Assembly (NCBI GenBank): GCA_003215475.1
Contig: QCKH01000004.1
Coordinates: 1 to 64,000, forward strand
Source: Prochlorococcus sp. AG-409-L21
GTDB lineage: Bacteria; Cyanobacteriota; Cyanobacteriia; PCC-6307; Cyanobiaceae
Direction of reading: 5' to 3'
Length of the DNA: 64,000 nt
A model generated the notes under the pieces. That model made no database searches. It had not been told where the DNA came from and worked only from the letters and a program-made list of their open reading frames with translations. Shown here in pieces: positions 1 through 64,000 of this stretch. Both the position numbers and the translations under genes were made by a program. Numbering within the stretch: position 1 is the stretch's first letter; each line of letters begins with the position of its first letter.

Positions 1-1
1 A

Positions 2-169
2 GATAAAATTTTAGGTAAAATAATGTCAATATCAACGGAAACTTTAGAAGAAAATGAAATATTTAATAAATGTAGTGGGTATGTAAATAATAACAATAAT
101 AAAATCATCCCCTACATTTATAGAAATGGAAGAGAGGACAAAAATAATAACATTAGCGTCATTTGTTGA
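2..169 (+). CDS. 3' end of an upstream gene (partial, uncertain)
   Basis: The second frame is open from the first bases of the window to a TGA at 167-169, giving about 55 residues rich in Asn, Glu and Lys. It would overlap the following gene by 44 bases. An overlap this long is unusual here, where most overlaps are 1-20 bases, so this could be a chance open frame. No family is recognised. The upstream sequence would decide it. Confidence 0.4.
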   Translation, partial: DKILGKIMSISTETLEENEIFNKCSGYVNNNNNKIIPYIYRNGREDKNNNISVIC

Positions 170-533
170 TGTAGATAAGGTAGAGGGGTTTAGTAGTTAC
201 ATAAATAAAAGGTTTAGAATACCACAAGATAAAATGTTTATTTACACATCCCCTCAAGAAGAAGGAAAAAAAATACTAACATTTAGATTATATTTAAGAG
301 AAGGAAAAAAAATTAATACAAAATCGTTTTTCCCAACTACAATCATCACCCATAAGAAAGGAGAGTGTTTTTATACTATTAATGCACTGAATAAATTAAT
401 AGAAAGTGAAGTAGATACTGGTAATGTGAATCATAAAGAATATAAAATAGACTGGGACAAATATCAAAATAAAATGTTAATAACTAAAGATAAAGAACTT
501 TCAATAATTGATATTCAACGTAATTTTTCTTAA
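126..533 (+). CDS. hypothetical protein, 135 aa
   Basis: A complete frame with an ATG at 126 encodes a soluble, mixed-charge protein of 135 residues without signal peptide or membrane segment. No family is recognised. Its composition (many Lys, Ile, Asn and Thr) matches neighbouring genes. The gene 32-like protein, recombinase and helicase lie downstream beyond a terminator, so it belongs to the preceding transcription unit. The start is not certain because the first part overlaps a possible upstream frame. The next in-frame ATG is at codon 37 and would remove the overlap. Confidence 0.7.
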   Translation: MEERTKIITLASFVDVDKVEGFSSYINKRFRIPQDKMFIYTSPQEEGKKILTFRLYLREGKKINTKSFFPTTIITHKKGECFYTINALNKLIESEVDTGNVNHKEYKIDWDKYQNKMLITKDKELSIIDIQRNFS

Positions 534-541
534 TATCGTTA

Positions 542-549
542 TATTTATT
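542..549 (+). promoter_or_regulatory. late-type TATTTATA element (one mismatch)
   Basis: TATTTATT lies 15 nt before the ATG at 565. It is a one-mismatch copy of the element found before many structural genes in this window. A promoter role is inferred. Confidence 0.35.
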
Positions 550-564
550 ATAAAAGACATTAAT

Positions 565-747
565 ATGGACAAAAATAAAGAAAATAAAAAAACTAAAGAT
601 TTAGAAAATTCACTTAACGAATTTCTTAACGTTACAGAAGAGAAAGAATGTGAAGGTGAAGAATGTTTAATTAATGACGGAAAAGAAATTGTTGAGAGAG
701 TAGACAAAATTTATAAAACTACAGACGGAAGACAACTATTAATATAG
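565..747 (+). CDS. small acidic/charged protein, 60 aa
   Basis: The frame is open from 508, but the ATG at 565 is preferred. It clears the stop of the previous gene and puts a TATTTATT element 15 nt upstream. The product starts MDKNKENKKTKDLENSL, is highly charged, and has a Cys pair in the segment ECEGEEC around residue 30. No membrane segment and no known family. It ends 4 bases before the next gene, so the two are probably co-transcribed. Confidence 0.65.
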   Translation: MDKNKENKKTKDLENSLNEFLNVTEEKECEGEECLINDGKEIVERVDKIYKTTDGRQLLI

Positions 748-751
748 AAAC

Positions 752-1471
752 ATGGATAAGAAAAAATTATTATCGGAAGAATTAAAAAGACATATGGAAT
801 TGTTGGAATACACATTCTATATGGAAGATAGAGTAAATGGTGACGCAGAAACTGAAGACTTATTATTAAGTGCGGAAAAGATTTTTGAACAAGATCCTGT
901 ACCGGGTGAGGATGAAGACCCATTTGCAGATGTCGCAGACGAAGGAGGTGAAGATGACCCATTCGCAGATACTGAAACAGAAGAAGAAACTGAAGAAGTA
1001 GAAACTGACCCTTTTGCTGGTGATGAAGGTGCGGAAGTAGAAGATGAATTTGCTACTGAAGAAGGTGGTGAAGAGACTGTAGAAGTAGATGTGACAGATA
1101 TTGTAGATAAATCTGAACAAACTAGAGCTGAAATAGAAGGACTTACTTCTAAAATGGATGAGTTATTAGGTAAGTTAGGAGATTTAGAGGGTAAAGTAGG
1201 TGATATGGATCAAGTTATCAATAAAATAGATGATTTAGAAAACGAAATCGCAGAAAGAAACCCAACACCAGTAGAAAGATTAGAAATGAGATCAATGGAT
1301 TCCTTTCCATATAGTGTTTCCTTAACTGATTATTGGACAGATAAAGAAGGTTATGATGTAGGTGGTGAAGAAAAAGAAGAATATGTCATCACTCAAAAAG
1401 ACGTAGAAGATTATAGTGCAACAGAGATTAAAGATTCCTTTGACTATAATAAAAATGATGAAAATTCATAA
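752..1471 (+). CDS. acidic virion-type protein with DPFA repeats, 239 aa
   Basis: The product is very acidic. Residues 50-95 carry repeated units built around DPFA (EDPFAD, DDPFAD, TDPFAG), followed by a Glu/Thr/Val-rich stretch. Residues 115-175 look like an amphipathic coiled coil with Leu, Ile and Met at heptad positions (LTSKMDELLGKLGDLEGKVG). The C-terminus has several Tyr and acidic residues. No enzymatic motif is visible. The N-terminal LLSEELKRHMELLEY helix resembles the helical N-termini of other probable virion proteins here. A head or scaffold-associated role is inference from composition only. A terminator follows immediately. Confidence 0.7.
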   Translation: MDKKKLLSEELKRHMELLEYTFYMEDRVNGDAETEDLLLSAEKIFEQDPVPGEDEDPFADVADEGGEDDPFADTETEEETEEVETDPFAGDEGAEVEDEFATEEGGEETVEVDVTDIVDKSEQTRAEIEGLTSKMDELLGKLGDLEGKVGDMDQVINKIDDLENEIAERNPTPVERLEMRSMDSFPYSVSLTDYWTDKEGYDVGGEEKEEYVITQKDVEDYSATEIKDSFDYNKNDENS

Positions 1472-1486
1472 AATTTAAAAATTTAA

Positions 1487-1518
1487 TTTGACAATTAAAC
1501 CAATAATGTGTATCTTTA
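1487..1518 (+). promoter_or_regulatory. possible Bacteroidota-type promoter inside a terminator
   Basis: TTTG at 1487-1490, a 20-nt spacer, then TATCTTTA at 1511-1518 fit the Bacteroidota -33/-7 consensus. The -7 box lies in the loop of a terminator hairpin, so this may be coincidental. A second candidate lies at 1560-1591. Confidence 0.3.
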
Positions 1519-1537
1519 ATCATTATTGGTTTTTTTT
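1498..1537 (+). terminator. rho-independent terminator
   Basis: AACCAATAATG (1498-1508) pairs perfectly with CATTATTGGTT (1521-1531), giving an 11-bp stem and 12-nt loop followed by a T run. It separates the upstream genes from the ssDNA-binding protein gene. Confidence 0.85.
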
Positions 1538-1559
1538 ATTACAACAATTAAAAAATCTT

Positions 1560-1591
1560 GTTGACTTTTAAGAAAAACTTTATTATATTTA
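1560..1591 (+). promoter_or_regulatory. Bacteroidota-type promoter for the gp32-like gene
   Basis: GTTG (1560-1563), a 20-nt spacer and TATATTTA (1584-1591), with the ATG 32 nt downstream. Both boxes and the spacer are identical to those before the gp47-like gene at 42905. Initiation has not been shown. Confidence 0.6.
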
Positions 1592-1623
1592 AAATTAATT
1601 AATAAACTTTAAAAATAATTAAA

Positions 1624-2541
1624 ATGAGTAAAAACAGTTTAGACGCAATTCTGTCTCAGTATGAGAGTAATACTGAAAACAGTTCAAAAAAACCTAAGAT
1701 ATCTAATGAGGATAGACTTAAAAAGTATTTCACAGAAAAACTTCAGCAAGGTGTTAAAAACGCCACTAGAAGATTTAGGATATTACCAGCAAAAGATGGT
1801 AAGTCTCCATTCGAAGAAGTGTATTTTTATGAAAGACAAGTAAATGGTAAATACGAAAAAATTTACTGTACTAAATTAAATGATGGTGAATATTGCCCAA
1901 TCTTTGAAGCTAAAGAAGCTTTATTAATGGAAGGTAGTAAGAAAGCCAAAGAAATGGCGAGAGAGTATACTCCTCGTAAATTTTATGTGGTAAAAGGTAT
2001 CGATAGAGATAACGAAGATCACGGTGTTAAATTTTGGAGATTCAAACATAATTACACAGGGAATGGTGTAATGGATAAATTAATGCCTTTATTCAAATTA
2101 AAAGGTGATATTACAGATGCTAGAGAAGGTAGAGATATTATTATCACTACTAATCGTAATGAAAAAGGTTGGAGTGTTGTAACTTCAATTATGTGTGATG
2201 ATGTTACTATTTTAACAGAAGATACTACTAAAGCTAATGATTGGTTTAATAATGAAGAAACATTTAGAGATGTGTATTCTAAAAAACCATTAGAGTATTT
2301 AGAAATTGTTGCGAAAAATATGACACCTGTATGGGATTCGGAACAATCTAAGTATGTGGCGGAAGAAGAAAAAGACGAAAAAGAAACCGCTTCATTAGAG
2401 GATGAAATTAATTTTATGAGAGATGATTCTCAATCTACTACAACCACCAATAGTGGTGTAAGTGAATCAGAGGGTAATACTGATGACGATAAAGTTACAG
2501 TAACTCAGTTAGATGAAGAATCAGATGATTTACCATTTTAA
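1624..2541 (+). CDS. gp32-like single-stranded DNA-binding protein
   Basis: By homology it coats single-stranded DNA during replication and recombination. Seen: the core segment TRRFRILPAKDGKSPFEEVY around residues 48-67 matches the conserved gp32 family segment. Cys82 and Cys91 occupy the region of the T4 zinc site, but a third Cys and the His ligand are not obvious, so zinc binding may be reduced or lost. The C-terminal 60 residues are acidic and end DDLPF, the typical protein-interaction tail of SSB-type proteins. At 305 residues it is close to T4 gp32 (301). It has its own host-type promoter, terminators on both sides, and UvsX next downstream, as expected for its partner. Confidence 0.9.
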   Translation: MSKNSLDAILSQYESNTENSSKKPKISNEDRLKKYFTEKLQQGVKNATRRFRILPAKDGKSPFEEVYFYERQVNGKYEKIYCTKLNDGEYCPIFEAKEALLMEGSKKAKEMAREYTPRKFYVVKGIDRDNEDHGVKFWRFKHNYTGNGVMDKLMPLFKLKGDITDAREGRDIIITTNRNEKGWSVVTSIMCDDVTILTEDTTKANDWFNNEETFRDVYSKKPLEYLEIVAKNMTPVWDSEQSKYVAEEEKDEKETASLEDEINFMRDDSQSTTTTNSGVSESEGNTDDDKVTVTQLDEESDDLPF

Positions 2542-2561
2542 TTTTATTTAATAATTAAAAT

Positions 2562-2597
2562 AAAAAATAGGTCTTCTTGTTAGGAGACCTATTTTTG
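2562..2597 (+). terminator. rho-independent terminator
   Basis: AAAAAATAGGTCT (2562-2574) pairs with AGACCTATTTTT (2585-2596) around a 10-nt loop and ends in a T run. It would limit readthrough from the abundant gp32-like transcript into uvsX, a common arrangement after gene 32. Confidence 0.85.
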
Positions 2598-2612
2598 TAA
2601 AAATTAATAGAT

Positions 2613-3662
2613 ATGCCAAAAAAACCAATTAAGAAAAAAACAACGGATTTCTCTAGTATAAGGAAAAAGTTTTCTTCAAAAGAAAAATATAAAGAACAAA
2701 AATATTTTGATTTAGGTGAAGCGTTTCAAAAAGCTACAGGAATTCCGGGACCGGCACAAGGTCAAATCAATATGTTATTAGGACATTCAGATACAGGTAA
2801 AACTACTGCTCTTATTCAAACTGCCGTAGACGCACAAAAGAAAGGAATACTACCAGTTTTCATAATAACCGAACAAAAATTCAGTTTTGAACATGCTAAA
2901 CAAATGGGTTTAGAAACTGAGTATGTTGAAGAAGTAGATGAAGAAAGTGGAGAAATCGAAGCGTTTTGGGATGGATTTTTATTATATAAGTTAGGGTTTG
3001 AATATATTGAACAGGCTTTTGAATATGTAACTGAAATTTTAGATGCACAAAAAGCAGGTGAAATACCTCACGATATAGTATTTTTATGGGATTCTATTGG
3101 TACTATACCTTGTAAAATGAGTTTTGAGGGTAAAGGGGGAAATCAACATACTGCTAGAGTAATATCGGAGAAATGGGGTATGGGTATGGCACAAAGAATT
3201 ACCTCTTCCCGTAAAGAGTCTTCACCTTATACTAATACAATGGTATTTGTTAACCAACCATGGGTTGAGTTAGCAGATAATCCATTTAGTCAACCTAGAA
3301 TCCAACCCAAAGGGGGGCAGTCTATTTACTTATCTTCTGCGTTAGTATTTTTATTTGGTAATCAGAAAAGTTCTGGTGTTTCTAAATTGAATGCAACCAA
3401 TAAAGGTAGAAAAGTAAATTTTGCGGTTAGAACTAAAGTAGGTATACATAAGAATCATATGAATGGTTTAGGGTATGCAGACTGTAGAATCTTAGCTACC
3501 ACACATGGGTTTATTGAAGATGATAAGAAATCAATAGATTCTTATAAATCTGAATATAAAGAATATTGGTCACATGTGTTTGATAGTGTAGGAGAAGAAG
3601 TAGATTTCACTATAGAAGAAGGTGATCATATTGAGGCACCTGTTGAATATGCTGATAGATGA
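2613..3662 (+). CDS. uvsX: UvsX/RecA-like recombinase
   Basis: By homology this is the ATP-dependent strand-exchange protein that acts on gp32-coated DNA. Seen: Walker A GHSDTGKTT at residues 57-65 of the RecA fold, a Walker B-like stretch IVFLWDSIG in mid-protein, and the segment MVFVNQPWVE followed by a Gly-rich loop (PKGGQS) in the DNA-binding loop region. The C-terminus is acidic. At 349 residues it is slightly shorter than T4 UvsX (391). It sits between the ssDNA-binding protein and a 5'-3' exonuclease, a coherent recombination and replication neighbourhood. UvsX is preferred over bacterial RecA because of length and context. No dedicated promoter is visible after the terminator, so expression may depend on partial readthrough. 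Confidence 0.92.
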   Translation: MPKKPIKKKTTDFSSIRKKFSSKEKYKEQKYFDLGEAFQKATGIPGPAQGQINMLLGHSDTGKTTALIQTAVDAQKKGILPVFIITEQKFSFEHAKQMGLETEYVEEVDEESGEIEAFWDGFLLYKLGFEYIEQAFEYVTEILDAQKAGEIPHDIVFLWDSIGTIPCKMSFEGKGGNQHTARVISEKWGMGMAQRITSSRKESSPYTNTMVFVNQPWVELADNPFSQPRIQPKGGQSIYLSSALVFLFGNQKSSGVSKLNATNKGRKVNFAVRTKVGIHKNHMNGLGYADCRILATTHGFIEDDKKSIDSYKSEYKEYWSHVFDSVGEEVDFTIEEGDHIEAPVEYADR

Positions 3663-3692
3663 AAAATTGTTTAACTATAAGTAATATGTTAA

Positions 3693-4736
3693 GTGTCGAG
3701 ACCATCTAAAAAAAAGAAATACACTAATACCCTGTTAATCGATGGGGATTCATTATTAAAAACTGCTTATCACGGTGCAAAAAATCTTTATTATAAAGAA
3801 ACACATATAGGTGGTATATATCAATTTCTTACTATGTTAAGAAAATGTTTAAATGAACATCGATATGATAGGGTGTTTGTATTTTGGGACGGTATATTCA
3901 GTGGTAGATTAAGATATGATATCTATAAAGAATATAAATCAAATAGAGATAAGGATTTTTATAACGAACAACCACCCTCCGAACCCGACTTATACGTTCA
4001 AAAAGAACGTGTTATGGGTTATTGTGAAGAATTGTTTATTAGACAGTTTATTGATGAAGTAATAGAGGCAGATGATAGTATTGCATATTACTGTTCTCAA
4101 ATTAAAGAAGATGAGAAAGTAGTTATAATGACTAATGATAGAGACATTCTACAACTCATTAATGAAAGAGTGGGTGTATACGTTATAAATTTAAAAACTA
4201 TTGTGACAAGTACTAATTTCGCCAATTATTTCAAACATCATTATAGTAATGTTAAATTGTTAAAAATTATTTCAGGAGATGCTAGTGATAATATAAAAGG
4301 GATTAAAGGTGTTAGCGAAAAAACACTATTAAAATATTTTCCGGAAATATCTTCCAAAACTTTGACATTGGATGAAATTTTTAGTAAAATTGAAAGTATA
4401 CAAAAAGAAAGAAAAACTAGATTGAAAACATTAGATAATATAATTAATAAAGTGACTTTAGGTATACAGGGGGAGAGTATATTTGAAATCAACGAAAAAA
4501 TTATAAATCTAAAAAAACCTTTGTTAACAGAATCTTCTAAAGAAAGTCTAGATGAGTTATTTGTTTCACCTATTGATCCTGAAGATAGGAATACAAAAAA
4601 TGTAATTAAGATGATGTTAGAAGATGGGTTAACAATGGCAATACCAGGGGGTAGAGATGGGTATATAAATTTTCTACAACCTTTTTTAAGAATAATAAAA
4701 AAAGAACAAAGTTATTACAACAAAATTAAAAATTAA
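3693..4736 (+). CDS. 5'-3' exonuclease / RNase H (FEN family)
   Basis: Homologous to T4 RNase H and the polymerase I 5'-nuclease domain, which remove RNA primers and flaps. Seen: the N-terminal metal-binding motif LLIDGDS (Asp17, Asp19), EADDS (Glu125, Asp127, Asp128), MTNDRD (Asp149, Asp151) and SGDASDNIKGIKGVSEKT (about 195-212), the last being the helix-hairpin-helix DNA-binding region with the final acidic ligands. All expected acidic residues seem present. The only start that fits the conserved N-terminus is GTG at 3693. The nearby ATG at 3686 is out of frame. The C-terminal 100 residues are less typical. Confidence 0.9.
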   Translation: MSRPSKKKKYTNTLLIDGDSLLKTAYHGAKNLYYKETHIGGIYQFLTMLRKCLNEHRYDRVFVFWDGIFSGRLRYDIYKEYKSNRDKDFYNEQPPSEPDLYVQKERVMGYCEELFIRQFIDEVIEADDSIAYYCSQIKEDEKVVIMTNDRDILQLINERVGVYVINLKTIVTSTNFANYFKHHYSNVKLLKIISGDASDNIKGIKGVSEKTLLKYFPEISSKTLTLDEIFSKIESIQKERKTRLKTLDNIINKVTLGIQGESIFEINEKIINLKKPLLTESSKESLDELFVSPIDPEDRNTKNVIKMMLEDGLTMAIPGGRDGYINFLQPFLRIIKKEQSYYNKIKN

Positions 4737-4747
4737 AAGTAGAAGTT

Positions 4748-5209
4748 ATGAAAAAGAATTATGAAAATCTTCCTTATGAATTTTTATTACTAATTAATGG
4801 CAAACCTATTGTTGGTAGAAATTTTCAAGTTAAAGGTTTTAATGTAGATAGTTTAAGATCGATAGAATTAAAAGAAACTATAGATGAGGCAGCAGCGGTT
4901 ATTGAAAACCAATTTCAATTAAAAAGTGAAGCCTATTTATGGAGATATTATAACCCATATTTATCTCAAACTAGCGAAGAAGTTGATGGTTTAAAAAAAG
5001 ATGTTTATGAAAATGAAGACTTTTTTACATTACAAATTAAAGTTAAGGGAAGAGTAGTAGCACAAAAGATTTTTAGTGGAAATGACTACCCACCAAAGGT
5101 AAGATATGACGTTGATATCAGATCAATTATTCCTGAAATCATTGCCACAATACAAAATGGCTTGACTTTGAAAAAATATACTAAAGAATATTGTGGTTAC
5201 ACACTTTAG
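4748..5209 (+). CDS. hypothetical protein in the replication block, 153 aa
   Basis: A soluble protein of 153 residues starting 11 bases after the exonuclease stop and followed by the helicase gene. The N-terminal half alternates short hydrophobic segments (YEFLLLINGKPIVGRNF) suggestive of beta strands, with a helical middle and another strand-like stretch (FTLQIKVKGRVVAQKIF). No catalytic motif and no family are recognised. Its position makes a replication accessory role plausible, for example a helicase loader or replisome factor, but nothing in the sequence itself shows this. Confidence 0.8.
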   Translation: MKKNYENLPYEFLLLINGKPIVGRNFQVKGFNVDSLRSIELKETIDEAAAVIENQFQLKSEAYLWRYYNPYLSQTSEEVDGLKKDVYENEDFFTLQIKVKGRVVAQKIFSGNDYPPKVRYDVDIRSIIPEIIATIQNGLTLKKYTKEYCGYTL

Positions 5210-5213
5210 TGTA

Positions 5214-5221
5214 TATTTATT
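5214..5221 (+). promoter_or_regulatory. late-type element (one mismatch) before helicase
   Basis: TATTTATT lies 24 nt before the preferred helicase start. It is the only copy of this element placed before an obvious replication gene, so it may be chance. Confidence 0.25.
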
Positions 5222-5245
5222 AATATATCAAAATTGATAAAAAGA

Positions 5246-6637
5246 ATGACTAAAGAAAAAGAAAAAAATTTAGGTTATTTAGGATGGAGTTTTCAAGTAA
5301 AGTTAGTCAAACAATTAATTGAAGATACTAAGTTTTCTGAAGAAATTATGGATATTATCGATGCAAAGTATTTCGATAATGAGTACCTTAGATTAATTGT
5401 GGCTTGTCTTAAAAATTATTATGAAAGTTACGATACTATACCTACATATGACACTATATTTCAATTAATAAGGGTAGATATTAAAAGAGAAATTGCGAGA
5501 GACTCAGCAATTGAAATGGTTAAGGAGGTTAAAAATGTTGACAATAAAGATTGTCTACACACACAAGAAGTTGCCACTAAATTTTGTAAACAACAAGAAC
5601 TTAAAAAAGCTACAAATAAAATACAAAATATTTTAGAAGCAGGTGATTTTGACAGATATGATGAGTGTGAAGATATTTTAAAAGAAGCATTATCAGTAGG
5701 TGGGGAAAAAGACAATGGTATTGATGTTTTTCACGCAATTGATGAAGTACTTAGTGATGATTTTAGAAATCCAGTTCCAACAGGATTGGTTGGGATAGAT
5801 AACTTAATGGATGGTGGACTATCTAAAGGTGAATTAGGGGTTATTTTAGCACCTTTTGGTGTTGGTAAAACAACATTAATTACCAGAATGGCAAATACTG
5901 CATATAACTTAGGATATAATGTAGTACAAATCTTTTTTGAAGATAATCCAAAGGTTATTCAAAGAAAACATATGACATGTTGGACAGAAATACCTTTAAA
6001 TGAATTAACTGAAAGAAAAGAAGAAGTCAAAGAATTATTACCACAATTTAGAGAAAGAGAGGGTAATCTTATTTTGAAAAAAATGCCAAGTGATGGTACT
6101 ACTATTAATCATATAAAACAATATTTAAGAAAATTAACTTCTAATGGTACTAAACCAGATATTGTTTTTGTTGATTATATGGATTGCGTTGTACCAACTA
6201 AACAATTTAAAGATGAATATGCAGGTGAAGGAAATGTTATGAGACAATTCGAAACTATGATTTCAGAATTAGATATTGTTGGTTGGACTGCAGTACAAGG
6301 AAACAGAAGTTCAATAGGGGCAGATGTTGTAAAAGCAGATATGATAGGTGGGTCAATTAAAAAAGGACAAATTGGACATTTCATAATATCTGTAGCAAAA
6401 ACTTTAGAACAAAAAGAAGAAGGTACTGCCACAATGGCAATATTAAAATCTAGATTCGGTAAAGATGGGATGATTTTCGAAGATATTTTATTCGATAATG
6501 GATCATTAAAAATTGATACTAGTATATCTAGTGACGTTTCATTCTTAGAACACCAAAGAGGTGAAGAGAAAAGAAAGTCTCAGATGGTAACGGAAGCATT
6601 ACGTAAGAAAAGAGAGACATTCGGGGGAAATAAATAA
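5246..6637 (+). CDS. DnaB/gp41-like replicative helicase
   Basis: RecA-fold hexameric helicase expected to unwind DNA at the fork and work with the primase at 36797. Seen: an N-terminal helical domain (about residues 1-150), the linker motif GLVGIDNLMDGGLSKGELGV, Walker A PFGVGKTT at about 203-210, and Walker B-like DIVFVDYMD. A conserved late segment (VQGNRSS) is followed by IGGSIKKGQIGHFIISV, typical of DnaB motif 4. The length of 463 residues fits T4 gp41 (475). The frame also offers a TTG at 5234, but the ATG at 5246 is the better start. The C-terminal 30 residues are basic and acidic by turns. Confidence 0.92.
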   Translation: MTKEKEKNLGYLGWSFQVKLVKQLIEDTKFSEEIMDIIDAKYFDNEYLRLIVACLKNYYESYDTIPTYDTIFQLIRVDIKREIARDSAIEMVKEVKNVDNKDCLHTQEVATKFCKQQELKKATNKIQNILEAGDFDRYDECEDILKEALSVGGEKDNGIDVFHAIDEVLSDDFRNPVPTGLVGIDNLMDGGLSKGELGVILAPFGVGKTTLITRMANTAYNLGYNVVQIFFEDNPKVIQRKHMTCWTEIPLNELTERKEEVKELLPQFREREGNLILKKMPSDGTTINHIKQYLRKLTSNGTKPDIVFVDYMDCVVPTKQFKDEYAGEGNVMRQFETMISELDIVGWTAVQGNRSSIGADVVKADMIGGSIKKGQIGHFIISVAKTLEQKEEGTATMAILKSRFGKDGMIFEDILFDNGSLKIDTSISSDVSFLEHQRGEEKRKSQMVTEALRKKRETFGGNK

Positions 6638-6663
6638 TAATAAAAAAAAGAACTAGTAAAAAA

Positions 6664-8523
6664 ATGGAGTTATCAAGCAAAATTTTATCTGATATTACTG
6701 TGTATATGAAATATGCTAAGTACTTACCAGAGTTGAATAGAAGAGAAACGTGGAACGAATTAGTTACCCGTAACAAAGAAATGCATCAGAAAAAATATCC
6801 TCATATTGCGGATAAAATTGATGATGTGTATAAATTTGTTTATGAGAAAAAAGTATTACCCTCAATGAGGAGTATGCAATTTGGGGGAAAACCAATAGAC
6901 ATATCACCTAATAGAATTTATAATTGTGCATATATGCCAATTGATCATATTGATTCATTTAGTGAATGTATGTTTTTATTGTTAGGGGGGACTGGAGTTG
7001 GTTATTCAGTACAAAAACATCATGTAGAAAAATTACCACCAGTTAATAAACCATATAGTAAAAGAACTAAAAGATTTTTAATTGGGGACTCTATTGAGGG
7101 TTGGGCTGACTCTATTAAAGTTTTAATGAAGTCTTATCTTAATGGTAAAAGTTCTAGAATAGTGTTTGATTATTCAGATATAAGACCAAAAGGTGCGAGA
7201 TTAGTTACTTCAGGTGGTAAAGCACCGGGACCTCAACCATTAAAAGAATGTATTGTTAAAATAACTGGTATTTTAGACTCTAAGGAAGACGGTGATCAAT
7301 TAACTACTTTAGAAGTACATGATATTGTTTGTCATATTGCAGATGCAGTATTGGCGGGTGGTATAAGACGAGCAGCATTAATTAGTTTATTTTCTGCTGA
7401 TGATATGGAAATGATTGGTTGTAAATCTGGTAATTGGTGGGAAACTGAACCACAAAGAGGTAGAGCCAATAATTCAGCGGTTTTAATGAGACATAAGATT
7501 ACTAAGAAGTTTTTCTTAAAATTATGGAAGAGGGTTGAATTAAGTGGTTCTGGAGAACCAGGAATATACTTAAACAATGATAAAGATTGGGGAACTAATC
7601 CTTGTTGTGAAATTGCCTTAAGACCTTATCAGTTCTGTAATTTATGTGAGGTTAATGTGTCAAACATTGAATCACAAGAAGATTTAAATGAAAGAGTAAA
7701 GGCGGCAGCATTTATTGGTACACTACAAGCAGGGTATACTAATTTTCATTATTTAAGAGATATTTGGCAAGAAACTACAGAAAAAGAGGCATTGATAGGT
7801 GTTAGTATGACAGGTATTGGTAGTGGTAGAGTATTAGGGTACGATATGGAAGAAGCAGCCAAATTAGTTAAGAAAGAAAATTCTAAAGTATCTAAACTTA
7901 TTGGTATTAATAAGTCGGCTAGGACAACTACTGTTAAACCTGCAGGTACTACGTCTCTTACATTAGGAACATCTTCAGGTATTCATGCGTGGCATAACGA
8001 CTTCTATATTAGGAGAGTAAGAGTAGGTAAGAATGAGTCTATTTATAATTATTTAAATACACATCATTCTGAATTATTGGAGGATGATTATTTTAGACCA
8101 CATGATACCGCAGTAATTTCAATACCCCAAAAAGCACCAAAAGGTTCTATTTTGAGAACAGAATCTCCATTTGATTTATTAGAAAGAGTTAAAAAAGTAG
8201 CAACTGAATGGGTGAGAGCGGGACATAATAAAGGTTCAAATAGTCATAATGTATCTGCCACTATTTCCCTTAAAGATGAAGATTGGGAATTAGCAGGTGA
8301 ATGGATGTGGGAAAACAGAGAACATTATAATGGTTTATCGGTTTTACCTTACAATGGTGGTACATACGTACAAGCTCCATTTGAAGACTGTACAGAAGCA
8401 GATTATGAAAGAATGATGAAAACCCTAACTGAGATTGATTTATCTAATGTAATCGAAGAAAAAGATGAAACAAATCTAAGTGGAGAACTAGCTTGTGCAG
8501 GTGGTGCATGTGAAATCACATAA
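6664..8523 (+). CDS. nrdJ: adenosylcobalamin-dependent (class II) ribonucleotide reductase
   Basis: Reduces ribonucleotides to deoxyribonucleotides for phage DNA synthesis. Seen: Cys88 in YNCAYMPID (first reducible Cys); NPCCEI at 312-317 with Cys314 and Glu316, the thiyl-radical Cys and catalytic Glu; Cys325 as the second reducible Cys, 11 residues on, the same spacing as in the Lactobacillus leichmannii RTPR; KPAGTTSLTLGTSSG in the phosphate-binding region; and a C-terminal Cys611-x4-Cys616 relay pair. This C-terminal pair and the lack of an adjacent small-subunit gene favour the monomeric class II triphosphate type over class I NrdA. It is shorter (619 aa) than the lactobacillar enzyme (739). 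A strong terminator follows. Confidence 0.88.
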   Translation: MELSSKILSDITVYMKYAKYLPELNRRETWNELVTRNKEMHQKKYPHIADKIDDVYKFVYEKKVLPSMRSMQFGGKPIDISPNRIYNCAYMPIDHIDSFSECMFLLLGGTGVGYSVQKHHVEKLPPVNKPYSKRTKRFLIGDSIEGWADSIKVLMKSYLNGKSSRIVFDYSDIRPKGARLVTSGGKAPGPQPLKECIVKITGILDSKEDGDQLTTLEVHDIVCHIADAVLAGGIRRAALISLFSADDMEMIGCKSGNWWETEPQRGRANNSAVLMRHKITKKFFLKLWKRVELSGSGEPGIYLNNDKDWGTNPCCEIALRPYQFCNLCEVNVSNIESQEDLNERVKAAAFIGTLQAGYTNFHYLRDIWQETTEKEALIGVSMTGIGSGRVLGYDMEEAAKLVKKENSKVSKLIGINKSARTTTVKPAGTTSLTLGTSSGIHAWHNDFYIRRVRVGKNESIYNYLNTHHSELLEDDYFRPHDTAVISIPQKAPKGSILRTESPFDLLERVKKVATEWVRAGHNKGSNSHNVSATISLKDEDWELAGEWMWENREHYNGLSVLPYNGGTYVQAPFEDCTEADYERMMKTLTEIDLSNVIEEKDETNLSGELACAGGACEIT

Positions 8524-8545
8524 ATTAAACTACATAATATAAATT

Positions 8546-8575
8546 AAGGTGTCTTTTTAGACACCTTTTTTTTTA
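8546..8575 (+). terminator. rho-independent terminator
   Basis: AAGGTGTC (8546-8553), a 6-nt loop, GACACCTT (8560-8567) and a long T run. It ends the replication/RNR unit just before the baseplate block. Confidence 0.92.
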
Positions 8576-8609
8576 TATAACCTTTTCTTTTAAAAAATTT
8601 ATTGTAGAA

Positions 8610-8617
8610 TATTTATA
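8610..8617 (+). promoter_or_regulatory. late-type TATTTATA element
   Basis: An exact TATTTATA ends 5 nt before the gp25-like start, directly after the terminator, where a new transcription unit must begin. This is one of the best-placed examples of the element. Confidence 0.55.
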
Positions 8618-8622
8618 TACAT

Positions 8623-9006
8623 ATGGCAGATGTAAGATATATAAATATTGATTTCCCTTTTAGGAATAGTGAAAAAGGATTTTATTTTAAATTAAATAAA
8701 ACAGATAAAGAAGCAATAAAGGCAGATTTACTTCATTTATTATTAACTAATAAGGGAGAAAGATTATATATGCCTGATTTCGGTAGTGATTTAAAAAAGT
8801 TTATATTCCAACCCAATGATAATATCACACATAGTGAAATTAGAGATAATCTAAATGAGACAATAAAAAGATATATTCCTAATTTAGTGGTGGATAGTAT
8901 AGAATTTAAAAAAAATGACGTTGAAGAAGTAATAATAGTAGAATTAAAATATACAGTAGTAGAAGGAACATTTTCATCTTCTGATGTATTACAAATAACA
9001 CTTTAA
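8623..9006 (+). CDS. gp25-like baseplate wedge protein (GPW/gp25 family)
   Basis: A baseplate wedge component with the gp25/lysozyme-like fold found in T4, P2 and other contractile systems. Seen: 127 residues, close to T4 gp25 (132), with the family signature LLTNKGERLYMPDFGSDL around residues 46-63 (conserved Glu-Arg and PxFGS-type turn), and the later segment NLNETIKRYIPNL. No signal peptide. It starts the structural block. The gp6-like gene begins 3 bases after its stop, so the two wedge partners are probably translationally coupled. Confidence 0.93.
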   Translation: MADVRYINIDFPFRNSEKGFYFKLNKTDKEAIKADLLHLLLTNKGERLYMPDFGSDLKKFIFQPNDNITHSEIRDNLNETIKRYIPNLVVDSIEFKKNDVEEVIIVELKYTVVEGTFSSSDVLQITL

Positions 9007-9008
9007 CT

Positions 9009-10832
9009 ATGGAAAAGAAAATTAATTATAATAGTAGAAATTTTGCACAAGTACGGGCAGAATTAATTGCGTTTATACAACAATATTACCCAGAAGTATT
9101 CTCTGATTTTAATGATGCATCGGTGGGTATGATGTTATTAGAATTAAATGCTGCGGTGGGAGATATGTTATCTTTCCATACAGATAGAATGTTTAATGAG
9201 ACACAAATTAATTATACACAGGAAAGGTCATCAGTCTTAGAATTAGCTAGAACTTTTGGTGTTAACATACCTGGTAAAAGACCTAGTATCACTATGGTAA
9301 ATTTCTCTGTTGTAGTACCTGTTGATAGAAATGATGGGGATAAAGCAGATTATAGTTATGCACCTTTATTATTAAAAGGGACACAAGTAAGTGGTGGTGG
9401 AAAAATATTTGAATTGGCAGACGATTTAGATTTCTCTTCACGTTTTAGTAGTAGTGGTATACCTAATATCACAGTAGTACCAAATGAAAATGCTAGTGGG
9501 GGTATAGATAATTATACACTAACAAAAAGGGCACTTGTTTTAAATGGTATAACTAAAGAATATAAAAGAGTAATTGCTAGAGAAGATTATAAACCATTTT
9601 TTGAAATAATATTACCAGAAGAAAATGTTATTTCTATAGAAAATATTATCACATTAGAGGGTACTAATTTAACCACACCACCAACACTTAAAGATTATAC
9701 TACGTTTGATAATAATTATTACGAAGTATCTGCATTAGCCGAAGCGGAAAAGTTTATTGAAGATCCTAATGTACCAAGTACTACTGAAGGTATTAAAGCA
9801 GGAAGATGGAAAAATATACCACAAAGATTTATAAAAGAATATACAGATAATGGTTTCTGTAAAATTATTTTTGGTGGTGGCGAAATTGATACTTCAGAAT
9901 TAAATGATTTTATTGGATGTAGGGGGCAAATTGATCAGATTGGTGATTTTGTTAATAATAATTCATTGGGTACTATACCAGAACCTGGAAGAACAATGTA
10001 TGTAAAATATAGAGTAGGTGGTGGTGCAGATAGTAATGTTGGACCTAATGTACTTAAAAGTTTAGGTGAGGTGTTTATGGTAACTCCGGGAGAAGACCCA
10101 GCAATTAATCTAAATATAAGAAATAGTTTAACAGTAAATAATGTATTACCTGCAATTGGTGGAAAAGAGCAACCTTCAATAAATGAAATAAGAAATTTAG
10201 TTAAATATAATTTTTCATCACAAAATCGATGTGTTACTATCAAAGATTACCTTTCTAGAATTAGTTTAATGCCTGGGAAGTTTGGTGTACCTTTTAGAAC
10301 AGGTGTGTGGGAACAAAGAAATAAAGTTAATATAACTATTTTAGCGTTGGATGGAGATTCCAAACTTACGAATACGTCTACAAGTACACTTAAAGAAAAT
10401 ATTTCTGAATATTTGGCAGATTATAGAATGTTAAATGATTATGTCACCGTAAAGGACGGTAGAATTATTAATTTATCTTTTGAAATATCTCTTTTTACCG
10501 ATAAATCAACATCTAAAGGTGAGATTATGTCAGATGTTATTGAGAAAGTTGATGAATATTTTGATATTAATAAGTGGGAGATGGGTGAAAATGTTTATTT
10601 AGCACAATTAATTGAAAATATTAACAATGTAGGTGGTGTTTTAAATGTTACTGACTTAAAAATATTCAATAAAGTAGGTGGGAAATATTCATTAAATGAA
10701 ATCTCTCAACCTTATATAGATGATGCAACTAAACAAATAGACATATCGGATGATTATACCTTATTTGGTGAACCAGATGCTATGTTTGAGGTTAAATTCC
10801 CAAATAAAGACATTAAAGTAAGATTTAAATAG
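9009..10832 (+). CDS. gp6-like baseplate wedge protein (baseplate J family)
   Basis: In T4, gp6 dimers join the wedges into the baseplate inner ring. Seen: the N-terminal pattern FNDASVGMMLLELNAAVGDM (residues about 36-55) and FHTDRMFNETQINYTQ, characteristic of gp6/J-type proteins; a later NRCVTIKDYLSRI segment; and a C-terminal domain with SEYLADYRMLNDYVTVKDG, also typical. The length of 607 residues is near T4 gp6 (660). Its position directly after gp25 is classical for contractile baseplate operons. No unusual residues or breaks. Confidence 0.93.
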   Translation: MEKKINYNSRNFAQVRAELIAFIQQYYPEVFSDFNDASVGMMLLELNAAVGDMLSFHTDRMFNETQINYTQERSSVLELARTFGVNIPGKRPSITMVNFSVVVPVDRNDGDKADYSYAPLLLKGTQVSGGGKIFELADDLDFSSRFSSSGIPNITVVPNENASGGIDNYTLTKRALVLNGITKEYKRVIAREDYKPFFEIILPEENVISIENIITLEGTNLTTPPTLKDYTTFDNNYYEVSALAEAEKFIEDPNVPSTTEGIKAGRWKNIPQRFIKEYTDNGFCKIIFGGGEIDTSELNDFIGCRGQIDQIGDFVNNNSLGTIPEPGRTMYVKYRVGGGADSNVGPNVLKSLGEVFMVTPGEDPAINLNIRNSLTVNNVLPAIGGKEQPSINEIRNLVKYNFSSQNRCVTIKDYLSRISLMPGKFGVPFRTGVWEQRNKVNITILALDGDSKLTNTSTSTLKENISEYLADYRMLNDYVTVKDGRIINLSFEISLFTDKSTSKGEIMSDVIEKVDEYFDINKWEMGENVYLAQLIENINNVGGVLNVTDLKIFNKVGGKYSLNEISQPYIDDATKQIDISDDYTLFGEPDAMFEVKFPNKDIKVRFK

Positions 10833-10878
10833 TTACTTTTTACTATATGTGAATTAGTTTTAAAAAAAAATAGAAATT

Positions 10879-11292
10879 ATGGGATGTGATACATGTAAAC
10901 AAAAAAATAGTAAAAATTTAGGAGAAGGTGAAACAATTAATTTATTACCTTCAGAAATAATTAAAGGAGATTTTAGTATTTCTGGGATTTTAATTAAATT
11001 TATTGCTTTTGTAGTAATATTAATTGCTATACCCCCAATTATATTGATATTGGCGGTACAATTATTCTTACAATTCTTTTTCCCTAAATCTTTAATTAAA
11101 TTAACTAAAAAACTTAACAGTGTAGTAAGTAATATTTTTACTAAGTATAGTAGTTTTATTGTAAATAGAAAAATTAAAAAAAGAGAAAAACAATTTCAAA
11201 ACAATACTAAGTATGAAGTAGAGAATTATGTTAATGAGACTGGCCAAGAATTCGAATTTGAGGTTTATGAAAATAATGAAAAAGAGAAATAA
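10879..11292 (+). CDS. membrane-anchored small protein in the baseplate block, 137 aa
   Basis: Starts MGCDTCKQK, giving a CxxC pair at the extreme N-terminus. Two adjacent hydrophobic segments (about residues 36-72, including LIKFIAFVVILIAIPPIILI) form one long or hairpin membrane region. The rest is basic and then acidic (ENNEKEK end). The gene lies between the gp6-like protein and the 1637-residue protein, 8 bases before the latter. A membrane protein in a baseplate operon is unusual. It could be a virion component that inserts into the host envelope or an assembly factor. No family recognised. Confidence 0.82.
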   Translation: MGCDTCKQKNSKNLGEGETINLLPSEIIKGDFSISGILIKFIAFVVILIAIPPIILILAVQLFLQFFFPKSLIKLTKKLNSVVSNIFTKYSSFIVNRKIKKREKQFQNNTKYEVENYVNETGQEFEFEVYENNEKEK

Positions 11293-11300
11293 GGATAAAT

Positions 11301-14300
11301 ATGTCGAAATCTATTCGAATAAGAACAACACCAAATGGAGACGATAAATACATTAAGGTTGAACTTAAACAAGATTTCGATCTACTCGAAATATTAAGTT
11401 TAAAGATAAAACAATCTGATGTTTATGGTAATTTCTGTTCAGGATATGGGGTTGTTGCGGGTAGAGTAATAATAAATAATGGATTTGGTGTTCCTAATGT
11501 AAAAGTTTCCATTTTCATTCCTAGAGATTCTGATGATAGTCTTTTAGAAAAATTATATCCATATACTAGTCCGACTCCCGATCAAAAAAATATTAATGGT
11601 ATTAGATATAATTTATTACCTGATACCCAACAGACATTCGATCATACACCTGTAGGTACATTTCCTACTAAAATGTCTATTTTAGATGATAAAACTAATT
11701 TAGAATTGTATGAAAAATATTATAAATTTACCACAACTACAAACGAAGCCGGAGATTTTATTTTATTTGGTGTCCCTACAGGTAATCAAATACTTCATTA
11801 TGATATGGATGTTAGTGACATTGGTTTTATATCGGCAAGACCTTTTGAATTAGTGGAACAGGGTTACTCTAAAGAATTATTTGAATCTCCTTTTAAATTT
11901 AAATCTAGTACAAATTTAGATAGTTTAACACAGATAGTAAGCCAAAATATACCAGTATTGGTTCAACCTTTTTGGTGTGATAGTTTAAGTACGGGAAGAG
12001 TTATTGGTATTACTAGAGAAGATATTAGTATCGATAGTATGGAACTTATCCCAACGGCAATGTTTTTTGGGAGTGTATTTAGTGATGATGAAAAAGATTC
12101 AATAAATAAAAATTGTAGACCTAGAAAAAAATTAGGTAAAATGAGTGAAGTTATTACTTCTTCAGGAAATATAGAAGCAATTTATAGAACAATAGATGGG
12201 GATATAGACAAATATGAAGTAGGACAAGATGTTATCGATGATAATGGTAACTGGGCAATACAGTTACCAATGAATTTAAGAAAAGTTGTAACAGATGAGT
12301 TCGGTAATTTAATTCCTAGTCCTGATGGTATAAAGGGTATTGCAACAGAAGCAGATTTTAGATTTAGAATCAGTATGGATGCAACTAGTGAAGATAAAAG
12401 ACTTAGACAACGAGCTAAGTTTTTAGTACCTAATCTTACGGGTAATTATAATTTCGACATTTATGATGCACCTGAATTAACTTCAGATTACCCTTTTAAA
12501 ATTAATGAACAATTATCTACCCTTACTCAAAACACACCGTATTCTGCAGACACAACTAACCAATACAATTATTTAGAAGAATTTTATACTTTCCGATGGA
12601 AAAAAGTTTACACAATTAAACAATTTATTGGTAGATATCAGTCAGTTAAAAGTGATGAAAGTAGGGCATTTACTGGTGTTAAAGATATTTTATCAGGTGA
12701 AGCGGTTAATAAATTCCCTACGAATAGAATAGATGTAAATGTTAATTTTTTATATACTATTATTTGTATACTTTTAAGTTTTTTCGCACAAATTGTAGGA
12801 ATTATAAATGGTATTTTAAATATAATAAATGGATTAGTAACTGCCATATGTAATTTTAAAATACCTTTTGGTCTGTGCTCAACTTCATATAAAGGCCCAC
12901 GATTAAAATTAAAATTTAAGACATGGAAAGGTGATGGGGGGTCAGGTTGGAATTCAGATGGTGATAAAAAAGGTGATTATAGTGATGTTTTAGATCCTGA
13001 TACAATAAGTGGTGGTGATGTTGAGGTTTCACTGGGATTAAATGCTTCTTGTAATGATTTAGAAGAGTTATTAGAAGATTACCCCGCAGAAACATGGCAA
13101 AATATGGCGCCTAATGAAAGTCCTAACGCAATTGAGACTTCTCCTGGGGTTAATATTCCAGGAAGATTCCCTGAGAATTTTTGTGGTGGTAGTACTAATT
13201 GTAGTTGCCCAAACGGTATGCCTAGTTCAGGTAAATATTGTTATAATTATGGTGGTTGTCAACCTGGTGGTGCATCTGTAGGGTCAACTGGTTGTAGAAG
13301 ATGGCAACTTGATAATGGTGACATGGAAGGTGCGTGTAACGCAGTAAAAAAAGGTACTAATCAGACAATTAAAGATAATTGTGATGGTCTTAAACTTTTA
13401 GGTAGATGTTGGCAACTTAAAAATAAATGCTTATTTGCAGGTGGTTTATGTAAAAAATGTGATGATATTTGTGACTCTACCGCCCCTAAACATAGTTGTT
13501 GTCCTCCCTCTTATGCTGAAGGATGTCCTAGTAATGATGCCGTTTGTGGTGGTACAGGAGACTGTTGTTCAAAATGTTGTGGTAAAATACCATTAATTAA
13601 ATTAAGGTGTCCTGAAGAACTTAATTTCCCTCCATTAACTATATCTACAATTCCAACACCTTTTGCTAGTGATGTGTGTAATTCGGTTTATGTTGCACCA
13701 GGTGGGTGTATTTCTTGTGCGGGTATAGAAACCGCAGGAATCAGAGATTGGGTTGCTTGTAAATTAGAAAAATTAGCTGCAATTCTTAATATGGTTAAAT
13801 TTGATTTTTATAATGATTGGGTAAGTGGTACATTATATTTCCCTCTAATAAAAAGAAAATATAAAGTTAAGAAAAATAAAAAAGGAAGGGGACAAATAAA
13901 AAAGGATAAATTTTGTGATTTTGACTGTAGACCAGATTATCAAGAGCCACAGACATATAAAAAATATAGATATAAAATTAAGAATAATACATTATTCCAA
14001 AATGAGACTATATCAGTTAATGGTTGTTCAGTAACATTTAAGGCGAGTTATAGGTATGTAACACAGTGGTATGGGACATATGGGCAAGACCCTGTAGCTG
14101 CACAAGCAGCCGCAAATCTTGCTGCTAGAGATGAATTAGTATTTCATGGGGTTGATAGTAATTTAAATGCATGTACCTTAAAATTTAGTGATTCTGCGGT
14201 AAGTCAGGCAATAACTAATAATTCAAATATGTCTGTTACCTTACAAGATAAAACTTTTCCAGGACCACATGGTAAACCTAAATATATTAAGGCAGATGAT

Positions 14301-16214
14301 CCTGTTACGGGATTAGAAACTTGGGAAAATGTAGGGGGGCACGGACATCATCAAAATAGATGTAATAGTGTTTATAGGGTAGAAAGACAAGAATTTTTTA
14401 GAACTACTTTAGGGTGTGATGGTGTGGTTAATCCTGCCGCCCTTGGAACTTATATTGCTAATGGTACAGACATTGAAACTACCGACCCTGAATTAGAAGA
14501 TGGTGTAGGTAGTAGTTGTGTAGGTAATAATAATTGCTCCTCAAAATGTGAAAATGGTGTTAAACCTTGTAATATATTATGTCCTTGTGGTGATATTTCT
14601 GGTGGGTATAATGATAATAATATAAGACATGGGGTTATAAAAATGGAAAATGACACTATTTACTACGCTTCATTAATTAAAACAGGTGATAATGTATTTA
14701 ATGACAAAAATTATAAAGCAAACTTATTATTCCCAACCGATATTAGTGAAATGGGTAGTTCGGTTACATGTGATATAGATGAAGTACCTTTTATAATTGG
14801 AGAGTTAGAACCTACTACATTTGAGGTTAGTGAAGAAAATCTTTCATATAAGATAGATCAAAGTACTAACCCACAAAAGATTGAAAAAGTAGAAGATAAG
14901 GATGCAGAATTAAACTTAAGGGCATATGTTAGTTTTGGATGTACATTCGCTAATTGTGTAAATACAATGGCAACCGCAAACCAATCTCAGATAGGGGTAG
15001 AAATGTTAGATAGTAATGACTTAGGTATGGAAATAGGTAATTGTCAAACATATTTTTTACACGATAGTGATGTAAGAGAATATTTTTGTAGAAGATTTTC
15101 TACTTATACTGACGGAAATTTAAACATTAACTATATGAGACCATCATCAAATGAATTTGATAATGTATATAATGAATATGAAAATCAAACATTAACTAGT
15201 ACTATTACATTTGAAACTGAAGATGGATTGATTGTGGATAACACATATAATGATGCAGATGAGTTTTTAACTGGTGATAGATGTGGGTTAAAGACTGATA
15301 ATACACCTAATTATTTTTATGGTATTGGTGTAGGTGGTGCACAACAGTTCTTTAATGATTTTCCCACAAATTCATTTATTGATGATTTAGGTAACAACGC
15401 TAATTCTTATGGTATTAAATTCAGTACATCACAAACACCTTATTATCATTATTTTGGTATTGTACCTGGTAATACCTCATTACATAAACTAGTAACTAAT
15501 TATTTTGCTGATAAGATAGATAAAGTTACTTTACAAGGTTTAGGTGAAAATGAATTAGCCGCAGAAAACACTTATAACCAACCTAATTTTAGAAATGTAG
15601 AACAAAATAAATTTACAATATTAAAAACTTGTTTAGGTCAAACACAAGTGGCAATGGCAACAGAGGTAGATAATAGTGGGGGAAGTACTGGTGGAGGAAT
15701 TAGTAATTTCGGTGGTGGAATTGTAGCACAAACTGTAAATAATATTATTGCATCTAATTTTAATCCTGGTACCGGTGGAGTAGCACCACCACCACCGGCA
15801 TATTATAACCCACAATTAGATAATGGTACTAGTAATGGTGTAGGGTTAAACTGTTCTACAGGACTTTCACAAAAAACTGGTACAATAACAGTCACCCAAA
15901 CACCATCCTTAGTTACGGTAGAAGTAGATGGTGGAAATACGGCATTAGCTAACAATGTATCAGGTGCCTTTGGTGTTGAGATATTTAACCCTAATGGTTT
16001 TTATACTCCATCACCGCCTGAAGTTACTATAGAAGATAGTCCTAATGCTACCACACAACCTAGTGCATATAGTAACCCATTAAATGGTACTATAAATACG
16101 GGTGACTTAAAATATTATAATATAGTATTCAATAACACAGGTACTTACGATTATACTTTAACGTATAATTGTTTAAATAGTAATCAAAACGGTTATATTG
16201 CTTTACGTACATAA
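11301..16214 (+). CDS. giant cysteine-rich baseplate/tail structural protein, 1637 aa
   Basis: A very large structural protein. Residues 1-110 contain GVVAGRVIINNGFGVPNVKV, like the carboxypeptidase-regulatory beta-sandwich found in surface proteins. Residues about 480-517 form a strongly hydrophobic stretch (FLYTIICILLSFFAQIVGII). Residues about 523-820 are packed with Cys, including CSCPNG, SCCPP, CCSKCCG and many CxxC spacings. A second Cys cluster (CENGVKPCNILCPCGD) lies near 1080-1097. A proline run (PPPPPAYY) near 1494 precedes a beta-rich C-terminal domain. Its position after gp25 and gp6 is that of the largest wedge protein (T4 gp7), but I see no direct similarity to gp7. Disulfide or metal binding is not decidable from sequence alone. 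Confidence 0.85.
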   Translation: MSKSIRIRTTPNGDDKYIKVELKQDFDLLEILSLKIKQSDVYGNFCSGYGVVAGRVIINNGFGVPNVKVSIFIPRDSDDSLLEKLYPYTSPTPDQKNINGIRYNLLPDTQQTFDHTPVGTFPTKMSILDDKTNLELYEKYYKFTTTTNEAGDFILFGVPTGNQILHYDMDVSDIGFISARPFELVEQGYSKELFESPFKFKSSTNLDSLTQIVSQNIPVLVQPFWCDSLSTGRVIGITREDISIDSMELIPTAMFFGSVFSDDEKDSINKNCRPRKKLGKMSEVITSSGNIEAIYRTIDGDIDKYEVGQDVIDDNGNWAIQLPMNLRKVVTDEFGNLIPSPDGIKGIATEADFRFRISMDATSEDKRLRQRAKFLVPNLTGNYNFDIYDAPELTSDYPFKINEQLSTLTQNTPYSADTTNQYNYLEEFYTFRWKKVYTIKQFIGRYQSVKSDESRAFTGVKDILSGEAVNKFPTNRIDVNVNFLYTIICILLSFFAQIVGIINGILNIINGLVTAICNFKIPFGLCSTSYKGPRLKLKFKTWKGDGGSGWNSDGDKKGDYSDVLDPDTISGGDVEVSLGLNASCNDLEELLEDYPAETWQNMAPNESPNAIETSPGVNIPGRFPENFCGGSTNCSCPNGMPSSGKYCYNYGGCQPGGASVGSTGCRRWQLDNGDMEGACNAVKKGTNQTIKDNCDGLKLLGRCWQLKNKCLFAGGLCKKCDDICDSTAPKHSCCPPSYAEGCPSNDAVCGGTGDCCSKCCGKIPLIKLRCPEELNFPPLTISTIPTPFASDVCNSVYVAPGGCISCAGIETAGIRDWVACKLEKLAAILNMVKFDFYNDWVSGTLYFPLIKRKYKVKKNKKGRGQIKKDKFCDFDCRPDYQEPQTYKKYRYKIKNNTLFQNETISVNGCSVTFKASYRYVTQWYGTYGQDPVAAQAAANLAARDELVFHGVDSNLNACTLKFSDSAVSQAITNNSNMSVTLQDKTFPGPHGKPKYIKADDPVTGLETWENVGGHGHHQNRCNSVYRVERQEFFRTTLGCDGVVNPAALGTYIANGTDIETTDPELEDGVGSSCVGNNNCSSKCENGVKPCNILCPCGDISGGYNDNNIRHGVIKMENDTIYYASLIKTGDNVFNDKNYKANLLFPTDISEMGSSVTCDIDEVPFIIGELEPTTFEVSEENLSYKIDQSTNPQKIEKVEDKDAELNLRAYVSFGCTFANCVNTMATANQSQIGVEMLDSNDLGMEIGNCQTYFLHDSDVREYFCRRFSTYTDGNLNINYMRPSSNEFDNVYNEYENQTLTSTITFETEDGLIVDNTYNDADEFLTGDRCGLKTDNTPNYFYGIGVGGAQQFFNDFPTNSFIDDLGNNANSYGIKFSTSQTPYYHYFGIVPGNTSLHKLVTNYFADKIDKVTLQGLGENELAAENTYNQPNFRNVEQNKFTILKTCLGQTQVAMATEVDNSGGSTGGGISNFGGGIVAQTVNNIIASNFNPGTGGVAPPPPAYYNPQLDNGTSNGVGLNCSTGLSQKTGTITVTQTPSLVTVEVDGGNTALANNVSGAFGVEIFNPNGFYTPSPPEVTIEDSPNATTQPSAYSNPLNGTINTGDLKYYNIVFNNTGTYDYTLTYNCLNSNQNGYIALRT

Positions 16215-16233
16215 ATGAAAATAAGACAATAAA

Positions 16234-16241
16234 TATTTATA
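16234..16241 (+). promoter_or_regulatory. late-type TATTTATA element
   Basis: An exact TATTTATA ends 4 nt before the ATG at 16246, in a 31-nt gap between two structural genes. The promoter role is inferred from recurrence. Confidence 0.5.
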
Positions 16242-16245
16242 GTTA

Positions 16246-18246
16246 ATGGATAACAAATATAAAATATTATTAAATAAAGAAAAATCAGTTAACTCTGTAA
16301 ATCAGAATTCTAATGTTCCATTAAATTTAGAAAATAAGAATAGATTATTACCGTTAAGTGATGAACAAAGTGTTATTGATAGTTACGAACAATTCGAAAA
16401 AGAAAGAAAAGAATGTACTACATATAGATTCTATGGGGTAATAAATACGGTGGCTAGTAATTGTTTATATAATGAAAATGTTAATATAGTAACAATTAAT
16501 AATAATTCTTCGGGACGTACAGTACCTTCTCATAGTATATTTGTTAATGATGGTTGGTATGGGTATTATGATGATGTAGATTTATCCACACCCCAAATGC
16601 AAAATGATAATGAGTCTTCTTTATGTCAGTTTAAAACATTTGATCCTGGGTTTGATAGATTATTAGGATTAGATAGTGATGGAAAACAAAATTATTTATA
16701 TAAAATCACATACCCTTTTGAAATAAGGGATATTAATTTAGTAGTAAACAAACAAGGGGTATCACTAAAAGATGGTATACAAGTAATAGAAAAAGGTGTT
16801 GTAACAATTAATAATAGAAACTATGTTTATTTCAAAACACCTATAAATCATGGACTTTCTGAAGATGATGAAGTTAAACTTTTAAATTTTACTGATAATC
16901 AAAATGGAGGATTGTACTTAAATAAGAGAACTTTTAATGTTGTTAAATTAGGTAATCAAAATAATAATTTAACAGAAAGAATATTTGTGTTAGACATTAA
17001 TCCTGTAGATATAGATATAGATTTAGGTGTGTCTACTATTAAAAGAGTAGTTGCTGGTATAGAATCAGAATATTATGTTAGAAGATTAAAATGTTTAACA
17101 ACAGAAGAAAAAGAATATGATATTTATCCTGCCGCTTATGGAGTTAATTATTTTGATGATGGACAAGCAAGTTTTTATTTTAAGAATGATATTGACATAG
17201 ATGGTTTAAGAGATAATTTAGGTAGACCACTTAGCGAACTATTTTTAACTATAGTAAAAAATGATAATGATACACCACTAACAGATTCTAAAAATAGATA
17301 TTGGATAGATCAACAAAAGACATTACCGCCAGAAATAAAAAATAGATTTTGGATGCCGATAGTTGGTGGGTATGAAACAGAGAAAAATGTAAATGTTAAT
17401 TACAATATTAGGGCAGTAGGTGCAAATTATCCTGGGGGTAACCCTAATTACCCACAAGTGTATTTTGATAATATTGATGAAAGTGACTTAACTTTTGATA
17501 ACGATATAGTAGAATATAATGAATACGAATTAACAGAAAGAACTTTAGAGTTTATATATCATAGGATTAATACTGTATATAGAGATAATTTAAATACCAT
17601 TGATAACACTAAACCAGATAAAAGAGAAGGGTATATCTATAATCCTCACCAATTAATCACTATAAGAGAATTTTCAGAATATATTGAAGAAGGTGATTCG
17701 CAAAATACTTTTAATATACCAGATTATGCACAGTTAAAATATTCTGCAACATCTGTTAGTAATATTGTAGATGCGGGGGTTATTAAAAAATTTTCCACAA
17801 TACCGCTAAGTAGTAATTCTAAAATCTATAGGTGGAGAGATTTATTAGATATTGGGTTTGTGGATGGAAATGGTGTTGGTGTAGAGTACCCATTTGAAAG
17901 TGGGGCACATTATATATATTTAAATAATAGTTTTTATTTATTTAGACAAGATCCACCGTGTGAAATCGATTTAACGGAAAAAAGTGTAACATTACCTCAA
18001 GATAGAGATTTATTTATTAATTACACTAGTGAACCTACTTTTTACAATTATGAGGTAGAAAATGTAATTGGTATTTTAGGTACTAATGCACCGGTAGATT
18101 TATTAGACACTAGTATATCACCAACTAATGTAGATATAAAATTTATCACCTATAGTGGGGAATATAATTTAGGGGAAAGAGATACACCAGGTGGGTGTGT
18201 TGACTATTCATTATTAGAAGAAAAAACCATAACTAATGTCTGTTAA
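16246..18246 (+). CDS. baseplate/tail structural protein, 666 aa
   Basis: A soluble, Asn/Asp/Tyr-rich protein without enzyme motifs. The N-terminal 45 residues look flexible, followed by beta-rich segments (for example NRNYVYFKTPINHGLSEDDE) and a region near residues 285-330 with LRRLKCLTTEEKEYDIYP-like sequence preceding YGVNYFDDGQASFYF. The composition is that of a phage structural protein. Its stop overlaps the next start by 11 bases, so it is coupled to the following gene. It lies between the giant protein and further tail genes, so a baseplate role is inferred from position. No family recognised. Confidence 0.82.
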   Translation: MDNKYKILLNKEKSVNSVNQNSNVPLNLENKNRLLPLSDEQSVIDSYEQFEKERKECTTYRFYGVINTVASNCLYNENVNIVTINNNSSGRTVPSHSIFVNDGWYGYYDDVDLSTPQMQNDNESSLCQFKTFDPGFDRLLGLDSDGKQNYLYKITYPFEIRDINLVVNKQGVSLKDGIQVIEKGVVTINNRNYVYFKTPINHGLSEDDEVKLLNFTDNQNGGLYLNKRTFNVVKLGNQNNNLTERIFVLDINPVDIDIDLGVSTIKRVVAGIESEYYVRRLKCLTTEEKEYDIYPAAYGVNYFDDGQASFYFKNDIDIDGLRDNLGRPLSELFLTIVKNDNDTPLTDSKNRYWIDQQKTLPPEIKNRFWMPIVGGYETEKNVNVNYNIRAVGANYPGGNPNYPQVYFDNIDESDLTFDNDIVEYNEYELTERTLEFIYHRINTVYRDNLNTIDNTKPDKREGYIYNPHQLITIREFSEYIEEGDSQNTFNIPDYAQLKYSATSVSNIVDAGVIKKFSTIPLSSNSKIYRWRDLLDIGFVDGNGVGVEYPFESGAHYIYLNNSFYLFRQDPPCEIDLTEKSVTLPQDRDLFINYTSEPTFYNYEVENVIGILGTNAPVDLLDTSISPTNVDIKFITYSGEYNLGERDTPGGCVDYSLLEEKTITNVC

Positions 18247-19135
18247 TAAAATTAAAATACCACTTAAAGATATTAATATATCGGGATCTTCAATTAACAT
18301 TAATGTTAATTTAGATTTTACGCCTATTGATAATACTGAATTAATAGAAACTAAATTAATTGATGATGAAAGAGAAAAGAGTATTAACCCAATTATAGAC
18401 TATAAGAAAATTAGGTTTTTTCCTGCAGACAATAATTGGAATATTATAAGGAAATTTAAAATTAATTTAAATTTCTTTACATTTAAAAATACAGATTATT
18501 TTTATAGTAATGCTCCGAGTTATAATGGTGCTTCTGCGTATGGTGATTTAGGATTTTCTTTTGACGATATCTTTTGTAGGGCAGATAGGGTTATGAATAG
18601 TTATTTAACTTTTAATTATTATGATTCTGATGAATTACCTAATAATTTAATAGGTAGTACTAATATCTTCACCCAAATATTAAACGATCAAAAAAACGAA
18701 TACGGATTTGTTTTACCGATTAATGAATGTCCTGTTAGTTTTATTTTAGGGGATTCTACTTTAGAACCAGAAACAGTACATGAAGGATATTATATATATT
18801 GGTTTAAAGATTTAGTAGATAATGCGCCGAATCAAGAATATGTAATGTATTTAGAAGTTACATATCAAAATGCGGGAAATGGTTTAACTACTCTACATTA
18901 TGGTAGAAAAACAGTTAATTATAATACTTTAAATTTAACACAAATTAATCAAAATAGATTTTTAAAAATTGTTTTGAAAAATGATAATGGGATATATAAG
19001 TATAGATTTGAACCCAATTCTCAACAAACTGCATTTAATGGTGGGCCGGGTGGAATAAATTTAAATCCCCAAAGTAACATATCAGATTTGCCTTATTTAA
19101 CATTTTGGCAAATTCAACCAAATAAAGGAAACTAA
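18236..19135 (+). CDS. baseplate/tail structural protein, 299 aa
   Basis: The ATG at 18236 lies inside the end of the previous gene (11-base overlap), which suggests coupled translation and a joint function. The product begins with short beta strands (KIPLKDINISGSSININVNL) followed by an aromatic-rich middle (FFTFKNTDYFYSNAPSYNG) and a domain with HEGYYIYWFKDLV. No signal peptide, membrane segment or catalytic motif. The beta-rich, Asn-rich composition matches surrounding baseplate genes. No family recognised. Confidence 0.8.
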   Translation: MSVNKIKIPLKDINISGSSININVNLDFTPIDNTELIETKLIDDEREKSINPIIDYKKIRFFPADNNWNIIRKFKINLNFFTFKNTDYFYSNAPSYNGASAYGDLGFSFDDIFCRADRVMNSYLTFNYYDSDELPNNLIGSTNIFTQILNDQKNEYGFVLPINECPVSFILGDSTLEPETVHEGYYIYWFKDLVDNAPNQEYVMYLEVTYQNAGNGLTTLHYGRKTVNYNTLNLTQINQNRFLKIVLKNDNGIYKYRFEPNSQQTAFNGGPGGINLNPQSNISDLPYLTFWQIQPNKGN

Positions 19136-19143
19136 ACGTAGAG

Positions 19144-19905
19144 ATGAAGGTAAAAAGAAATATAGAAAATTATAAATCTAGGTTAGATAACTACACTTAT
19201 GGGGCAATTACTGCAGACACAGTGGATATAAATGTTTTTTTAACCCAAACTATGGACGATCAAGGAATATTTACAGATTACCCTTTTAAACCATTATTAC
19301 CTTATCTTACACAAAAACCAAATGATTTAGGCACATTTAATTCATTTGTTTATGGTAGATTTCCTGCTGCGCCATTAGCCTTTTACATTAATCCACCAAT
19401 TAGGGTTGAGGGGAGTAGTGATGATTCTAAGTTACCTGACGTATCCTCCTATAGAGTAGATCCACTAACAGGTGAACCTATATTTGTAACTAATTTAGAT
19501 ATGACAGGAAATGCAGATTTAATATTTACAGGTGCTCTTTCTCAAAATAGTCAAAGTGTTACTTATGTTTTAAACGCTAATAGTAACAATATTACGACTA
19601 CAGGTGTTCATTTTATTACTTTTTTAAATGAGTATGAAAATAAAGAAGATGAAAGTGGTAATTTAGTAAGATATAGAAAAACAGATTTTTATAGTGATGT
19701 TAATAGTGTAACTGAGGAAACAGTAACACTTTCTGCATTAACTAAACAAGAAGAATATTTTGGTTTAGTATTTAAACCAGAAGTTGATAGTGAAGTATTT
19801 ATAGATAGAGGTGTGGCAGATATTTTTGAAAGACATGCTTTGTTAGGTGAAATAAAGACAACTAATGATATAGATAATAATAGAAATGGGTTTTTAAGAA
19901 CCTAA
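19144..19905 (+). CDS. baseplate/tail structural protein, 253 aa
   Basis: A structural protein whose C-terminal part contains SEVFIDRGVADIFERHALLG EIKT (about residues 218-241). It resembles a segment I associate with baseplate proteins of large phages in which a conserved Arg-Gly-Val and Glu-Arg-His precede a Leu-Gly-Glu turn. The N-terminus has the long polar segment DTVDINVFLTQTMDDQGIF. It begins 8 bases after the upstream stop and the next gene follows after 13 bases. The family is a weak impression, not an identification. Confidence 0.8.
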   Translation: MKVKRNIENYKSRLDNYTYGAITADTVDINVFLTQTMDDQGIFTDYPFKPLLPYLTQKPNDLGTFNSFVYGRFPAAPLAFYINPPIRVEGSSDDSKLPDVSSYRVDPLTGEPIFVTNLDMTGNADLIFTGALSQNSQSVTYVLNANSNNITTTGVHFITFLNEYENKEDESGNLVRYRKTDFYSDVNSVTEETVTLSALTKQEEYFGLVFKPEVDSEVFIDRGVADIFERHALLGEIKTTNDIDNNRNGFLRT

Positions 19906-19918
19906 AAAAAAGATAATT

Positions 19919-20833
19919 ATGGCAACAGGAAATTATGGAACAGTAAGACCAGCAGATGTAGCGGTAGAGGATATAGAGATATTATACTCTTATAGTCCTA
20001 ATAGGGGGAGTAATTCAGCACAAACAGTTTTGACAGAATTAGACCCAACACAGGTTTTAGTACCTGCAAATAACCCCAATAATAATAAAGAAATTTTAGG
20101 GGGAATGTATACTTTAAAATTACCATCAAATGAGTTTACTGCTAAAGGATTTTATAATATTATTATTAGACCAAAACAAATTAGAACTTCTATTGTTGCG
20201 TGTGGTACGTTAGCTAGTAGTCCTGATATCATAGGTATGGTAATAAATTTAAATGATTCTAATATAGACAATGCCGATAAAGTTAAATTAGAAAATGGAA
20301 ATTTAGTAGGGTATAGAGTAGAGTATTTAACTACTAACACAAATGCTGAACAAGATAAAATACAAAATTTATTTAGGGTAGTGACATCCAATAATAGAGT
20401 ACTTGCAGTATCGGAAAACTTAAGTAATTCATCTGATCAAGTATTATCATATTCTTTTGATGATAGTTCTTCATTAGTTTTCTGTACATTAACTCCGTCT
20501 TCTGCACCATCTATCAAACCAAATGTTTTACCATTTATTGGAGAACCGGGTCAAGATATTATTATAACTAATACATTTTTTAATCCTATAATGTTAGAAG
20601 TGGAAATGGTAGAGTATGATGATGAAACTTTAGCATATGCACTATATGGAAATCAAACAAAATCTTTAGAAGACGGTATTTATACAATATACAACTTTGA
20701 CAATGAAATTTATAAACAATATACCTTATTTGAAGTTAAAGATCAGTTTACTGGTAAACCTCTTTATGAGGTTAGAGAAGAACTTAGTTCACCTGACTTT
20801 ACAAAAGAATTTGATGACATTACAGACTTTTAG
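19919..20833 (+). CDS. tail/baseplate structural protein, 304 aa
   Basis: A beta-rich protein starting MATGNYGTVRPADVAVEDIE. The middle contains GFYNIIIRPKQIRTSIVACG, and the C-terminal third holds EPGQDIIITNTFFNPIMLE followed by an acidic end (FTKEFDDITDF). No membrane segment or enzyme motif. It is tightly packed between two structural genes (10 bases before the 2711-residue gene). The N-terminus may mediate contact with an adjacent wedge protein, but this is only suggested by position. Confidence 0.8.
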   Translation: MATGNYGTVRPADVAVEDIEILYSYSPNRGSNSAQTVLTELDPTQVLVPANNPNNNKEILGGMYTLKLPSNEFTAKGFYNIIIRPKQIRTSIVACGTLASSPDIIGMVINLNDSNIDNADKVKLENGNLVGYRVEYLTTNTNAEQDKIQNLFRVVTSNNRVLAVSENLSNSSDQVLSYSFDDSSSLVFCTLTPSSAPSIKPNVLPFIGEPGQDIIITNTFFNPIMLEVEMVEYDDETLAYALYGNQTKSLEDGIYTIYNFDNEIYKQYTLFEVKDQFTGKPLYEVREELSSPDFTKEFDDITDF

Positions 20834-20843
20834 GATTAATTAG

Positions 20844-23800
20844 ATGCCACAACAAAATCAAAATAACACCAATAATAATAATAATAGAAAAGTTATTAAA
20901 GTAGCGGGCTATGCGAAAAGAAAATTTTTCGATGGTGGTATTGAATATAGAGATTTTAGTGATGATTTAGTTGGTTTACAATTAACTGATGATGGTGGTT
21001 CATCGTTATTTACGATGGGTAACTTTAAAGTTACTACTAATTTATCCCCTAAATTAAATAAAACGTATAATCAGGGTACATATTCTGATTTTTATGATTT
21101 AGATAGTTTGGATGATAAACAATTTGGTGCGGTAAAAGTACAAAAAAACCAAAAAGCGGGATTAAATTTAGATATAACAAATCCTTTAAGTTATATTTTA
21201 TATGGTTCTTCCGAAGAAAAAATTAGAGTTTCATTGGAATATATACAAGAATATTTTCCAGCCGCAATTTATGTAGATAACAAAATAGGTGCAATAACGG
21301 GTAATAATATCACAGATTATGTCTATGATAATTTAAATGATGAGACTAGTTTTACTGTTAGTACTAATTATTTTACCAATCCTTTTGGTATAAATTATAC
21401 ATTATCTTATAATCTAGTACCTGAGGATCAGATACCCAATCCACTAAGAAATTTAACAGTTAATTACAATCAGTATGTTATAGAACATAATGGAATAAGT
21501 AAAAAGATAAAATCTTTTAGTGGTTCTACTACTAAAACTAATGCAACATTAAAATTTGTTGTAGAAGGAAATCCCTTTCCTGAAATAACAGGATTAAATT
21601 TTTCACAATTTACTTTTTTAAATCCTACTTATAATGCATCTATTCCATTTTTTGTAAAACCAAATGAATTAAAGTGTGAAGAATTTTTCAGTGGTTTGAA
21701 TGACTTAGAAAAAAACTTATTGAATAGAGATGTATACCCTATTTATACGGCAACTTTTAGTCTACCAAAAGAAACCACTCAGGGGGTTATAGTTTATAGT
21801 GATGAAAAGATAACTTTTCCTGTTTTAACAGATGGATACAATCTTAACTTTTTTGATGGGATATATATTACTTATTTAGATGAAATCACTTCTATTGGTG
21901 AAACTTTAGATAAGTTTAAAACTGATATTATAAAGAGAAAATATACTGCAGAAGTTATAACAGGATTTGATACTATCCCTAGGGGTGATGGTGGAGAAGA
22001 TATGGTGATAGATGGTGCAAAAGCAACTAAATTACTTAGAATTTATGGGGTTGAGTTTGATGAAGTTAAAAAATATATTGACGGTATTAAATTTGCACAT
22101 GTTGTTACTTATGATAAGAAAAATAACACACCTGATTCATTAGTAAAAGATTTAGCTAATATGTTAGGGTTTAGTAAATTTGATTTCTTAACTAACCCAA
22201 ACATTTTAAATAATGTATTACCGAGTAATGGTAAAGGATTATTTAGTGGTACATCTACACCACTTAGTTTAGAACAAATAGATATTGAGTTATACAGAAG
22301 ATTAATATTAAATGTTGCTTGGTTATGGAAAAGTAAAGGTACACGTAAAGCAATAGAATTCTTATTTAGATTTATTGGTGCACCAGAATCTTTAGTAAAC
22401 TTTAATGAACATATTGTAATTGCAGATAAACCCGTAAATATACCACATTTAAAAAGTTTATTATATTTGTATACGGGTAGTTCTAATTTGAAAGATTTAC
22501 CATTCGATGATGATGGTTACCCCTTACCAATACCCAACGGTGGATTAGTATTAGTTGGTTTTGATAACACTACTACACCACCATCACCAATATATGAAAC
22601 TAATTGGTTTCAAAAATCTGGTGGGTGGTATAGAGAAACTGGTGGTTTAAACCCACCTATTGATATAACTGAGGATAATAATCCACACGCGGGTGTATAT
22701 GATGGTGGTGCATTTTATTTAGAACAATTTTTAACCTGTCCATTTCCAAATGAGATAGTTAGTAAGTTTATTACTTTAACAGGTAATACACTTTATGAGA
22801 ACCAATTTATAAATTATAATGATGGGTTTATAAATGGTACAATGGATAATGATATATTATATATTACTCCAGTATCTTCAGTTAATAATCAAATAATAAC
22901 CGAAGGTATTGATATTGATTTTACTGTGGTATCTTCACCAGCAACTTCAGGAGGAACTACTATTTTTGAACAATTATGTACTGAAGCACTCGAAGAATAT
23001 AATGAATGGGTAGAACTAATTAAAGAAAATTGTGAATTGATTTACTCACCCGAATGGTTTAGAGTACAACAAAATTATATTGTTGCGAAAAATAATTTAA
23101 ATAGAGAACAAAGTAGTAGGGGAACAGGTATTAATGAAGCATTAGAAATATGTATAAATGTTGATTGTGAAAATATTGAAGTTATAGAAAACCCTTGTGA
23201 TCATTATGAGATGATTAATGAAGATGGGTTTATATATTTTGTTAATGAAAATGGTAAAAAGGTATTTTTTGAGGAATTTCCTCAATGTTGTGTTTCGGCA
23301 GGTGGAGAATATTATACATATGTAAACCAAAAAAATCAAAAAGCATTCTTTTGTGCTAGCGAATCCCCTTGTATAGGAAATCCTATTAGTAGTAATGGAG
23401 AAGCAATTTTATTTGAAGTAGAGGGAGTTAATGCAGTTCCCGATAATATTATTTCAATAACTACCCCGAATAATGATAGACCCACAAACGATGCTAGACG
23501 CACCACAGAAAATGAGTTATGTAAAGAAAATAGTGGTAGTAATACACTTAATGGGTGTTTCCAATTAACCGAACAAGGAGAATATTACTTTGGTTTTAAA
23601 ACTAAACCTAATGAAGAAGATTTTAGTACTAAAATTAGTCCTAGAGAAGCACCTTTTGTTGTATATGATAAAAATAATAATCCTGTAGGGTATATCCCAC
23701 AAGTTCCTGGTATGACTTTATTTACGGAAGGAATTGTTGCGATTAATTATGTTAAAAGTAATGGTGGTATTGTTTATCCATCTTATCAGTCATCGTTTGG

Positions 23801-26800
23801 AAACAATTCCGAATCAAGTGATCCACAACAAGCCTTAGATAAATATGTGAATAACATACGACAAGGTGGTGAAGTACCTTCAGACTTTTATAAATATTTT
23901 ACATCAGTTGATTGTGATAAGAAAAATACTACTTATGAATCTAGTATAGAATGTTGTACATATCATGGATTCGATCATTATTATGTGAATATCACTGACC
24001 CAACGGATGGGTCGGTTAGACAAGTTGTTTATTGTAGACCTAAAGATACTTCAGCAACTGGTGATCTTACACAACCCTCTACACCTGGTTTAGGGGATAT
24101 ATTAGACCCAGGAAAAGAAATAGATAAAGAAATAGAAGTAATAGAAAGAGAAAAAGAAGTAATAAATAAAAAAATAAGTGAAGAACCTTCTTTATCAAGT
24201 AAACAAAAAACCGAATTAACTACACAAAAATTAACTTTAGAACAACGTACACTAGATTTAAATTCGCAAAAACAAAAAATGGAAGTGTCAAATCGTAAAA
24301 CTATGACACCTGCCAATGAAAAAGGGTTTAATAAATACGTAGAAGGAAGTAACCTCAATGCAGTTAAAACAGAAGGTGATCAATTAGTAGTAGGGAAAGA
24401 CCCTAAAGGTGTATATACACAGGGAGTTGACTCTACAAAACCAAATAACCCAACCACTGATTTTGGTTCACCATTTAGTAATCCAGACTTAATGGATAGT
24501 ATTAATTGGGAAGTTGCTTCAGTAGATCAATATGGTAGAATAACATTTATACCTATAGATCGTAATTATGATGATGTCTTAAGTTGGGAATTATTGGCAG
24601 GAGAAGGTGCTGATTTATACAAAGAATGTTGTTTATTACAAGGTTATACTTTTGGAGAATTCCAAATTAACCCACAAACAAATGAGTTAATACCCTATAA
24701 CGGACAACCTAATGAATATACTAATGGTAGTACTTTTTATGCTTGTGTAGATAATACAACCTTACCTTGTACCGAACTTAAAGATGTAAAATTAGTTTTT
24801 GGTAGTAATGGTAATAATGGTTTCTTTTTACCGGAAAATACAGAAAGTAATGAGGTAACCATTAAGTTTGATTATATGATTAAATATAATGCAGAAGAAT
24901 TAATTAATTGTGCAAATATAGAAGTATGTAAAATACCATTAGATTTATATAATAATAGTATCTATAACTTAGATTGTAGAAACTTTATCGTCTTTACTCA
25001 AACCGAAGATAATAAGAATATTTTAAAAGATAATATAAACTATATTGATTCTGACGTATTTGCACAGAATGATTTTAGTTTAAATTCACCCAATGTAGGG
25101 GATTTAGTTGTAAGTGAATTAGATGGTATACCTAATTTAATACCTTATTGGTCAACACAAAACTTACAAGTATGGCAAACTCCTGGTTTACAACAACAAA
25201 TAGATGTAGAGGGAGACTGTTGTAAAGCATTTGGTGGTAATTTATTACCAATAGAACAATGGGGTCCGGTAAACGAAGATAATGTTTATAATATTAGACG
25301 TGAGTTTAATATTGCAATCAAAGCAATTTCTAATAATACACGACAACCAGAATGGGTAACACCTGAAATGTATTCTAATTTTAAATTAATCAACGATAAC
25401 TTAAATAAGGTTAATAAAATTATAGAAGAAGGTTGTTTAAACTATACTCTATTTACGGAAGATAATTTCTGTGATGATTTTGAAAGATTAATAACAACTG
25501 AAAAGGTATGTGCGTTACTAACACCATTAGAATTAGGGGTTAATAGTGAAATGCTAAAAGAGTATTGGAAACTAATAAACCAACTTTTATTAATGCAAAA
25601 AGAACTAGAAATCTGTGTTGAAAGAAAAGAAGGTTTAAGTAAGATTATTGAAGAGGTAGATAAAGAAATGGTTTTAGTAGAAGTAGAAAAAGAAACTAAA
25701 AGAGGAGATTATAGAAAAACAGAAACTAATTTAGAAAATGACCTACTAACTAAACAAAGAGAAATTTTAGAAATTGATGATACATTAACTAACTTAAGAA
25801 ACCAAAATACGGCAATTGATGTAGTTAAACAAGATAATTTACCTAAATTAGATTGTAACTTATACCAACAACAGATTAAAGAGGCACAATCATTTAATGT
25901 TGAGGAATTTTGTAGAAATCAACCACAACCTACTACAGATAATCCAGATGAGATTTTATCTGCATTTAATACATGTGTAAATCAAAAAAGATTTGAGATA
26001 GAACAAGAAGTAAAAAAATATCAACGATTATTTGAAAGTTGTGTTAATAGTAATGTTTATAGTGAAGAAATAACTAGGGCTAGAGTTAATAATGATACTA
26101 TAACTGAAGAAAGATTTACAGAAGAGTATAATACTACATTAAAACAAATAGATGAATTACAAGCAACAATTTATTGTGAAGATATTAGTGAGTTAAATGA
26201 ATCTCTTAGAACAAATAAGGAACAAGAAAATAATATTGAAAAAAATGTAGATGTTGTTGCAAATATTTTAGGTGTTGAACCAACTACTATTAGAAATGGT
26301 AATACAACTGATTTAACTACCGAACAAAAAGTTGAGGTGACTAGAGTTGCTAATGTGAATAAAACAACAGAAAATAAATTATTAATACAAAAAGAAGAAA
26401 AGGAACAAGAATTAAGAAGTTTAGAAACTTTTAAAACACAAGTACGAAATGAATTTAAAGAACAAGAAAGAGAATTAGATGAAAACCTAACCAATATAAA
26501 TAACATTAAAGAAAATATTGTTACAGAAAATAATAATACGGTAGGTAGGGATTGTTGTAAAGAAACTTTAAATGTTGTACGTAAATTAGTTAGTAATATT
26601 AAAAAATATAGAAATAATTTATATTATGAAACCGAAGCACTATATCAAGGGTGGTATTTACAAAGATTTGAAGAATATAAATTATTCGTCAATGAGAAGA
26701 TGGCAACTGCTTTTGAATATATGGATGAATTAAACCTTAATTTTAATATTGAAGTGGATAACACTTCTGTGGGTAGTCAACCACCTAATCAAATATCTTC

Positions 26801-28979
26801 TAATCTAACTACTTTACCAATAATGGGTAATAGTAACCCCATTTGGACATTCCAACCTAAAAATTATAGTGGAGTCGTTATTGGTGGGTCACAATACAAT
26901 TCAAATCTAATTGAAGATTCAATAACAACCGCATTAATACAAAATGGGTATCCTGGTTTAGATGCAGTATTTGAACCACAATGGCAAAATTTTGAGATGA
27001 CATTACCTCAAAATGTAATAGATAATTTAAGACAAAGTTACCCTAATAAACAATTTTATATTTCTTTGGAATTAGAAAATTATGAATGTAGTGTGTGTTT
27101 ATTAATTGATAATATTCAAATAAATTATAAAACATACGATATACTACCATTTTATAATACTGAGGGTTGTGGGTTACCAGAATTAAGTTGTGTTATAGAT
27201 AATAGAAAATCTTGGGTATATAAAGGAGATACAATTAACCCAGTTACTCACTTACCTGATGGTGAATGTCAAAAAAATGAAGTAACTTGTGCAACTCCAC
27301 TACAAATAACTGCACAAAATAGATTATGGCAAAATTTAGAGTATAGATACACTGAATATGATTTTAATCATTCAGATTTAATCATCAACAGTAAATCTGC
27401 AGCATTTCAGATAGATCCGTCTAAGTCTATTGAATGTGATGTTTATAATTTTTGGAGAAATATTGATTGTGATGAATGTCCTACCTCTTGTACGAGTGGT
27501 GAAAGTATTACATATGAAGGTAAAGTACAATATACTGCTAGTTCTTACACTGATTACAGTGTTGTATTGAGTGGTACTTCTGCTGGTGGTTTCACAGGAG
27601 ATTGTAATACGTATGTGAGTTTATTAAATACTAATACTAATTTATTAAAAGAAGAATATTATGTATTAACGGCAGATTATTCACAAGCATTAAGTGCTGG
27701 ATACACTGATTTTATTAATATTGGTGGTAGTATAGACACATTAAACATAGTAGAGAATGATTGTCAGGGTGATACTATAGTGTTAGGAAATAGATTTGAT
27801 TTAAATGAGGAACAAAGATTAATTGTTGAGGATAGTGACGGAACGGTTTCTTTATGGGGACTTTATGTATATACTGGTTCGACACCTTATAGTGGTGGTG
27901 ATATAAATGAAGTTATTAGTGGTGTATCTGCACAAACATTTAATCAGACTAGTGGTATGACAGAAGAATGTTGTGAATCATTAAATAAAACATTATCATC
28001 TAAAGGTAAAAAAGGATTAAGTTTAGATAAAAATTATGTGTGGGACACAACATTGAGTGGTTGTACTTGGAGAGAAATTAATGATGGTCAAGGAGATTGT
28101 ACACATTGTGGTAACACTACCGAATCTTCCTTTACTGCTACTAGTAGTGGGTTAACTTGTGAAGTAGTTAACAAAACGATATGTGTAAATCCGGTAGATT
28201 TCTTAGATACTCCCCCATCTCAAATAAAAGTAAAAGAGGTGTTTGATGAAATGGTACAGAGAAATTTAATTAATGCACAAAATAGACAAACACTTAGTGG
28301 ATACCCAACACTTAAACTATTTTACGAATTATATTTAAATGCAACTAATTGTGGTAAAGATTATAGTGGTAAGTTAACTTACAATAATCTATTCCAATTT
28401 ATGGATTTAATTGGGGATTATTGGTTAGAATTAATTGAACAAGTAATTCCATCTACCACTATTATGGAAGGGTGTGAAAACTCAGGTAAAGTTTATAGGA
28501 ATACTATTTTTGATAATAATAAATTTACCTATAAGAAATACAGTTTAAACTTCTTAGAAGTAACTAATGAATGTAATGTTAGTGGTGTTACAAATAATTC
28601 AATAGGTCAAGAAACTGTAGATGTTGCAGTTGAAGAAGTTTGTTTAGGTGGTGGATGTTTAGGACAATCTAATAAAGATTGTGAAGATAGTATAAGTGTA
28701 TTACAAGGACAAATTGATACGTTACAATCCACTATAACTAGTATTGATGATCAATTACAAGTAATACAATTAGCAATAACATCATTAAAATCACAAAATA
28801 ATAGTAATAATACTAGTAAAGAAACGTCTAAAGAAAATACGTTTAAACAAAGAGAAGACGAAAAGGCAAAAAAAGAAGAAAATAATAAAATTAAAGAGGA
28901 GGTAAGAAGACAAGAAGAAGCAGCAGCTAGAGAACAAAAAGCTAGGGACGCAAGAAATCAAAGAGATCAATTAAGTTAA
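20844..28979 (+). CDS. giant multidomain baseplate/tail protein, 2711 aa
   Basis: The largest gene in the window. After a Gln/Asn-rich start comes a beta-rich N-terminal domain. At residues about 474-520, ELYRRLILNVAWLWKSKGTR and FRFIGAPE form the 'KGTRxxIxxLxxxxG' pattern found in P2 I-like baseplate tail proteins. Further on, at least four CCxxxG units (residues about 814, 1034, 1260, 1456), most followed by aromatic residues and a later Cys, look like repeated small domains. A related CC unit without the Gly lies near 2375. Coiled-coil stretches lie near 1090-1150, 1575-1960 and at the C-terminal 100 residues, which end in a basic/acidic helix. The coiled coils suggest a long, trimeric or fibrous portion. 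It is probably the structural link from baseplate to fibres, inferred from size, position and motifs. Confidence 0.85.
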   Translation: MPQQNQNNTNNNNNRKVIKVAGYAKRKFFDGGIEYRDFSDDLVGLQLTDDGGSSLFTMGNFKVTTNLSPKLNKTYNQGTYSDFYDLDSLDDKQFGAVKVQKNQKAGLNLDITNPLSYILYGSSEEKIRVSLEYIQEYFPAAIYVDNKIGAITGNNITDYVYDNLNDETSFTVSTNYFTNPFGINYTLSYNLVPEDQIPNPLRNLTVNYNQYVIEHNGISKKIKSFSGSTTKTNATLKFVVEGNPFPEITGLNFSQFTFLNPTYNASIPFFVKPNELKCEEFFSGLNDLEKNLLNRDVYPIYTATFSLPKETTQGVIVYSDEKITFPVLTDGYNLNFFDGIYITYLDEITSIGETLDKFKTDIIKRKYTAEVITGFDTIPRGDGGEDMVIDGAKATKLLRIYGVEFDEVKKYIDGIKFAHVVTYDKKNNTPDSLVKDLANMLGFSKFDFLTNPNILNNVLPSNGKGLFSGTSTPLSLEQIDIELYRRLILNVAWLWKSKGTRKAIEFLFRFIGAPESLVNFNEHIVIADKPVNIPHLKSLLYLYTGSSNLKDLPFDDDGYPLPIPNGGLVLVGFDNTTTPPSPIYETNWFQKSGGWYRETGGLNPPIDITEDNNPHAGVYDGGAFYLEQFLTCPFPNEIVSKFITLTGNTLYENQFINYNDGFINGTMDNDILYITPVSSVNNQIITEGIDIDFTVVSSPATSGGTTIFEQLCTEALEEYNEWVELIKENCELIYSPEWFRVQQNYIVAKNNLNREQSSRGTGINEALEICINVDCENIEVIENPCDHYEMINEDGFIYFVNENGKKVFFEEFPQCCVSAGGEYYTYVNQKNQKAFFCASESPCIGNPISSNGEAILFEVEGVNAVPDNIISITTPNNDRPTNDARRTTENELCKENSGSNTLNGCFQLTEQGEYYFGFKTKPNEEDFSTKISPREAPFVVYDKNNNPVGYIPQVPGMTLFTEGIVAINYVKSNGGIVYPSYQSSFGNNSESSDPQQALDKYVNNIRQGGEVPSDFYKYFTSVDCDKKNTTYESSIECCTYHGFDHYYVNITDPTDGSVRQVVYCRPKDTSATGDLTQPSTPGLGDILDPGKEIDKEIEVIEREKEVINKKISEEPSLSSKQKTELTTQKLTLEQRTLDLNSQKQKMEVSNRKTMTPANEKGFNKYVEGSNLNAVKTEGDQLVVGKDPKGVYTQGVDSTKPNNPTTDFGSPFSNPDLMDSINWEVASVDQYGRITFIPIDRNYDDVLSWELLAGEGADLYKECCLLQGYTFGEFQINPQTNELIPYNGQPNEYTNGSTFYACVDNTTLPCTELKDVKLVFGSNGNNGFFLPENTESNEVTIKFDYMIKYNAEELINCANIEVCKIPLDLYNNSIYNLDCRNFIVFTQTEDNKNILKDNINYIDSDVFAQNDFSLNSPNVGDLVVSELDGIPNLIPYWSTQNLQVWQTPGLQQQIDVEGDCCKAFGGNLLPIEQWGPVNEDNVYNIRREFNIAIKAISNNTRQPEWVTPEMYSNFKLINDNLNKVNKIIEEGCLNYTLFTEDNFCDDFERLITTEKVCALLTPLELGVNSEMLKEYWKLINQLLLMQKELEICVERKEGLSKIIEEVDKEMVLVEVEKETKRGDYRKTETNLENDLLTKQREILEIDDTLTNLRNQNTAIDVVKQDNLPKLDCNLYQQQIKEAQSFNVEEFCRNQPQPTTDNPDEILSAFNTCVNQKRFEIEQEVKKYQRLFESCVNSNVYSEEITRARVNNDTITEERFTEEYNTTLKQIDELQATIYCEDISELNESLRTNKEQENNIEKNVDVVANILGVEPTTIRNGNTTDLTTEQKVEVTRVANVNKTTENKLLIQKEEKEQELRSLETFKTQVRNEFKEQERELDENLTNINNIKENIVTENNNTVGRDCCKETLNVVRKLVSNIKKYRNNLYYETEALYQGWYLQRFEEYKLFVNEKMATAFEYMDELNLNFNIEVDNTSVGSQPPNQISSNLTTLPIMGNSNPIWTFQPKNYSGVVIGGSQYNSNLIEDSITTALIQNGYPGLDAVFEPQWQNFEMTLPQNVIDNLRQSYPNKQFYISLELENYECSVCLLIDNIQINYKTYDILPFYNTEGCGLPELSCVIDNRKSWVYKGDTINPVTHLPDGECQKNEVTCATPLQITAQNRLWQNLEYRYTEYDFNHSDLIINSKSAAFQIDPSKSIECDVYNFWRNIDCDECPTSCTSGESITYEGKVQYTASSYTDYSVVLSGTSAGGFTGDCNTYVSLLNTNTNLLKEEYYVLTADYSQALSAGYTDFINIGGSIDTLNIVENDCQGDTIVLGNRFDLNEEQRLIVEDSDGTVSLWGLYVYTGSTPYSGGDINEVISGVSAQTFNQTSGMTEECCESLNKTLSSKGKKGLSLDKNYVWDTTLSGCTWREINDGQGDCTHCGNTTESSFTATSSGLTCEVVNKTICVNPVDFLDTPPSQIKVKEVFDEMVQRNLINAQNRQTLSGYPTLKLFYELYLNATNCGKDYSGKLTYNNLFQFMDLIGDYWLELIEQVIPSTTIMEGCENSGKVYRNTIFDNNKFTYKKYSLNFLEVTNECNVSGVTNNSIGQETVDVAVEEVCLGGGCLGQSNKDCEDSISVLQGQIDTLQSTITSIDDQLQVIQLAITSLKSQNNSNNTSKETSKENTFKQREDEKAKKEENNKIKEEVRRQEEAAAREQKARDARNQRDQLS

Positions 28980-28989
28980 AAAAAAAGAT

Positions 28990-29592
28990 ATGAAAGACCC
29001 TAAAATAAAAATAATACAAAATAGTCCAGAAGGTAAACAAAAACCGCCTTTGGAAGTGGATACTAATGCGATACCTAAACCTAATCCGACTACCCCAACT
29101 AATAATTCTTCTAATCAGGCACAAATTACTACATTACAAAATCAATATAATTCATTGGTTAACCAAAAAGAAGTTTATACTAACGAACTAGACTTATTAA
29201 ATCAGCAATTACAACAACTTAAAGATGATTGTGAAGAACTAGCTGCACAACAAGCTCAACAACAACAACAATTTATATCAACTAAAGACGATTGTAATTC
29301 TTTAAGTATTGAGATAGAGGCGGTGCAACAACAATTAAAGTTAATCCCACCTAGTACAGTAAGTGGTTGTACTACTAATTCTTCATATAACAGTTTACTG
29401 GCTTATTTAAATGAATTAAAAGAAAAATATAATAATTGTATAACTGGTGCTCAGGCTACTAATGTTACACAATATAATACGGTATTTATCACACAAATAT
29501 ACAACACTAACGAATATGAAGGTAATGTGACAGTTATTGGTGATGATGAGTGGGATGATAATAACCAATTAATTAATGATTGTATACAATAA
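28990..29592 (+). CDS. coiled-coil tail-associated protein, 200 aa
   Basis: The first 40 residues are Pro/Asn-rich and disordered. Residues about 43-120 form a Gln/Leu-rich coiled coil with a poly-Gln patch (AAQQAQQQQQF). The rest contains four Cys and ends in an acidic segment. It follows the 2711-residue gene after 10 bases and continues the same kind of coiled-coil sequence seen at that protein's C-terminus, so the two may interact or derive from a split gene. No known family. Confidence 0.78.
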   Translation: MKDPKIKIIQNSPEGKQKPPLEVDTNAIPKPNPTTPTNNSSNQAQITTLQNQYNSLVNQKEVYTNELDLLNQQLQQLKDDCEELAAQQAQQQQQFISTKDDCNSLSIEIEAVQQQLKLIPPSTVSGCTTNSSYNSLLAYLNELKEKYNNCITGAQATNVTQYNTVFITQIYNTNEYEGNVTVIGDDEWDDNNQLINDCIQ

Positions 29593-29595
29593 ATA

Positions 29596-29603
29596 TATTT
29601 ATA
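29596..29603 (+). promoter_or_regulatory. late-type TATTTATA element
   Basis: An exact TATTTATA ends 4 nt before the start of the beta-propeller gene, in a 15-nt intergenic gap. The same spacing is seen at 16234 and 55238. Confidence 0.5.
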
Positions 29604-29607
29604 GATA

Positions 29608-32526
29608 ATGGCGAATATAAAAGGAAATATTACAAACCCAATTACTTTAAACGGTAAAGTTGTTTCAGAAATAGAGGTAAGGACTGATTTTACTCCAACC
29701 TTAAATGTTAGTTATTTGGCAAATTCTTTATCACCTTCCCTTTTTACTGTAAATAACGCTTATTTCTTAGATGATTTGTCTAATGTGAGAGATTTAATTT
29801 TTAAAAGTGTACCAGTAACATTAGGGAATAGTGCATTAAAAGATTCATCCCCTAATAAATTATGTTTATTTAATTATGAAGTGGATGGTGATGGTAATTT
29901 AGTAGATATGGATATATTTGCTAATATCCCAATGCAATACATAGATGGTGGTAAAACGTATACACAATATGGTGCTATTAGTGAGAAGAAAAATTATTTA
30001 GGGTGGGAGCCTTTGAGTAATGAAGACAAATATTCACACATTGAGAGAACAGATGTATATGGGTTTGATTATCCACAATTTACCCCTAGAGGCACTAGAA
30101 AGATACCTGTAACAGAAAGTGCGGATACTTTATGTGGCCCAGTTACTTATGTAGAAAATGAATATACCTATGATAGATTAAATTATAATTGGTTTTTCGG
30201 TAATAATGCGGGAATAAATTTTAATACAATAAAAAGTGGGGCAACACCAGTTACTATTACAGGTAGTGTAGTATCACAAGAAGGATGTTCTTCGATATCT
30301 GACCAAGAAGGTAATCTATTATTTTATACAGATGGTGAAAATGTTTATACTAAGTTAAATACTATAATGTTAAATGGGACTGGATTAAGTAGTTCAGGAA
30401 CCTCCACACAATCTAGTATTATAGTACCCCAACCTGATAGTAATAATTATTATATTTTCACTACGGATTTTGAAGGGAATCCAGATGGGTTTGAATATAG
30501 TATTGTTGATATGACTTTACAAGATGGTTTGGGGCAAGTAACTACAAAAAACATTAAGTTGATTAATAATCCAATAACTGAAAAAGTAACTTCTTGTAAT
30601 CACGCAAATGATGAAGACTATTGGGTTATTACACATACAAGTGGAGATTCTAGATATTACGCTTATAAGTTAAGTAGTAGTGGGTTAGTTGCACCTGTTA
30701 TTTCTAATATCGGTCAAGTTCATAACAGTAGTAGAGGGTATATGAAAACTTCTTTAAATGGGGATAAATTAATTTCCTTATTATACGATGAAAACATAAT
30801 TCAAATTTTAGACTTTGATGCGTCGGGAGGTACATTAAGTAATGAAATAGTTTTAACGGGATTAACATTTAGTAATGGTCCGTATGGATTAGAGTATTCT
30901 TCAGATTCTACTAAATTTTATGTTTCGGATGGGGCATCCCAAACTATTAAACAGTTTGATTTGAGTTACACTTCTTCCACAGAAATGGTGGAAAATGTAA
31001 TAGAAGTGGCATCTATAACTGACTCTAGTTTAGGTGCGTTGCAAATGGGTCCGGATGAAAAAATATATGTGGCAGACAATTTAAAAAATCATTTACATGT
31101 TATACATCGACCTAATGGATTAGGGGTACAATGTAATTTTCAAGAAAGAGGGTTTTATTTAACTGGTGTCACAAGTGGTATAACTTCTACATGGGGGTTA
31201 CCAAATACCGTCACAACCAAAGATCTTTCTTGTGACAGATATATTTACGTCAGTGAAAGAGATAGAACACCTTTTGAATTTGATTTAATAATGAATGATG
31301 TATCAAATGTTATTCAACCTAATATGTTGAACTTTACTGCGGAGATATATCCATTTAACCATAATACGGGTGCTTTTGATGTAGAAAGTTTATTTAACCA
31401 ATCATTTACTTATGATAGGTTTAGTGGAGAAAGCGGTACTACTTTATCTATACCAGTTAGTGGGGTTAGTGAAGGAGAATTTATAATTAAAGGTTATTAT
31501 GAATATCCGATAAAAACATTGCTCCAAAAACAGTTAGGTTTTAGAAGAAATAGTATAAATAATTATAAAAGAGGTACAGAGTATAATATCTATAACCCTG
31601 AAACGGATTGGTATTTTTTAAATATATATGAGGCAGATAAACCTACATTTAGTAATACAGATGTAACACCCGTCAGTACTATTAGTAATTTGAAGGTTGT
31701 TAGTACTTTTACTAATTCTGGAGACACTATTTTTTATTATAATTCTCAGTCTGATCCTATTGTAACTTATAATGGTGTGGTATTGGCTAAAGATATAGAA
31801 TATAGTGCAATTACAACAGGTACAACCCCATATGTTTTATTTAATACACCAACATTGGCGGATCAAATGGTTACTTTAGCTTATGTAGAAGAAGGTAATA
31901 CAAATGAGTTAATTGCAGATACTTATACCGTTATTGCACCAATAGCGAGTGGTAAAACAAATGAACAAACTTCTGAAGATAAATTGTATTATAATACAGA
32001 TAGGGCTAATTTTGAATTCTATTTAGAGATACAACCTTATGGTGACGTTATTTTTACATTAAATGGTACACCATTATCTAATAATATAGAATATCTTCGT
32101 TCTTCTAGTGATTTTAGAAGAATAATAATATTAGTTGATATTAAACCGGGAGATTTAATACAAGTATTTTATAATCCATTAACGGGTGTGTTTGGACCTT
32201 TACAAACGAATGAACCAACATTATCTTGGTCTATAGTTAATGCTCCTACATTAGGACAAAGTGGATTGTTCACAGTTCAAATAACCAATGTTACTGACGA
32301 GGATTATGAAAATGTACAATATTTTGATAGTGTACCATATGTGATTGGACAGAGAACATATTCAGTAACAATGAATTTATCTAATGCAGTGGCAGGTGAT
32401 AAATTAATGTATAGAATAAAAAATGAAAAATTTTATACCCCAATAGTGGGACAAATAATAACAAGTGTTGCTTATAGTGACTCAATTCCTATAGAAATAG
32501 TCACAAATAAGGGAAATATTTATTAA
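29608..32526 (+). CDS. tail/adhesion protein with a flavobacterial-type beta-propeller, 972 aa
   Basis: Residues 1-190 are phage structural-like. Residues about 193-535 contain WFFGNNAGINFN, EGCSSISDQEGNLLFYTDG, STQSSIIVPQPDSNNYYIFT and finally GLPNTV. This is the order and wording of the WD40-like propeller domain found in many secreted T9SS-type surface proteins of Flavobacteriia. The C-terminal 430 residues are beta-rich and may include Ig-like or fibre modules. No signal peptide is present, as expected for a virion part. The gene sits among baseplate and fibre genes, so a receptor-binding or surface-contact function is likely. The propeller was probably captured from a host. Confidence 0.85.
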   Translation: MANIKGNITNPITLNGKVVSEIEVRTDFTPTLNVSYLANSLSPSLFTVNNAYFLDDLSNVRDLIFKSVPVTLGNSALKDSSPNKLCLFNYEVDGDGNLVDMDIFANIPMQYIDGGKTYTQYGAISEKKNYLGWEPLSNEDKYSHIERTDVYGFDYPQFTPRGTRKIPVTESADTLCGPVTYVENEYTYDRLNYNWFFGNNAGINFNTIKSGATPVTITGSVVSQEGCSSISDQEGNLLFYTDGENVYTKLNTIMLNGTGLSSSGTSTQSSIIVPQPDSNNYYIFTTDFEGNPDGFEYSIVDMTLQDGLGQVTTKNIKLINNPITEKVTSCNHANDEDYWVITHTSGDSRYYAYKLSSSGLVAPVISNIGQVHNSSRGYMKTSLNGDKLISLLYDENIIQILDFDASGGTLSNEIVLTGLTFSNGPYGLEYSSDSTKFYVSDGASQTIKQFDLSYTSSTEMVENVIEVASITDSSLGALQMGPDEKIYVADNLKNHLHVIHRPNGLGVQCNFQERGFYLTGVTSGITSTWGLPNTVTTKDLSCDRYIYVSERDRTPFEFDLIMNDVSNVIQPNMLNFTAEIYPFNHNTGAFDVESLFNQSFTYDRFSGESGTTLSIPVSGVSEGEFIIKGYYEYPIKTLLQKQLGFRRNSINNYKRGTEYNIYNPETDWYFLNIYEADKPTFSNTDVTPVSTISNLKVVSTFTNSGDTIFYYNSQSDPIVTYNGVVLAKDIEYSAITTGTTPYVLFNTPTLADQMVTLAYVEEGNTNELIADTYTVIAPIASGKTNEQTSEDKLYYNTDRANFEFYLEIQPYGDVIFTLNGTPLSNNIEYLRSSSDFRRIIILVDIKPGDLIQVFYNPLTGVFGPLQTNEPTLSWSIVNAPTLGQSGLFTVQITNVTDEDYENVQYFDSVPYVIGQRTYSVTMNLSNAVAGDKLMYRIKNEKFYTPIVGQIITSVAYSDSIPIEIVTNKGNIY

Positions 32527-32544
32527 TAATATTTACATTGAGCA

Positions 32545-32552
32545 TATTTATA
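32545..32552 (+). promoter_or_regulatory. late-type TATTTATA element
   Basis: An exact TATTTATA lies 18 nt before the ATG at 32571, in a 44-nt gap that is otherwise AT-rich and featureless. Confidence 0.5.
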
Positions 32553-32570
32553 ATAAAATAATAATTAGTA

Positions 32571-34778
32571 ATGAGTTATATAAATAAACAAAATACCGCT
32601 TTAGTAAGAGTTAAGTTAACTGATATTGGTAGAGAACAATTAGCACAAGGAAAATTAACATATAATTCTTGGGTGGCAGGTGACTCAGAAGTGGACTATA
32701 ATTATGTTAAGGGATGGAAAGAATTTGTACCTAGTAGTAATGCGGCAACTGGGGAGTTTTTCTTTTATGGGGGAGACGGTTCAGTAACTAGAAATATTTA
32801 TTCAAAAGTTTTAAGACCTAAAGATGAACAACCATTTTTCACTTCATTTCTTTTAAATAACCAAAACGAATTTATACAACCAATTGATACACAAAGTAGT
32901 TTACAATTAATAAAAGGTGTTGTAAGTAATCAGGCGGCAGATAGAGGATTTTTCTCTGGGTCGACTGTTGATGTTGGGTTAACGGCACAAACTTCAACAG
33001 AGTTTATTAAAGAAAGTGGTACAATTGATTTATCTAATTTTACGGGTGAAATTGAGGCTACACCCTTCATACAAGGGGTTTTATCAGGAATTACACTAAC
33101 CGCAACCAGCGAAGATGATTATATAATGTTTAGATTTAGTAATCCAACGTTAGGTGATGTGGATACACCACAAATGACTGCAGCAACTGTCAATCAATTT
33201 TATAATATAACAAGTATTAGTGGTTCGACTATCAAAGTAGATAGAGAATTACCTAATTTTAGTGGTTTTGCTGGTACAATTATAACTTATTATACTCTAC
33301 CTGGTGGTGATGATCCGGAAGATGATTATTATGGATTACCATCGTTATCTTCTTATTGGAATACAGGTACACTTTCTTTTGATAGTAGTTGTGATATTTG
33401 TGTAGAAAATATACCAGTGTGGAATATGAACAATGTGTGGACAGAAAATATGGCAGGACAATGGAAAGAAAACACACAAAATTACCATAATCACACATTA
33501 TTTGGTTCAGAACAATATGCAGGAACTAAACAATATCTAAAATATAATGAAAACCCAACAGTTACACTTAATAGTAATCAGTTATCTGTTAGTTATATGG
33601 ATCAATATGTAAAAGGTATTTCTATTATCCATTATACTAATAGTTGTATTTCTAATTTTTATGGGGAAATGTTTAATATAGACGGACAAAGTGGTAAATT
33701 ATTGAATTTAGATATTCCTGTAATGTGGCACAGACGAAGTGACGGAGGAACTGCCAGTGGTACTACATTAGGAATGAGATTTGTTAGTGACACAATAGAA
33801 AAAACATTAAGTAATACTGATATAGAATATTATGATTTAATAGAGTTTAGTGGAATGTCTGTTACACCAGATGCACCATTAGCAGTGGGTAAAGTATTCC
33901 CACAATTAAAGATTGTGGTTATTGATAATGAAGAATTGTTGGCAGCAATGTCTTATAAATCAAATAGAAACTACTCACTTCCTGATTTGGCAGCTAATTT
34001 AATCCCATGTGTAGATGGTGATTGTACCGGATGTTTAAGTGCGGGCGAGTCGATGTTTTTAACATATGCTTTACAATATACGGGTAGTACAGGATTTACA
34101 ACTGTTTTACCTTGTCAAAGATATACAATACTAGAAAATAATACTCAAAGTGATAAAGATTTACAATTTAGAATTAATAATGTGAGTCAATTACCTTATA
34201 TGAGAAAATTAGAATCACCTTCATATGATGGTTATGGATTTTATGCAAATCAGTTTGTTTTATTAGCACAAAAAATAAATAAAGCAACACAGACTAGACC
34301 AAATCCATCTGAATGGAGAGTAGTAGATTACACAAGTCCTTTAATAACTAGTGTAGCTGGAGAAACTATTGACCCAATTCTTTTGGAAAATCAAAATAGT
34401 GCAAATACAGGATTTGAATTAATAGGTAGTGTGTATGATGCAGCAAGTGCCAATACATTTAATTTAGGGGTTGAATTAGACTTACCTAAAGGAGATAGTT
34501 ATGGTAAATTAAATTTTGGGGATGAAAGATTATTTTATGGTAATTTAAGAACTTTTATTGGTGCAACAATATACAAAACTTTATTTACCATAAATGTGGA
34601 TGGAGCTACTTTACAAAGTAGTTGTAATACCACTTATACTGTAGGTACAGATAGATTTATTTCTGAAGTGGGAATTTTAGATAGTGATGGTAATTTAGTA
34701 TTAGTAGGTAAATTATCTAGACCAATAAGAATAGCGGATAGTAGTACTGCCTCTATTGAACTAACAATTGATTTTTAA
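32571..34778 (+). CDS. tail fibre-like protein, 735 aa (paralogue of the next gene)
   Basis: The N-terminus has ALVRVKLTDIGREQLAQGKL followed by WVAGDSEVDY, and the C-terminus has ISEVGILDSDGNLVLVGKLS. The same two blocks recur in the following gene (TAKLTLAGRQRL, VLGDSDANY; ISEVALTDVTGEILAIGKAD), so the two are paralogues. The C-terminal pattern (N/S-E-V-G-L-x-D-x-D-G-x-L-x-x-x-G-K) resembles the domain in phage tail-collar fibre proteins. The middle holds CysxxCys pairs (CDICVENIP; CTGCLS) and beta-rich sequence. A fibre or baseplate attachment role is inferred. Confidence 0.83.
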   Translation: MSYINKQNTALVRVKLTDIGREQLAQGKLTYNSWVAGDSEVDYNYVKGWKEFVPSSNAATGEFFFYGGDGSVTRNIYSKVLRPKDEQPFFTSFLLNNQNEFIQPIDTQSSLQLIKGVVSNQAADRGFFSGSTVDVGLTAQTSTEFIKESGTIDLSNFTGEIEATPFIQGVLSGITLTATSEDDYIMFRFSNPTLGDVDTPQMTAATVNQFYNITSISGSTIKVDRELPNFSGFAGTIITYYTLPGGDDPEDDYYGLPSLSSYWNTGTLSFDSSCDICVENIPVWNMNNVWTENMAGQWKENTQNYHNHTLFGSEQYAGTKQYLKYNENPTVTLNSNQLSVSYMDQYVKGISIIHYTNSCISNFYGEMFNIDGQSGKLLNLDIPVMWHRRSDGGTASGTTLGMRFVSDTIEKTLSNTDIEYYDLIEFSGMSVTPDAPLAVGKVFPQLKIVVIDNEELLAAMSYKSNRNYSLPDLAANLIPCVDGDCTGCLSAGESMFLTYALQYTGSTGFTTVLPCQRYTILENNTQSDKDLQFRINNVSQLPYMRKLESPSYDGYGFYANQFVLLAQKINKATQTRPNPSEWRVVDYTSPLITSVAGETIDPILLENQNSANTGFELIGSVYDAASANTFNLGVELDLPKGDSYGKLNFGDERLFYGNLRTFIGATIYKTLFTINVDGATLQSSCNTTYTVGTDRFISEVGILDSDGNLVLVGKLSRPIRIADSSTASIELTIDF

Positions 34779-34788
34779 AAATATTCTA

Positions 34789-36087
34789 ATGGGATTTATA
34801 AGTTCAGCAACAACAGTATCAATAACCGCTAAATTAACTTTAGCTGGTAGACAAAGACTATTAACACAAAGCAATCAAATATTAACACACTTTGTTTTAG
34901 GTGATTCAGATGCCAATTATAGAACTAGTGGTTTGTTAAGTACAGGTACAGTTCCCGCTAATAGTGGTAACTTAGGTGAAAATGGTGGAGTGAATGATAA
35001 TATAGATGTGGGTGTAGGTATTAAAAATAAATTATATTTAGATAATACACAAATTAATATAAAGCCAGTTGAGTCGGGTTCTAATGTAGTAAGTAACACT
35101 ACGGTATCATTAGGGGAAACTGTAGTAAGTGGTACTAATTTAACTTATGCATTATTAAATAAAAATGATGGTACATCATCTTTCACTAATTATTTTGAAA
35201 GTTTAAGATTACCTATACTACCATCTAAGAAAAATTTGTTTACTGGTTCTACATCAGCCGATGGTGGTTGGGCAGATACTGCGTTTAGTGGTTTGGCTAG
35301 TGATAGAGTATTAATGTTATCGATAAACACTGATAGTTATGGTGAATTAATAGATGGTAAGAGTATAAAAGCAACTTTACCAATAGCAACAGGGTATACT
35401 TCAGGTGGAGATGTTACTGGAATTACTACCTATGATTGTTATTCTACTTTTGTTAATAGTGGACAATTTAGTTTAGTACAACAAGATGGTAGATATAAAG
35501 ATGGTTCTGTTTTTACAGATGGGTTATTCGGTTCTAATTTCCCAGTTACTTATATGGTTTCTGATAATATACAACGACCAAATAATGATGTATTAAAAAG
35601 TTGGTCAACAGGATATGATTCATTTAAACCGTTTAGTGTTAATAATAAATCTTTGATTAATACTAAAAATGTTACACCAACTAACATTAATGCAGATAAG
35701 GTAATAGGTGTTGCTTATTTAGATAAAGGTTTGATTGCGTTTACGGATCCCGCAATTGTAGATAACATTGCTACTAATTTTTCAGGTGATACTGAAACCG
35801 GTATTGAGACAAATAGTTTTGGTTTCTATTATTATACTGGTGGTACATATAATACTACAGTAGATAGTATCCTAAATAATTTAGTACAAAATGTAGTATG
35901 TATTGCAGGAAGAGGAGAATTTTTTAGGTCTAATAACCCAACTATTGATATTAATGATAATGTGAGAATTAGTGAAGTGGCACTTACTGATGTTACTGGT
36001 GAAATATTAGCAATAGGGAAGGCAGATAGACAAATTATTAAAAAGAAGAATGACTTTGTAATATTTGATGTACAAGTTGTTATATAA
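34789..36087 (+). CDS. tail fibre-like protein, 432 aa (paralogue of the previous gene)
   Basis: The frame can be extended to a TTG at 34768, but that would overlap the upstream gene. The ATG at 34789 (MGFISSATTVSITAKL) starts 10 bases after its stop and fits the paralogue's N-terminal block. It shares the N-terminal AKLTLAGRQRL/GDSDANY and C-terminal SEVALTDVTGEILAIGKAD blocks with the 735-residue protein, but lacks most of the middle. This suggests duplication followed by divergence of the central receptor or spacer region. It is the last gene of the tail block. Confidence 0.82.
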   Translation: MGFISSATTVSITAKLTLAGRQRLLTQSNQILTHFVLGDSDANYRTSGLLSTGTVPANSGNLGENGGVNDNIDVGVGIKNKLYLDNTQINIKPVESGSNVVSNTTVSLGETVVSGTNLTYALLNKNDGTSSFTNYFESLRLPILPSKKNLFTGSTSADGGWADTAFSGLASDRVLMLSINTDSYGELIDGKSIKATLPIATGYTSGGDVTGITTYDCYSTFVNSGQFSLVQQDGRYKDGSVFTDGLFGSNFPVTYMVSDNIQRPNNDVLKSWSTGYDSFKPFSVNNKSLINTKNVTPTNINADKVIGVAYLDKGLIAFTDPAIVDNIATNFSGDTETGIETNSFGFYYYTGGTYNTTVDSILNNLVQNVVCIAGRGEFFRSNNPTIDINDNVRISEVALTDVTGEILAIGKADRQIIKKKNDFVIFDVQVVI

Positions 36088-36089
36088 AT

Positions 36090-36106
36090 AAAACCTCATA
36101 GGTTTT
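36090..36106 (+). terminator. weak hairpin after the fibre genes
   Basis: AAAACCT (36090-36096) pairs with AGGTTTT (36100-36106) around a 3-nt loop. There is no clear T run beyond the stem, so termination would be weak. Confidence 0.35.
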
Positions 36107-36126
36107 AATAAAAAAAATGTTTTATA

Positions 36127-36759
36127 ATGAGTAGAATACTAGGATTAGATGTGTCCACAAAAACTATAGGGATAGCATTATTTGAAGATCAAGGAGAAAA
36201 AGGAAAATTACAATTATTAACCCACATAACCCCTAAAGTTAAACCCAAACCAACAAATAATATTGAGACTTTAATTAAAAAAGTGCAAATTTTTGAAAAC
36301 GATTTTTTAGAAAAATATAGTGATATAGAAATTGATAGGGTGTTTATTGAAGAACCTTTATTACGTTCTAATAATGTAAATACTGTGGCAACCTTATTAA
36401 GGTTTAATGGTATGATTTGTAGGTCAGTTTACGAAGTTTTAAATATTGTACCAGAATTTGTTTCTTCTTATGATGCTAGAAAGTTTGCGTTTCCAGAATT
36501 AATGCAAATCAGACTATTTAAAAAATCGGGAGATAGATATAGCGAGAAAGAGATACAAAAGAAAAATCCTGTGTTATTTGGTGGGTTACCATACGACATA
36601 GATAAAAAAGTAGTAATACATCAAAAAGTCAGCGAATTAGAACCTCAAGTTATATGGATGTACGATAAACACAACAAATTAACTAAGGAAAATTATGATA
36701 TGACAGATGCGTATGCGTGTGTGTTGGGGGGTATGAGAAAGTGTGGTGATTGGTCATAA
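36127..36759 (+). CDS. RuvC-like Holliday junction resolvase / RNase H-fold nuclease
   Basis: Expected to cut branched DNA during recombination or before packaging. Seen: an N-terminal strand with the first acidic residue in ILGLDVSTKTIGIAL (Asp8), a second acidic site in VFIEEPLL, and a C-terminal acidic residue in MTDAYACVLGG. This is the D-E-D arrangement of RuvC-type nucleases. At 210 residues it is slightly longer than bacterial RuvC (about 170). The middle contains a basic region (RLFKKSGDRYSEKEIQKK). The gene begins the second nucleic-acid block, just before the primase promoter, and fits a T4 gp49-like role by analogy only. Confidence 0.82.
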   Translation: MSRILGLDVSTKTIGIALFEDQGEKGKLQLLTHITPKVKPKPTNNIETLIKKVQIFENDFLEKYSDIEIDRVFIEEPLLRSNNVNTVATLLRFNGMICRSVYEVLNIVPEFVSSYDARKFAFPELMQIRLFKKSGDRYSEKEIQKKNPVLFGGLPYDIDKKVVIHQKVSELEPQVIWMYDKHNKLTKENYDMTDAYACVLGGMRKCGDWS

Positions 36760-36791
36760 TTTGGTTAATTAAAATAAATTCACTATATTTG
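36760..36791 (+). promoter_or_regulatory. Bacteroidota-type promoter for the primase gene
   Basis: TTTG (36760-36763), 20-nt spacer, TATATTTG (36784-36791): a full match to the Bacteroidota consensus. The ATG follows after only 5 nt, so the transcript would be leaderless or nearly so. The first box lies at the end of the resolvase gene. Confidence 0.75.
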
Positions 36792-36796
36792 TGGAA

Positions 36797-37744
36797 ATGT
36801 CACAACTTATAGTAGAAATATTAGAGGATGTATTAGGTAACTCCAAAAAACATTACGAAAACAAAAGTCAAATATCTTTTGATTGTCCTGTGTGTTCATC
36901 CATTAAAGGATTAGATTGTGGGGACGGGAAAGGTAATTTAGAAGTTAATTATAATCATCATGTTTATAAATGTTGGGCATGTTCGGAAACTCATGGTACA
37001 CATGGTACAATAAATAAATTAATCCGAAAGTATGGTAATAAAACCCATTTAAAACAATATCAATTAGTTATACCTGATAATAAAAGAATTATTGGTGAAA
37101 AAGAAAAAGTGGTAATAAATGGATTACCCAAAGATTTTACTTCATTAACTATAGATAGGGATGATAATGGTTACCGACAAGCCATACAGTATCTTAAAAA
37201 GAGAAACATTGGTTTAGACTTAATTAAAAAGTATAATTTAGGTTATGCAAATACTGGCGACTATAGAGGTAGAATAATATTCCCTTCATATGATTCTGAT
37301 GGTAATATAAACTATTTTTTAGGTAGGAGTTATGAAAAGTATAGTAAATTAAAATATAAGAATCCAGAAGTATCCAAAATGGGTATTATATTTAATGAAG
37401 GCAAGATAAATTGGGATTCAAACATATATTTAGTAGAAGGTGTGTTCGATCATATAACATTACCCAATAGTATTCCTATGTTAGGTAAAGTACTAAATGA
37501 TTTATTGTTTAAAAAGTTAATTGATTGTGCATCTGCAAAAGTTATCATTGTTTTAGATAATGACGCAGAAAAAGATGCAATTAATTTATACAGAAGACTT
37601 AATAGTACTAAATTAAATGGGAGAGTATTAATGGTATATATGCCAAAAAGATTCGATTTATCAGATGTACACCAAAGATTGGGTAGTAAGGGTGTAATTA
37701 AATTAATTACTACTGCAAAACGTATAAAAGAAAGTTTATTATGA
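36797..37744 (+). CDS. DnaG/gp61-like primase
   Basis: Makes RNA primers for lagging-strand synthesis with the helicase at 5246. Seen: an N-terminal zinc-binding domain with CPVC (Cys30, Cys33) and CWAC (Cys59, Cys62) and His residues between them, the segment GRIIFPSYDSDGNINYFLGR, a TOPRIM-type YLVEGVFDHI with the catalytic Glu, and a later VLDNDAEKDA with the paired Asp residues. This is the CHC2-primase-TOPRIM order of DnaG. At 315 residues it is like phage gp61 (342) and lacks the bacterial helicase-binding C-domain. The frame starts with GTG at 36791, but that codon overlaps the -7 box, so the ATG at 36797 is chosen. The end overlaps the next gene (ATGA). Confidence 0.9.
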   Translation: MSQLIVEILEDVLGNSKKHYENKSQISFDCPVCSSIKGLDCGDGKGNLEVNYNHHVYKCWACSETHGTHGTINKLIRKYGNKTHLKQYQLVIPDNKRIIGEKEKVVINGLPKDFTSLTIDRDDNGYRQAIQYLKKRNIGLDLIKKYNLGYANTGDYRGRIIFPSYDSDGNINYFLGRSYEKYSKLKYKNPEVSKMGIIFNEGKINWDSNIYLVEGVFDHITLPNSIPMLGKVLNDLLFKKLIDCASAKVIIVLDNDAEKDAINLYRRLNSTKLNGRVLMVYMPKRFDLSDVHQRLGSKGVIKLITTAKRIKESLL

Positions 37745-38127
37745 AATTATTTTTAGATGATGTAAGAGTACCCTACGATGTTTTTAGATTAACAGTTAAT
37801 CCACTATATGAAAATAATGAGGATTGGGTTATTGTTAGAGATTACTACCAATTTATTAATGTGATTACTAAATTCGGTGTACCAGAATATATTTCTTTCG
37901 ATCACGATCTTTCGTATGATGCATATTTAAGTGAAAACCAAAAAGGAGATATAAAATATGATAGTCTTAAAGAAAAAACTGGTTATGATGCATGTAAATG
38001 GTTATGTGAATATTGTGAGGATAATAATATAGATATCCCTAATTATTATGTCCACTCTGCTAACCCAGTTGGTGCGAAGAATATTGACAGATATTTAAAA
38101 AATTTTAAAAAATATTTGGCAGTTTAA
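37741..38127 (+). CDS. cREC-like (cyclic-phosphate processing receiver) domain protein, 128 aa
   Basis: The N-terminus MKLFLDDVRVP and the segment YISFDHDLSYDA, followed by TGYDACKWLCEYCE and YVHSANPVGAKNI, match the receiver-fold family called the cyclic-phosphate processing receiver domain. That family has been linked to RNA end chemistry by others. Asp6/Asp7 and the Asp-His-Asp trio look like the metal/catalytic site. The ATG overlaps the primase stop (ATGA), so it is translated together with primase. The actual substrate is unknown. Confidence 0.65.
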   Translation: MKLFLDDVRVPYDVFRLTVNPLYENNEDWVIVRDYYQFINVITKFGVPEYISFDHDLSYDAYLSENQKGDIKYDSLKEKTGYDACKWLCEYCEDNNIDIPNYYVHSANPVGAKNIDRYLKNFKKYLAV

Positions 38128-38146
38128 AATATTTTTTGTAATTTAG
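38115..38146 (+). promoter_or_regulatory. Bacteroidota-type promoter
   Basis: TTTG (38115-38118), 20-nt spacer, TAATTTAG (38139-38146; one mismatch to TAnnTTTG). ATG 21 nt further at 38168. The first box is inside the end of the preceding gene. Confidence 0.5.
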
Positions 38147-38167
38147 TGTTAACAAAATCAAACAACT

Positions 38168-38689
38168 ATGAATAATTTAAATGCAATCCGAAAAAACGAA
38201 ACTTCAACAAGTAACTACCCAGAGATAGACAATAAGTTCTATTATGGTAAAGTATCTCAGTATGATAACACTGGTAAATACTTTGAGTTTAGTGTTACTA
38301 ATCACTTAGACGAAAACAAGAAGTATAAATTTCGTTACACCGCAAAATGTAAAGCAGGTTTCCTTAATATTAGTGAAACTCGTTACGATCAGACACCAAA
38401 ACAGTTTATTGAACAAACTTATGGATTTTTAGAGAACGTACAAGTATGGAGTGAATCTGAAAACCCAACAGAAGATCATAAGGGTATTTGGTTAAATGTA
38501 TTATGTACTAAAGGGAAAAAATTCTATTCTATCGATAAGAGTTTCCTTTTGAATCTGACTGTAAGTAATATGCACAACGCTTGGAAGAAGATGGTAGATT
38601 ACGATCTATGGAAGAGAATGGGTACTAAGACTCACGCAGATTATCCTTACAAAATGAATAATGTCGCTACCGAAGAGGTGGCGGCATAA
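38168..38689 (+). CDS. hypothetical protein, 173 aa
   Basis: A soluble basic/aromatic protein. The N-terminal part looks like a small beta barrel (NKFYYGKVSQYDNTGKYFEF, then KYKFRYTAKCKAGFLNISE), reminiscent of OB-like folds. The C-terminal part is helical. It has its own host-type promoter and its codon choice is a little less AT-biased than its neighbours, with more C at third positions (for example in GAC, AAC and TTC codons). This may reflect strong expression. No family recognised. Confidence 0.8.
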   Translation: MNNLNAIRKNETSTSNYPEIDNKFYYGKVSQYDNTGKYFEFSVTNHLDENKKYKFRYTAKCKAGFLNISETRYDQTPKQFIEQTYGFLENVQVWSESENPTEDHKGIWLNVLCTKGKKFYSIDKSFLLNLTVSNMHNAWKKMVDYDLWKRMGTKTHADYPYKMNNVATEEVAA

Positions 38690-38708
38690 ACCTTAAAAAA
38701 AAACAATT

Positions 38709-38993
38709 ATGAAATATTTTAACAGACATCAATGTATGAAAAGAGAAACTTTAAGTAGTATCTCCAAAGTTATAACTGATTTATTTGGAATAGATGGTAT
38801 TAGTCCTTTTGGTGGTATCTCTAATATGTTATATGGGTTATATGACGGATTTGACTATTCTGACAAAATTCGTTCACACGAAGAAATGGAAATCATTAAA
38901 GAACAAAGAATGGATTTGTATGAAAAGATTTTAAATATCTGTAAGGATATTGATACATATCCTAAACACGATTATGACGTAACAGTTCACTAA
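38709..38993 (+). CDS. hypothetical protein, 94 aa
   Basis: A small soluble protein of 94 residues starting 19 bases after the previous stop. The centre is Gly-rich (FGIDGISPFGGISNMLYGLY) and the rest helical and charged. No motif, signal peptide or membrane segment. Probably co-transcribed with the gene before it and the sigma factor after it. Confidence 0.72.
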   Translation: MKYFNRHQCMKRETLSSISKVITDLFGIDGISPFGGISNMLYGLYDGFDYSDKIRSHEEMEIIKEQRMDLYEKILNICKDIDTYPKHDYDVTVH

Positions 38994-39007
38994 ATAATAA
39001 CAATAAT

Positions 39008-39496
39008 ATGGAATTGAGAATTGAGGATTTGTATAGGGATTATTGGAAAAAAATGTTAGTACAGGTTTGTCTTCGGTATACAAAAAATATAGAACAAGCA
39101 GAGGATTGGTGTCAAAACGGTTTTATAAAAATTAATAATAATTTAGATAAATATAAAAATACTGGTTCTTTAGAAGGGTGGGTTAGAAGAATAATTAGAA
39201 ATACAGTGATGGATGATTTAAGGAAAAAGAAATTAGAAGTTACTTACGAAGGTTATGATGATGTGGCAGAAGAAATAATAGAGGAAGAAGATAAGTATAC
39301 ATTTTTACACGTAATGAAAGTTAAAGATGACTTATCCCCCAACTATAAAAAAGTTTTTGATTTACATGTATTAGAACAATTAAAACATAAAGAAATTGCG
39401 GAAATATTAAATATTAGTGAAGGTACATCTAAATCTAATTTCCACAAAGCTAAAAAATCAATTAAAAGAATGTTGTTAACTAGAAAAAATTTGTAA
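39008..39496 (+). CDS. ECF-type RNA polymerase sigma factor
   Basis: Seen: a region 2 helix set (LYRDYWKKMLVQVCLRY, QAEDWCQNGFIKINNNLDKY, WVRRIIRNTVMDDLRKKK) and a region 4 helix-turn-helix (YKKVFDLHVLEQLKHKEIAE followed by LNISEGTSKSNFHKAKKSIK). The linker is acidic and there is no region 3. At 162 residues it fits the extracytoplasmic-function family, which is abundant in Bacteroidota. It would direct host RNA polymerase to a phage promoter class. No anti-sigma gene is recognisable next to it, although the following gene is a small membrane protein. Confidence 0.9.
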   Translation: MELRIEDLYRDYWKKMLVQVCLRYTKNIEQAEDWCQNGFIKINNNLDKYKNTGSLEGWVRRIIRNTVMDDLRKKKLEVTYEGYDDVAEEIIEEEDKYTFLHVMKVKDDLSPNYKKVFDLHVLEQLKHKEIAEILNISEGTSKSNFHKAKKSIKRMLLTRKNL

Positions 39497-39497
39497 T

Positions 39498-39833
39498 ATG
39501 AAAAATTTTATTTTAATAGTATTTATTTTATTATCTCTTACTCTCTATAGTCAAGAAATTGATTTACATTTAAGTGATAAACAAATACCTAATTATGGGT
39601 TAGCGATGACAGGAACCGGTATGACGTTGTGTGTTATTGGTACTTCTATGAGTCAAAGTCCACAACCAACATATAGTGGGAGGTATGGTATTAATTATGT
39701 GAGATATGAATCACAAAATAATAGATCATTAAGGTTATCGACAATGGCAATAGGTACAGTAGTAACTATTGTAGGTATATTATTGCAAAATAGAAATAAA
39801 AGAAAAAACAATGACAGAGGAAGAAATATATAA
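39498..39833 (+). CDS. exported small membrane protein, 111 aa
   Basis: Begins with a clear signal peptide (MKNFILIVFILLSLTLYSQE; cleavage probably after Ser-Gln), a type common in Bacteroidota. Two further hydrophobic segments follow: a glycine-rich one (GLAMTGTGMTLCVIG) and a C-terminal one (TMAIGTVVTIVGILL) followed by a basic tail. It starts one base after the sigma-factor stop. Candidate roles are envelope modification, superinfection exclusion or a sigma-linked membrane sensor. None is shown by sequence. Confidence 0.8.
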   Translation: MKNFILIVFILLSLTLYSQEIDLHLSDKQIPNYGLAMTGTGMTLCVIGTSMSQSPQPTYSGRYGINYVRYESQNNRSLRLSTMAIGTVVTIVGILLQNRNKRKNNDRGRNI

Positions 39834-39975
39834 AAAATGGAAAAAAATACTTAGAGGTATTTCTATAGAAGATGCGATCAGATGTGAAGGATTTAATGAA
39901 GATTTTAAAGACGGTATATTGTCTGCTAAAGAATTAGAAGAAGAAATCTATCAAATATCACTAAAATACTCTTAA
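39811..39975 (+). CDS. small protein overlapping the previous gene, 54 aa
   Basis: An ATG at 39811 opens a frame (MTEEEIYKKWKKILRGISIE...) of 54 residues ending TAA at 39973-39975. It overlaps the membrane-protein gene by 23 bases. The sequence is well-formed, acidic/basic helical, with GISIEDAIRCEGFNEDFKDG in the middle. It fills an otherwise empty 140-base gap, so it is likely real. Function unknown. Confidence 0.65.
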   Translation: MTEEEIYKKWKKILRGISIEDAIRCEGFNEDFKDGILSAKELEEEIYQISLKYS

Positions 39976-39978
39976 AAG

Positions 39979-40010
39979 TTTGTTTTTAAAAAAAAATATT
40001 TTTATATTTG
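39979..40010 (+). promoter_or_regulatory. Bacteroidota-type promoter before a small gene and tRNAs
   Basis: TTTG (39979-39982), 20-nt spacer, TATATTTG (40003-40010): a perfect match. The ATG at 40015 is only 4 nt away. It would also drive the two tRNA genes downstream. Confidence 0.75.
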
Positions 40011-40014
40011 AAAT

Positions 40015-40179
40015 ATGATTAACCTAAATAATATAGAAAAATTTAAATTACTGTATAACGACGCAGTAAATAAAGGTGACGAAATGTTTGTGTTTGAAGG
40101 TAGGGATGTTCTTACTTCATACGCTAAATATGTTATTGAATATTTTAATAGTATAGTAAATGCTCGGGTGGTGGAATAG
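40015..40179 (+). CDS. small protein read into the tRNA-Leu gene, 54 aa
   Basis: ATG at 40015 directly after a perfect promoter, stop TAG at 40177-40179. The last 18 bases lie within the tRNA-Leu gene, so the D-arm region of the tRNA encodes the final ARVVE residues. The protein is helical and charged (MINLNNIEKFKLLYNDAVNK). A real gene is likely given the promoter. Alternatively the transcript serves mainly as tRNA leader. Confidence 0.6.
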   Translation: MINLNNIEKFKLLYNDAVNKGDEMFVFEGRDVLTSYAKYVIEYFNSIVNARVVE

Positions 40180-40245
40180 GTAGACACGCAAGACTTAAAA
40201 TCTTGTTCCCATTTGGGAGTGCGGGTTCGATTCCCGCCCCGAGTA
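40162..40245 (+). tRNA. tRNA-Leu (anticodon UAA)
   Basis: A class II tRNA with acceptor GCTCGGG/CCCGAGT (ends in a G-U wobble), anticodon stem CAAGA/TCTTG with loop CTTAAAA (anticodon TAA at 40196-40198), a long variable arm, and T-arm GCGGG-TTCGATT-CCCGC. Discriminator A. CCA is not encoded. It reads UUA, which is very frequent in this AT-rich phage. Confidence 0.95.
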
Positions 40246-40251
40246 CATATT

Positions 40252-40325
40252 GGACCGGTAGCTCAGCTGGATAGAGCATCTGCCTTCTAAGCAGACGGTC
40301 GAAGGTTCGAATCCTTCCCGGTTCA
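40252..40325 (+). tRNA. tRNA-Arg (anticodon UCU)
   Basis: Acceptor GGACCGG/CCGGTTC, anticodon stem TCTGC/GCAGA with loop CTTCTAA (anticodon TCT at 40286-40288), T-arm GAAGG-TTCGAAT-CCTTC, discriminator A, no encoded CCA. It lies 6 bases after tRNA-Leu. It reads AGA, the dominant Arg codon in the window. Confidence 0.95.
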
Positions 40326-40387
40326 CTTTTCTTTACTTTAAAATTACAATTAACTTATAATTTATACTAAAGTCATTATACTTATTA

Positions 40388-40642
40388 ATGGTTATGAATG
40401 AAATCTATCATGTATTACACAATAAAGAAAAAGATTTATGGTATATAGTACCCATTAAACAAGGATTTATGTCCACCATCAATGATCTAATGTATGAAAA
40501 AAAAGAAGTTATATTTATTGGGGATGGTAGAAGTAAAAGAGAACAAGTTGAAGATTTAGTAGAATTGGTGTGTATGGATGATGGATATGGAAAATATTAC
40601 ATTCACATCATTTCAAAATTAATTTTTTCTTACGAAGACTGA
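40388..40642 (+). CDS. hypothetical protein, 84 aa
   Basis: A small soluble protein (MVMNEIYHVLHNKEKDLWYI...). A second in-frame ATG at 40394 is an equally good start. The middle contains EVIFIGDGRSKREQVEDLVE, strand-helix like. It converges on the minus-strand gene with a 13-base tail-to-tail overlap, with no terminator visible between them. No family recognised. Confidence 0.7.
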   Translation: MVMNEIYHVLHNKEKDLWYIVPIKQGFMSTINDLMYEKKEVIFIGDGRSKREQVEDLVELVCMDDGYGKYYIHIISKLIFSYED

Positions 40643-41916
40643 GTTTCTTTTTTAATAAAATCCGGATTAGGTGCTACAAATGCTCTCAGTTTAACTTTGT
40701 CCCAATCCTTTAATTCAGTAGGGGATTCTTCATCCCATAATTCATCATCATAATCCTCCGTAGGTTTATCACCCATTTTTAAAATAGACATTGTTCTATG
40801 CCACCCTTCTATTAATTGATAAGTTCCATCAGGATTTTGTAGGATAATAACTGGTTCGTTCATTCCATCGTCTCTCCTCATACTCATTTGTGTATCCATT
40901 CGTTCTTCATCGTTTGGTACGTTATATGCATTTATATTACCGAAGTCTCTTTGTTCAAACGCTCTTACTGTACGTTTATCAAAATCCATTGGGTTTACAT
41001 TTAAAACTTGCAACTTCCACGGACCTTTTAAATAGTTATACCACCACCCATTTCCATCACCTTTAATATAAGGTATTGGATCACCATTATAAGTGTTTAA
41101 AATATCTTTCATCGCTGGACGATGACCTGGTGCTCTCATTAATATGATGTTTCTATAATAATCTTGTAAAACATATTCTGGTGTGTCAGGAAATTCTCTC
41201 CTCATTTTTTCATATATTCTTTTGTGGGGATTATTATCTTTATATATTGGAATACTAGTTACCTCTTCTTCTAACTCCACACCCATTTCATATTTGTTTT
41301 TGTTTGGGTTTGCATCACTAACATTCCAATACTTTAAATCCTCTTCTATTTTAGATAATTGACTTTCAGTAATAATAATTTTTCTTTTAGTAATACTTTC
41401 ATTTAAATTTCGTATTACATTCACATCCATATCAAAAACATCGTCATAATCACCTTGTTCTATGAAATCATCTAAGTGAGTTGTTAATTCTGGATTTACC
41501 ATATTACCATAATCAATTTCCCAATCTAGTGCATCACCTGCATCATCCGAATCAGATGCCACCACACTATTTGTCGCTTCTCTCCAAGAGTTAACATTTT
41601 GGTACATTTTAACTTCATACTCTTTCATTTGGGGTACAACTACTTCATCAATAGATGAAAAGTTACCATCAATAGTATTGTGTAAGTTGTTTTTATATAA
41701 AGAATAAAAATACATCAGTATATCCTTATCTAATGCTAAGTTACCTATTATATCATTATCCATTAAAAGGTACATATCAGTTCTATCACCACTCTGACTA
41801 TTACGATTTTTTATTTTACCACCTAAAGTTCTATATATTTCTCTTAATACCGCAACCTCAAATTTATTGAACGGTTGGGTATCGGTAGTATTTCTTATAA
41901 TATCTTTTAGTTCCAT
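40630..41916 (-). CDS. minus-strand protein with ParB-like C-terminal domain, 428 aa
   Basis: One of two minus-strand genes. The frame extends upstream, but the ATG at 41914-41916 (MELKDIIRNTT) is the natural start. Residues about 179-190 carry KIIITESQLSKI, a short motif also seen at the N-termini of the proteins at 58958 and 59364. The C-terminal region has EPVIILQNPDGTYQLIEGWH followed by RTMSIL, a ParB/Srx-like core (G-x-H-R-x-x-x). ParB-like domains bind nucleotide or nick DNA, but which applies here is unknown. The middle is Asp/Asn rich. The embedded motif and composition suggest it may be a virion protein. It would be transcribed against the surrounding operon. Confidence 0.8.
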   Translation of the reverse strand: MELKDIIRNTTDTQPFNKFEVAVLREIYRTLGGKIKNRNSQSGDRTDMYLLMDNDIIGNLALDKDILMYFYSLYKNNLHNTIDGNFSSIDEVVVPQMKEYEVKMYQNVNSWREATNSVVASDSDDAGDALDWEIDYGNMVNPELTTHLDDFIEQGDYDDVFDMDVNVIRNLNESITKRKIIITESQLSKIEEDLKYWNVSDANPNKNKYEMGVELEEEVTSIPIYKDNNPHKRIYEKMRREFPDTPEYVLQDYYRNIILMRAPGHRPAMKDILNTYNGDPIPYIKGDGNGWWYNYLKGPWKLQVLNVNPMDFDKRTVRAFEQRDFGNINAYNVPNDEERMDTQMSMRRDDGMNEPVIILQNPDGTYQLIEGWHRTMSILKMGDKPTEDYDDELWDEESPTELKDWDKVKLRAFVAPNPDFIKKETQSS

Positions 41917-41947
41917 TTGTTTTTTTAAAAAAAAATGCTTATCTTTG
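41916..41947 (+). promoter_or_regulatory. Bacteroidota-type promoter for the PD-(D/E)XK nuclease gene
   Basis: TTTG (41916-41919), 20-nt spacer, TATCTTTG (41940-41947): a perfect match, ATG 11 nt on. The -33 box abuts the start codon of the divergent minus-strand gene. Confidence 0.72.
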
Positions 41948-41951
41948 TAAT

Positions 41952-41959
41952 AATAAATA
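41952..41959 (-). promoter_or_regulatory. possible late-type element for the minus-strand gene
   Basis: On the minus strand this reads TATTTATT, 35 nt before the ATG of the ParB-like gene. It overlaps the leader of the divergent plus-strand gene. Low certainty. Confidence 0.25.
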
Positions 41960-42864
41960 TGCATAAAATGGAGATTATTAAAGAATTATCCGTATTCAAC
42001 AATATAAAATATTATGATGAACCTCATACGTACTATATTGATGGAGAGAAAACAATATCCTGTACTGGTTTCATTCATAAGTTTGAAGAAGACTTTGAAT
42101 CTAATGTAGATAAACCAGATAAGTGGGCGGAAAAACAAGGACATTTTTATAAGGCGAAAAGTATGGCAGATAAGTTTGCACATAAACAGAATTTTTATCC
42201 AATGGAAGATGACCCATATGAGAGACCAGATTATTCAAATCCTAAACCACCGGAAGAATGTACCAGTGAAGAAGACATCAAAAAACTATGGAAATATAAA
42301 AACAATCATGCTACTTTTGAGGGTACAACTCTTCACGACTATATTGAGAATTATTTAAATAATAAAATAATGCCTTATCCCACTAAAAGTCCTGAAGGTT
42401 TAGACTTTAGTGAGATAGAAGAAACATATAAAATTATGGAAGGTTATTTTCATAATTTCTATAATGATACAGTAGCTAAAGGTAAGTTAGTACCAATTAA
42501 ATCAGAGTTAGTGGTTGGTGATAAAGACTATATGTTATGTGGGATGGTAGATCAGTTATTTTGGAATGAGAGGTATGGTACTTTAGAAATATGGGATTGG
42601 AAAACCAATACTCGCTTAAATATGAAAGATGATTATGGAAATAAAATGAAAGATTGTTTATGGATGTTAGATAAGTGTGAATTTAACACATATTCATTAC
42701 AACTTAATATCTATAAAAAAATTATAGAAAAAAATACTAATTTAAAAGTTGGTAGATGTAACTTAGTTTGGTTTAATGAAAACAACCCAAATTATAAAGT
42801 CATTAAATGTGCGGATTACAGTGAACACGTGGATAATATGTTATCTACTTTGATTCCTGCCTAA
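41959..42864 (+). CDS. PD-(D/E)XK nuclease (Cas4/RecB-like)
   Basis: The frame is open from 41935, inside the promoter. The ATG at 41959 (MHKMEIIKEL) is preferred, with 41968 as an alternative. Seen: the active-site core CGMVDQLFWN (Asp) and LEIWDWKTNT (Asp-x-Lys) with a following QLNIYKKIIE helix, the standard RecB/Cas4 motif order, plus an upstream GTTLHDYIENYL helix that often holds an additional acidic or His ligand. At 301 residues it matches phage recombination nucleases of this type. It precedes the gp47/gp46 genes, which supports a role in DNA end processing or host DNA degradation. No iron-sulfur Cys cluster is evident. Confidence 0.85.
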   Translation: MHKMEIIKELSVFNNIKYYDEPHTYYIDGEKTISCTGFIHKFEEDFESNVDKPDKWAEKQGHFYKAKSMADKFAHKQNFYPMEDDPYERPDYSNPKPPEECTSEEDIKKLWKYKNNHATFEGTTLHDYIENYLNNKIMPYPTKSPEGLDFSEIEETYKIMEGYFHNFYNDTVAKGKLVPIKSELVVGDKDYMLCGMVDQLFWNERYGTLEIWDWKTNTRLNMKDDYGNKMKDCLWMLDKCEFNTYSLQLNIYKKIIEKNTNLKVGRCNLVWFNENNPNYKVIKCADYSEHVDNMLSTLIPA

Positions 42865-42868
42865 TCGC

Positions 42869-42900
42869 GTTGTCTTTTTAATAAAAAATCCTTATATTTA
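42869..42900 (+). promoter_or_regulatory. Bacteroidota-type promoter for the gp47-like gene
   Basis: GTTG (42869-42872), 20-nt spacer, TATATTTA (42893-42900), then ATG after 4 nt. Same boxes as at 1560-1591. A leaderless transcript is likely if active. Confidence 0.6.
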
Positions 42901-42904
42901 AGAT

Positions 42905-43723
42905 ATGATAAAAAAATTATTTCACATTGCAGATTTACATTTTAGGACTTATAATAGACATAGTGAATGTAGAGAAGTCTGTAATAAATTCCTGAATGAA
43001 GTAAAATTCTATATGGAAGATAAAAACTTATCTTTTGAAGAATGTAGAATAGTAATTGCAGGAGATATAGTTCATCAGAAGATTACTATATCAAATGAAT
43101 TAACAATGTTAGTTTCGTGGTTTCTTAATAAATGTAGTGAATTGTGTCCCGTAGTATTAATTGCAGGTAATCATGATTTATTGGAAAATAATAAAGATAG
43201 ATTAGATTCACTTACACCCATAATAGAGATAATGAATAATCCTTACGTAAGTTATTTAACTGAGAGTAAATGTTATTTAGACGAAAATATTGTTTGGTGT
43301 TGTTACTCCATCTTTGAAGAAAATGCAAGACCAGATATAGATGCCTGTCGTAAAGAGTATGGTGACGATAAAAAATATATAGGGTTGTTTCATGCACCAG
43401 TTAATGGGGCAATCACTTCAGTAGGATTTGAATTTGAAGAATCAGTAGAATTACAACAATTTGAAGGGTGTGATGCGGTTATTATGGGAGATATACATCA
43501 TAGGCAAAATTTTGTACATAAAGGTATAAATATCACATATAGTGGTAGCTTCATCCAACAAGATTTTGGTGAAAGAGTTTCAGAACATGGATATCTTATT
43601 TGGGATGTAGAACACTTAGATTATACCGAACATGATATTGATACGGAATATGGTTACTATGTATTCAAAATAAATTCTTTAGAAGATTTAGATATCGGTA
43701 AAGAATATCTAACTAATTCTTAA
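42905..43723 (+). CDS. gp47-like recombination nuclease subunit (SbcD/Mre11 family)
   Basis: A metallophosphoesterase that partners gp46 to process DNA ends. Seen in order: LFHIADLHFRT (Asp-x-His), VIAGDIVHQK (Gly-Asp), VLIAGNHDLL (Gly-Asn-His-Asp), GLFHAPV (His) and IMGDIHHRQNF (Gly-Asp-x-His). All five calcineurin-type motifs are present. At 272 residues it is shorter than T4 gp47 (339) and lacks most of the C-terminal capping domain. Its stop overlaps the next ATG (TAATG). Confidence 0.92.
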   Translation: MIKKLFHIADLHFRTYNRHSECREVCNKFLNEVKFYMEDKNLSFEECRIVIAGDIVHQKITISNELTMLVSWFLNKCSELCPVVLIAGNHDLLENNKDRLDSLTPIIEIMNNPYVSYLTESKCYLDENIVWCCYSIFEENARPDIDACRKEYGDDKKYIGLFHAPVNGAITSVGFEFEESVELQQFEGCDAVIMGDIHHRQNFVHKGINITYSGSFIQQDFGERVSEHGYLIWDVEHLDYTEHDIDTEYGYYVFKINSLEDLDIGKEYLTNS

Positions 43724-44385
43724 TGAGAGTCCCAAAAAAAATAAGAGACGAGATTAAAAAATTTTGTGAATTAAACAGTATTGATGATATTGATAAGTTC
43801 ATCGTAAAAAACATTGAAACCGGATTTAATATTGAAAAGTATGGTAACGCACCTTTTATACAAGAAGTGGTGGTAGAAAAAGAAGTAGTTAAAGAAGTAG
43901 TTAAAGAAGTACCGGTAGAGGTGGAGGTAATTAAAGTTGAAGAAAAAATAGTCGAGAGGGAAATACCAATAGAAAAAGAAGTAATTAAAGAGATTACTGT
44001 AGAAAAAGAAGTGTATATTACTGATAATAAAGAGGTAGAAAAATTAGCATCTAAAATTATAGATTTAGAAGAAAAAATATTAAAAGAGAAAAAAAATAAT
44101 ACTTCTTTGCAAAATAAATTAAACAAAATAGAAAAAACTTATACAATAAAAGAGACAGAAAATTTAAACAAAGAGGAATCTATTAGTAAATTAAATATTG
44201 AGATTAAGAAAAAGGATAAAAAAATAAAAGAATTAAAAAATGAAGTGGTTGATTTAGAAAAAGAAATTACGGATTTAAAAAATAAAGGTTTGGGTAATAA
44301 AGGTAGACCTATTAGAGACATTTATGATGAAGAACCTTTTAGTAAAGGTGGACATTGGGGATCTAATCTTAAAGATAAAAAATAA
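43723..44385 (+). CDS. coiled-coil protein between gp47 and gp46, 220 aa
   Basis: Not present between the two subunit genes in T4 itself. Residues 1-45 are helical and may form a small globular domain. Residues about 46-105 are an alternating Val/Glu/Lys repeat (VEKEVVKEVVKEVPVEVEV) with units close to VEKEV, likely an extended or beta structure of unusual composition. Residues 105-185 are coiled coil with many Lys/Glu. The tail is basic and Gly-rich (NKGLGNKGRPIRD). Overlaps gp47 by one base and stops 5 bases before gp46, so it is translated with both. A third subunit or regulator is plausible but unproved. Confidence 0.82.
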   Translation: MRVPKKIRDEIKKFCELNSIDDIDKFIVKNIETGFNIEKYGNAPFIQEVVVEKEVVKEVVKEVPVEVEVIKVEEKIVEREIPIEKEVIKEITVEKEVYITDNKEVEKLASKIIDLEEKILKEKKNNTSLQNKLNKIEKTYTIKETENLNKEESISKLNIEIKKKDKKIKELKNEVVDLEKEITDLKNKGLGNKGRPIRDIYDEEPFSKGGHWGSNLKDKK

Positions 44386-44390
44386 TAAAT

Positions 44391-46772
44391 ATGGAAAATC
44401 AATTTGAAGTGGTTAGAACAAAAAAAATAGTAGAAGTTCCGAGTAACGCACAAATAAGGGTAGATTGGCAAGATTACCCTGAAAATAGAACATTAGAAAC
44501 GATCAATAGAGTTAAAACTTATTTTTCGGATAAGTATGGTTTACCTAAATCATCCATCAAAATTAATTTTATACCGATTTTAAAAAATAGTGTGGGTAAA
44601 GTAGTAGACATCACCGATGGATTGATAGATAATATAATGGACACCGCATATCAAAGAAAATTATTTACTCAGTGGTTAGAAATAAATGGAGTTGATATAG
44701 ATTTTGATCGGTTATGTAGATTAGACGAAAAAGTTAATGATGTATTAGTAAATTTAGGAGAAGAAGATATAAGATATAGGAGATGGAGTATAAATAGGTT
44801 ATGGATTGATAATTTTTTATCTTTTGGTGGTGATAACATAGTGGATTATAATAATCTTAAAGGGTTAACTATAGTGAATTCATTACCAGCCAATCAAGGT
44901 GGTAAAACAATTTTTAGTATTGATTCTTTACTATTCTTATTTTTTGGTAAGACAACTAAAACTGATACTGCCGCTGAAATATTTAATACATTTACTGATA
45001 AAAACGAAGTGGTAGTGGGAGGCGAAATCAATATTGATGGTGAAGAATATATTATTGAACGTAAATTATTTAGGAAAAAAACTAAAACAGGTAATTATAA
45101 AACATCTTCTGAATTAAATTTCTATAGAGTTTTATCAGATGGTAGTCACGAAAATTTAGAGGGTGAACAACGAAGAGAAACTGATAAATTAATTAGTGAA
45201 ACTATAGGTACGTTTGATGATTTTATGTTAACTATTGTTGCAACTGCAAAAAATTTAGAAGATTTATTAGAAACCAAACCAACACAAAGAGGAAGGTTGT
45301 TAACTAAATTTATTGGTTTAGAAATTATTGAGAAAAAAGAAGAAATTAATAAGGGTTTAATGTCTGATTTCAAAAGTAAAATGAAATCAAATATTCATAA
45401 TACTAAAGAATTAGAATTTGAAATTGATGATAATTTAGACAAAATAAAAGAAAATAAAAATACAATAAAAGAAAATAATAATAAATTATTAAAAATAGAT
45501 GAAGAGATCGCTGAAGCCAATAATAAAAAAGAAGTGTTATTATCAGAAAAATATGTTATTGATGATGAAGTAAGTAGTGTAAACCCTAAAACTTTAAAGG
45601 ACGAAATAGGTTCATTAACAGAAGAGGGTGTAACTAAGAAAAAATCTTTAGATAAGATAGTAAAAGATATTAGTAAGATAGGTAAGGTGGAGTATGATGA
45701 AGATACTCATGAAGAATTGAGACTGGAAGAAAAAGATTTATTGTTGAGAGAAAGTAAAGAGGAGAGTAATAAAGAAAGAAAAGAGTTATTAATTAAGAAT
45801 TTAGAAGAGGGTGAAACATGTCCTACATGTAAAAGAGCGTTAGATGATGTAGATCATAGTAAAGAGATAAAAGCGGAAAAGGAAAATTTAAAAACCATCA
45901 AAGGTTTAATAAAAGAAATACAAAAAGATTTAGGGATAACAATTAAGTCTTTAGATAAACAAAACAACCTAAAAAATATTTCTGATGAAAAAGATAAATT
46001 AGAACTAAGTAGAGATAGATTAGAAGTAGAGATAGAAGGTTTAAGGGTAGATTTAAAAGAAAAAATGAATCTACAAAAGAACTATGAACGTAATATTGAG
46101 TATATTGAAAAGAATAGAAACTTAGAAAGTAAAATATTGGGGTACAATCAACTCTTAGAGAAGTTAAATAAAAAAAGAGATAGTGTTAGAAATGAAATAC
46201 AAGACTTAAAAAATGATAATAAAGTTAAAAAAGAAATAAACACCAAAAACAAACTATTAATTCAACAAATATTGAGAGAAGAGGAAGTATTAAAAATATT
46301 TGAAATATATAATAGGATGATTGGTAAAAACGGTATATCTAAGTTGGTTTTATCTTCAGTAATACCTATTATAAATTATGAGTTAGATAGGTTATTAGAT
46401 GAAGTATGTGATTTTCAAATACAATTAGAGATTAATGATAAAAATGAAGTAGATTTTAATATAGTTAAAAAAGACGTAACCAAAAAGTTAAAATCAGGAT
46501 CAGGATTAGAAACAACGTTAGCATCTTTAGCACTTAGATGTGTATTAGGTAGAATTTCTACGCTACCAAAACCAAATATTATCGTCTTTGATGAGGTGTT
46601 AGGTAAAGTTGCGAATATAAATTTAGATTATGTTAAAATATTTTTTGATAAGATAAAAAAGATGTATGAGGTGATTTTACTCATAACACATAACCCTATC
46701 ACGCAAGATTGGGGTGACAAAATTATCACTATTGAAAAAAATAATGACGTTTCGTCATTGCAAATCAAATAA
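44391..46772 (+). CDS. gp46-like recombination nuclease subunit (SbcC/Rad50 family) with N-terminal extension
   Basis: SMC-type ATPase partner of gp47. Seen: Walker A in NSLPANQGGKT (about residues 163-173; the usual first Gly is replaced, so the loop is atypical), long coiled coils, a zinc hook CPTC (Cys477, Cys480), a signature-like KSGSGLETTLASLALR, and Walker B NIIVFDEV followed by the LLITHN switch. Residues 1-130 before the typical start (INRLWIDNFLSFGGDN) are an extra domain not expected in gp46. At 793 residues it is longer than T4 gp46 (560), owing to this extension and longer coils. Confidence 0.9.
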   Translation: MENQFEVVRTKKIVEVPSNAQIRVDWQDYPENRTLETINRVKTYFSDKYGLPKSSIKINFIPILKNSVGKVVDITDGLIDNIMDTAYQRKLFTQWLEINGVDIDFDRLCRLDEKVNDVLVNLGEEDIRYRRWSINRLWIDNFLSFGGDNIVDYNNLKGLTIVNSLPANQGGKTIFSIDSLLFLFFGKTTKTDTAAEIFNTFTDKNEVVVGGEINIDGEEYIIERKLFRKKTKTGNYKTSSELNFYRVLSDGSHENLEGEQRRETDKLISETIGTFDDFMLTIVATAKNLEDLLETKPTQRGRLLTKFIGLEIIEKKEEINKGLMSDFKSKMKSNIHNTKELEFEIDDNLDKIKENKNTIKENNNKLLKIDEEIAEANNKKEVLLSEKYVIDDEVSSVNPKTLKDEIGSLTEEGVTKKKSLDKIVKDISKIGKVEYDEDTHEELRLEEKDLLLRESKEESNKERKELLIKNLEEGETCPTCKRALDDVDHSKEIKAEKENLKTIKGLIKEIQKDLGITIKSLDKQNNLKNISDEKDKLELSRDRLEVEIEGLRVDLKEKMNLQKNYERNIEYIEKNRNLESKILGYNQLLEKLNKKRDSVRNEIQDLKNDNKVKKEINTKNKLLIQQILREEEVLKIFEIYNRMIGKNGISKLVLSSVIPIINYELDRLLDEVCDFQIQLEINDKNEVDFNIVKKDVTKKLKSGSGLETTLASLALRCVLGRISTLPKPNIIVFDEVLGKVANINLDYVKIFFDKIKKMYEVILLITHNPITQDWGDKIITIEKNNDVSSLQIK

Positions 46773-46819
46773 TTTGCCGTATATTTGTAAAAATTGGGTA
46801 ATGGTACTTAATTTGTTAA

Positions 46820-46827
46820 TATTTATA
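46820..46827 (+). promoter_or_regulatory. late-type TATTTATA element
   Basis: An exact TATTTATA lies 19 nt before the ATG at 46847. A host-type -7 box TATATTTG also lies at 46780-46787 with ATTG 19 nt upstream, so this 74-nt gap may carry both promoter classes, upstream of the RpoD-like sigma gene. Confidence 0.5.
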
Positions 46828-46846
46828 AAAAGGAAATAGTTTTAAT

Positions 46847-47350
46847 ATGGGAGAAAGTATAATACTAAAAAATTATTGTCTAATAGGTTTAGATGAAATA
46901 ACAGAAATCCAACAAGATTTAGAATATATATCGGAGAGTGTAGTTAATTATGCCACAGGTGATAGTTTAATTATTGCAACATTTAAATCTTCTTTAAACA
47001 TCATAGAGTTGGAAGATTTTTTAAATACACACCAAAGAGCTTATATTGTGTTTGAAATGTTACCCGCCACATATTCAGCTAATTTAATGTTAGAAAAGTT
47101 TCAAAAGGCGTTATTTGGTGGTAAAATAGATAATACTGAATTCTTACCTTTATTTCAGGTAAGAAATAATATGGAAGGTGTTTTAGGACAAATGTTAGAG
47201 GAGGAACGTTTTGATAAAAGAAATATACAAGACATCCAACCCATAAAACCTACGATGGATGAATTATTAGACAAAATTGGGAAGGTAGGTTTAGAAAATT
47301 TAAGTAGAATAGAAAAAGAATATTTAAAAGAATACTCAAATCAACAATAA
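46847..47350 (+). CDS. hypothetical protein, 167 aa
   Basis: The N-terminal 100 residues are mixed strand/helix (IILKNYCLIGLDEITEIQQD...). The C-terminal 40 residues contain LLDKIGKVGLENLSRIEKEY and end with LKEYSNQQ, a short helix-turn pattern I know from the C-termini of several Bacteroidota proteins. No catalytic motif. It stands directly before the RpoD-like sigma gene (10 bases) and shares its promoter region, so a regulatory partner is conceivable. Confidence 0.78.
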   Translation: MGESIILKNYCLIGLDEITEIQQDLEYISESVVNYATGDSLIIATFKSSLNIIELEDFLNTHQRAYIVFEMLPATYSANLMLEKFQKALFGGKIDNTEFLPLFQVRNNMEGVLGQMLEEERFDKRNIQDIQPIKPTMDELLDKIGKVGLENLSRIEKEYLKEYSNQQ

Positions 47351-47360
47351 AAAAAACAAC

Positions 47361-48194
47361 ATGAATAAGAAATTTATAAATACTAAAGAAGATTCTATGT
47401 CCATTTACTTAAAGGATGTAAGAAAAAGTGAACAAATAACACCACAACAAGAAGTAGAAATCGCTAAAAGAATATCAGAAGGGGATGAGAGTGCAATTGA
47501 AGAATTGGTTATGGCTAATTTAAGATTCGTTATAGCAATAGCAAAAGATTATCAAAATCAAGGGTTACCATTGGCAGATTTAATATCTGAAGGTAACTAT
47601 GGGTTGATTACTGCAGCTAAGAGATTTGACTATACTAAAGGTTTTAAATTCATTTCTTATGCGGTTTGGTGGATAAAACAATCTATTTTACAATCATTAA
47701 ATGATAATTCTAGGATGGTTAGAATACCGGCTAATATGATTAATAAACTATCTAAAATAAAAAAAGAAATTGAGGCATTTGAGAAGGAATTTCAGAGACC
47801 ACCTTCTCCCAATGAAGTAGAGTATATTTCTATACCCACATGTAGTTCTTTGAATAACACAATAAATGAAGATGGTGATGAATTAGGTTCACTAATTAGA
47901 GATAACACCTTTGCTAGTCCTGATAAAGTGATTGACCCAAACGACACTTTAAACGGACAGTTAATGAATGTAATGTCTATATTAAGTTATAGAGAAAGAG
48001 AAATAATTAATTGTTATTTTGGTATATTTGGTAGTCCTATGACATTAGAAGCTATAGGCGAAGAATTAGAATTAACTAAAGAGAGAATTAGACAGATTAA
48101 AGAATCTGCAATTAGAAAAATAAGGCATAATGTGGGAGATTTATTAGATTATGTTTTAGAAGAAGAACAAGAAAGTGGTATAAAAATCACTTAA
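47361..48194 (+). CDS. RpoD-like sigma-70 factor, Bacteroidota type
   Basis: Would direct host RNA polymerase to phage promoters. Seen: ANLRFVIAIAKDYQNQGLPL and GFKFISYAVWWIKQSILQSL (region 2, about residues 48-112, nearly identical in pattern to Bacteroidota RpoD), a short and divergent region 3 (about 113-200), and region 4 with YREREIINCYFGIF and the helix-turn-helix LEAIGEELELTKERIRQIKE (about 205-260). At 277 residues it matches the short Bacteroidota RpoD (about 287). The extreme N-terminus keeps the YLKDVRKSEQIT block of region 1.2. The divergence in region 3 and parts of region 4 suggests altered promoter choice. A strong terminator follows. Confidence 0.93.
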   Translation: MNKKFINTKEDSMSIYLKDVRKSEQITPQQEVEIAKRISEGDESAIEELVMANLRFVIAIAKDYQNQGLPLADLISEGNYGLITAAKRFDYTKGFKFISYAVWWIKQSILQSLNDNSRMVRIPANMINKLSKIKKEIEAFEKEFQRPPSPNEVEYISIPTCSSLNNTINEDGDELGSLIRDNTFASPDKVIDPNDTLNGQLMNVMSILSYREREIINCYFGIFGSPMTLEAIGEELELTKERIRQIKESAIRKIRHNVGDLLDYVLEEEQESGIKIT

Positions 48195-48215
48195 TATTAG
48201 AAAAAAAATACATTT

Positions 48216-48240
48216 AAGGGGGTTTTTACCCCCTTTTTTT
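48216..48240 (+). terminator. rho-independent terminator
   Basis: AAGGGGG (48216-48222), 6-nt loop TTTTTA, CCCCCTT (48229-48235), T run to 48240. It closes the sigma-factor unit. Confidence 0.92.
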
Positions 48241-48280
48241 ATACACTTTTTTGTGTTTTGGTATTATTTATTATTAACGA

Positions 48281-48288
48281 TATTTATA
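48281..48288 (+). promoter_or_regulatory. late-type TATTTATA element
   Basis: An exact TATTTATA lies 27 nt before the ATG at 48316 and directly after the terminator, so it is well placed to start the lysis block. Confidence 0.55.
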
Positions 48289-48315
48289 TAATATAAAAGT
48301 TAAAAAAAATAAGTT

Positions 48316-48618
48316 ATGAATCAAATATTAAATTTTATTGACAAATGGGGTGTAAGAATTACCTTTTTATTAACATTAGTAATATTCTTAAAGACTTGTG
48401 GTACTAACACTAAAATAGAAAAGGTGCAAAAACAAGTTACCCAACAAACTAATAAATTAGATAGTACAATAGTGGAGATTAATAATAAAACTATTACTAC
48501 TGAGGAATTAATTACACTAATTAAAGAAACCCCAAATTGGAAAACTTTAGAATTAGAAGAGTTATCAGATAAAAATAGAATTCCTATTAATAAATTAAAA
48601 AACGATAACGAAAAGTAA
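48316..48618 (+). CDS. small membrane protein with coiled coil, 100 aa
   Basis: One N-terminal membrane segment (about residues 13-28, RITFLLTLVIFLKTC) preceded by few charges, then a polar helical tail with VQKQVTQQTNKLDSTIVEIN. The topology is N-in with a periplasmic coiled coil, as seen in i-spanin-type or other lysis accessory proteins. It begins the lysis/virion block with four-membrane-span and amidase genes downstream. Function inferred only from topology and position. Confidence 0.75.
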   Translation: MNQILNFIDKWGVRITFLLTLVIFLKTCGTNTKIEKVQKQVTQQTNKLDSTIVEINNKTITTEELITLIKETPNWKTLELEELSDKNRIPINKLKNDNEK

Positions 48619-48630
48619 AATAAATCTATT

Positions 48631-49533
48631 ATGGGACTAATTGGAAGTTGGATTAAAAACAATCCTATACGTACACTGTTTTTGATACCGATTATACTTG
48701 TTGCTGCGATTTCAATATCGCATGTTGTGACATGGTATAGTATCGCAAACCCAATTAATTGGGCAATTTATCTATCAATTGCAATTGAAGTCGGTGCGAT
48801 GACGGCATTAGTTGCTGCAACAAATAGAGTGAAAGGTGGTGTTTGGTTTATGTTTGGATTAGTCACATTTATCCAAATGGTGGGAAATATATATTTTTCT
48901 TTTAAGGAAATTGATGAAACTGGGGAGTTATGGTACTCGTGGATAGAATTAACTACACCTGTATGGGAAATGATGGGTACAGAATTAACTGATACAGTAT
49001 CTCTTAAACGGTGGTTAGCATTTTTAGAAGGTGGTTTATTACCTATAATTTCACTAACTTCTTTACATTTTTTCGTTAAATATAATAAAGTAGAAGATGA
49101 AGAAAAAGAAGAAAATCAAGAAATAGATATGGATAAAATGAGGCAAGAAATAAAAGAAGAATTATTAGTTGAACTTTTACGAAAAGAAACTGCAATTAAA
49201 GAAGAAACTAATGAAGAAGAATCTACTACAACACCAACAGAAGTTGAAGTGGATGAAACTGATTATTTATTATCCTCCGAAGCCAATAAAACTAATTTGG
49301 AAGAATCTATTGAACAAGCCGAAGAAATAAAAGATTTGTATGGCGAAAATAAAAGTGAAGGAGAAATTGTAGAAGAAGAGATTTTAAAAAAAGCATTAGA
49401 TGAGTATAATGAAAAAAAAAGTGGTGAAACTAAAACAACAGTAGTTAAAAATTCGCCAACTGTAATACAAACACAAACCGGTAAAGTTAAATTTAAAAAA
49501 GCAATTTCTAAAAATATACAAAGAATAGATTAA
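48631..49533 (+). CDS. four-span membrane protein with acidic C-terminus, 300 aa
   Basis: Four membrane segments (about residues 14-36, 42-62, 70-90 and 128-148) including LFLIPIILVAAISISHVVTW, then about 150 cytoplasmic residues rich in Glu. The segment between spans three and four contains aromatic residues (WYSWIELTTPVWEMMG). A holin role is possible given the amidase next door (TAATG coupling), but it is larger than typical holins. No family recognised. Confidence 0.8.
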   Translation: MGLIGSWIKNNPIRTLFLIPIILVAAISISHVVTWYSIANPINWAIYLSIAIEVGAMTALVAATNRVKGGVWFMFGLVTFIQMVGNIYFSFKEIDETGELWYSWIELTTPVWEMMGTELTDTVSLKRWLAFLEGGLLPIISLTSLHFFVKYNKVEDEEKEENQEIDMDKMRQEIKEELLVELLRKETAIKEETNEEESTTTPTEVEVDETDYLLSSEANKTNLEESIEQAEEIKDLYGENKSEGEIVEEEILKKALDEYNEKKSGETKTTVVKNSPTVIQTQTGKVKFKKAISKNIQRID

Positions 49534-50141
49534 TGGTTATAGATGAAAATACATATAAATTAAAGGAGGACAATTTTTATAATAAATCTTTTGATAAAAA
49601 TCAAATTGTTATTGGAAATTCTTTTTCTCATAGTTTAAATCATTTCACTGGTTGGTTAAATAGATTAGATGGGGAATATAAAGAAACTGCACATTATACA
49701 ATTACTAGAAAAGGAGAAATATATCAACATTTCGATACTAATAATTACTCTAATTTTGTAAATGAAAAAAGGGTTGATAAAAAAATTATTTCTATAGTAT
49801 TAGAGAATTTAGGGTGGTTAAAAAAAGATTTGAAGGCAGACAAGTACATTGACTGGGTAGGTAATATTTATAAAAGAAGGGTTAAAGTTTTAGAAAAGAG
49901 ATGGAGAGGACAACAATATTGGGATCCATATACACCAAAACAATTTAATACTACAGTTAAGTTAGTTAAGTTTTTGTGTAATAAATACGATATTGATAAT
50001 AAATGTGTAGGGCATAATACATTTATTAAAGATATTGAGGATTTTAAAGGAGTTGTTTATCGAAGTAATTATTATAAAGATAATACAGATGTTAATCCTT
50101 CTTGGAATTTTTATAAATTTAAAGAAAAAATAGAAAAATAA
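49533..50141 (+). CDS. N-acetylmuramoyl-L-alanine amidase (Amidase_2 type), endolysin candidate
   Basis: Would cut the amide bond between muramic acid and the peptide stem. Seen: a first His in FSHSLNHFTGWL, the core AHYTITRKGEIYQHF, a beta strand IISIVLENLGWL, CVGHN with the second zinc His, and TDVNPSWNFYKF, which sits where the third ligand loop (DPGPxF-type) is expected. No signal peptide, so export would need a holin, the protein upstream being a candidate. At 202 residues it is a typical single-domain enzyme. The start overlaps the previous stop (TAATG), as does the next gene. Confidence 0.82.
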   Translation: MVIDENTYKLKEDNFYNKSFDKNQIVIGNSFSHSLNHFTGWLNRLDGEYKETAHYTITRKGEIYQHFDTNNYSNFVNEKRVDKKIISIVLENLGWLKKDLKADKYIDWVGNIYKRRVKVLEKRWRGQQYWDPYTPKQFNTTVKLVKFLCNKYDIDNKCVGHNTFIKDIEDFKGVVYRSNYYKDNTDVNPSWNFYKFKEKIEK

Positions 50142-51538
50142 TGAAAAAACAACTAAAAGAGGAACTTAAAAGATTTAATCAGATATTAAATTATGAATTA
50201 TCGGGTAATAATTTAATAAGGGAATCTGTTAGTGTGTTTAGCGACGCAATAATTAATAAATTAACACCCTCTTTACCCCTTAATTCTGAAAGTGATGATG
50301 TAGAATCAATTACCCTTTTACAAAAAACTTTAGTAGATTTAGGTAAATTAAATAAAAATTATGGAATTGATGGGGACGGGGTTGACGGTGATTTTGGTGG
50401 TGACACTAAAAAGGCATTATATAAAACAATAAAAAGTGAACAATTGAATGATATTAACATAGATGAGTTTGAAACGGTATTAGATGATAATTCGGACAAA
50501 ATAGTTAATACGTTAGATAATCATGCAGATTTCTTTAAAAGATATGTGAAACAAGGTGGTGTTAGTAAAGATAAATTTAAGAAATGTAAATCTATAACGT
50601 CATACAAAGATTTAGATTTTGTCCCTAAAAAAAATATGTGCCATACGAGAACAACTATTGCAGAAACACTTAACGAGGTGTTTCCTAAAGAATCACCAAT
50701 TAATAAGGCAGCCATTTTATCCGTTATGATAAAAGAACAGGGTAGGGGTAATAAGATTTGTGCACCAAACAATAATTATGCAGGTATACAAACCGATGCT
50801 GGAAGATGGGGAGATTTAGACGATAAAATAGATGCACAATTTTGTGCTAAAGACGCAGAAAGAGTCAGATCTTTTGCTTCATTTACTAGTTTAAGTAATG
50901 GTTTATCATTCATAAAAAAATCATTTGATAGAAAAAATTGGTTTGTTAAACTTTTAGTAGATAGTGATGATGAAAATGTAGAAACGGAAGAAGTAGATAT
51001 AGAAAAAATTTCTAAAAATCATGCAATTATTTGGCAAACTAAATGGAATTTGAGTTTAAATAAAGAAGAATTTAATAGGTTTAAAAAATATGGATACAAT
51101 CCTTATATGAAAAATAAATCCTTTGCAGATAAAAAAGGGATATATAAAAAATCTGTTAATGACTTAACTACAGAAGAAAAAAAACAACACGACAAAAAAG
51201 ATAAATTTTACAGAAGTCCTGAAAAAATACAAAAAAGTTTAGACTCAGTAAGTAACCACTTTATGACTGCATATAATATATTTAAAGAATTGGGGGGTGA
51301 AGAACCTATAATTACACAACCCGGAATTGATGATGAAATAGATATGGTAGTTGACTTACCACAAGTAACTATAACAACATCTAAAAATAGAGGTGGTGGT
51401 GGAACAATGTGGTTTGACCCAGATGACTTCAAATCAAAGAAAGATACTATAATACCAAATATTTATGGTAGAGAGATAGATATAAAAAAGGGAGATATAG
51501 TTCCCGATCATTTAAGAAATGATGATGACGATTTTTAA
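50141..51538 (+). CDS. peptidoglycan hydrolase-like virion protein, 465 aa
   Basis: Seen: residues about 55-95 (LLQKTLVDLGKLNKNYGIDG and VDGDFGGDTKKAL) resemble a peptidoglycan-binding repeat. Residues about 185-215 (AAILSVMIKEQGRGNKIC, NNNYAGIQTDAGRWG) resemble the glucosaminidase/transglycosylase active-site region with a catalytic Glu. A C-terminal tail has PQVTITTSKNRGGGG and is acidic. No signal peptide, so it may be carried in the virion and used at entry, or act with the amidase in lysis. The family match is moderate. Confidence 0.7.
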   Translation: MKKQLKEELKRFNQILNYELSGNNLIRESVSVFSDAIINKLTPSLPLNSESDDVESITLLQKTLVDLGKLNKNYGIDGDGVDGDFGGDTKKALYKTIKSEQLNDINIDEFETVLDDNSDKIVNTLDNHADFFKRYVKQGGVSKDKFKKCKSITSYKDLDFVPKKNMCHTRTTIAETLNEVFPKESPINKAAILSVMIKEQGRGNKICAPNNNYAGIQTDAGRWGDLDDKIDAQFCAKDAERVRSFASFTSLSNGLSFIKKSFDRKNWFVKLLVDSDDENVETEEVDIEKISKNHAIIWQTKWNLSLNKEEFNRFKKYGYNPYMKNKSFADKKGIYKKSVNDLTTEEKKQHDKKDKFYRSPEKIQKSLDSVSNHFMTAYNIFKELGGEEPIITQPGIDDEIDMVVDLPQVTITTSKNRGGGGTMWFDPDDFKSKKDTIIPNIYGREIDIKKGDIVPDHLRNDDDDF

Positions 51539-51551
51539 AAAATAAAAAGAT

Positions 51552-52088
51552 ATGAACCAACATGATGAAACAAGAAAAATATTAGAATTAATTAGAGAAA
51601 GTGGTAGAAAAGTATCTCCCACTAAAAAATTAATTAATGAGCAAGACATAAGCGCCCAAAAACAAGATGAAAATGCGTTAGACCCTACAGAAATTAGAGA
51701 ACAAGAAAGGTTATTTAGGGATACTGTAACACAAAGAGTTAAATTTAATCAATTAAAATTATATCCTAAGGCTCAGAATGTAGAATGGAGTGGTAAGTTT
51801 ACGGATAATGAAATTGAATGGTTTTATTCGTTAGATGATTCACAAGGGGTTTATATTACAACTGACTTATTACAACTTAGGGAGGATACAATGAAATTAC
51901 TTCAAAAGTTAATAGGTTATTATAAAACATGGTCAGAAGATTGGGCAAAAAGAATTGCAGAAGAATATGAGAATGATTTGGTAGACGAAGAAAATGCTGA
52001 AGAAGGACCAGAAAGTTTAGAATCACCAGGATTTGGGGAAGAAGGAGGAGGTGAAACTATGCCACAAACCCCAACTACCGATGCTTAA
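51552..52088 (+). CDS. acidic hypothetical protein, 178 aa
   Basis: Begins MNQHDETRKILELIRESGRK, an N-terminal helix of the type repeated in several genes of this block. The C-terminal 45 residues are Glu/Gly-rich (EENAEEGPESLESPGFG). The middle has a WSGKFTDNEIEWFYSLDDSQ segment. No catalytic motif or membrane segment. Its stop is read through by the overlapping start of the next gene (ATGCTTAA). A virion protein is plausible. Confidence 0.75.
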   Translation: MNQHDETRKILELIRESGRKVSPTKKLINEQDISAQKQDENALDPTEIREQERLFRDTVTQRVKFNQLKLYPKAQNVEWSGKFTDNEIEWFYSLDDSQGVYITTDLLQLREDTMKLLQKLIGYYKTWSEDWAKRIAEEYENDLVDEENAEEGPESLESPGFGEEGGGETMPQTPTTDA

Positions 52089-52461
52089 AATTAATATAGA
52101 CTTAAAGGCAATCTTAATATTATCACTAGCCGTTGCACTGGTTTTAAGTTTAGTGTTTAGACCTAGTGTGCCTATAGAAGAATATGAGAAGGAGATTGAA
52201 ATTTTAAAAAGACAAAATCAAGAGTTGATGATGTCTAATGATAGTATTACTAAAGCAAATAATAAATTACAGAAAGAAATTGAAGTAATATTATATGCTA
52301 TTGATAGTACTAAATCAGTTTTAGCTGCAACTGAACATAAATTAGAAGAATTAGAAAAAAGAAGAAATGAAGTATCTAATATCGTTGATAATATGGATAG
52401 CGATGACGTTACCAATACTATCTCAGACTATCTCAAAAGGAGAGGTCAAAACAATCGTTGA
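52081..52461 (+). CDS. membrane protein with periplasmic coiled coil (i-spanin-like), 126 aa
   Basis: An upstream in-frame ATG lies at 52033, but the one at 52081 (MLKINIDLKAILILSLAVAL) overlaps the previous stop and puts the membrane segment at residues 8-26, so it is preferred. A long coiled coil with two polar repeats follows (IEILKRQNQELMMSNDSITK). The topology resembles an i-spanin. The last 95 bases overlap the next gene in another frame. Confidence 0.75.
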   Translation: MLKINIDLKAILILSLAVALVLSLVFRPSVPIEEYEKEIEILKRQNQELMMSNDSITKANNKLQKEIEVILYAIDSTKSVLAATEHKLEELEKRRNEVSNIVDNMDSDDVTNTISDYLKRRGQNNR

Positions 52462-52825
52462 TGATAGTGGTGACACATTAGTTATTATGAACTTAGAAGA
52501 CGCTAAGGTAATTCTTAATGATCTTTTAGAATATGAAATTGCAGATAGTTTATTAACTGTATATAAAGAAAAAGATTCTTTAAATACTGAAACAATTACA
52601 CTACAGAAGGAAGTCATATTTAAATTAATGGAAAAATCCGATAACCAAGCAGAGCAAATAAAAAACTTTCAACAGTTATTAGATAATAAAGATGAAGAGT
52701 TAGGACATAAAGATGATACTTTAAAACAGTATAAAAAAGAACTAAGAAAACAAAAATTTCTAAAATTTTTAGGTTTTGGTGGATCAGTAATTTTACCTAT
52801 TATCGCAATATTAATTTTAGTCTGA
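52367..52825 (+). CDS. exported coiled-coil protein with C-terminal membrane anchor, 152 aa
   Basis: The ATG at 52367 starts within the previous gene. The resulting N-terminus MKYLISLIIWIAMTLPILSQ is a good signal peptide, cleaved likely after Ser-Gln, so the overlap seems real. A coiled-coil stretch follows, then a C-terminal membrane segment (SVILPIIAILIL). The pair with the upstream gene recalls overlapping spanin genes, but there is no lipobox Cys and it has a C-terminal anchor, so it is not a standard o-spanin. Confidence 0.75.
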   Translation: MKYLISLIIWIAMTLPILSQTISKGEVKTIVDDSGDTLVIMNLEDAKVILNDLLEYEIADSLLTVYKEKDSLNTETITLQKEVIFKLMEKSDNQAEQIKNFQQLLDNKDEELGHKDDTLKQYKKELRKQKFLKFLGFGGSVILPIIAILILV

Positions 52826-52844
52826 TTTTTTTAATAAATTTTAA

Positions 52845-52852
52845 TATTTATA
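52845..52852 (+). promoter_or_regulatory. late-type TATTTATA element
   Basis: An exact TATTTATA lies 18 nt before the GTG at 52871. It overlaps TATAAATA (52849-52856), the T4 late-promoter sequence, on the same strand. Confidence 0.5.
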
Positions 52853-52870
52853 AATAAACATTATCTCATT

Positions 52871-53131
52871 GTGGAAGATAGAGAATTAAAACATATTATT
52901 AGGGAAGCATTAACTAAAACGGATGAAAACAAAATTGGTGTTATGATTCGTAAAGAGATAAGAGATGCTTTTGGTAAAGATTTAGAAAAAAAAGTTACTG
53001 CTATTGTAGAAAAACAAATAAAAGGTACTAAATTTGAAAAAGAAGTGGTAAAAATAAGTAAAGATGTATTAGAACAACTTTATAGAGAATTATGGATGAG
53101 GAGAATGTTTTGGAAAAATGCAATTAAATAA
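52871..53131 (+). CDS. small helical protein, 86 aa
   Basis: Starts at GTG 52871 (MEDRELKHIIREAL); no ATG is available near by. Entirely helical and charged, with a basic C-terminal half (LYRELWMRRMFWKNAIK). The stop overlaps the next ATG (TAATG). The N-terminal helix resembles those of neighbouring virion-type proteins. No family recognised. Confidence 0.75.
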   Translation: MEDRELKHIIREALTKTDENKIGVMIRKEIRDAFGKDLEKKVTAIVEKQIKGTKFEKEVVKISKDVLEQLYRELWMRRMFWKNAIK

Positions 53132-54282
53132 TGGGAACTAGCGAAGCATACGAAAAATATAATAAGGTTAAAAAAGTAATAAAATCTTGTGAAAATGAGG
53201 CACAATTAAATGTCGCAATAAGAATGTTTAATATATTATTAGAAAAATATGGTAAAGACATTCCTGACAATAATCTTCATATATTAAAAGAATTATTAAG
53301 TCTTATGAGACTTAAATGTACAGGTGATGAAGAAATTAATGAAATATTTAATAGTGGTGAAGATTTTAGTAAACAATTAGGGTTAAGTCAAACAAGAGAG
53401 TTAAGAGATTTAGCACCTAAAATGTTAAAAGAAATTAATATAGGAACACAAATTGAACAAAACCATTTACCTTTAGAACAAGCTAAAGAGTTAGCTACAC
53501 AAAATGTACAACAAATATCAGATTACTATACTAATCCAGATTATTGTATAATTGCGGTGGAGAGTAAATCAGGTAATAAAAAAACAGTTAGGGTTGAGAA
53601 AAAAGTATATGAAAAAAGCGAAGTAGAAAAAGATGTTTTAATTATGGATGATATGGAAATATTTCATGAAGATTTAGATACTAATGAAATTGCAAATAGA
53701 TTAAGAGATCAGTTAAGACAACAACAGAGAAAAAAGTTTACTAAAAAAGAAATTTTTGATAAGATAAGGGAAAAACGTCAACAAGAACTAGAAAGAAGAA
53801 GGTCCGAAGATTTTATTGAAGATGAAGAACTAGAAGAAGCCACTGGTGCGTCTAGTGCAGGTGCGTTTGTAGGTCCATTAAATCAAGAACCAATCACTAA
53901 AAGATTTGCTAAAAATGAAATACCGGTGACGAAAAATGGTATCACTAAACCTATAGGTAAAATGTATTCAATGGATATTTTAGAAGAAGATGAAGAAATA
54001 GAAGAAGCAGTAGATTATGGGGGTGCGGTAGGATCTTATGTTACACCAGCAATGTGGGCTAAAAACAAAAAGAATTGGAGGGGTGCACATAAATTAGCAT
54101 ATCCGGGAGGTAAATTTGTTAATATTAAAAAGAAATGTAGTACTCACCCTTATTGTGATCAAGGTGCGGGTGGACCGAGTGGGTCTCCTATAACACTTTC
54201 TAACACATCGGATATGAAAATAGACAATGTATTTAATGAAAATAAAATAATTAAAAAAAGTAATTTAAAACTTAAAAAATAA
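53131..54282 (+). CDS. probable virion protein with repeated EEATG-like motifs, 383 aa
   Basis: Residues 1-240 are helical. Two related blocks follow: EDEELEEATGASSAGAFVGP (about 234-253) and EEIEEAVDYGGAVGSYVTPA (about 288-307), the latter continuing with MWAKNKKNWRGAHKLAYPGG, then KKKCSTHPYCDQG with two Cys. The 'LEE-A' and 'IEE-A' sites are of the (L/I)xE type cut by T4 prohead protease, so the protein may be processed in the capsid. This is inference. No similarity to a known head protein is certain. Confidence 0.78.
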   Translation: MGTSEAYEKYNKVKKVIKSCENEAQLNVAIRMFNILLEKYGKDIPDNNLHILKELLSLMRLKCTGDEEINEIFNSGEDFSKQLGLSQTRELRDLAPKMLKEINIGTQIEQNHLPLEQAKELATQNVQQISDYYTNPDYCIIAVESKSGNKKTVRVEKKVYEKSEVEKDVLIMDDMEIFHEDLDTNEIANRLRDQLRQQQRKKFTKKEIFDKIREKRQQELERRRSEDFIEDEELEEATGASSAGAFVGPLNQEPITKRFAKNEIPVTKNGITKPIGKMYSMDILEEDEEIEEAVDYGGAVGSYVTPAMWAKNKKNWRGAHKLAYPGGKFVNIKKKCSTHPYCDQGAGGPSGSPITLSNTSDMKIDNVFNENKIIKKSNLKLKK

Positions 54283-54302
54283 GACATTATCTAATTAATG
54301 TA

Positions 54303-54310
54303 TATTTATA
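54303..54310 (+). promoter_or_regulatory. late-type TATTTATA element
   Basis: An exact TATTTATA lies 17 nt before the ATG at 54328. Confidence 0.5.
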
Positions 54311-54327
54311 TATAAACAAACAATAAA

Positions 54328-55176
54328 ATGGAAAAGAAATTTTTAACTAAAAATACAAAAGTTACCATTAATGAAGAGGCGGCACCTAATGGATTAAAAA
54401 CTTATGAAAAAATCCATAAAGAAGATGCAACTATTAATAATGATGCATTAAAGGAGATTGGGAAGAAGTTAGAAGATTATTATGGTGATGAATTAAAAGA
54501 ATTAGATCCGGTATTAAAGGTAGATAGAGAACAAGAATCAACTGGTGATGTAGATGTATATGATATTGAAGCATTAGGTACTGGAATGCAGGCATTAAAA
54601 TATGATGATGAAGGTAGTGAAGTATTTAAAAAGTTTATGAAAAGAATGGACGATTTAAATGATACCTCAGAATACGATAAAGAATTTGGTACTAAAGATG
54701 GTTTCGGTGCAACAGACAAAAAAGATGACACTTATGAGAAATTAGAGAAAGCATCTGATGAGTATAAAAAGAATAAATATGATGAACCTAACCCTGAAAT
54801 TGCAACACGTAGAGTAAGAGTTCAAACAGAGTCAAAAAATGAAAAAATGAAAAGATTAAATTTTAAAAACGAATTTACTTCAATAGAAGAAGTTAAAGAA
54901 TTAATACCTGAAAATTATAAGGTGGATGATCACACATTTTTAATGACAGATGGAAACCAAACATATAAATTTAGATGGGACGAATCTTTAAAAGAGGCAA
55001 CAGTATTAAATTATAAAAACACTCAACAAATTAGTGAAAATGTTGATAAAATGAAAAAACTTTATGATTTTAAATATGGTGATGTAAACACTAAAACCAA
55101 TGATTATACTGAAGAAACAAAAGTTTTTAAAAATTTAATGGAATCTATTAAAGATAAAGATTTATTATCTGAATAA
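54328..55176 (+). CDS. acidic virion-type protein, 282 aa
   Basis: Rich in Lys/Asp/Glu, starting MEKKFLTKNTKVTINEEAAP. Residues 95-160 are low-complexity and charged. Residues about 175-235 (FKNEFTSIEEVKELIPENYK, then FLMTDGNQTYKFRW) look like a small globular domain. The C-terminal 50 residues are helical. No enzyme motif or membrane segment. Terminator follows. The role is unknown, and the context suggests a head or internal virion protein. Confidence 0.75.
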   Translation: MEKKFLTKNTKVTINEEAAPNGLKTYEKIHKEDATINNDALKEIGKKLEDYYGDELKELDPVLKVDREQESTGDVDVYDIEALGTGMQALKYDDEGSEVFKKFMKRMDDLNDTSEYDKEFGTKDGFGATDKKDDTYEKLEKASDEYKKNKYDEPNPEIATRRVRVQTESKNEKMKRLNFKNEFTSIEEVKELIPENYKVDDHTFLMTDGNQTYKFRWDESLKEATVLNYKNTQQISENVDKMKKLYDFKYGDVNTKTNDYTEETKVFKNLMESIKDKDLLSE

Positions 55177-55201
55177 ACCACAAATCTAAAACCACATAAT
55201 T

Positions 55202-55225
55202 AAACCTCCATTTGGGGGTTTTTTT
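55202..55225 (+). terminator. rho-independent terminator
   Basis: AAACCTCC (55202-55209), 4-nt loop, GGGGGTTT (55214-55221; one G-U pair) and T run to 55225. The next gene begins shortly after a late-type element. Confidence 0.88.
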
Positions 55226-55237
55226 ATGCCTTATATA

Positions 55238-55245
55238 TATTTATA
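55238..55245 (+). promoter_or_regulatory. late-type TATTTATA element
   Basis: An exact TATTTATA ends 4 nt before the ATG at 55250 and comes right after the terminator, a good position for a new start. Confidence 0.55.
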
Positions 55246-55249
55246 AGTA

Positions 55250-56005
55250 ATGGGTTTAAATTTTAAAAATATATTATTAGAATCAATAATTGACGAATTA
55301 GATAATCTAAGTAGAATGGATAAAGCGGTTCTTAAGTTTATCCACAACTCTATGTCACAAGAAAAATTTCCTCATCTAGTTGGTAATAAAAGCTATGATT
55401 TTGATGCTAGTGACGCACTAAGAATTAATGATTTAATTAATAGTTTTGGTTTAAAAGATTATGACTATGCTTTCAAAATGTGGAATTTTTATAAAAGGTT
55501 TGGGAATGTCTTATTTGATGATGAGGTATTTGATGACTTTTCATACAAACAAGAAGATTATGATGATGCAACTAAACTTATAGTTGCAAAATATTATATA
55601 GATAATCTAGTAGGTAGGGAAATTTATCCGGGATGGACAATAGAAATGATGGAAGATCCAATTGGTATGGTAGAAGAAGATGTTATGACGTTTACAGTGG
55701 GTAATGATAAGTCAGAAGTAATATATCTCTATTTACTAGATTTAAATGGTAAAAGATTACAGGGAGATATAATTACTCATAATGTAGGATTAGGCGCATA
55801 TTTTGTGGAAGCAGGTATATCTAAACATAATGATGTTATTGATAGTATTGAGATACCAAACCCTTTAAAAGAAAGATTAATAGATTTAAGTGATGAAAGT
55901 TTGGAAAAATATTTTGATTTCATTATTGAACAAATACAAGATGAGATTGAAGAATGGGATGAAGACATCCTACACTACTACAAAGATTGGGAACCAGAAA
56001 GGTAA
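55250..56005 (+). CDS. hypothetical protein, 251 aa
   Basis: Begins MGLNFKNILLESIIDELDNL, a helical N-terminus like those of neighbouring genes. The protein is acidic, with mixed helix/strand content and no membrane segment. The segment WTIEMMEDPIGMVEEDVMTF precedes a beta-rich part (KSEVIYLYLLDLNGKR). The C-terminal 60 residues are strongly acidic. No motif identifies a family. Followed after 43 bases by an amidase gene. Confidence 0.8.
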   Translation: MGLNFKNILLESIIDELDNLSRMDKAVLKFIHNSMSQEKFPHLVGNKSYDFDASDALRINDLINSFGLKDYDYAFKMWNFYKRFGNVLFDDEVFDDFSYKQEDYDDATKLIVAKYYIDNLVGREIYPGWTIEMMEDPIGMVEEDVMTFTVGNDKSEVIYLYLLDLNGKRLQGDIITHNVGLGAYFVEAGISKHNDVIDSIEIPNPLKERLIDLSDESLEKYFDFIIEQIQDEIEEWDEDILHYYKDWEPER

Positions 56006-56048
56006 AATAAGTACGAAGAAACCAATAATAGAAGAAAAAAACAAAAAG

Positions 56049-56885
56049 ATGTTATTAAAAAAAGGAAGTAAAGGGGATGATGTTAAAGAATTACAAAAAT
56101 TATTAAAAATTACTGTTGATGGTGATTTTGGTCCAGCAACTGAATTAGCCGTTATGAAATTTCAAGGACAACAAGGGTTAAAAACCGATGGTATAGTCGG
56201 TCCTAAGACATGGGCAAAAATACAGAGTAGAAATGGGGGTGAACAAAATAGTGATGGGTATGTTTGGATATTAGATAATGGACATGGAGGGATAATAGAC
56301 GGTGTATATCAAACATCTGGTAAACGATCACCTAAATGGGAAGATGGTACACAGTTATTTGAAGGAGAGTTCAATAGAGCGGTTGTAAAGAGAATAATTA
56401 AGATGTGTGAAAAGGATGGTATTGAATGTATTAATTTAGTTGATACCGAAAAAGATTTATCATTAAGATGGAGAACTGATAAAGCAAATGATATATACAG
56501 AGAAAGACAACAAAGTGATGGTAAGAAATGTATTTATGTTTCAGTACACGCTAATGGATTTAATAAAGAATCTGCACACGGTTGGTCGGTGTATACAACC
56601 GTAGGGGAAACTAAATCAGATAAAATTGCTCAGATATTACACGAAAAGGCAAAGGCAGAATTTCCTACACATAAAATGAGGATGGATAATAGAGATGGTG
56701 ATGCCGATAAAGAATCTAACTTTTGGGTTTTACGTAAAGTTGTTATGCCTTCCATATTATCAGAAAACTTTTTTATGACTAATAGAGAAGAAAGTAAACT
56801 TTTATTAAGTGAGGAAGGAAGAGATAGGATTGCTAAAATACATTACCAAATGATAAAAGAAGTAGAAAAGAATAAAATTATATAA
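56049..56885 (+). CDS. N-acetylmuramoyl-L-alanine amidase (Amidase_3) with peptidoglycan-binding domain
   Basis: The frame opens upstream at 55890, but this would overlap the previous gene by 116 bases. The ATG at 56049 (MLLKKGSKGDD) begins exactly at the PG-binding domain. Seen: peptidoglycan-binding repeat (VKELQKLLKITVDGDFGPAT; DGIVGPKTWAKI) in residues 1-60, then the Amidase_3 core: LDNGHGG with the first zinc His, a Glu in FEGEFNRAVV, the SVHANGF zinc His, and SENFFMTNREE with the catalytic Glu. All ligands appear present. No signal peptide. It may be a lysin or part of the virion. Confidence 0.9.
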   Translation: MLLKKGSKGDDVKELQKLLKITVDGDFGPATELAVMKFQGQQGLKTDGIVGPKTWAKIQSRNGGEQNSDGYVWILDNGHGGIIDGVYQTSGKRSPKWEDGTQLFEGEFNRAVVKRIIKMCEKDGIECINLVDTEKDLSLRWRTDKANDIYRERQQSDGKKCIYVSVHANGFNKESAHGWSVYTTVGETKSDKIAQILHEKAKAEFPTHKMRMDNRDGDADKESNFWVLRKVVMPSILSENFFMTNREESKLLLSEEGRDRIAKIHYQMIKEVEKNKII

Positions 56886-56930
56886 TATAGTCTTTATATA
56901 GTTCAAACCCAATATTATATTAGTGTTGTA

Positions 56931-57398
56931 ATGAATAGTGCAGAATTTATAGAATATATATCTAGACCACTTACTAGTGATGAAATGAATTTGCTATATA
57001 AGGCAAATAATATAAATTATGATAGATGTAATTTATATTATGATTTTATTACATCTTTAAATAGAAGTGTGAATAATACATTTTTAGGGGACGATGTAAT
57101 CAATTCCGAAGAAGATATTAAAAATCATTTTGAGTGGTGTTTTAATAACAGAATAGAAAAATTCGCAAAAGAAGGTATATATTTTTTAGATACTAACACA
57201 TTAAAAGAATACTTCTTCAATTTTTATATTGAAATATTTTATAATAATACTAACAAAAAAGATTCTTTAGAAAGATTAGATAAATTCCCTAATATGTCTT
57301 TTAAATACTATAGGTTAAAAACTAGATCAGATATGGATGTTTTATTAGAATTATACCGAATTTTCGATAAATCTTTAGATTTTAAATTAAAAATGTAG
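56931..57398 (+). CDS. hypothetical protein, 155 aa
   Basis: A helical, Asn/Tyr-rich protein starting MNSAEFIEYISRPLTSDEMN, without membrane segment or catalytic motif. Many aromatic residues in the middle (CNLYYDFITSLN) and a Lys/Leu-rich C-terminus. Small gaps on both sides. No family recognised. Confidence 0.75.
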   Translation: MNSAEFIEYISRPLTSDEMNLLYKANNINYDRCNLYYDFITSLNRSVNNTFLGDDVINSEEDIKNHFEWCFNNRIEKFAKEGIYFLDTNTLKEYFFNFYIEIFYNNTNKKDSLERLDKFPNMSFKYYRLKTRSDMDVLLELYRIFDKSLDFKLKM

Positions 57399-57405
57399 TA
57401 TTTAG

Positions 57406-57413
57406 TATTTATT
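57406..57413 (+). promoter_or_regulatory. late-type element (one mismatch)
   Basis: TATTTATT lies 30 nt before the ATG at 57444. Low certainty. Confidence 0.25.
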
Positions 57414-57443
57414 TTATAACAAAATAGTTTTATAGTTAGAGAT

Positions 57444-57692
57444 ATGAATAATAAAGTAAAATTTTTAGAAATAGTTTTGGCAGATTTAGTGTCACAAAGA
57501 GACACTGCAGAAATGGATTTAAATTACGTTTTAAATTCAGAGAGTAATAAAACAGAAAATAAAAAAACAGATTTTATCTCGGTTTTAGATGAAATAGTTA
57601 GAATTAACAATAAAATCCAAACACTGAGTGAATATTTAGCCCAACTCAACGCTACTACAGTAGCTAATGAGGTAGAAGCTAAAACAGAATAA
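57444..57692 (+). CDS. small helical protein, 82 aa
   Basis: Two helices (NNKVKFLEIVLADLVSQRDT and VLDEIVRINNKIQTLSEYLA) joined by a polar linker with NSESNKTENKK. No membrane segment. It lies before the histone H1-like gene and shares its operon. Unknown function. Confidence 0.72.
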   Translation: MNNKVKFLEIVLADLVSQRDTAEMDLNYVLNSESNKTENKKTDFISVLDEIVRINNKIQTLSEYLAQLNATTVANEVEAKTE

Positions 57693-57719
57693 ATAATAAC
57701 AATAATTAAATTAAGAAAA

Positions 57720-57908
57720 ATGAAAAATTTCGAAACATTAAAAGAATTAGTTGCAAGCTTAGAAGAAGATGCAGTAAAATTTTATGAAAAAAATAATAAA
57801 GCAGCAGGTACTAGAGTAAGAAAAGGGTGTCAGGAAATTAAGAATTTATGTCAAACTATTCGTGTTGAAGTGTCTGAGTTAAAGAAAAGTGATACAGTAA
57901 CAGTATAA
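57720..57908 (+). CDS. histone H1-like (Hc1 family) DNA-binding protein, 62 aa
   Basis: The block KAAGTRVRKGCQEIKNLCQ around residues 27-45 is the family signature of Bacteroidota Hc1-like proteins (N-K-A-A-G-x-R-x-R-K). The N-terminal 25 residues are helical and acidic (FETLKELVASLEEDAVKFYE). It lacks the long Lys/Ala tail of chlamydial Hc1, as many Bacteroidota members do. It may bind phage or host DNA, affecting compaction or transcription. Start clear, 27 bases after the previous stop. Confidence 0.8.
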   Translation: MKNFETLKELVASLEEDAVKFYEKNNKAAGTRVRKGCQEIKNLCQTIRVEVSELKKSDTVTV

Positions 57909-57926
57909 GTTATTAAATATAAATAG

Positions 57927-58115
57927 ATGGACGTTCTTAACAAAATATTTTTATTCTTATTAATACTTTCTATTCTTAATGTTATTAGGAATTCATTTTT
58001 TTTAGTGAGGAATTATATGGATGGGGAAAGATTTGTGTTAAGTAAATTTTCTTTATGGATGTTAGGGATGTCTATCTCTTATATTATATTAATTTTAATA
58101 GATGGAGTAAAATGA
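57927..58115 (+). CDS. two-span small membrane protein, 62 aa
   Basis: Two membrane segments (VLNKIFLFLLILSILNVI and LWMLGMSISYIILILI) separated by a basic loop. A holin-like size and topology, but no proof. TATAAATA (57918-57925) lies directly before the ATG. The stop overlaps the next start (ATGA). Confidence 0.72.
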   Translation: MDVLNKIFLFLLILSILNVIRNSFFLVRNYMDGERFVLSKFSLWMLGMSISYIILILIDGVK

Positions 58116-58579
58116 TACAAGATAAATTAAATAGTTTAAGACCCTATGTTACTGGTTTAAGATTTGTGAAAGATCTTCCTGTGGTAGATTTAATCATAAA
58201 GGAAGGTTGGAATATGTTTGAATCAGATAAAGTTTCTTATAAACCTAGTGCGAACAATAAAAATTATTTTATGGTTTTCCCAAAGGATCCTAAAGATTCA
58301 ATTGATGATGTAGTTATACACGTAGAAAATGTTATTTCTATTAATATAGAAAAAGAGAACAAATTAGTTTTATTAAAGGCAAAAATTGAAGAGTTGAAAC
58401 TTTTATTTACAAATAAAGGGTTAAGTGAGTTAGAAACATTAAAATTTGTATTTCCTGATGTTACTGAACCTACGTTGGAAGATATTCCTATATCTACTAC
58501 TAGTAGACATAGTAAAAATGGTGTTGAATTACCACCTAAACAAAACACAAAGGAGGTTTTGGAAAAAGAGGAAAAATAA
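58112..58579 (+). CDS. hypothetical protein, 155 aa
   Basis: The frame opens earlier (58055), but the ATG at 58112 overlaps the previous stop (ATGA) and gives MIQDKLNSLRPYVTGLRF. Mixed helix/strand, with the region YFMVFPKDPKDSIDDVVIHV in the centre and a Pro/Lys-rich C-terminus. No family. The stop lies inside a bidirectional terminator stem. Confidence 0.75.
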   Translation: MIQDKLNSLRPYVTGLRFVKDLPVVDLIIKEGWNMFESDKVSYKPSANNKNYFMVFPKDPKDSIDDVVIHVENVISINIEKENKLVLLKAKIEELKLLFTNKGLSELETLKFVFPDVTEPTLEDIPISTTSRHSKNGVELPPKQNTKEVLEKEEK

Positions 58580-58592
58580 TTCCTCTTTTTTT
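58563..58592. terminator. bidirectional terminator between convergent genes
   Basis: AAAAAGAGGAA (58563-58573) pairs perfectly with TTCCTCTTTTT (58580-58590). It is a T-rich stem in both directions, so it can end transcripts of the plus gene before it and the minus gene after it. Confidence 0.85.
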
Positions 58593-58911
58593 ATGCTTCA
58601 AAATGTTCTTGTAAGGTATGAATCAACCAAGTAGTACCAGATAAAAGACAACTATCGAGAAATATAGATATATAGATATTATCTAAACCATTAGAATAAA
58701 AAGGCGAAAATTGAGTATAAGTACTTATTTGTGAACCAAGAGATAATATAAAACCTACCCAAAAAGGCATACACATCATACAACTAAACAATTTACCCCA
58801 AAAATCAGGTGATATTAGAGTGAGTTTATCCCTTAACCCCTCAAATATACTTCCATATACTATAATATTTGAAATTCCATAACACACTAAAATAGTTAAT
58901 ATAATTTCCAT
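58591..58911 (-). CDS. minus-strand small membrane protein, 106 aa
   Basis: Starts at the CAT at 58909-58911. Two or three membrane segments (EIILTILVCYGISNIIVYGS; FWVGFILSLG; FLDSCLLSGTTWLI) and the segment FWGKLFSCMMCMPFWVGF, a Cys-x-x-Cys-x-Pro-Phe-Trp pattern known from small phage and bacterial membrane proteins of the DUF1360-like type. A minus-strand -7 box TATATTTG lies about 32 nt upstream with an ATTT 20 nt before it. Function unknown. Confidence 0.78.
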   Translation of the reverse strand: MEIILTILVCYGISNIIVYGSIFEGLRDKLTLISPDFWGKLFSCMMCMPFWVGFILSLGSQISTYTQFSPFYSNGLDNIYISIFLDSCLLSGTTWLIHTLQEHFEA

Positions 58912-58929
58912 TTTTAATTATTTTTTTAA

Positions 58930-58937
58930 TATTTATT
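58930..58937 (+). promoter_or_regulatory. late-type element (one mismatch)
   Basis: TATTTATT lies 20 nt before the ATG at 58958, in the gap between divergent genes. Confidence 0.4.
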
Positions 58938-58957
58938 ATAAAACAAATATACTTAAA

Positions 58958-59383
58958 ATGCGGTTAATTGTAAATGAAAGACAATATAAAGAGTTATTAT
59001 CAAACCAAAAACAGAACCTAAGTACGGGAGATGAATGGGTAAACTATATTAGTGATTTCACAATAACCAATCTAGAAGATAAAAATTTACTAGAAAGTGT
59101 ACTAACAAATAATAATTTAAAATATAAATTAGGTAAGTTTAATTTTTATAAAAAATTACCTATAGATAATATTATTTTAAATGTTTATAGTGAAGAAAAC
59201 TCACCATTTAATTCCGAATTTGATGAAAGAGAAATATTTATAAATGAAAATAAACAGATAAAAAATGTCAATATTAATATTACTATAGATAAACTCCTAA
59301 CATTAGAAGAACAAATAGATAAAAATAATTTAAAGTTAACCTTACATAAAATAAAAGAGTGGTATGAAAATAATAATAAGTGA
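58958..59383 (+). CDS. hypothetical protein with IVNExQY N-terminal motif, 141 aa
   Basis: Begins MRLIVNERQYKELLSNQKQN, a variant of the short motif seen at the start of the next protein and within the minus-strand ParB-like protein. The remaining sequence is Asn-rich and helical/strand mixed. It overlaps the next gene by 20 bases. The shared motif suggests common localisation, perhaps in the virion. No enzymatic motif. Confidence 0.75.
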   Translation: MRLIVNERQYKELLSNQKQNLSTGDEWVNYISDFTITNLEDKNLLESVLTNNNLKYKLGKFNFYKKLPIDNIILNVYSEENSPFNSEFDEREIFINENKQIKNVNINITIDKLLTLEEQIDKNNLKLTLHKIKEWYENNNK

Positions 59384-60365
59384 AAAGCAATTAAAAATAC
59401 TTAGAGAAGATAGTATATCTTCAGAAACTGACGTTGCATTAGATGATTTGAAAACTGCGGATCATTGGGTGGATGAGTTAGATGGTAAATATATTAAACG
59501 ATATAAAAAAAATAATGTGGATCACGTAAAACGTATACAGACAATGTTAACATTATTGGGTTACGATGTAGGACATTACGGTGATGGTGAACCAATGATA
59601 GACGGTATTTATGGACCGGACACCGCAGAAGCAGTAAGAGATTACCAAAAAGATGTATTCATTGAACCGATTGAGTGGGACTCAATTATTGGCCCTAAAA
59701 CGTATACGGAATTATATGATGACATAGAAGAATTAGGAGATGATCACGCTATGTCAGTAGAAGAGGTATTATTATTGGGGTTAGATGATGAAAACATTAT
59801 GGGGGATGAAGATGATCCACATTATGATGACGAGGAAGATGATGAAGAAGAGGAAGAAGAAAATGATGATTTTGAATATAGTGATGGGATAGAAAAGTGG
59901 TTCGCACCTATCTCAGAAGAAGGATCGGGATGGGAAATAAGGTATCACGATCATTTTGGATCTGGTAAATATGGTGCGAGTAGAGGTAATAGAATTCACA
60001 AAGGATTAGACATTATTTCAAATAAAGACGAAAAGGTATTTTCCCCTATGGATGGAAAAATTACGAGAACATTTCACCCATATAGTGATAAATGTAGATT
60101 TTTAAAAGGGGTAGAAATTGTAGGTGAAGGTGAATATTCGGACTATAAAATGAAATTAATGTATGTGGATTTAGAAGATAATGTAGATACTGGAGATAGT
60201 GTTAAAAAAGGAGACGTAATTGCCATCCAGCAAGATTTATTGGAGTGTTATCCACCCAAACATGGTAAAAGTATGACTAATCATATACATTTTGAAGTGT
60301 ACGAAAATGGAAGGAGTATTGACCCTGAACAAATAATAGATATGGAAAGACCTATAATGGTATAA
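59364..60365 (+). CDS. M23 metallopeptidase with peptidoglycan-binding domain
   Basis: Seen: MKIIISEKQLKIL at the N-terminus (shared motif), a peptidoglycan-binding repeat at about residues 50-110 (QTMLTLLGYDVGHYGDGEPM, IDGIYGPDTAEAVRDYQ), an acidic linker of about 50 residues (EEDDEEEEEENDDFEYSD), and a C-terminal LytM-type domain with HKGLDIIS (first His and Asp ligands), a DGKI-type turn, and NHIHFEVYENGRSIDPEQ with the HxH. All M23 ligands are present. It cleaves peptide cross-links of peptidoglycan. No signal peptide: probably virion-associated or lysis. Confidence 0.9.
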   Translation: MKIIISEKQLKILREDSISSETDVALDDLKTADHWVDELDGKYIKRYKKNNVDHVKRIQTMLTLLGYDVGHYGDGEPMIDGIYGPDTAEAVRDYQKDVFIEPIEWDSIIGPKTYTELYDDIEELGDDHAMSVEEVLLLGLDDENIMGDEDDPHYDDEEDDEEEEEENDDFEYSDGIEKWFAPISEEGSGWEIRYHDHFGSGKYGASRGNRIHKGLDIISNKDEKVFSPMDGKITRTFHPYSDKCRFLKGVEIVGEGEYSDYKMKLMYVDLEDNVDTGDSVKKGDVIAIQQDLLECYPPKHGKSMTNHIHFEVYENGRSIDPEQIIDMERPIMV

Positions 60366-60375
60366 ATTTAATTAA

Positions 60376-60753
60376 ATGAATAAATACGGAGGAGTTTTAT
60401 TAATTTGTGAGAAAAGTGGTAAGTTTTTATTGTTAAAACGTTCTGCAAAGTCCACATATCCCAAAACTTGGTCAATAGTATCTGGTGGTATAGAAAAAGG
60501 AGAAAGTCCATTAGAAGGGGTTAAAAGAGAGTTAAAAGAAGAAACCCAAATAGATAGTAACAATATTAAGTATGAATTTTTTGAACATCAAAATCAATTG
60601 ATACCATACTTTGATTTCTTTATTGGGTATTGTGATGAAGAATTTGAATGTAAATTAGATAATGAAAATATTGATTGGGGATGGTTTGATATAGAAAATC
60701 TACCAAAACCATTATTTCCTACCTTATATTCTTCACTAGTTAGAATTATTTAA
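60376..60753 (+). CDS. NUDIX hydrolase
   Basis: The Nudix box is seen as GGIEKGESPLEGVKRELKEE TQID (residues about 37-60), matching G-x5-E-x7-R-E-x-x-E-E, with the usual Gly near the end replaced by Gln. The flanking strand KFLLLKRSAKSTYPKTW and C-terminal WGWFDIENLPKP fit the fold. At 125 residues it is a stand-alone enzyme. Likely substrates are nucleoside polyphosphates, oxidised nucleotides or mRNA caps/ends. Sequence cannot decide. Neighbours are small and unrelated. Confidence 0.9.
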   Translation: MNKYGGVLLICEKSGKFLLLKRSAKSTYPKTWSIVSGGIEKGESPLEGVKRELKEETQIDSNNIKYEFFEHQNQLIPYFDFFIGYCDEEFECKLDNENIDWGWFDIENLPKPLFPTLYSSLVRII

Positions 60754-60766
60754 GTATAATTGTAAT

Positions 60767-60958
60767 ATGGATGAAATAGAAAGAGAACGATTTAAGATTG
60801 AAATCGATAAAGAAAAGACTGAATTAAAAAAAGAACAATTTATTAAAGAAATTAGATCTGGGTTAGGTGACCATATTAAAAAAAATGGTAATAAAATTAA
60901 TAGAATTGAAAAAACCAAATGGCAAAAATTTTGGTTAAAAATTAGAAAAATATTTTAA
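60767..60958 (+). CDS. small basic helical protein, 63 aa
   Basis: Highly charged helical sequence (MDEIERERFKIEIDKEKTEL...) ending in an aromatic/basic helix (WQKFWLKIRKIF). It starts 13 bases after the NUDIX stop and ends 1 base before the next gene. The amphipathic C-terminus could bind membrane. No family. Confidence 0.68.
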   Translation: MDEIERERFKIEIDKEKTELKKEQFIKEIRSGLGDHIKKNGNKINRIEKTKWQKFWLKIRKIF

Positions 60959-60959
60959 A

Positions 60960-61181
60960 ATGAATTTAGAAAAAGTTTTAGATATTGCAAATGAATGTGT
61001 GAGTAATGAAACCATACCAACAGAAGGGTTAACCCTTATGTATTTTTTAGATGGAAAAACCCACCGACATTTAGATGAAGAATTGTTTTATAAAACTAAT
61101 AATAGTTTAAATTCGTTCCAACACAACAAAGAAATAGAAGTGAATATTGCAGGTATTACTTTTATTTTTAAAGAAAAATAA
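60960..61181 (+). CDS. small hypothetical protein, 73 aa
   Basis: ATG at 60960, one base after the previous stop. Mixed helix/strand; C-terminus EVNIAGITFIFKEK. No signal peptide or motif. A host-type promoter begins right after the stop. Confidence 0.7.
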   Translation: MNLEKVLDIANECVSNETIPTEGLTLMYFLDGKTHRHLDEELFYKTNNSLNSFQHNKEIEVNIAGITFIFKEK

Positions 61182-61182
61182 T

Positions 61183-61214
61183 TTTGACATTATAAGAAAA
61201 ATTGTTTAACTTTA
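61183..61214 (+). promoter_or_regulatory. Bacteroidota-type promoter for the Mrr-like gene
   Basis: TTTG (61183-61186), 20-nt spacer, TAACTTTA (61207-61214). ATG follows after 16 nt at 61231. Confidence 0.65.
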
Positions 61215-61230
61215 CACAAAAAGTTTACTT

Positions 61231-62292
61231 ATGCAAGAAGAAAATGAAATGGAAGATTTCATCGATTTTATATTAAATGATGAAGTAAAAGAAAAAGAAA
61301 AGGAATTGGGGTTAGAACATCCTAGTGTAGAATATGAAGAAAAAGAAAGAGAGGCTGCAGATAAAATTTTAGAAGAAAGAAGTATTGAAGAAAGATTATC
61401 TTATTATACATGTAAAAGATTTCAGGGCGATGAACGAGGTGTATGTGATAAAATAAATAAATTAGGTAGGTGGTTAAAAGAAAAAGATGGTTTAGATATG
61501 CAACCTATTATTGATACTTTATTGTCACCTTTAAGAGATAACAAAGATATGAATCCCGATTTCCAAAAACCATTAAAATATCTATATGAAACAGGTAAAT
61601 TTAATGATATAACAGAAAAAAATGGTATATACACTTCTCAAAGATTATTAAATTGTGAATTAGTGAGAAATGAAAAAGGAGAATGGGTTTTTGTAAATAA
61701 GTTAAACACTAGTTGGAGTGATTTGGCAGAATTACTTACAACGTTATTTATGCGAGGTGGTAAAATAGAGTTGTTAAAAAATATGAATATTACTGAAATC
61801 AAAAATTTTATGTATGATTTAAGAGTAAGTGGTAACCCTACTCGTAAAAATCCTCAAACATCACATTTATATAGATTATTGGATAAATATTTCGATGTTA
61901 ACGAATATGGGGATTATACATATAATACACGAAAAAATACTATCATAGGTGATGAGATTGAAGATTTAACTATAAAGTTATTAGAAAAACAAGGGTTTAA
62001 ATTATTGTATCACGGTAGTAATGGTAATTTTATTGATATGAAATATGGTATTGATATGATAATGGAATTAGAGGGTAAAGTTTATTTAATACAAGTTAAA
62101 AGTAAATCTAACGCAGCGAAGATGGCGATGGATTACCCTAGTTATAAGTATATTGATTTGTTTGCTGGTGAAACACCAGATAAGAATGGTATAATGTTAT
62201 ACGACAGAGATTCAATGAAAGAAGGTGAGTTCATTGCCAAAGATATCCTACAAGATAATTTAGATTATTTGATTAATAAGTATTCCAATTAG
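61231..62292 (+). CDS. restriction endonuclease-like (Mrr/PD-(D/E)XK) protein, 353 aa
   Basis: Residues 1-230 are helical and charged, with no clear family. The C-terminal third (about 235-345) contains GDEIEDLTIKLLEKQGFKLL, then YGIDMIMELEGKVYLIQVKS, the G-x-E ... G-x-D ... Q-V-K pattern of Mrr/archaeal-resolvase type nucleases. The catalytic Asp and Gln-Val-Lys are present. Host-type promoter upstream, so probably expressed early. It could degrade host DNA or process phage DNA. The N-terminal part may set specificity. Confidence 0.75.
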   Translation: MQEENEMEDFIDFILNDEVKEKEKELGLEHPSVEYEEKEREAADKILEERSIEERLSYYTCKRFQGDERGVCDKINKLGRWLKEKDGLDMQPIIDTLLSPLRDNKDMNPDFQKPLKYLYETGKFNDITEKNGIYTSQRLLNCELVRNEKGEWVFVNKLNTSWSDLAELLTTLFMRGGKIELLKNMNITEIKNFMYDLRVSGNPTRKNPQTSHLYRLLDKYFDVNEYGDYTYNTRKNTIIGDEIEDLTIKLLEKQGFKLLYHGSNGNFIDMKYGIDMIMELEGKVYLIQVKSKSNAAKMAMDYPSYKYIDLFAGETPDKNGIMLYDRDSMKEGEFIAKDILQDNLDYLINKYSN

Positions 62293-62296
62293 GGGA

Positions 62297-62304
62297 TATT
62301 TATT
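62297..62304 (+). promoter_or_regulatory. late-type element (one mismatch)
   Basis: TATTTATT ends 5 nt before the ATG at 62310, the same close spacing as at 8610 (5 nt) and 16234 (4 nt). Confidence 0.4.
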
Positions 62305-62309
62305 AATAT

Positions 62310-64000
62310 ATGGATAAAAAATCATTAGACATAATAGTAGAAGAATTCTTTGATACCGGTAAATTGGTATTAAATGAAAATTACTGGGATGATACAGTAA
62401 GAATATTTACTAATTTAAGAAATAATCCTCAAACCGTTGATCAGTTATTAGATAGATATGACAGTATCCGTAATGGTGTCTATTCAGATAGAATTGGAAG
62501 GTTAAACGATATGATGGTTAATAATGAAATATCCGTATTTGATTTTATTGAAGGTTTACAAAGTGATGAAGTTGATGAAGAAGAATATTCGGAAGATGGG
62601 GTTATTTTCCCAACAACTGACACTACTGAGGTAGAAGATGAAAAAGAGGTTGAAGTTTCTGACGAAGAATCTAAAGAAGAACCATTATATATTAGTGATA
62701 AAGTAGTAAAATTAACCAATCCCATACAAAGAAAAAATCAAATTAAAAAACAAAATAATACTCCTTTATTACCATTATCTAGAAATTATGATGGTGATAA
62801 AGATAGTGAGTTATATAAGTCTAATTTAAGATTGTTACAATATATTCTATGGAAAGGAGCCTGGACAAGAGAAGACATAGGTCCAACAGAAACTAGTGAA
62901 TTGAAAAATGAAATAGATAATTCCGAATTTGGGGAAATGACTGATATGTTACTTAGACTTTTCCAAACTATTCAAATGCAAAAAGAATATAAAGATAATA
63001 ATGAACCGGATTATATACTATATTTTAATGATGGGCAACCTTCTTTAGAATGGAAAGAAGGTAGTATACCTATGTCTGTATATAAAAATTTACCACAAAT
63101 ATATAAAAATGAAGGTATAGTAGATAAGGGGACATGGGATAAATTGATGAAAGTGATGGAGGAAAAAGAAATTATAAAATTAGAATTCATACCTAATTCT
63201 GAAGGTAATATAGATAGAATTGTTGATAAATCTCAGATAAAAACTATTGACGTAAATAATGATACCTTTGATGAAAGTAAGAGAGACATGTTTAAGTCAT
63301 TATCACTTAAATTTTTTAATAATTTACATAATAATGAAATATATAAAACGACATTCCAAAAACAATGGGGGGATTTACAACAAAAGTTTTTGAAGGGTAT
63401 ACAAAGAGTAAGAAAAATAGAAGAATTAGAGAAGAAAAAGGAAAAATTTTTAAATGGTTTAACTCTAGATTATAGAGAAAGAAATGAAAAAGGTATTAAG
63501 CGATATATAAAAGATAATTTTGATACCCCAATTACAGATTTAAAGTCCACATCAAATAATATAGATGTAGAACCCATAGAGTTTTGGGAGAATTATAAAG
63601 ATAGATGGGACGAAATTAATAGAAGAACAGGTGGTGGAAGTACTGAAGGAGAAAGAGAAAAGAAGGATTTACAAAAAGAATATGTTAAATATAGAAATCG
63701 AAGATCTACTATTGAGGGTATATATGAAAAAATAATTGATAAATTAAAAGAGGCATTGAGAGGAAGAATATTATCTATAAATGAAATTAACACCATATTA
63801 CATAATGTAAATGACTCATTATATGAAGTATTTGATACTGATAGACGACTTACCACACAAATAAACAATGCTAGAAACCTAATTAAGGATCTCTTTGATA
63901 AATTAAGTAAAAAGGATGATATAGATGTATATGACGTAGTAGATTTCTTAAAAAACATAAATACTAGAAAACTCAGTTATGATGTATACGAAAAAAGTTT
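62310..64000 (+). CDS. large hypothetical protein, partial at the window end (563+ aa)
   Basis: ATG at 62310 (MDKKSLDIIVEEFFDTGKLV) opens a frame that stays open to the last base. The N-terminal 85 residues are helical. Residues about 87-127 are acidic. The rest is a charged helical protein with many Lys/Glu and repeated Asn/Asp, including a long helical stretch (KKIEELEKKK-type near residue 370). No motif or family recognised. A late-type element stands before the start and the helical N-terminus resembles those of other virion-type proteins. The C-terminus lies outside the window. Confidence 0.85.
   Translation, partial: MDKKSLDIIVEEFFDTGKLVLNENYWDDTVRIFTNLRNNPQTVDQLLDRYDSIRNGVYSDRIGRLNDMMVNNEISVFDFIEGLQSDEVDEEEYSEDGVIFPTTDTTEVEDEKEVEVSDEESKEEPLYISDKVVKLTNPIQRKNQIKKQNNTPLLPLSRNYDGDKDSELYKSNLRLLQYILWKGAWTREDIGPTETSELKNEIDNSEFGEMTDMLLRLFQTIQMQKEYKDNNEPDYILYFNDGQPSLEWKEGSIPMSVYKNLPQIYKNEGIVDKGTWDKLMKVMEEKEIIKLEFIPNSEGNIDRIVDKSQIKTIDVNNDTFDESKRDMFKSLSLKFFNNLHNNEIYKTTFQKQWGDLQQKFLKGIQRVRKIEELEKKKEKFLNGLTLDYRERNEKGIKRYIKDNFDTPITDLKSTSNNIDVEPIEFWENYKDRWDEINRRTGGGSTEGEREKKDLQKEYVKYRNRRSTIEGIYEKIIDKLKEALRGRILSINEINTILHNVNDSLYEVFDTDRRLTTQINNARNLIKDLFDKLSKKDDIDVYDVVDFLKNINTRKLSYDVYEKS

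Follow-up and report, generated by a model that had tools for sequence, protein, structure and literature searches.

The window, the whole stretch of 64,000 nucleotides analysed here, opens contig C4 of a 1.34-Mb assembly, and the same stretch occurs as an IMG/VR contig of 83,794 bases. Two genes on its + strand adjoin as they do in myovirus-type baseplate operons: a gp25-like gene for a baseplate wedge or sheath initiator protein (8623..9006, 127 aa; PF04965, E 1e-14; phrog_261, E 2e-22) and a gp6-like (Baseplate_J) wedge gene (9009..10832, 607 aa; phrog_219, E 4e-23; phrog_10646, E 9e-18), which matches PF04865 just over its cut-off and is distantly related to genes in Flavobacterium phage immuto and others. 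Tail sheath (PF04984) was detected in four of eight related records, in two of them over the curated cut-off; the 84-kb contig to which the window belongs, a fragment, yielded none. After gp6 comes a spacer of 46 nt (10833..10878, + strand) with AT-rich repeated elements, TTACTTTT...TTAGTTTTA, that could be a promoter; it is followed by the small gene studied here (10879..11292, + strand, 137 aa) and, 8 nt further on, by a giant ORF (11301..16214, + strand) encoding 1637 aa with 54 Cys. An earlier note on this DNA had placed a 137-residue protein with a long hydrophobic region between gp6 and a giant Cys-rich protein, a description that our analysis confirms on both points.

Other ORFs of the window are worth recording. 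The one at 20844-28979 encodes 2711 aa and carries a TailP2I/gp7-like motif, YRRLILNVAWLWKSKGTRKAIEFLFRFIGAPE, seen by eye; because of this motif the gp7/gpI equivalent may be this ORF and not the Cys-rich giant. Equating the giant with T4 gp7 was set aside, as no gp7 appeared among its Pfam, PHROGs, PDB-sequence or Foldseek matches. The overlapping ORFs at 52033-52461 and 52367-52825, which both have a hydrophobic segment at the N-terminus and a tail like a coiled coil, resemble a spanin pair. The ORF at 59364-60365, having an M23 peptidase and a peptidoglycan-binding domain, probably encodes an endolysin or virion hydrolase.

The small ORF begins with ATG, and its product (MGCDTCKQ...) is strongly hydrophobic in its middle and charged in its tail. 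Its Kyte-Doolittle 19-mer peak of 3.18, at residues 42-60, is the highest among the window's + strand ORFs of at least 50 aa. In the AlphaFold2 monomer model, built from 86 sequences (mean pLDDT 79.5, pTM 0.40), both ends are disordered and the hydrophobic region forms one continuous helix of 34 residues (34-67; 10978..11079, + strand) with a central Pro52/53 and a block pLDDT of 94 over residues 41-60; the protein is thus predicted to be single-span, and a two-span hairpin was set aside. A second, basic helix (residues 72-105; 11092..11193, + strand) leads into a disordered acidic tail. The N-terminal Cys pair, CDTC (residues 3-6; 10885..10896, + strand), precedes the hydrophobic stretch, and a bacterial lipoprotein, in which a signal peptide is followed by the lipobox Cys, was rejected on this order. 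Application of the positive-inside rule across the family gave no clear orientation, with 42 members in favour of one side and 40 of the other.

When gp6 was used as query 30 loci were retrieved, and wherever the downstream sequence was readable a small membrane ORF of the MxCxxC type was present before the giant. Queries with the N-terminal part of the giant gave at least 563 and at least 580 confirmed relatives per scan, 80 loci being kept from each. The homologue survey that the earlier note had proposed for this locus gave, among the matches listed, 93 distinct small proteins of 78-171 residues, every one encoded just upstream of a giant homologue, so the order gp6, small gene, giant is conserved, a result in favour of the earlier note. 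In 139 of 140 loci (again among the matches listed) the gene immediately before the small one is gp6, the sole exception, L127, starting too near its contig end. The carriers, a large group of uncultured contractile phages, have contigs as long as 345 and 362 kb among them. The gene is single-copy in all nine large records tested that bear it (S+) and absent from all nine S- records.

A Cys pair near the N-terminus is found in 92 of the 93 relatives (CxC 46, CxxC 43, CC 3). As half of the family has CxC, the conserved feature is a pair of Cys among the first ~8 residues; the N-terminal CDTC pointed out by the earlier note is present in the window protein but is not conserved as such. An uncharged stretch of 20-35 residues containing Pro occurs in all 93, and the last 35 residues are net negative in 79. 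Distant members are 12-49% identical to the window protein, and the small protein changes much faster than the N-terminal part of the giant; dN/dS lies between 0.11 and 0.5, below 1 in all 17 pairs examined, and the gene is evidently under purifying selection. The frame is broken at two loci, by an in-frame stop in L007 (5673-6161) and by a frameshift in L012 (2245-2661), either through sequencing or assembly error or through real loss.

Pfam and PHROGs searches with 86 members of the family returned nothing beyond scattered matches below the cut-off, to unrelated membrane families; a holin identity was considered and rejected, no holin profile being among these matches. The PDB sequence search with the small protein gave low-score membrane segments only. 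No relative of the small protein or of the giant was found in the isolate phage records searched, distant members being included as queries, and the GTDB genome contigs searched contained no relatives. Judged by its sequence, the small protein is a member of a new, unnamed conserved family.

The giant is rich in beta-sandwiches in its N-terminal part: over the first 1000 residues AlphaFold2 predicts beta-sandwich domains plus one hydrophobic helix, the protein not being helical overall. This helix of 35 residues (483-517; 12747..12851, + strand) has a hydropathy peak of 2.41 and a pLDDT of about 90, and a hydrophobic segment at about residues 450-520 is found in every S+ giant long enough to test. 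A Cys-rich stretch covers about residues 584-820 (13050..13760, + strand), and according to sequence comparison the insert is closed by an FYNDW motif (residues 836-840; 13806..13820, + strand). Foldseek against the PDB yielded weak matches to pilin, adhesin and teneurin domains. An uncharacterised viral protein of Myoviridae sp. ctPuP5 (a BFVD relative) matches along its full length; searches for literature on this phage and on the contig found nothing.

Throughout the family the spacing between the small gene and the giant is tight (median 8 nt, with overlap in a dozen loci), compared with a longer gp6 spacer (median 49 nt), which indicates that the small gene goes with the giant. To map its presence we used a tree of 104 rows built from the N-terminal part of the giant; two changes account for the distribution of the small gene, versus 20.2 with shuffled labels. 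One of the two is a loss inside the S+ clade: L113 and L155 lack the small gene, with gp6 intact and all frames open. Their giants are about 770 aa long and run almost directly from 'NPFPYNKI' to 'FYNDWINGSLY', so that FYNDW is retained (at residues 464 and 480, respectively) and the helix and Cys-rich stretch of the window giant correspond to the missing part: in L113 the hydrophobic helix and the Cys-rich insert are gone, and in L155 they are reduced to a weak segment. The sisters L110, L133 and L031 have the small gene together with the helix and the Cys-rich stretch of the giant. Distances of the small protein and of the giant's module remain weakly correlated after removal of shared history (partial r 0.16, permutation p 0.001). 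The view that the small protein and the membrane/Cys module of the giant are one working unit rests most strongly on the joint loss in L113 and L155, and from these comparisons the small protein probably serves the membrane module of the giant as a dedicated partner.

A deep sister clade has gp6, about 72 nt and then the giant; the small gene is never there, and the giants have 1-4 hydrophobic segments. A conserved AACTATTTAT-like element, possibly a late promoter, is located about 15-20 nt before the giant start in L164-L192, in the clade without the small gene. A different protein of 516-542 aa, with one or two Cys at its very start (MGFLCK, MCILCK), directly precedes the giant in L152, L160, L161 and L163. 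L155 also contains, between gp25 and gp6 on the opposite strand, a 527-aa ORF with repeated KIHNDKYDYS motifs (506-2089), perhaps a mobile endonuclease gene.

The conserved gene, its fixed position, its tight spacing, the predicted single span and the joint loss are the observations on which we base a tentative proposal, to which we give somewhat less than an even chance: that the small protein and the giant form a single membrane-engaging module of the tail baseplate, located at the tail tip and entering the host envelope upon firing. The two proteins would be in physical contact, the Pro-kinked helix of the small protein pairing in the membrane with the 35-residue helix of the giant and its Cys pair sitting close to the Cys-rich stretch; a Cys pair beside a Cys-rich partner suggests that a disulfide or a metal site may join them. 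Carried in the virion, the pair would end at the tail tip, penetrate the host envelope once the baseplate fires and so act at entry. The more specific version, in which the small protein and an adhesin-like giant constitute a virion-borne spanning module that inserts into the host envelope and provides an entry path for the DNA or an anchor, we regard as rather unlikely. The earlier note had suggested a built-in pore or a membrane docking part for DNA entry, and this is supported in part. Docking fits the joint loss with the hydrophobic module of the giant. A pore made by the small protein by itself is made less likely by the single span, and any pore would have to be built by an oligomer or with the helix of the giant; with that amendment a pore or docking part for DNA entry is possible. 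The host is likely to be of the two-membrane Bacteroidota type, given a T9SS C-terminal signal and a BamA-like protein in the same assembly and provided that the binning of phage and host holds; a search for GldK found nothing.

Several observations weigh against this pairing at the tail tip. The joint loss is one event, seen in two related contigs; hydrophobic giants without the small protein in the sister clade mean that such a giant does not always need it; and the small protein evolves fast, as core baseplate parts seldom do. The small gene is broken in L007 and L012, through error or real loss, and the partial correlation of 0.16 is weak. A free hydrophobic span would, moreover, enter the membrane of the producing cell, so that an extra step would be needed to reach the virion. 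This last point fits an assembly-only partner, a chaperone or inner-membrane anchor that would capture the giant's helix during synthesis and remain in the cell. Translation of the small gene just before the giant suits such a helper, as do the fast evolution and disordered tails, which are appropriate to a non-structural protein, and the same joint loss, spacing and synteny would be expected of it. It does not account, however, for the Cys pair being more constant than any other feature, and no known chaperone family was matched. We consider this explanation a serious one, if on the unlikely side; it is nearly as likely as an entry module at the tail tip, which is the reading we favour.

Other proteins of contractile-tail baseplates are soluble, and the helix of the small protein might be buried in the baseplate too, for instance in a soluble bundle with the helix of the giant, which would make the protein a small plug or linker within the structure; with 34 and 35 residues the two helices could pack against each other. 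We judge this improbable, since a membrane span is indicated by a hydropathy of up to 3.2 and by 20-35 uncharged residues that have Lys/Arg flanks and a central Pro. Small phage membrane proteins often have holin, lysis or exclusion roles, and some phages hold lysis genes among their tail genes, so a holin, lysis regulator or superinfection-exclusion protein could by chance be located within the baseplate operon. That is more doubtful still: no such family was matched in Pfam or PHROGs by 86 members, the spanin-like overlapping genes and the M23 endolysin-like gene lie 40-50 kb away, and the joint loss with the giant's module is not predicted. As for a spurious ORF or a chance conservation, the low identity among distant members could be read in its favour, but the dN/dS values of all 17 pairs, together with an open frame and a fixed N-terminal motif in 93 distinct sequences, refute it in practice.

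Little is understood of how contractile phages pass their DNA over the inner membrane once the outer layers have been pierced by the tube. The pair of membrane-helix proteins at gp6, in a widespread phage group and with a natural joint loss, offers named genes and clean predictions, with which one can ask whether a membrane part can belong to the baseplate itself. Flavobacterium phage immuto and Microcystis phage Mel-JY01 share the gp25-gp6 order and a homologous gp6 (25-28% identity), but in neither does a small membrane protein follow gp6, nor does either contain a match to the giant; in both, as in LR756508, other, non-membrane genes come after gp6, and these three related loci agree with the view of the earlier note that a membrane protein is abnormal for such operons. 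Tape-measure and ejection proteins of tailed phages have hydrophobic helices in the virion and help the DNA through the inner membrane. A case from HK97 is cited in PMC12619734. Those proteins are found in the tail lumen or the head, whereas the small gene and the giant adjoin gp6 and the giant lacks an overall helical fold.

Compared by description, the Moraphages (PMC12619734) and the bS21 jumbo phages (PMC9723584) come from uncultured aquatic sources with probable Bacteroidota hosts, and they have gp25 and gp6 or sheath genes and a size similar to that of the 345- and 362-kb records; the sections consulted of both descriptions do not mention the small protein. In the T6SS membrane complex and in the anchoring of thylakoid contractile injection systems (CIS), dedicated parts tie a contractile machine to a membrane (as summarised in PMC12237407). 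Those parts stay in the producing cell, whereas a phage particle must be released, and the small protein matched no T6SS membrane family. In kind, the small protein can be compared with CisA of Streptomyces (PMC12237407), a bitopic membrane protein without which its contractile injection system cannot fire and which has been proposed to link the baseplate with the membrane before firing. Both are single-span proteins, by prediction in our case, encoded with a contractile machine. The small protein has an N-terminal Cys pair, and the sections consulted of that paper mention none for CisA, which is far larger, possesses an extracytoplasmic domain and acts in the producing cell, outside the particle, whereas the module favoured here would be part of the virion and enter the host envelope.
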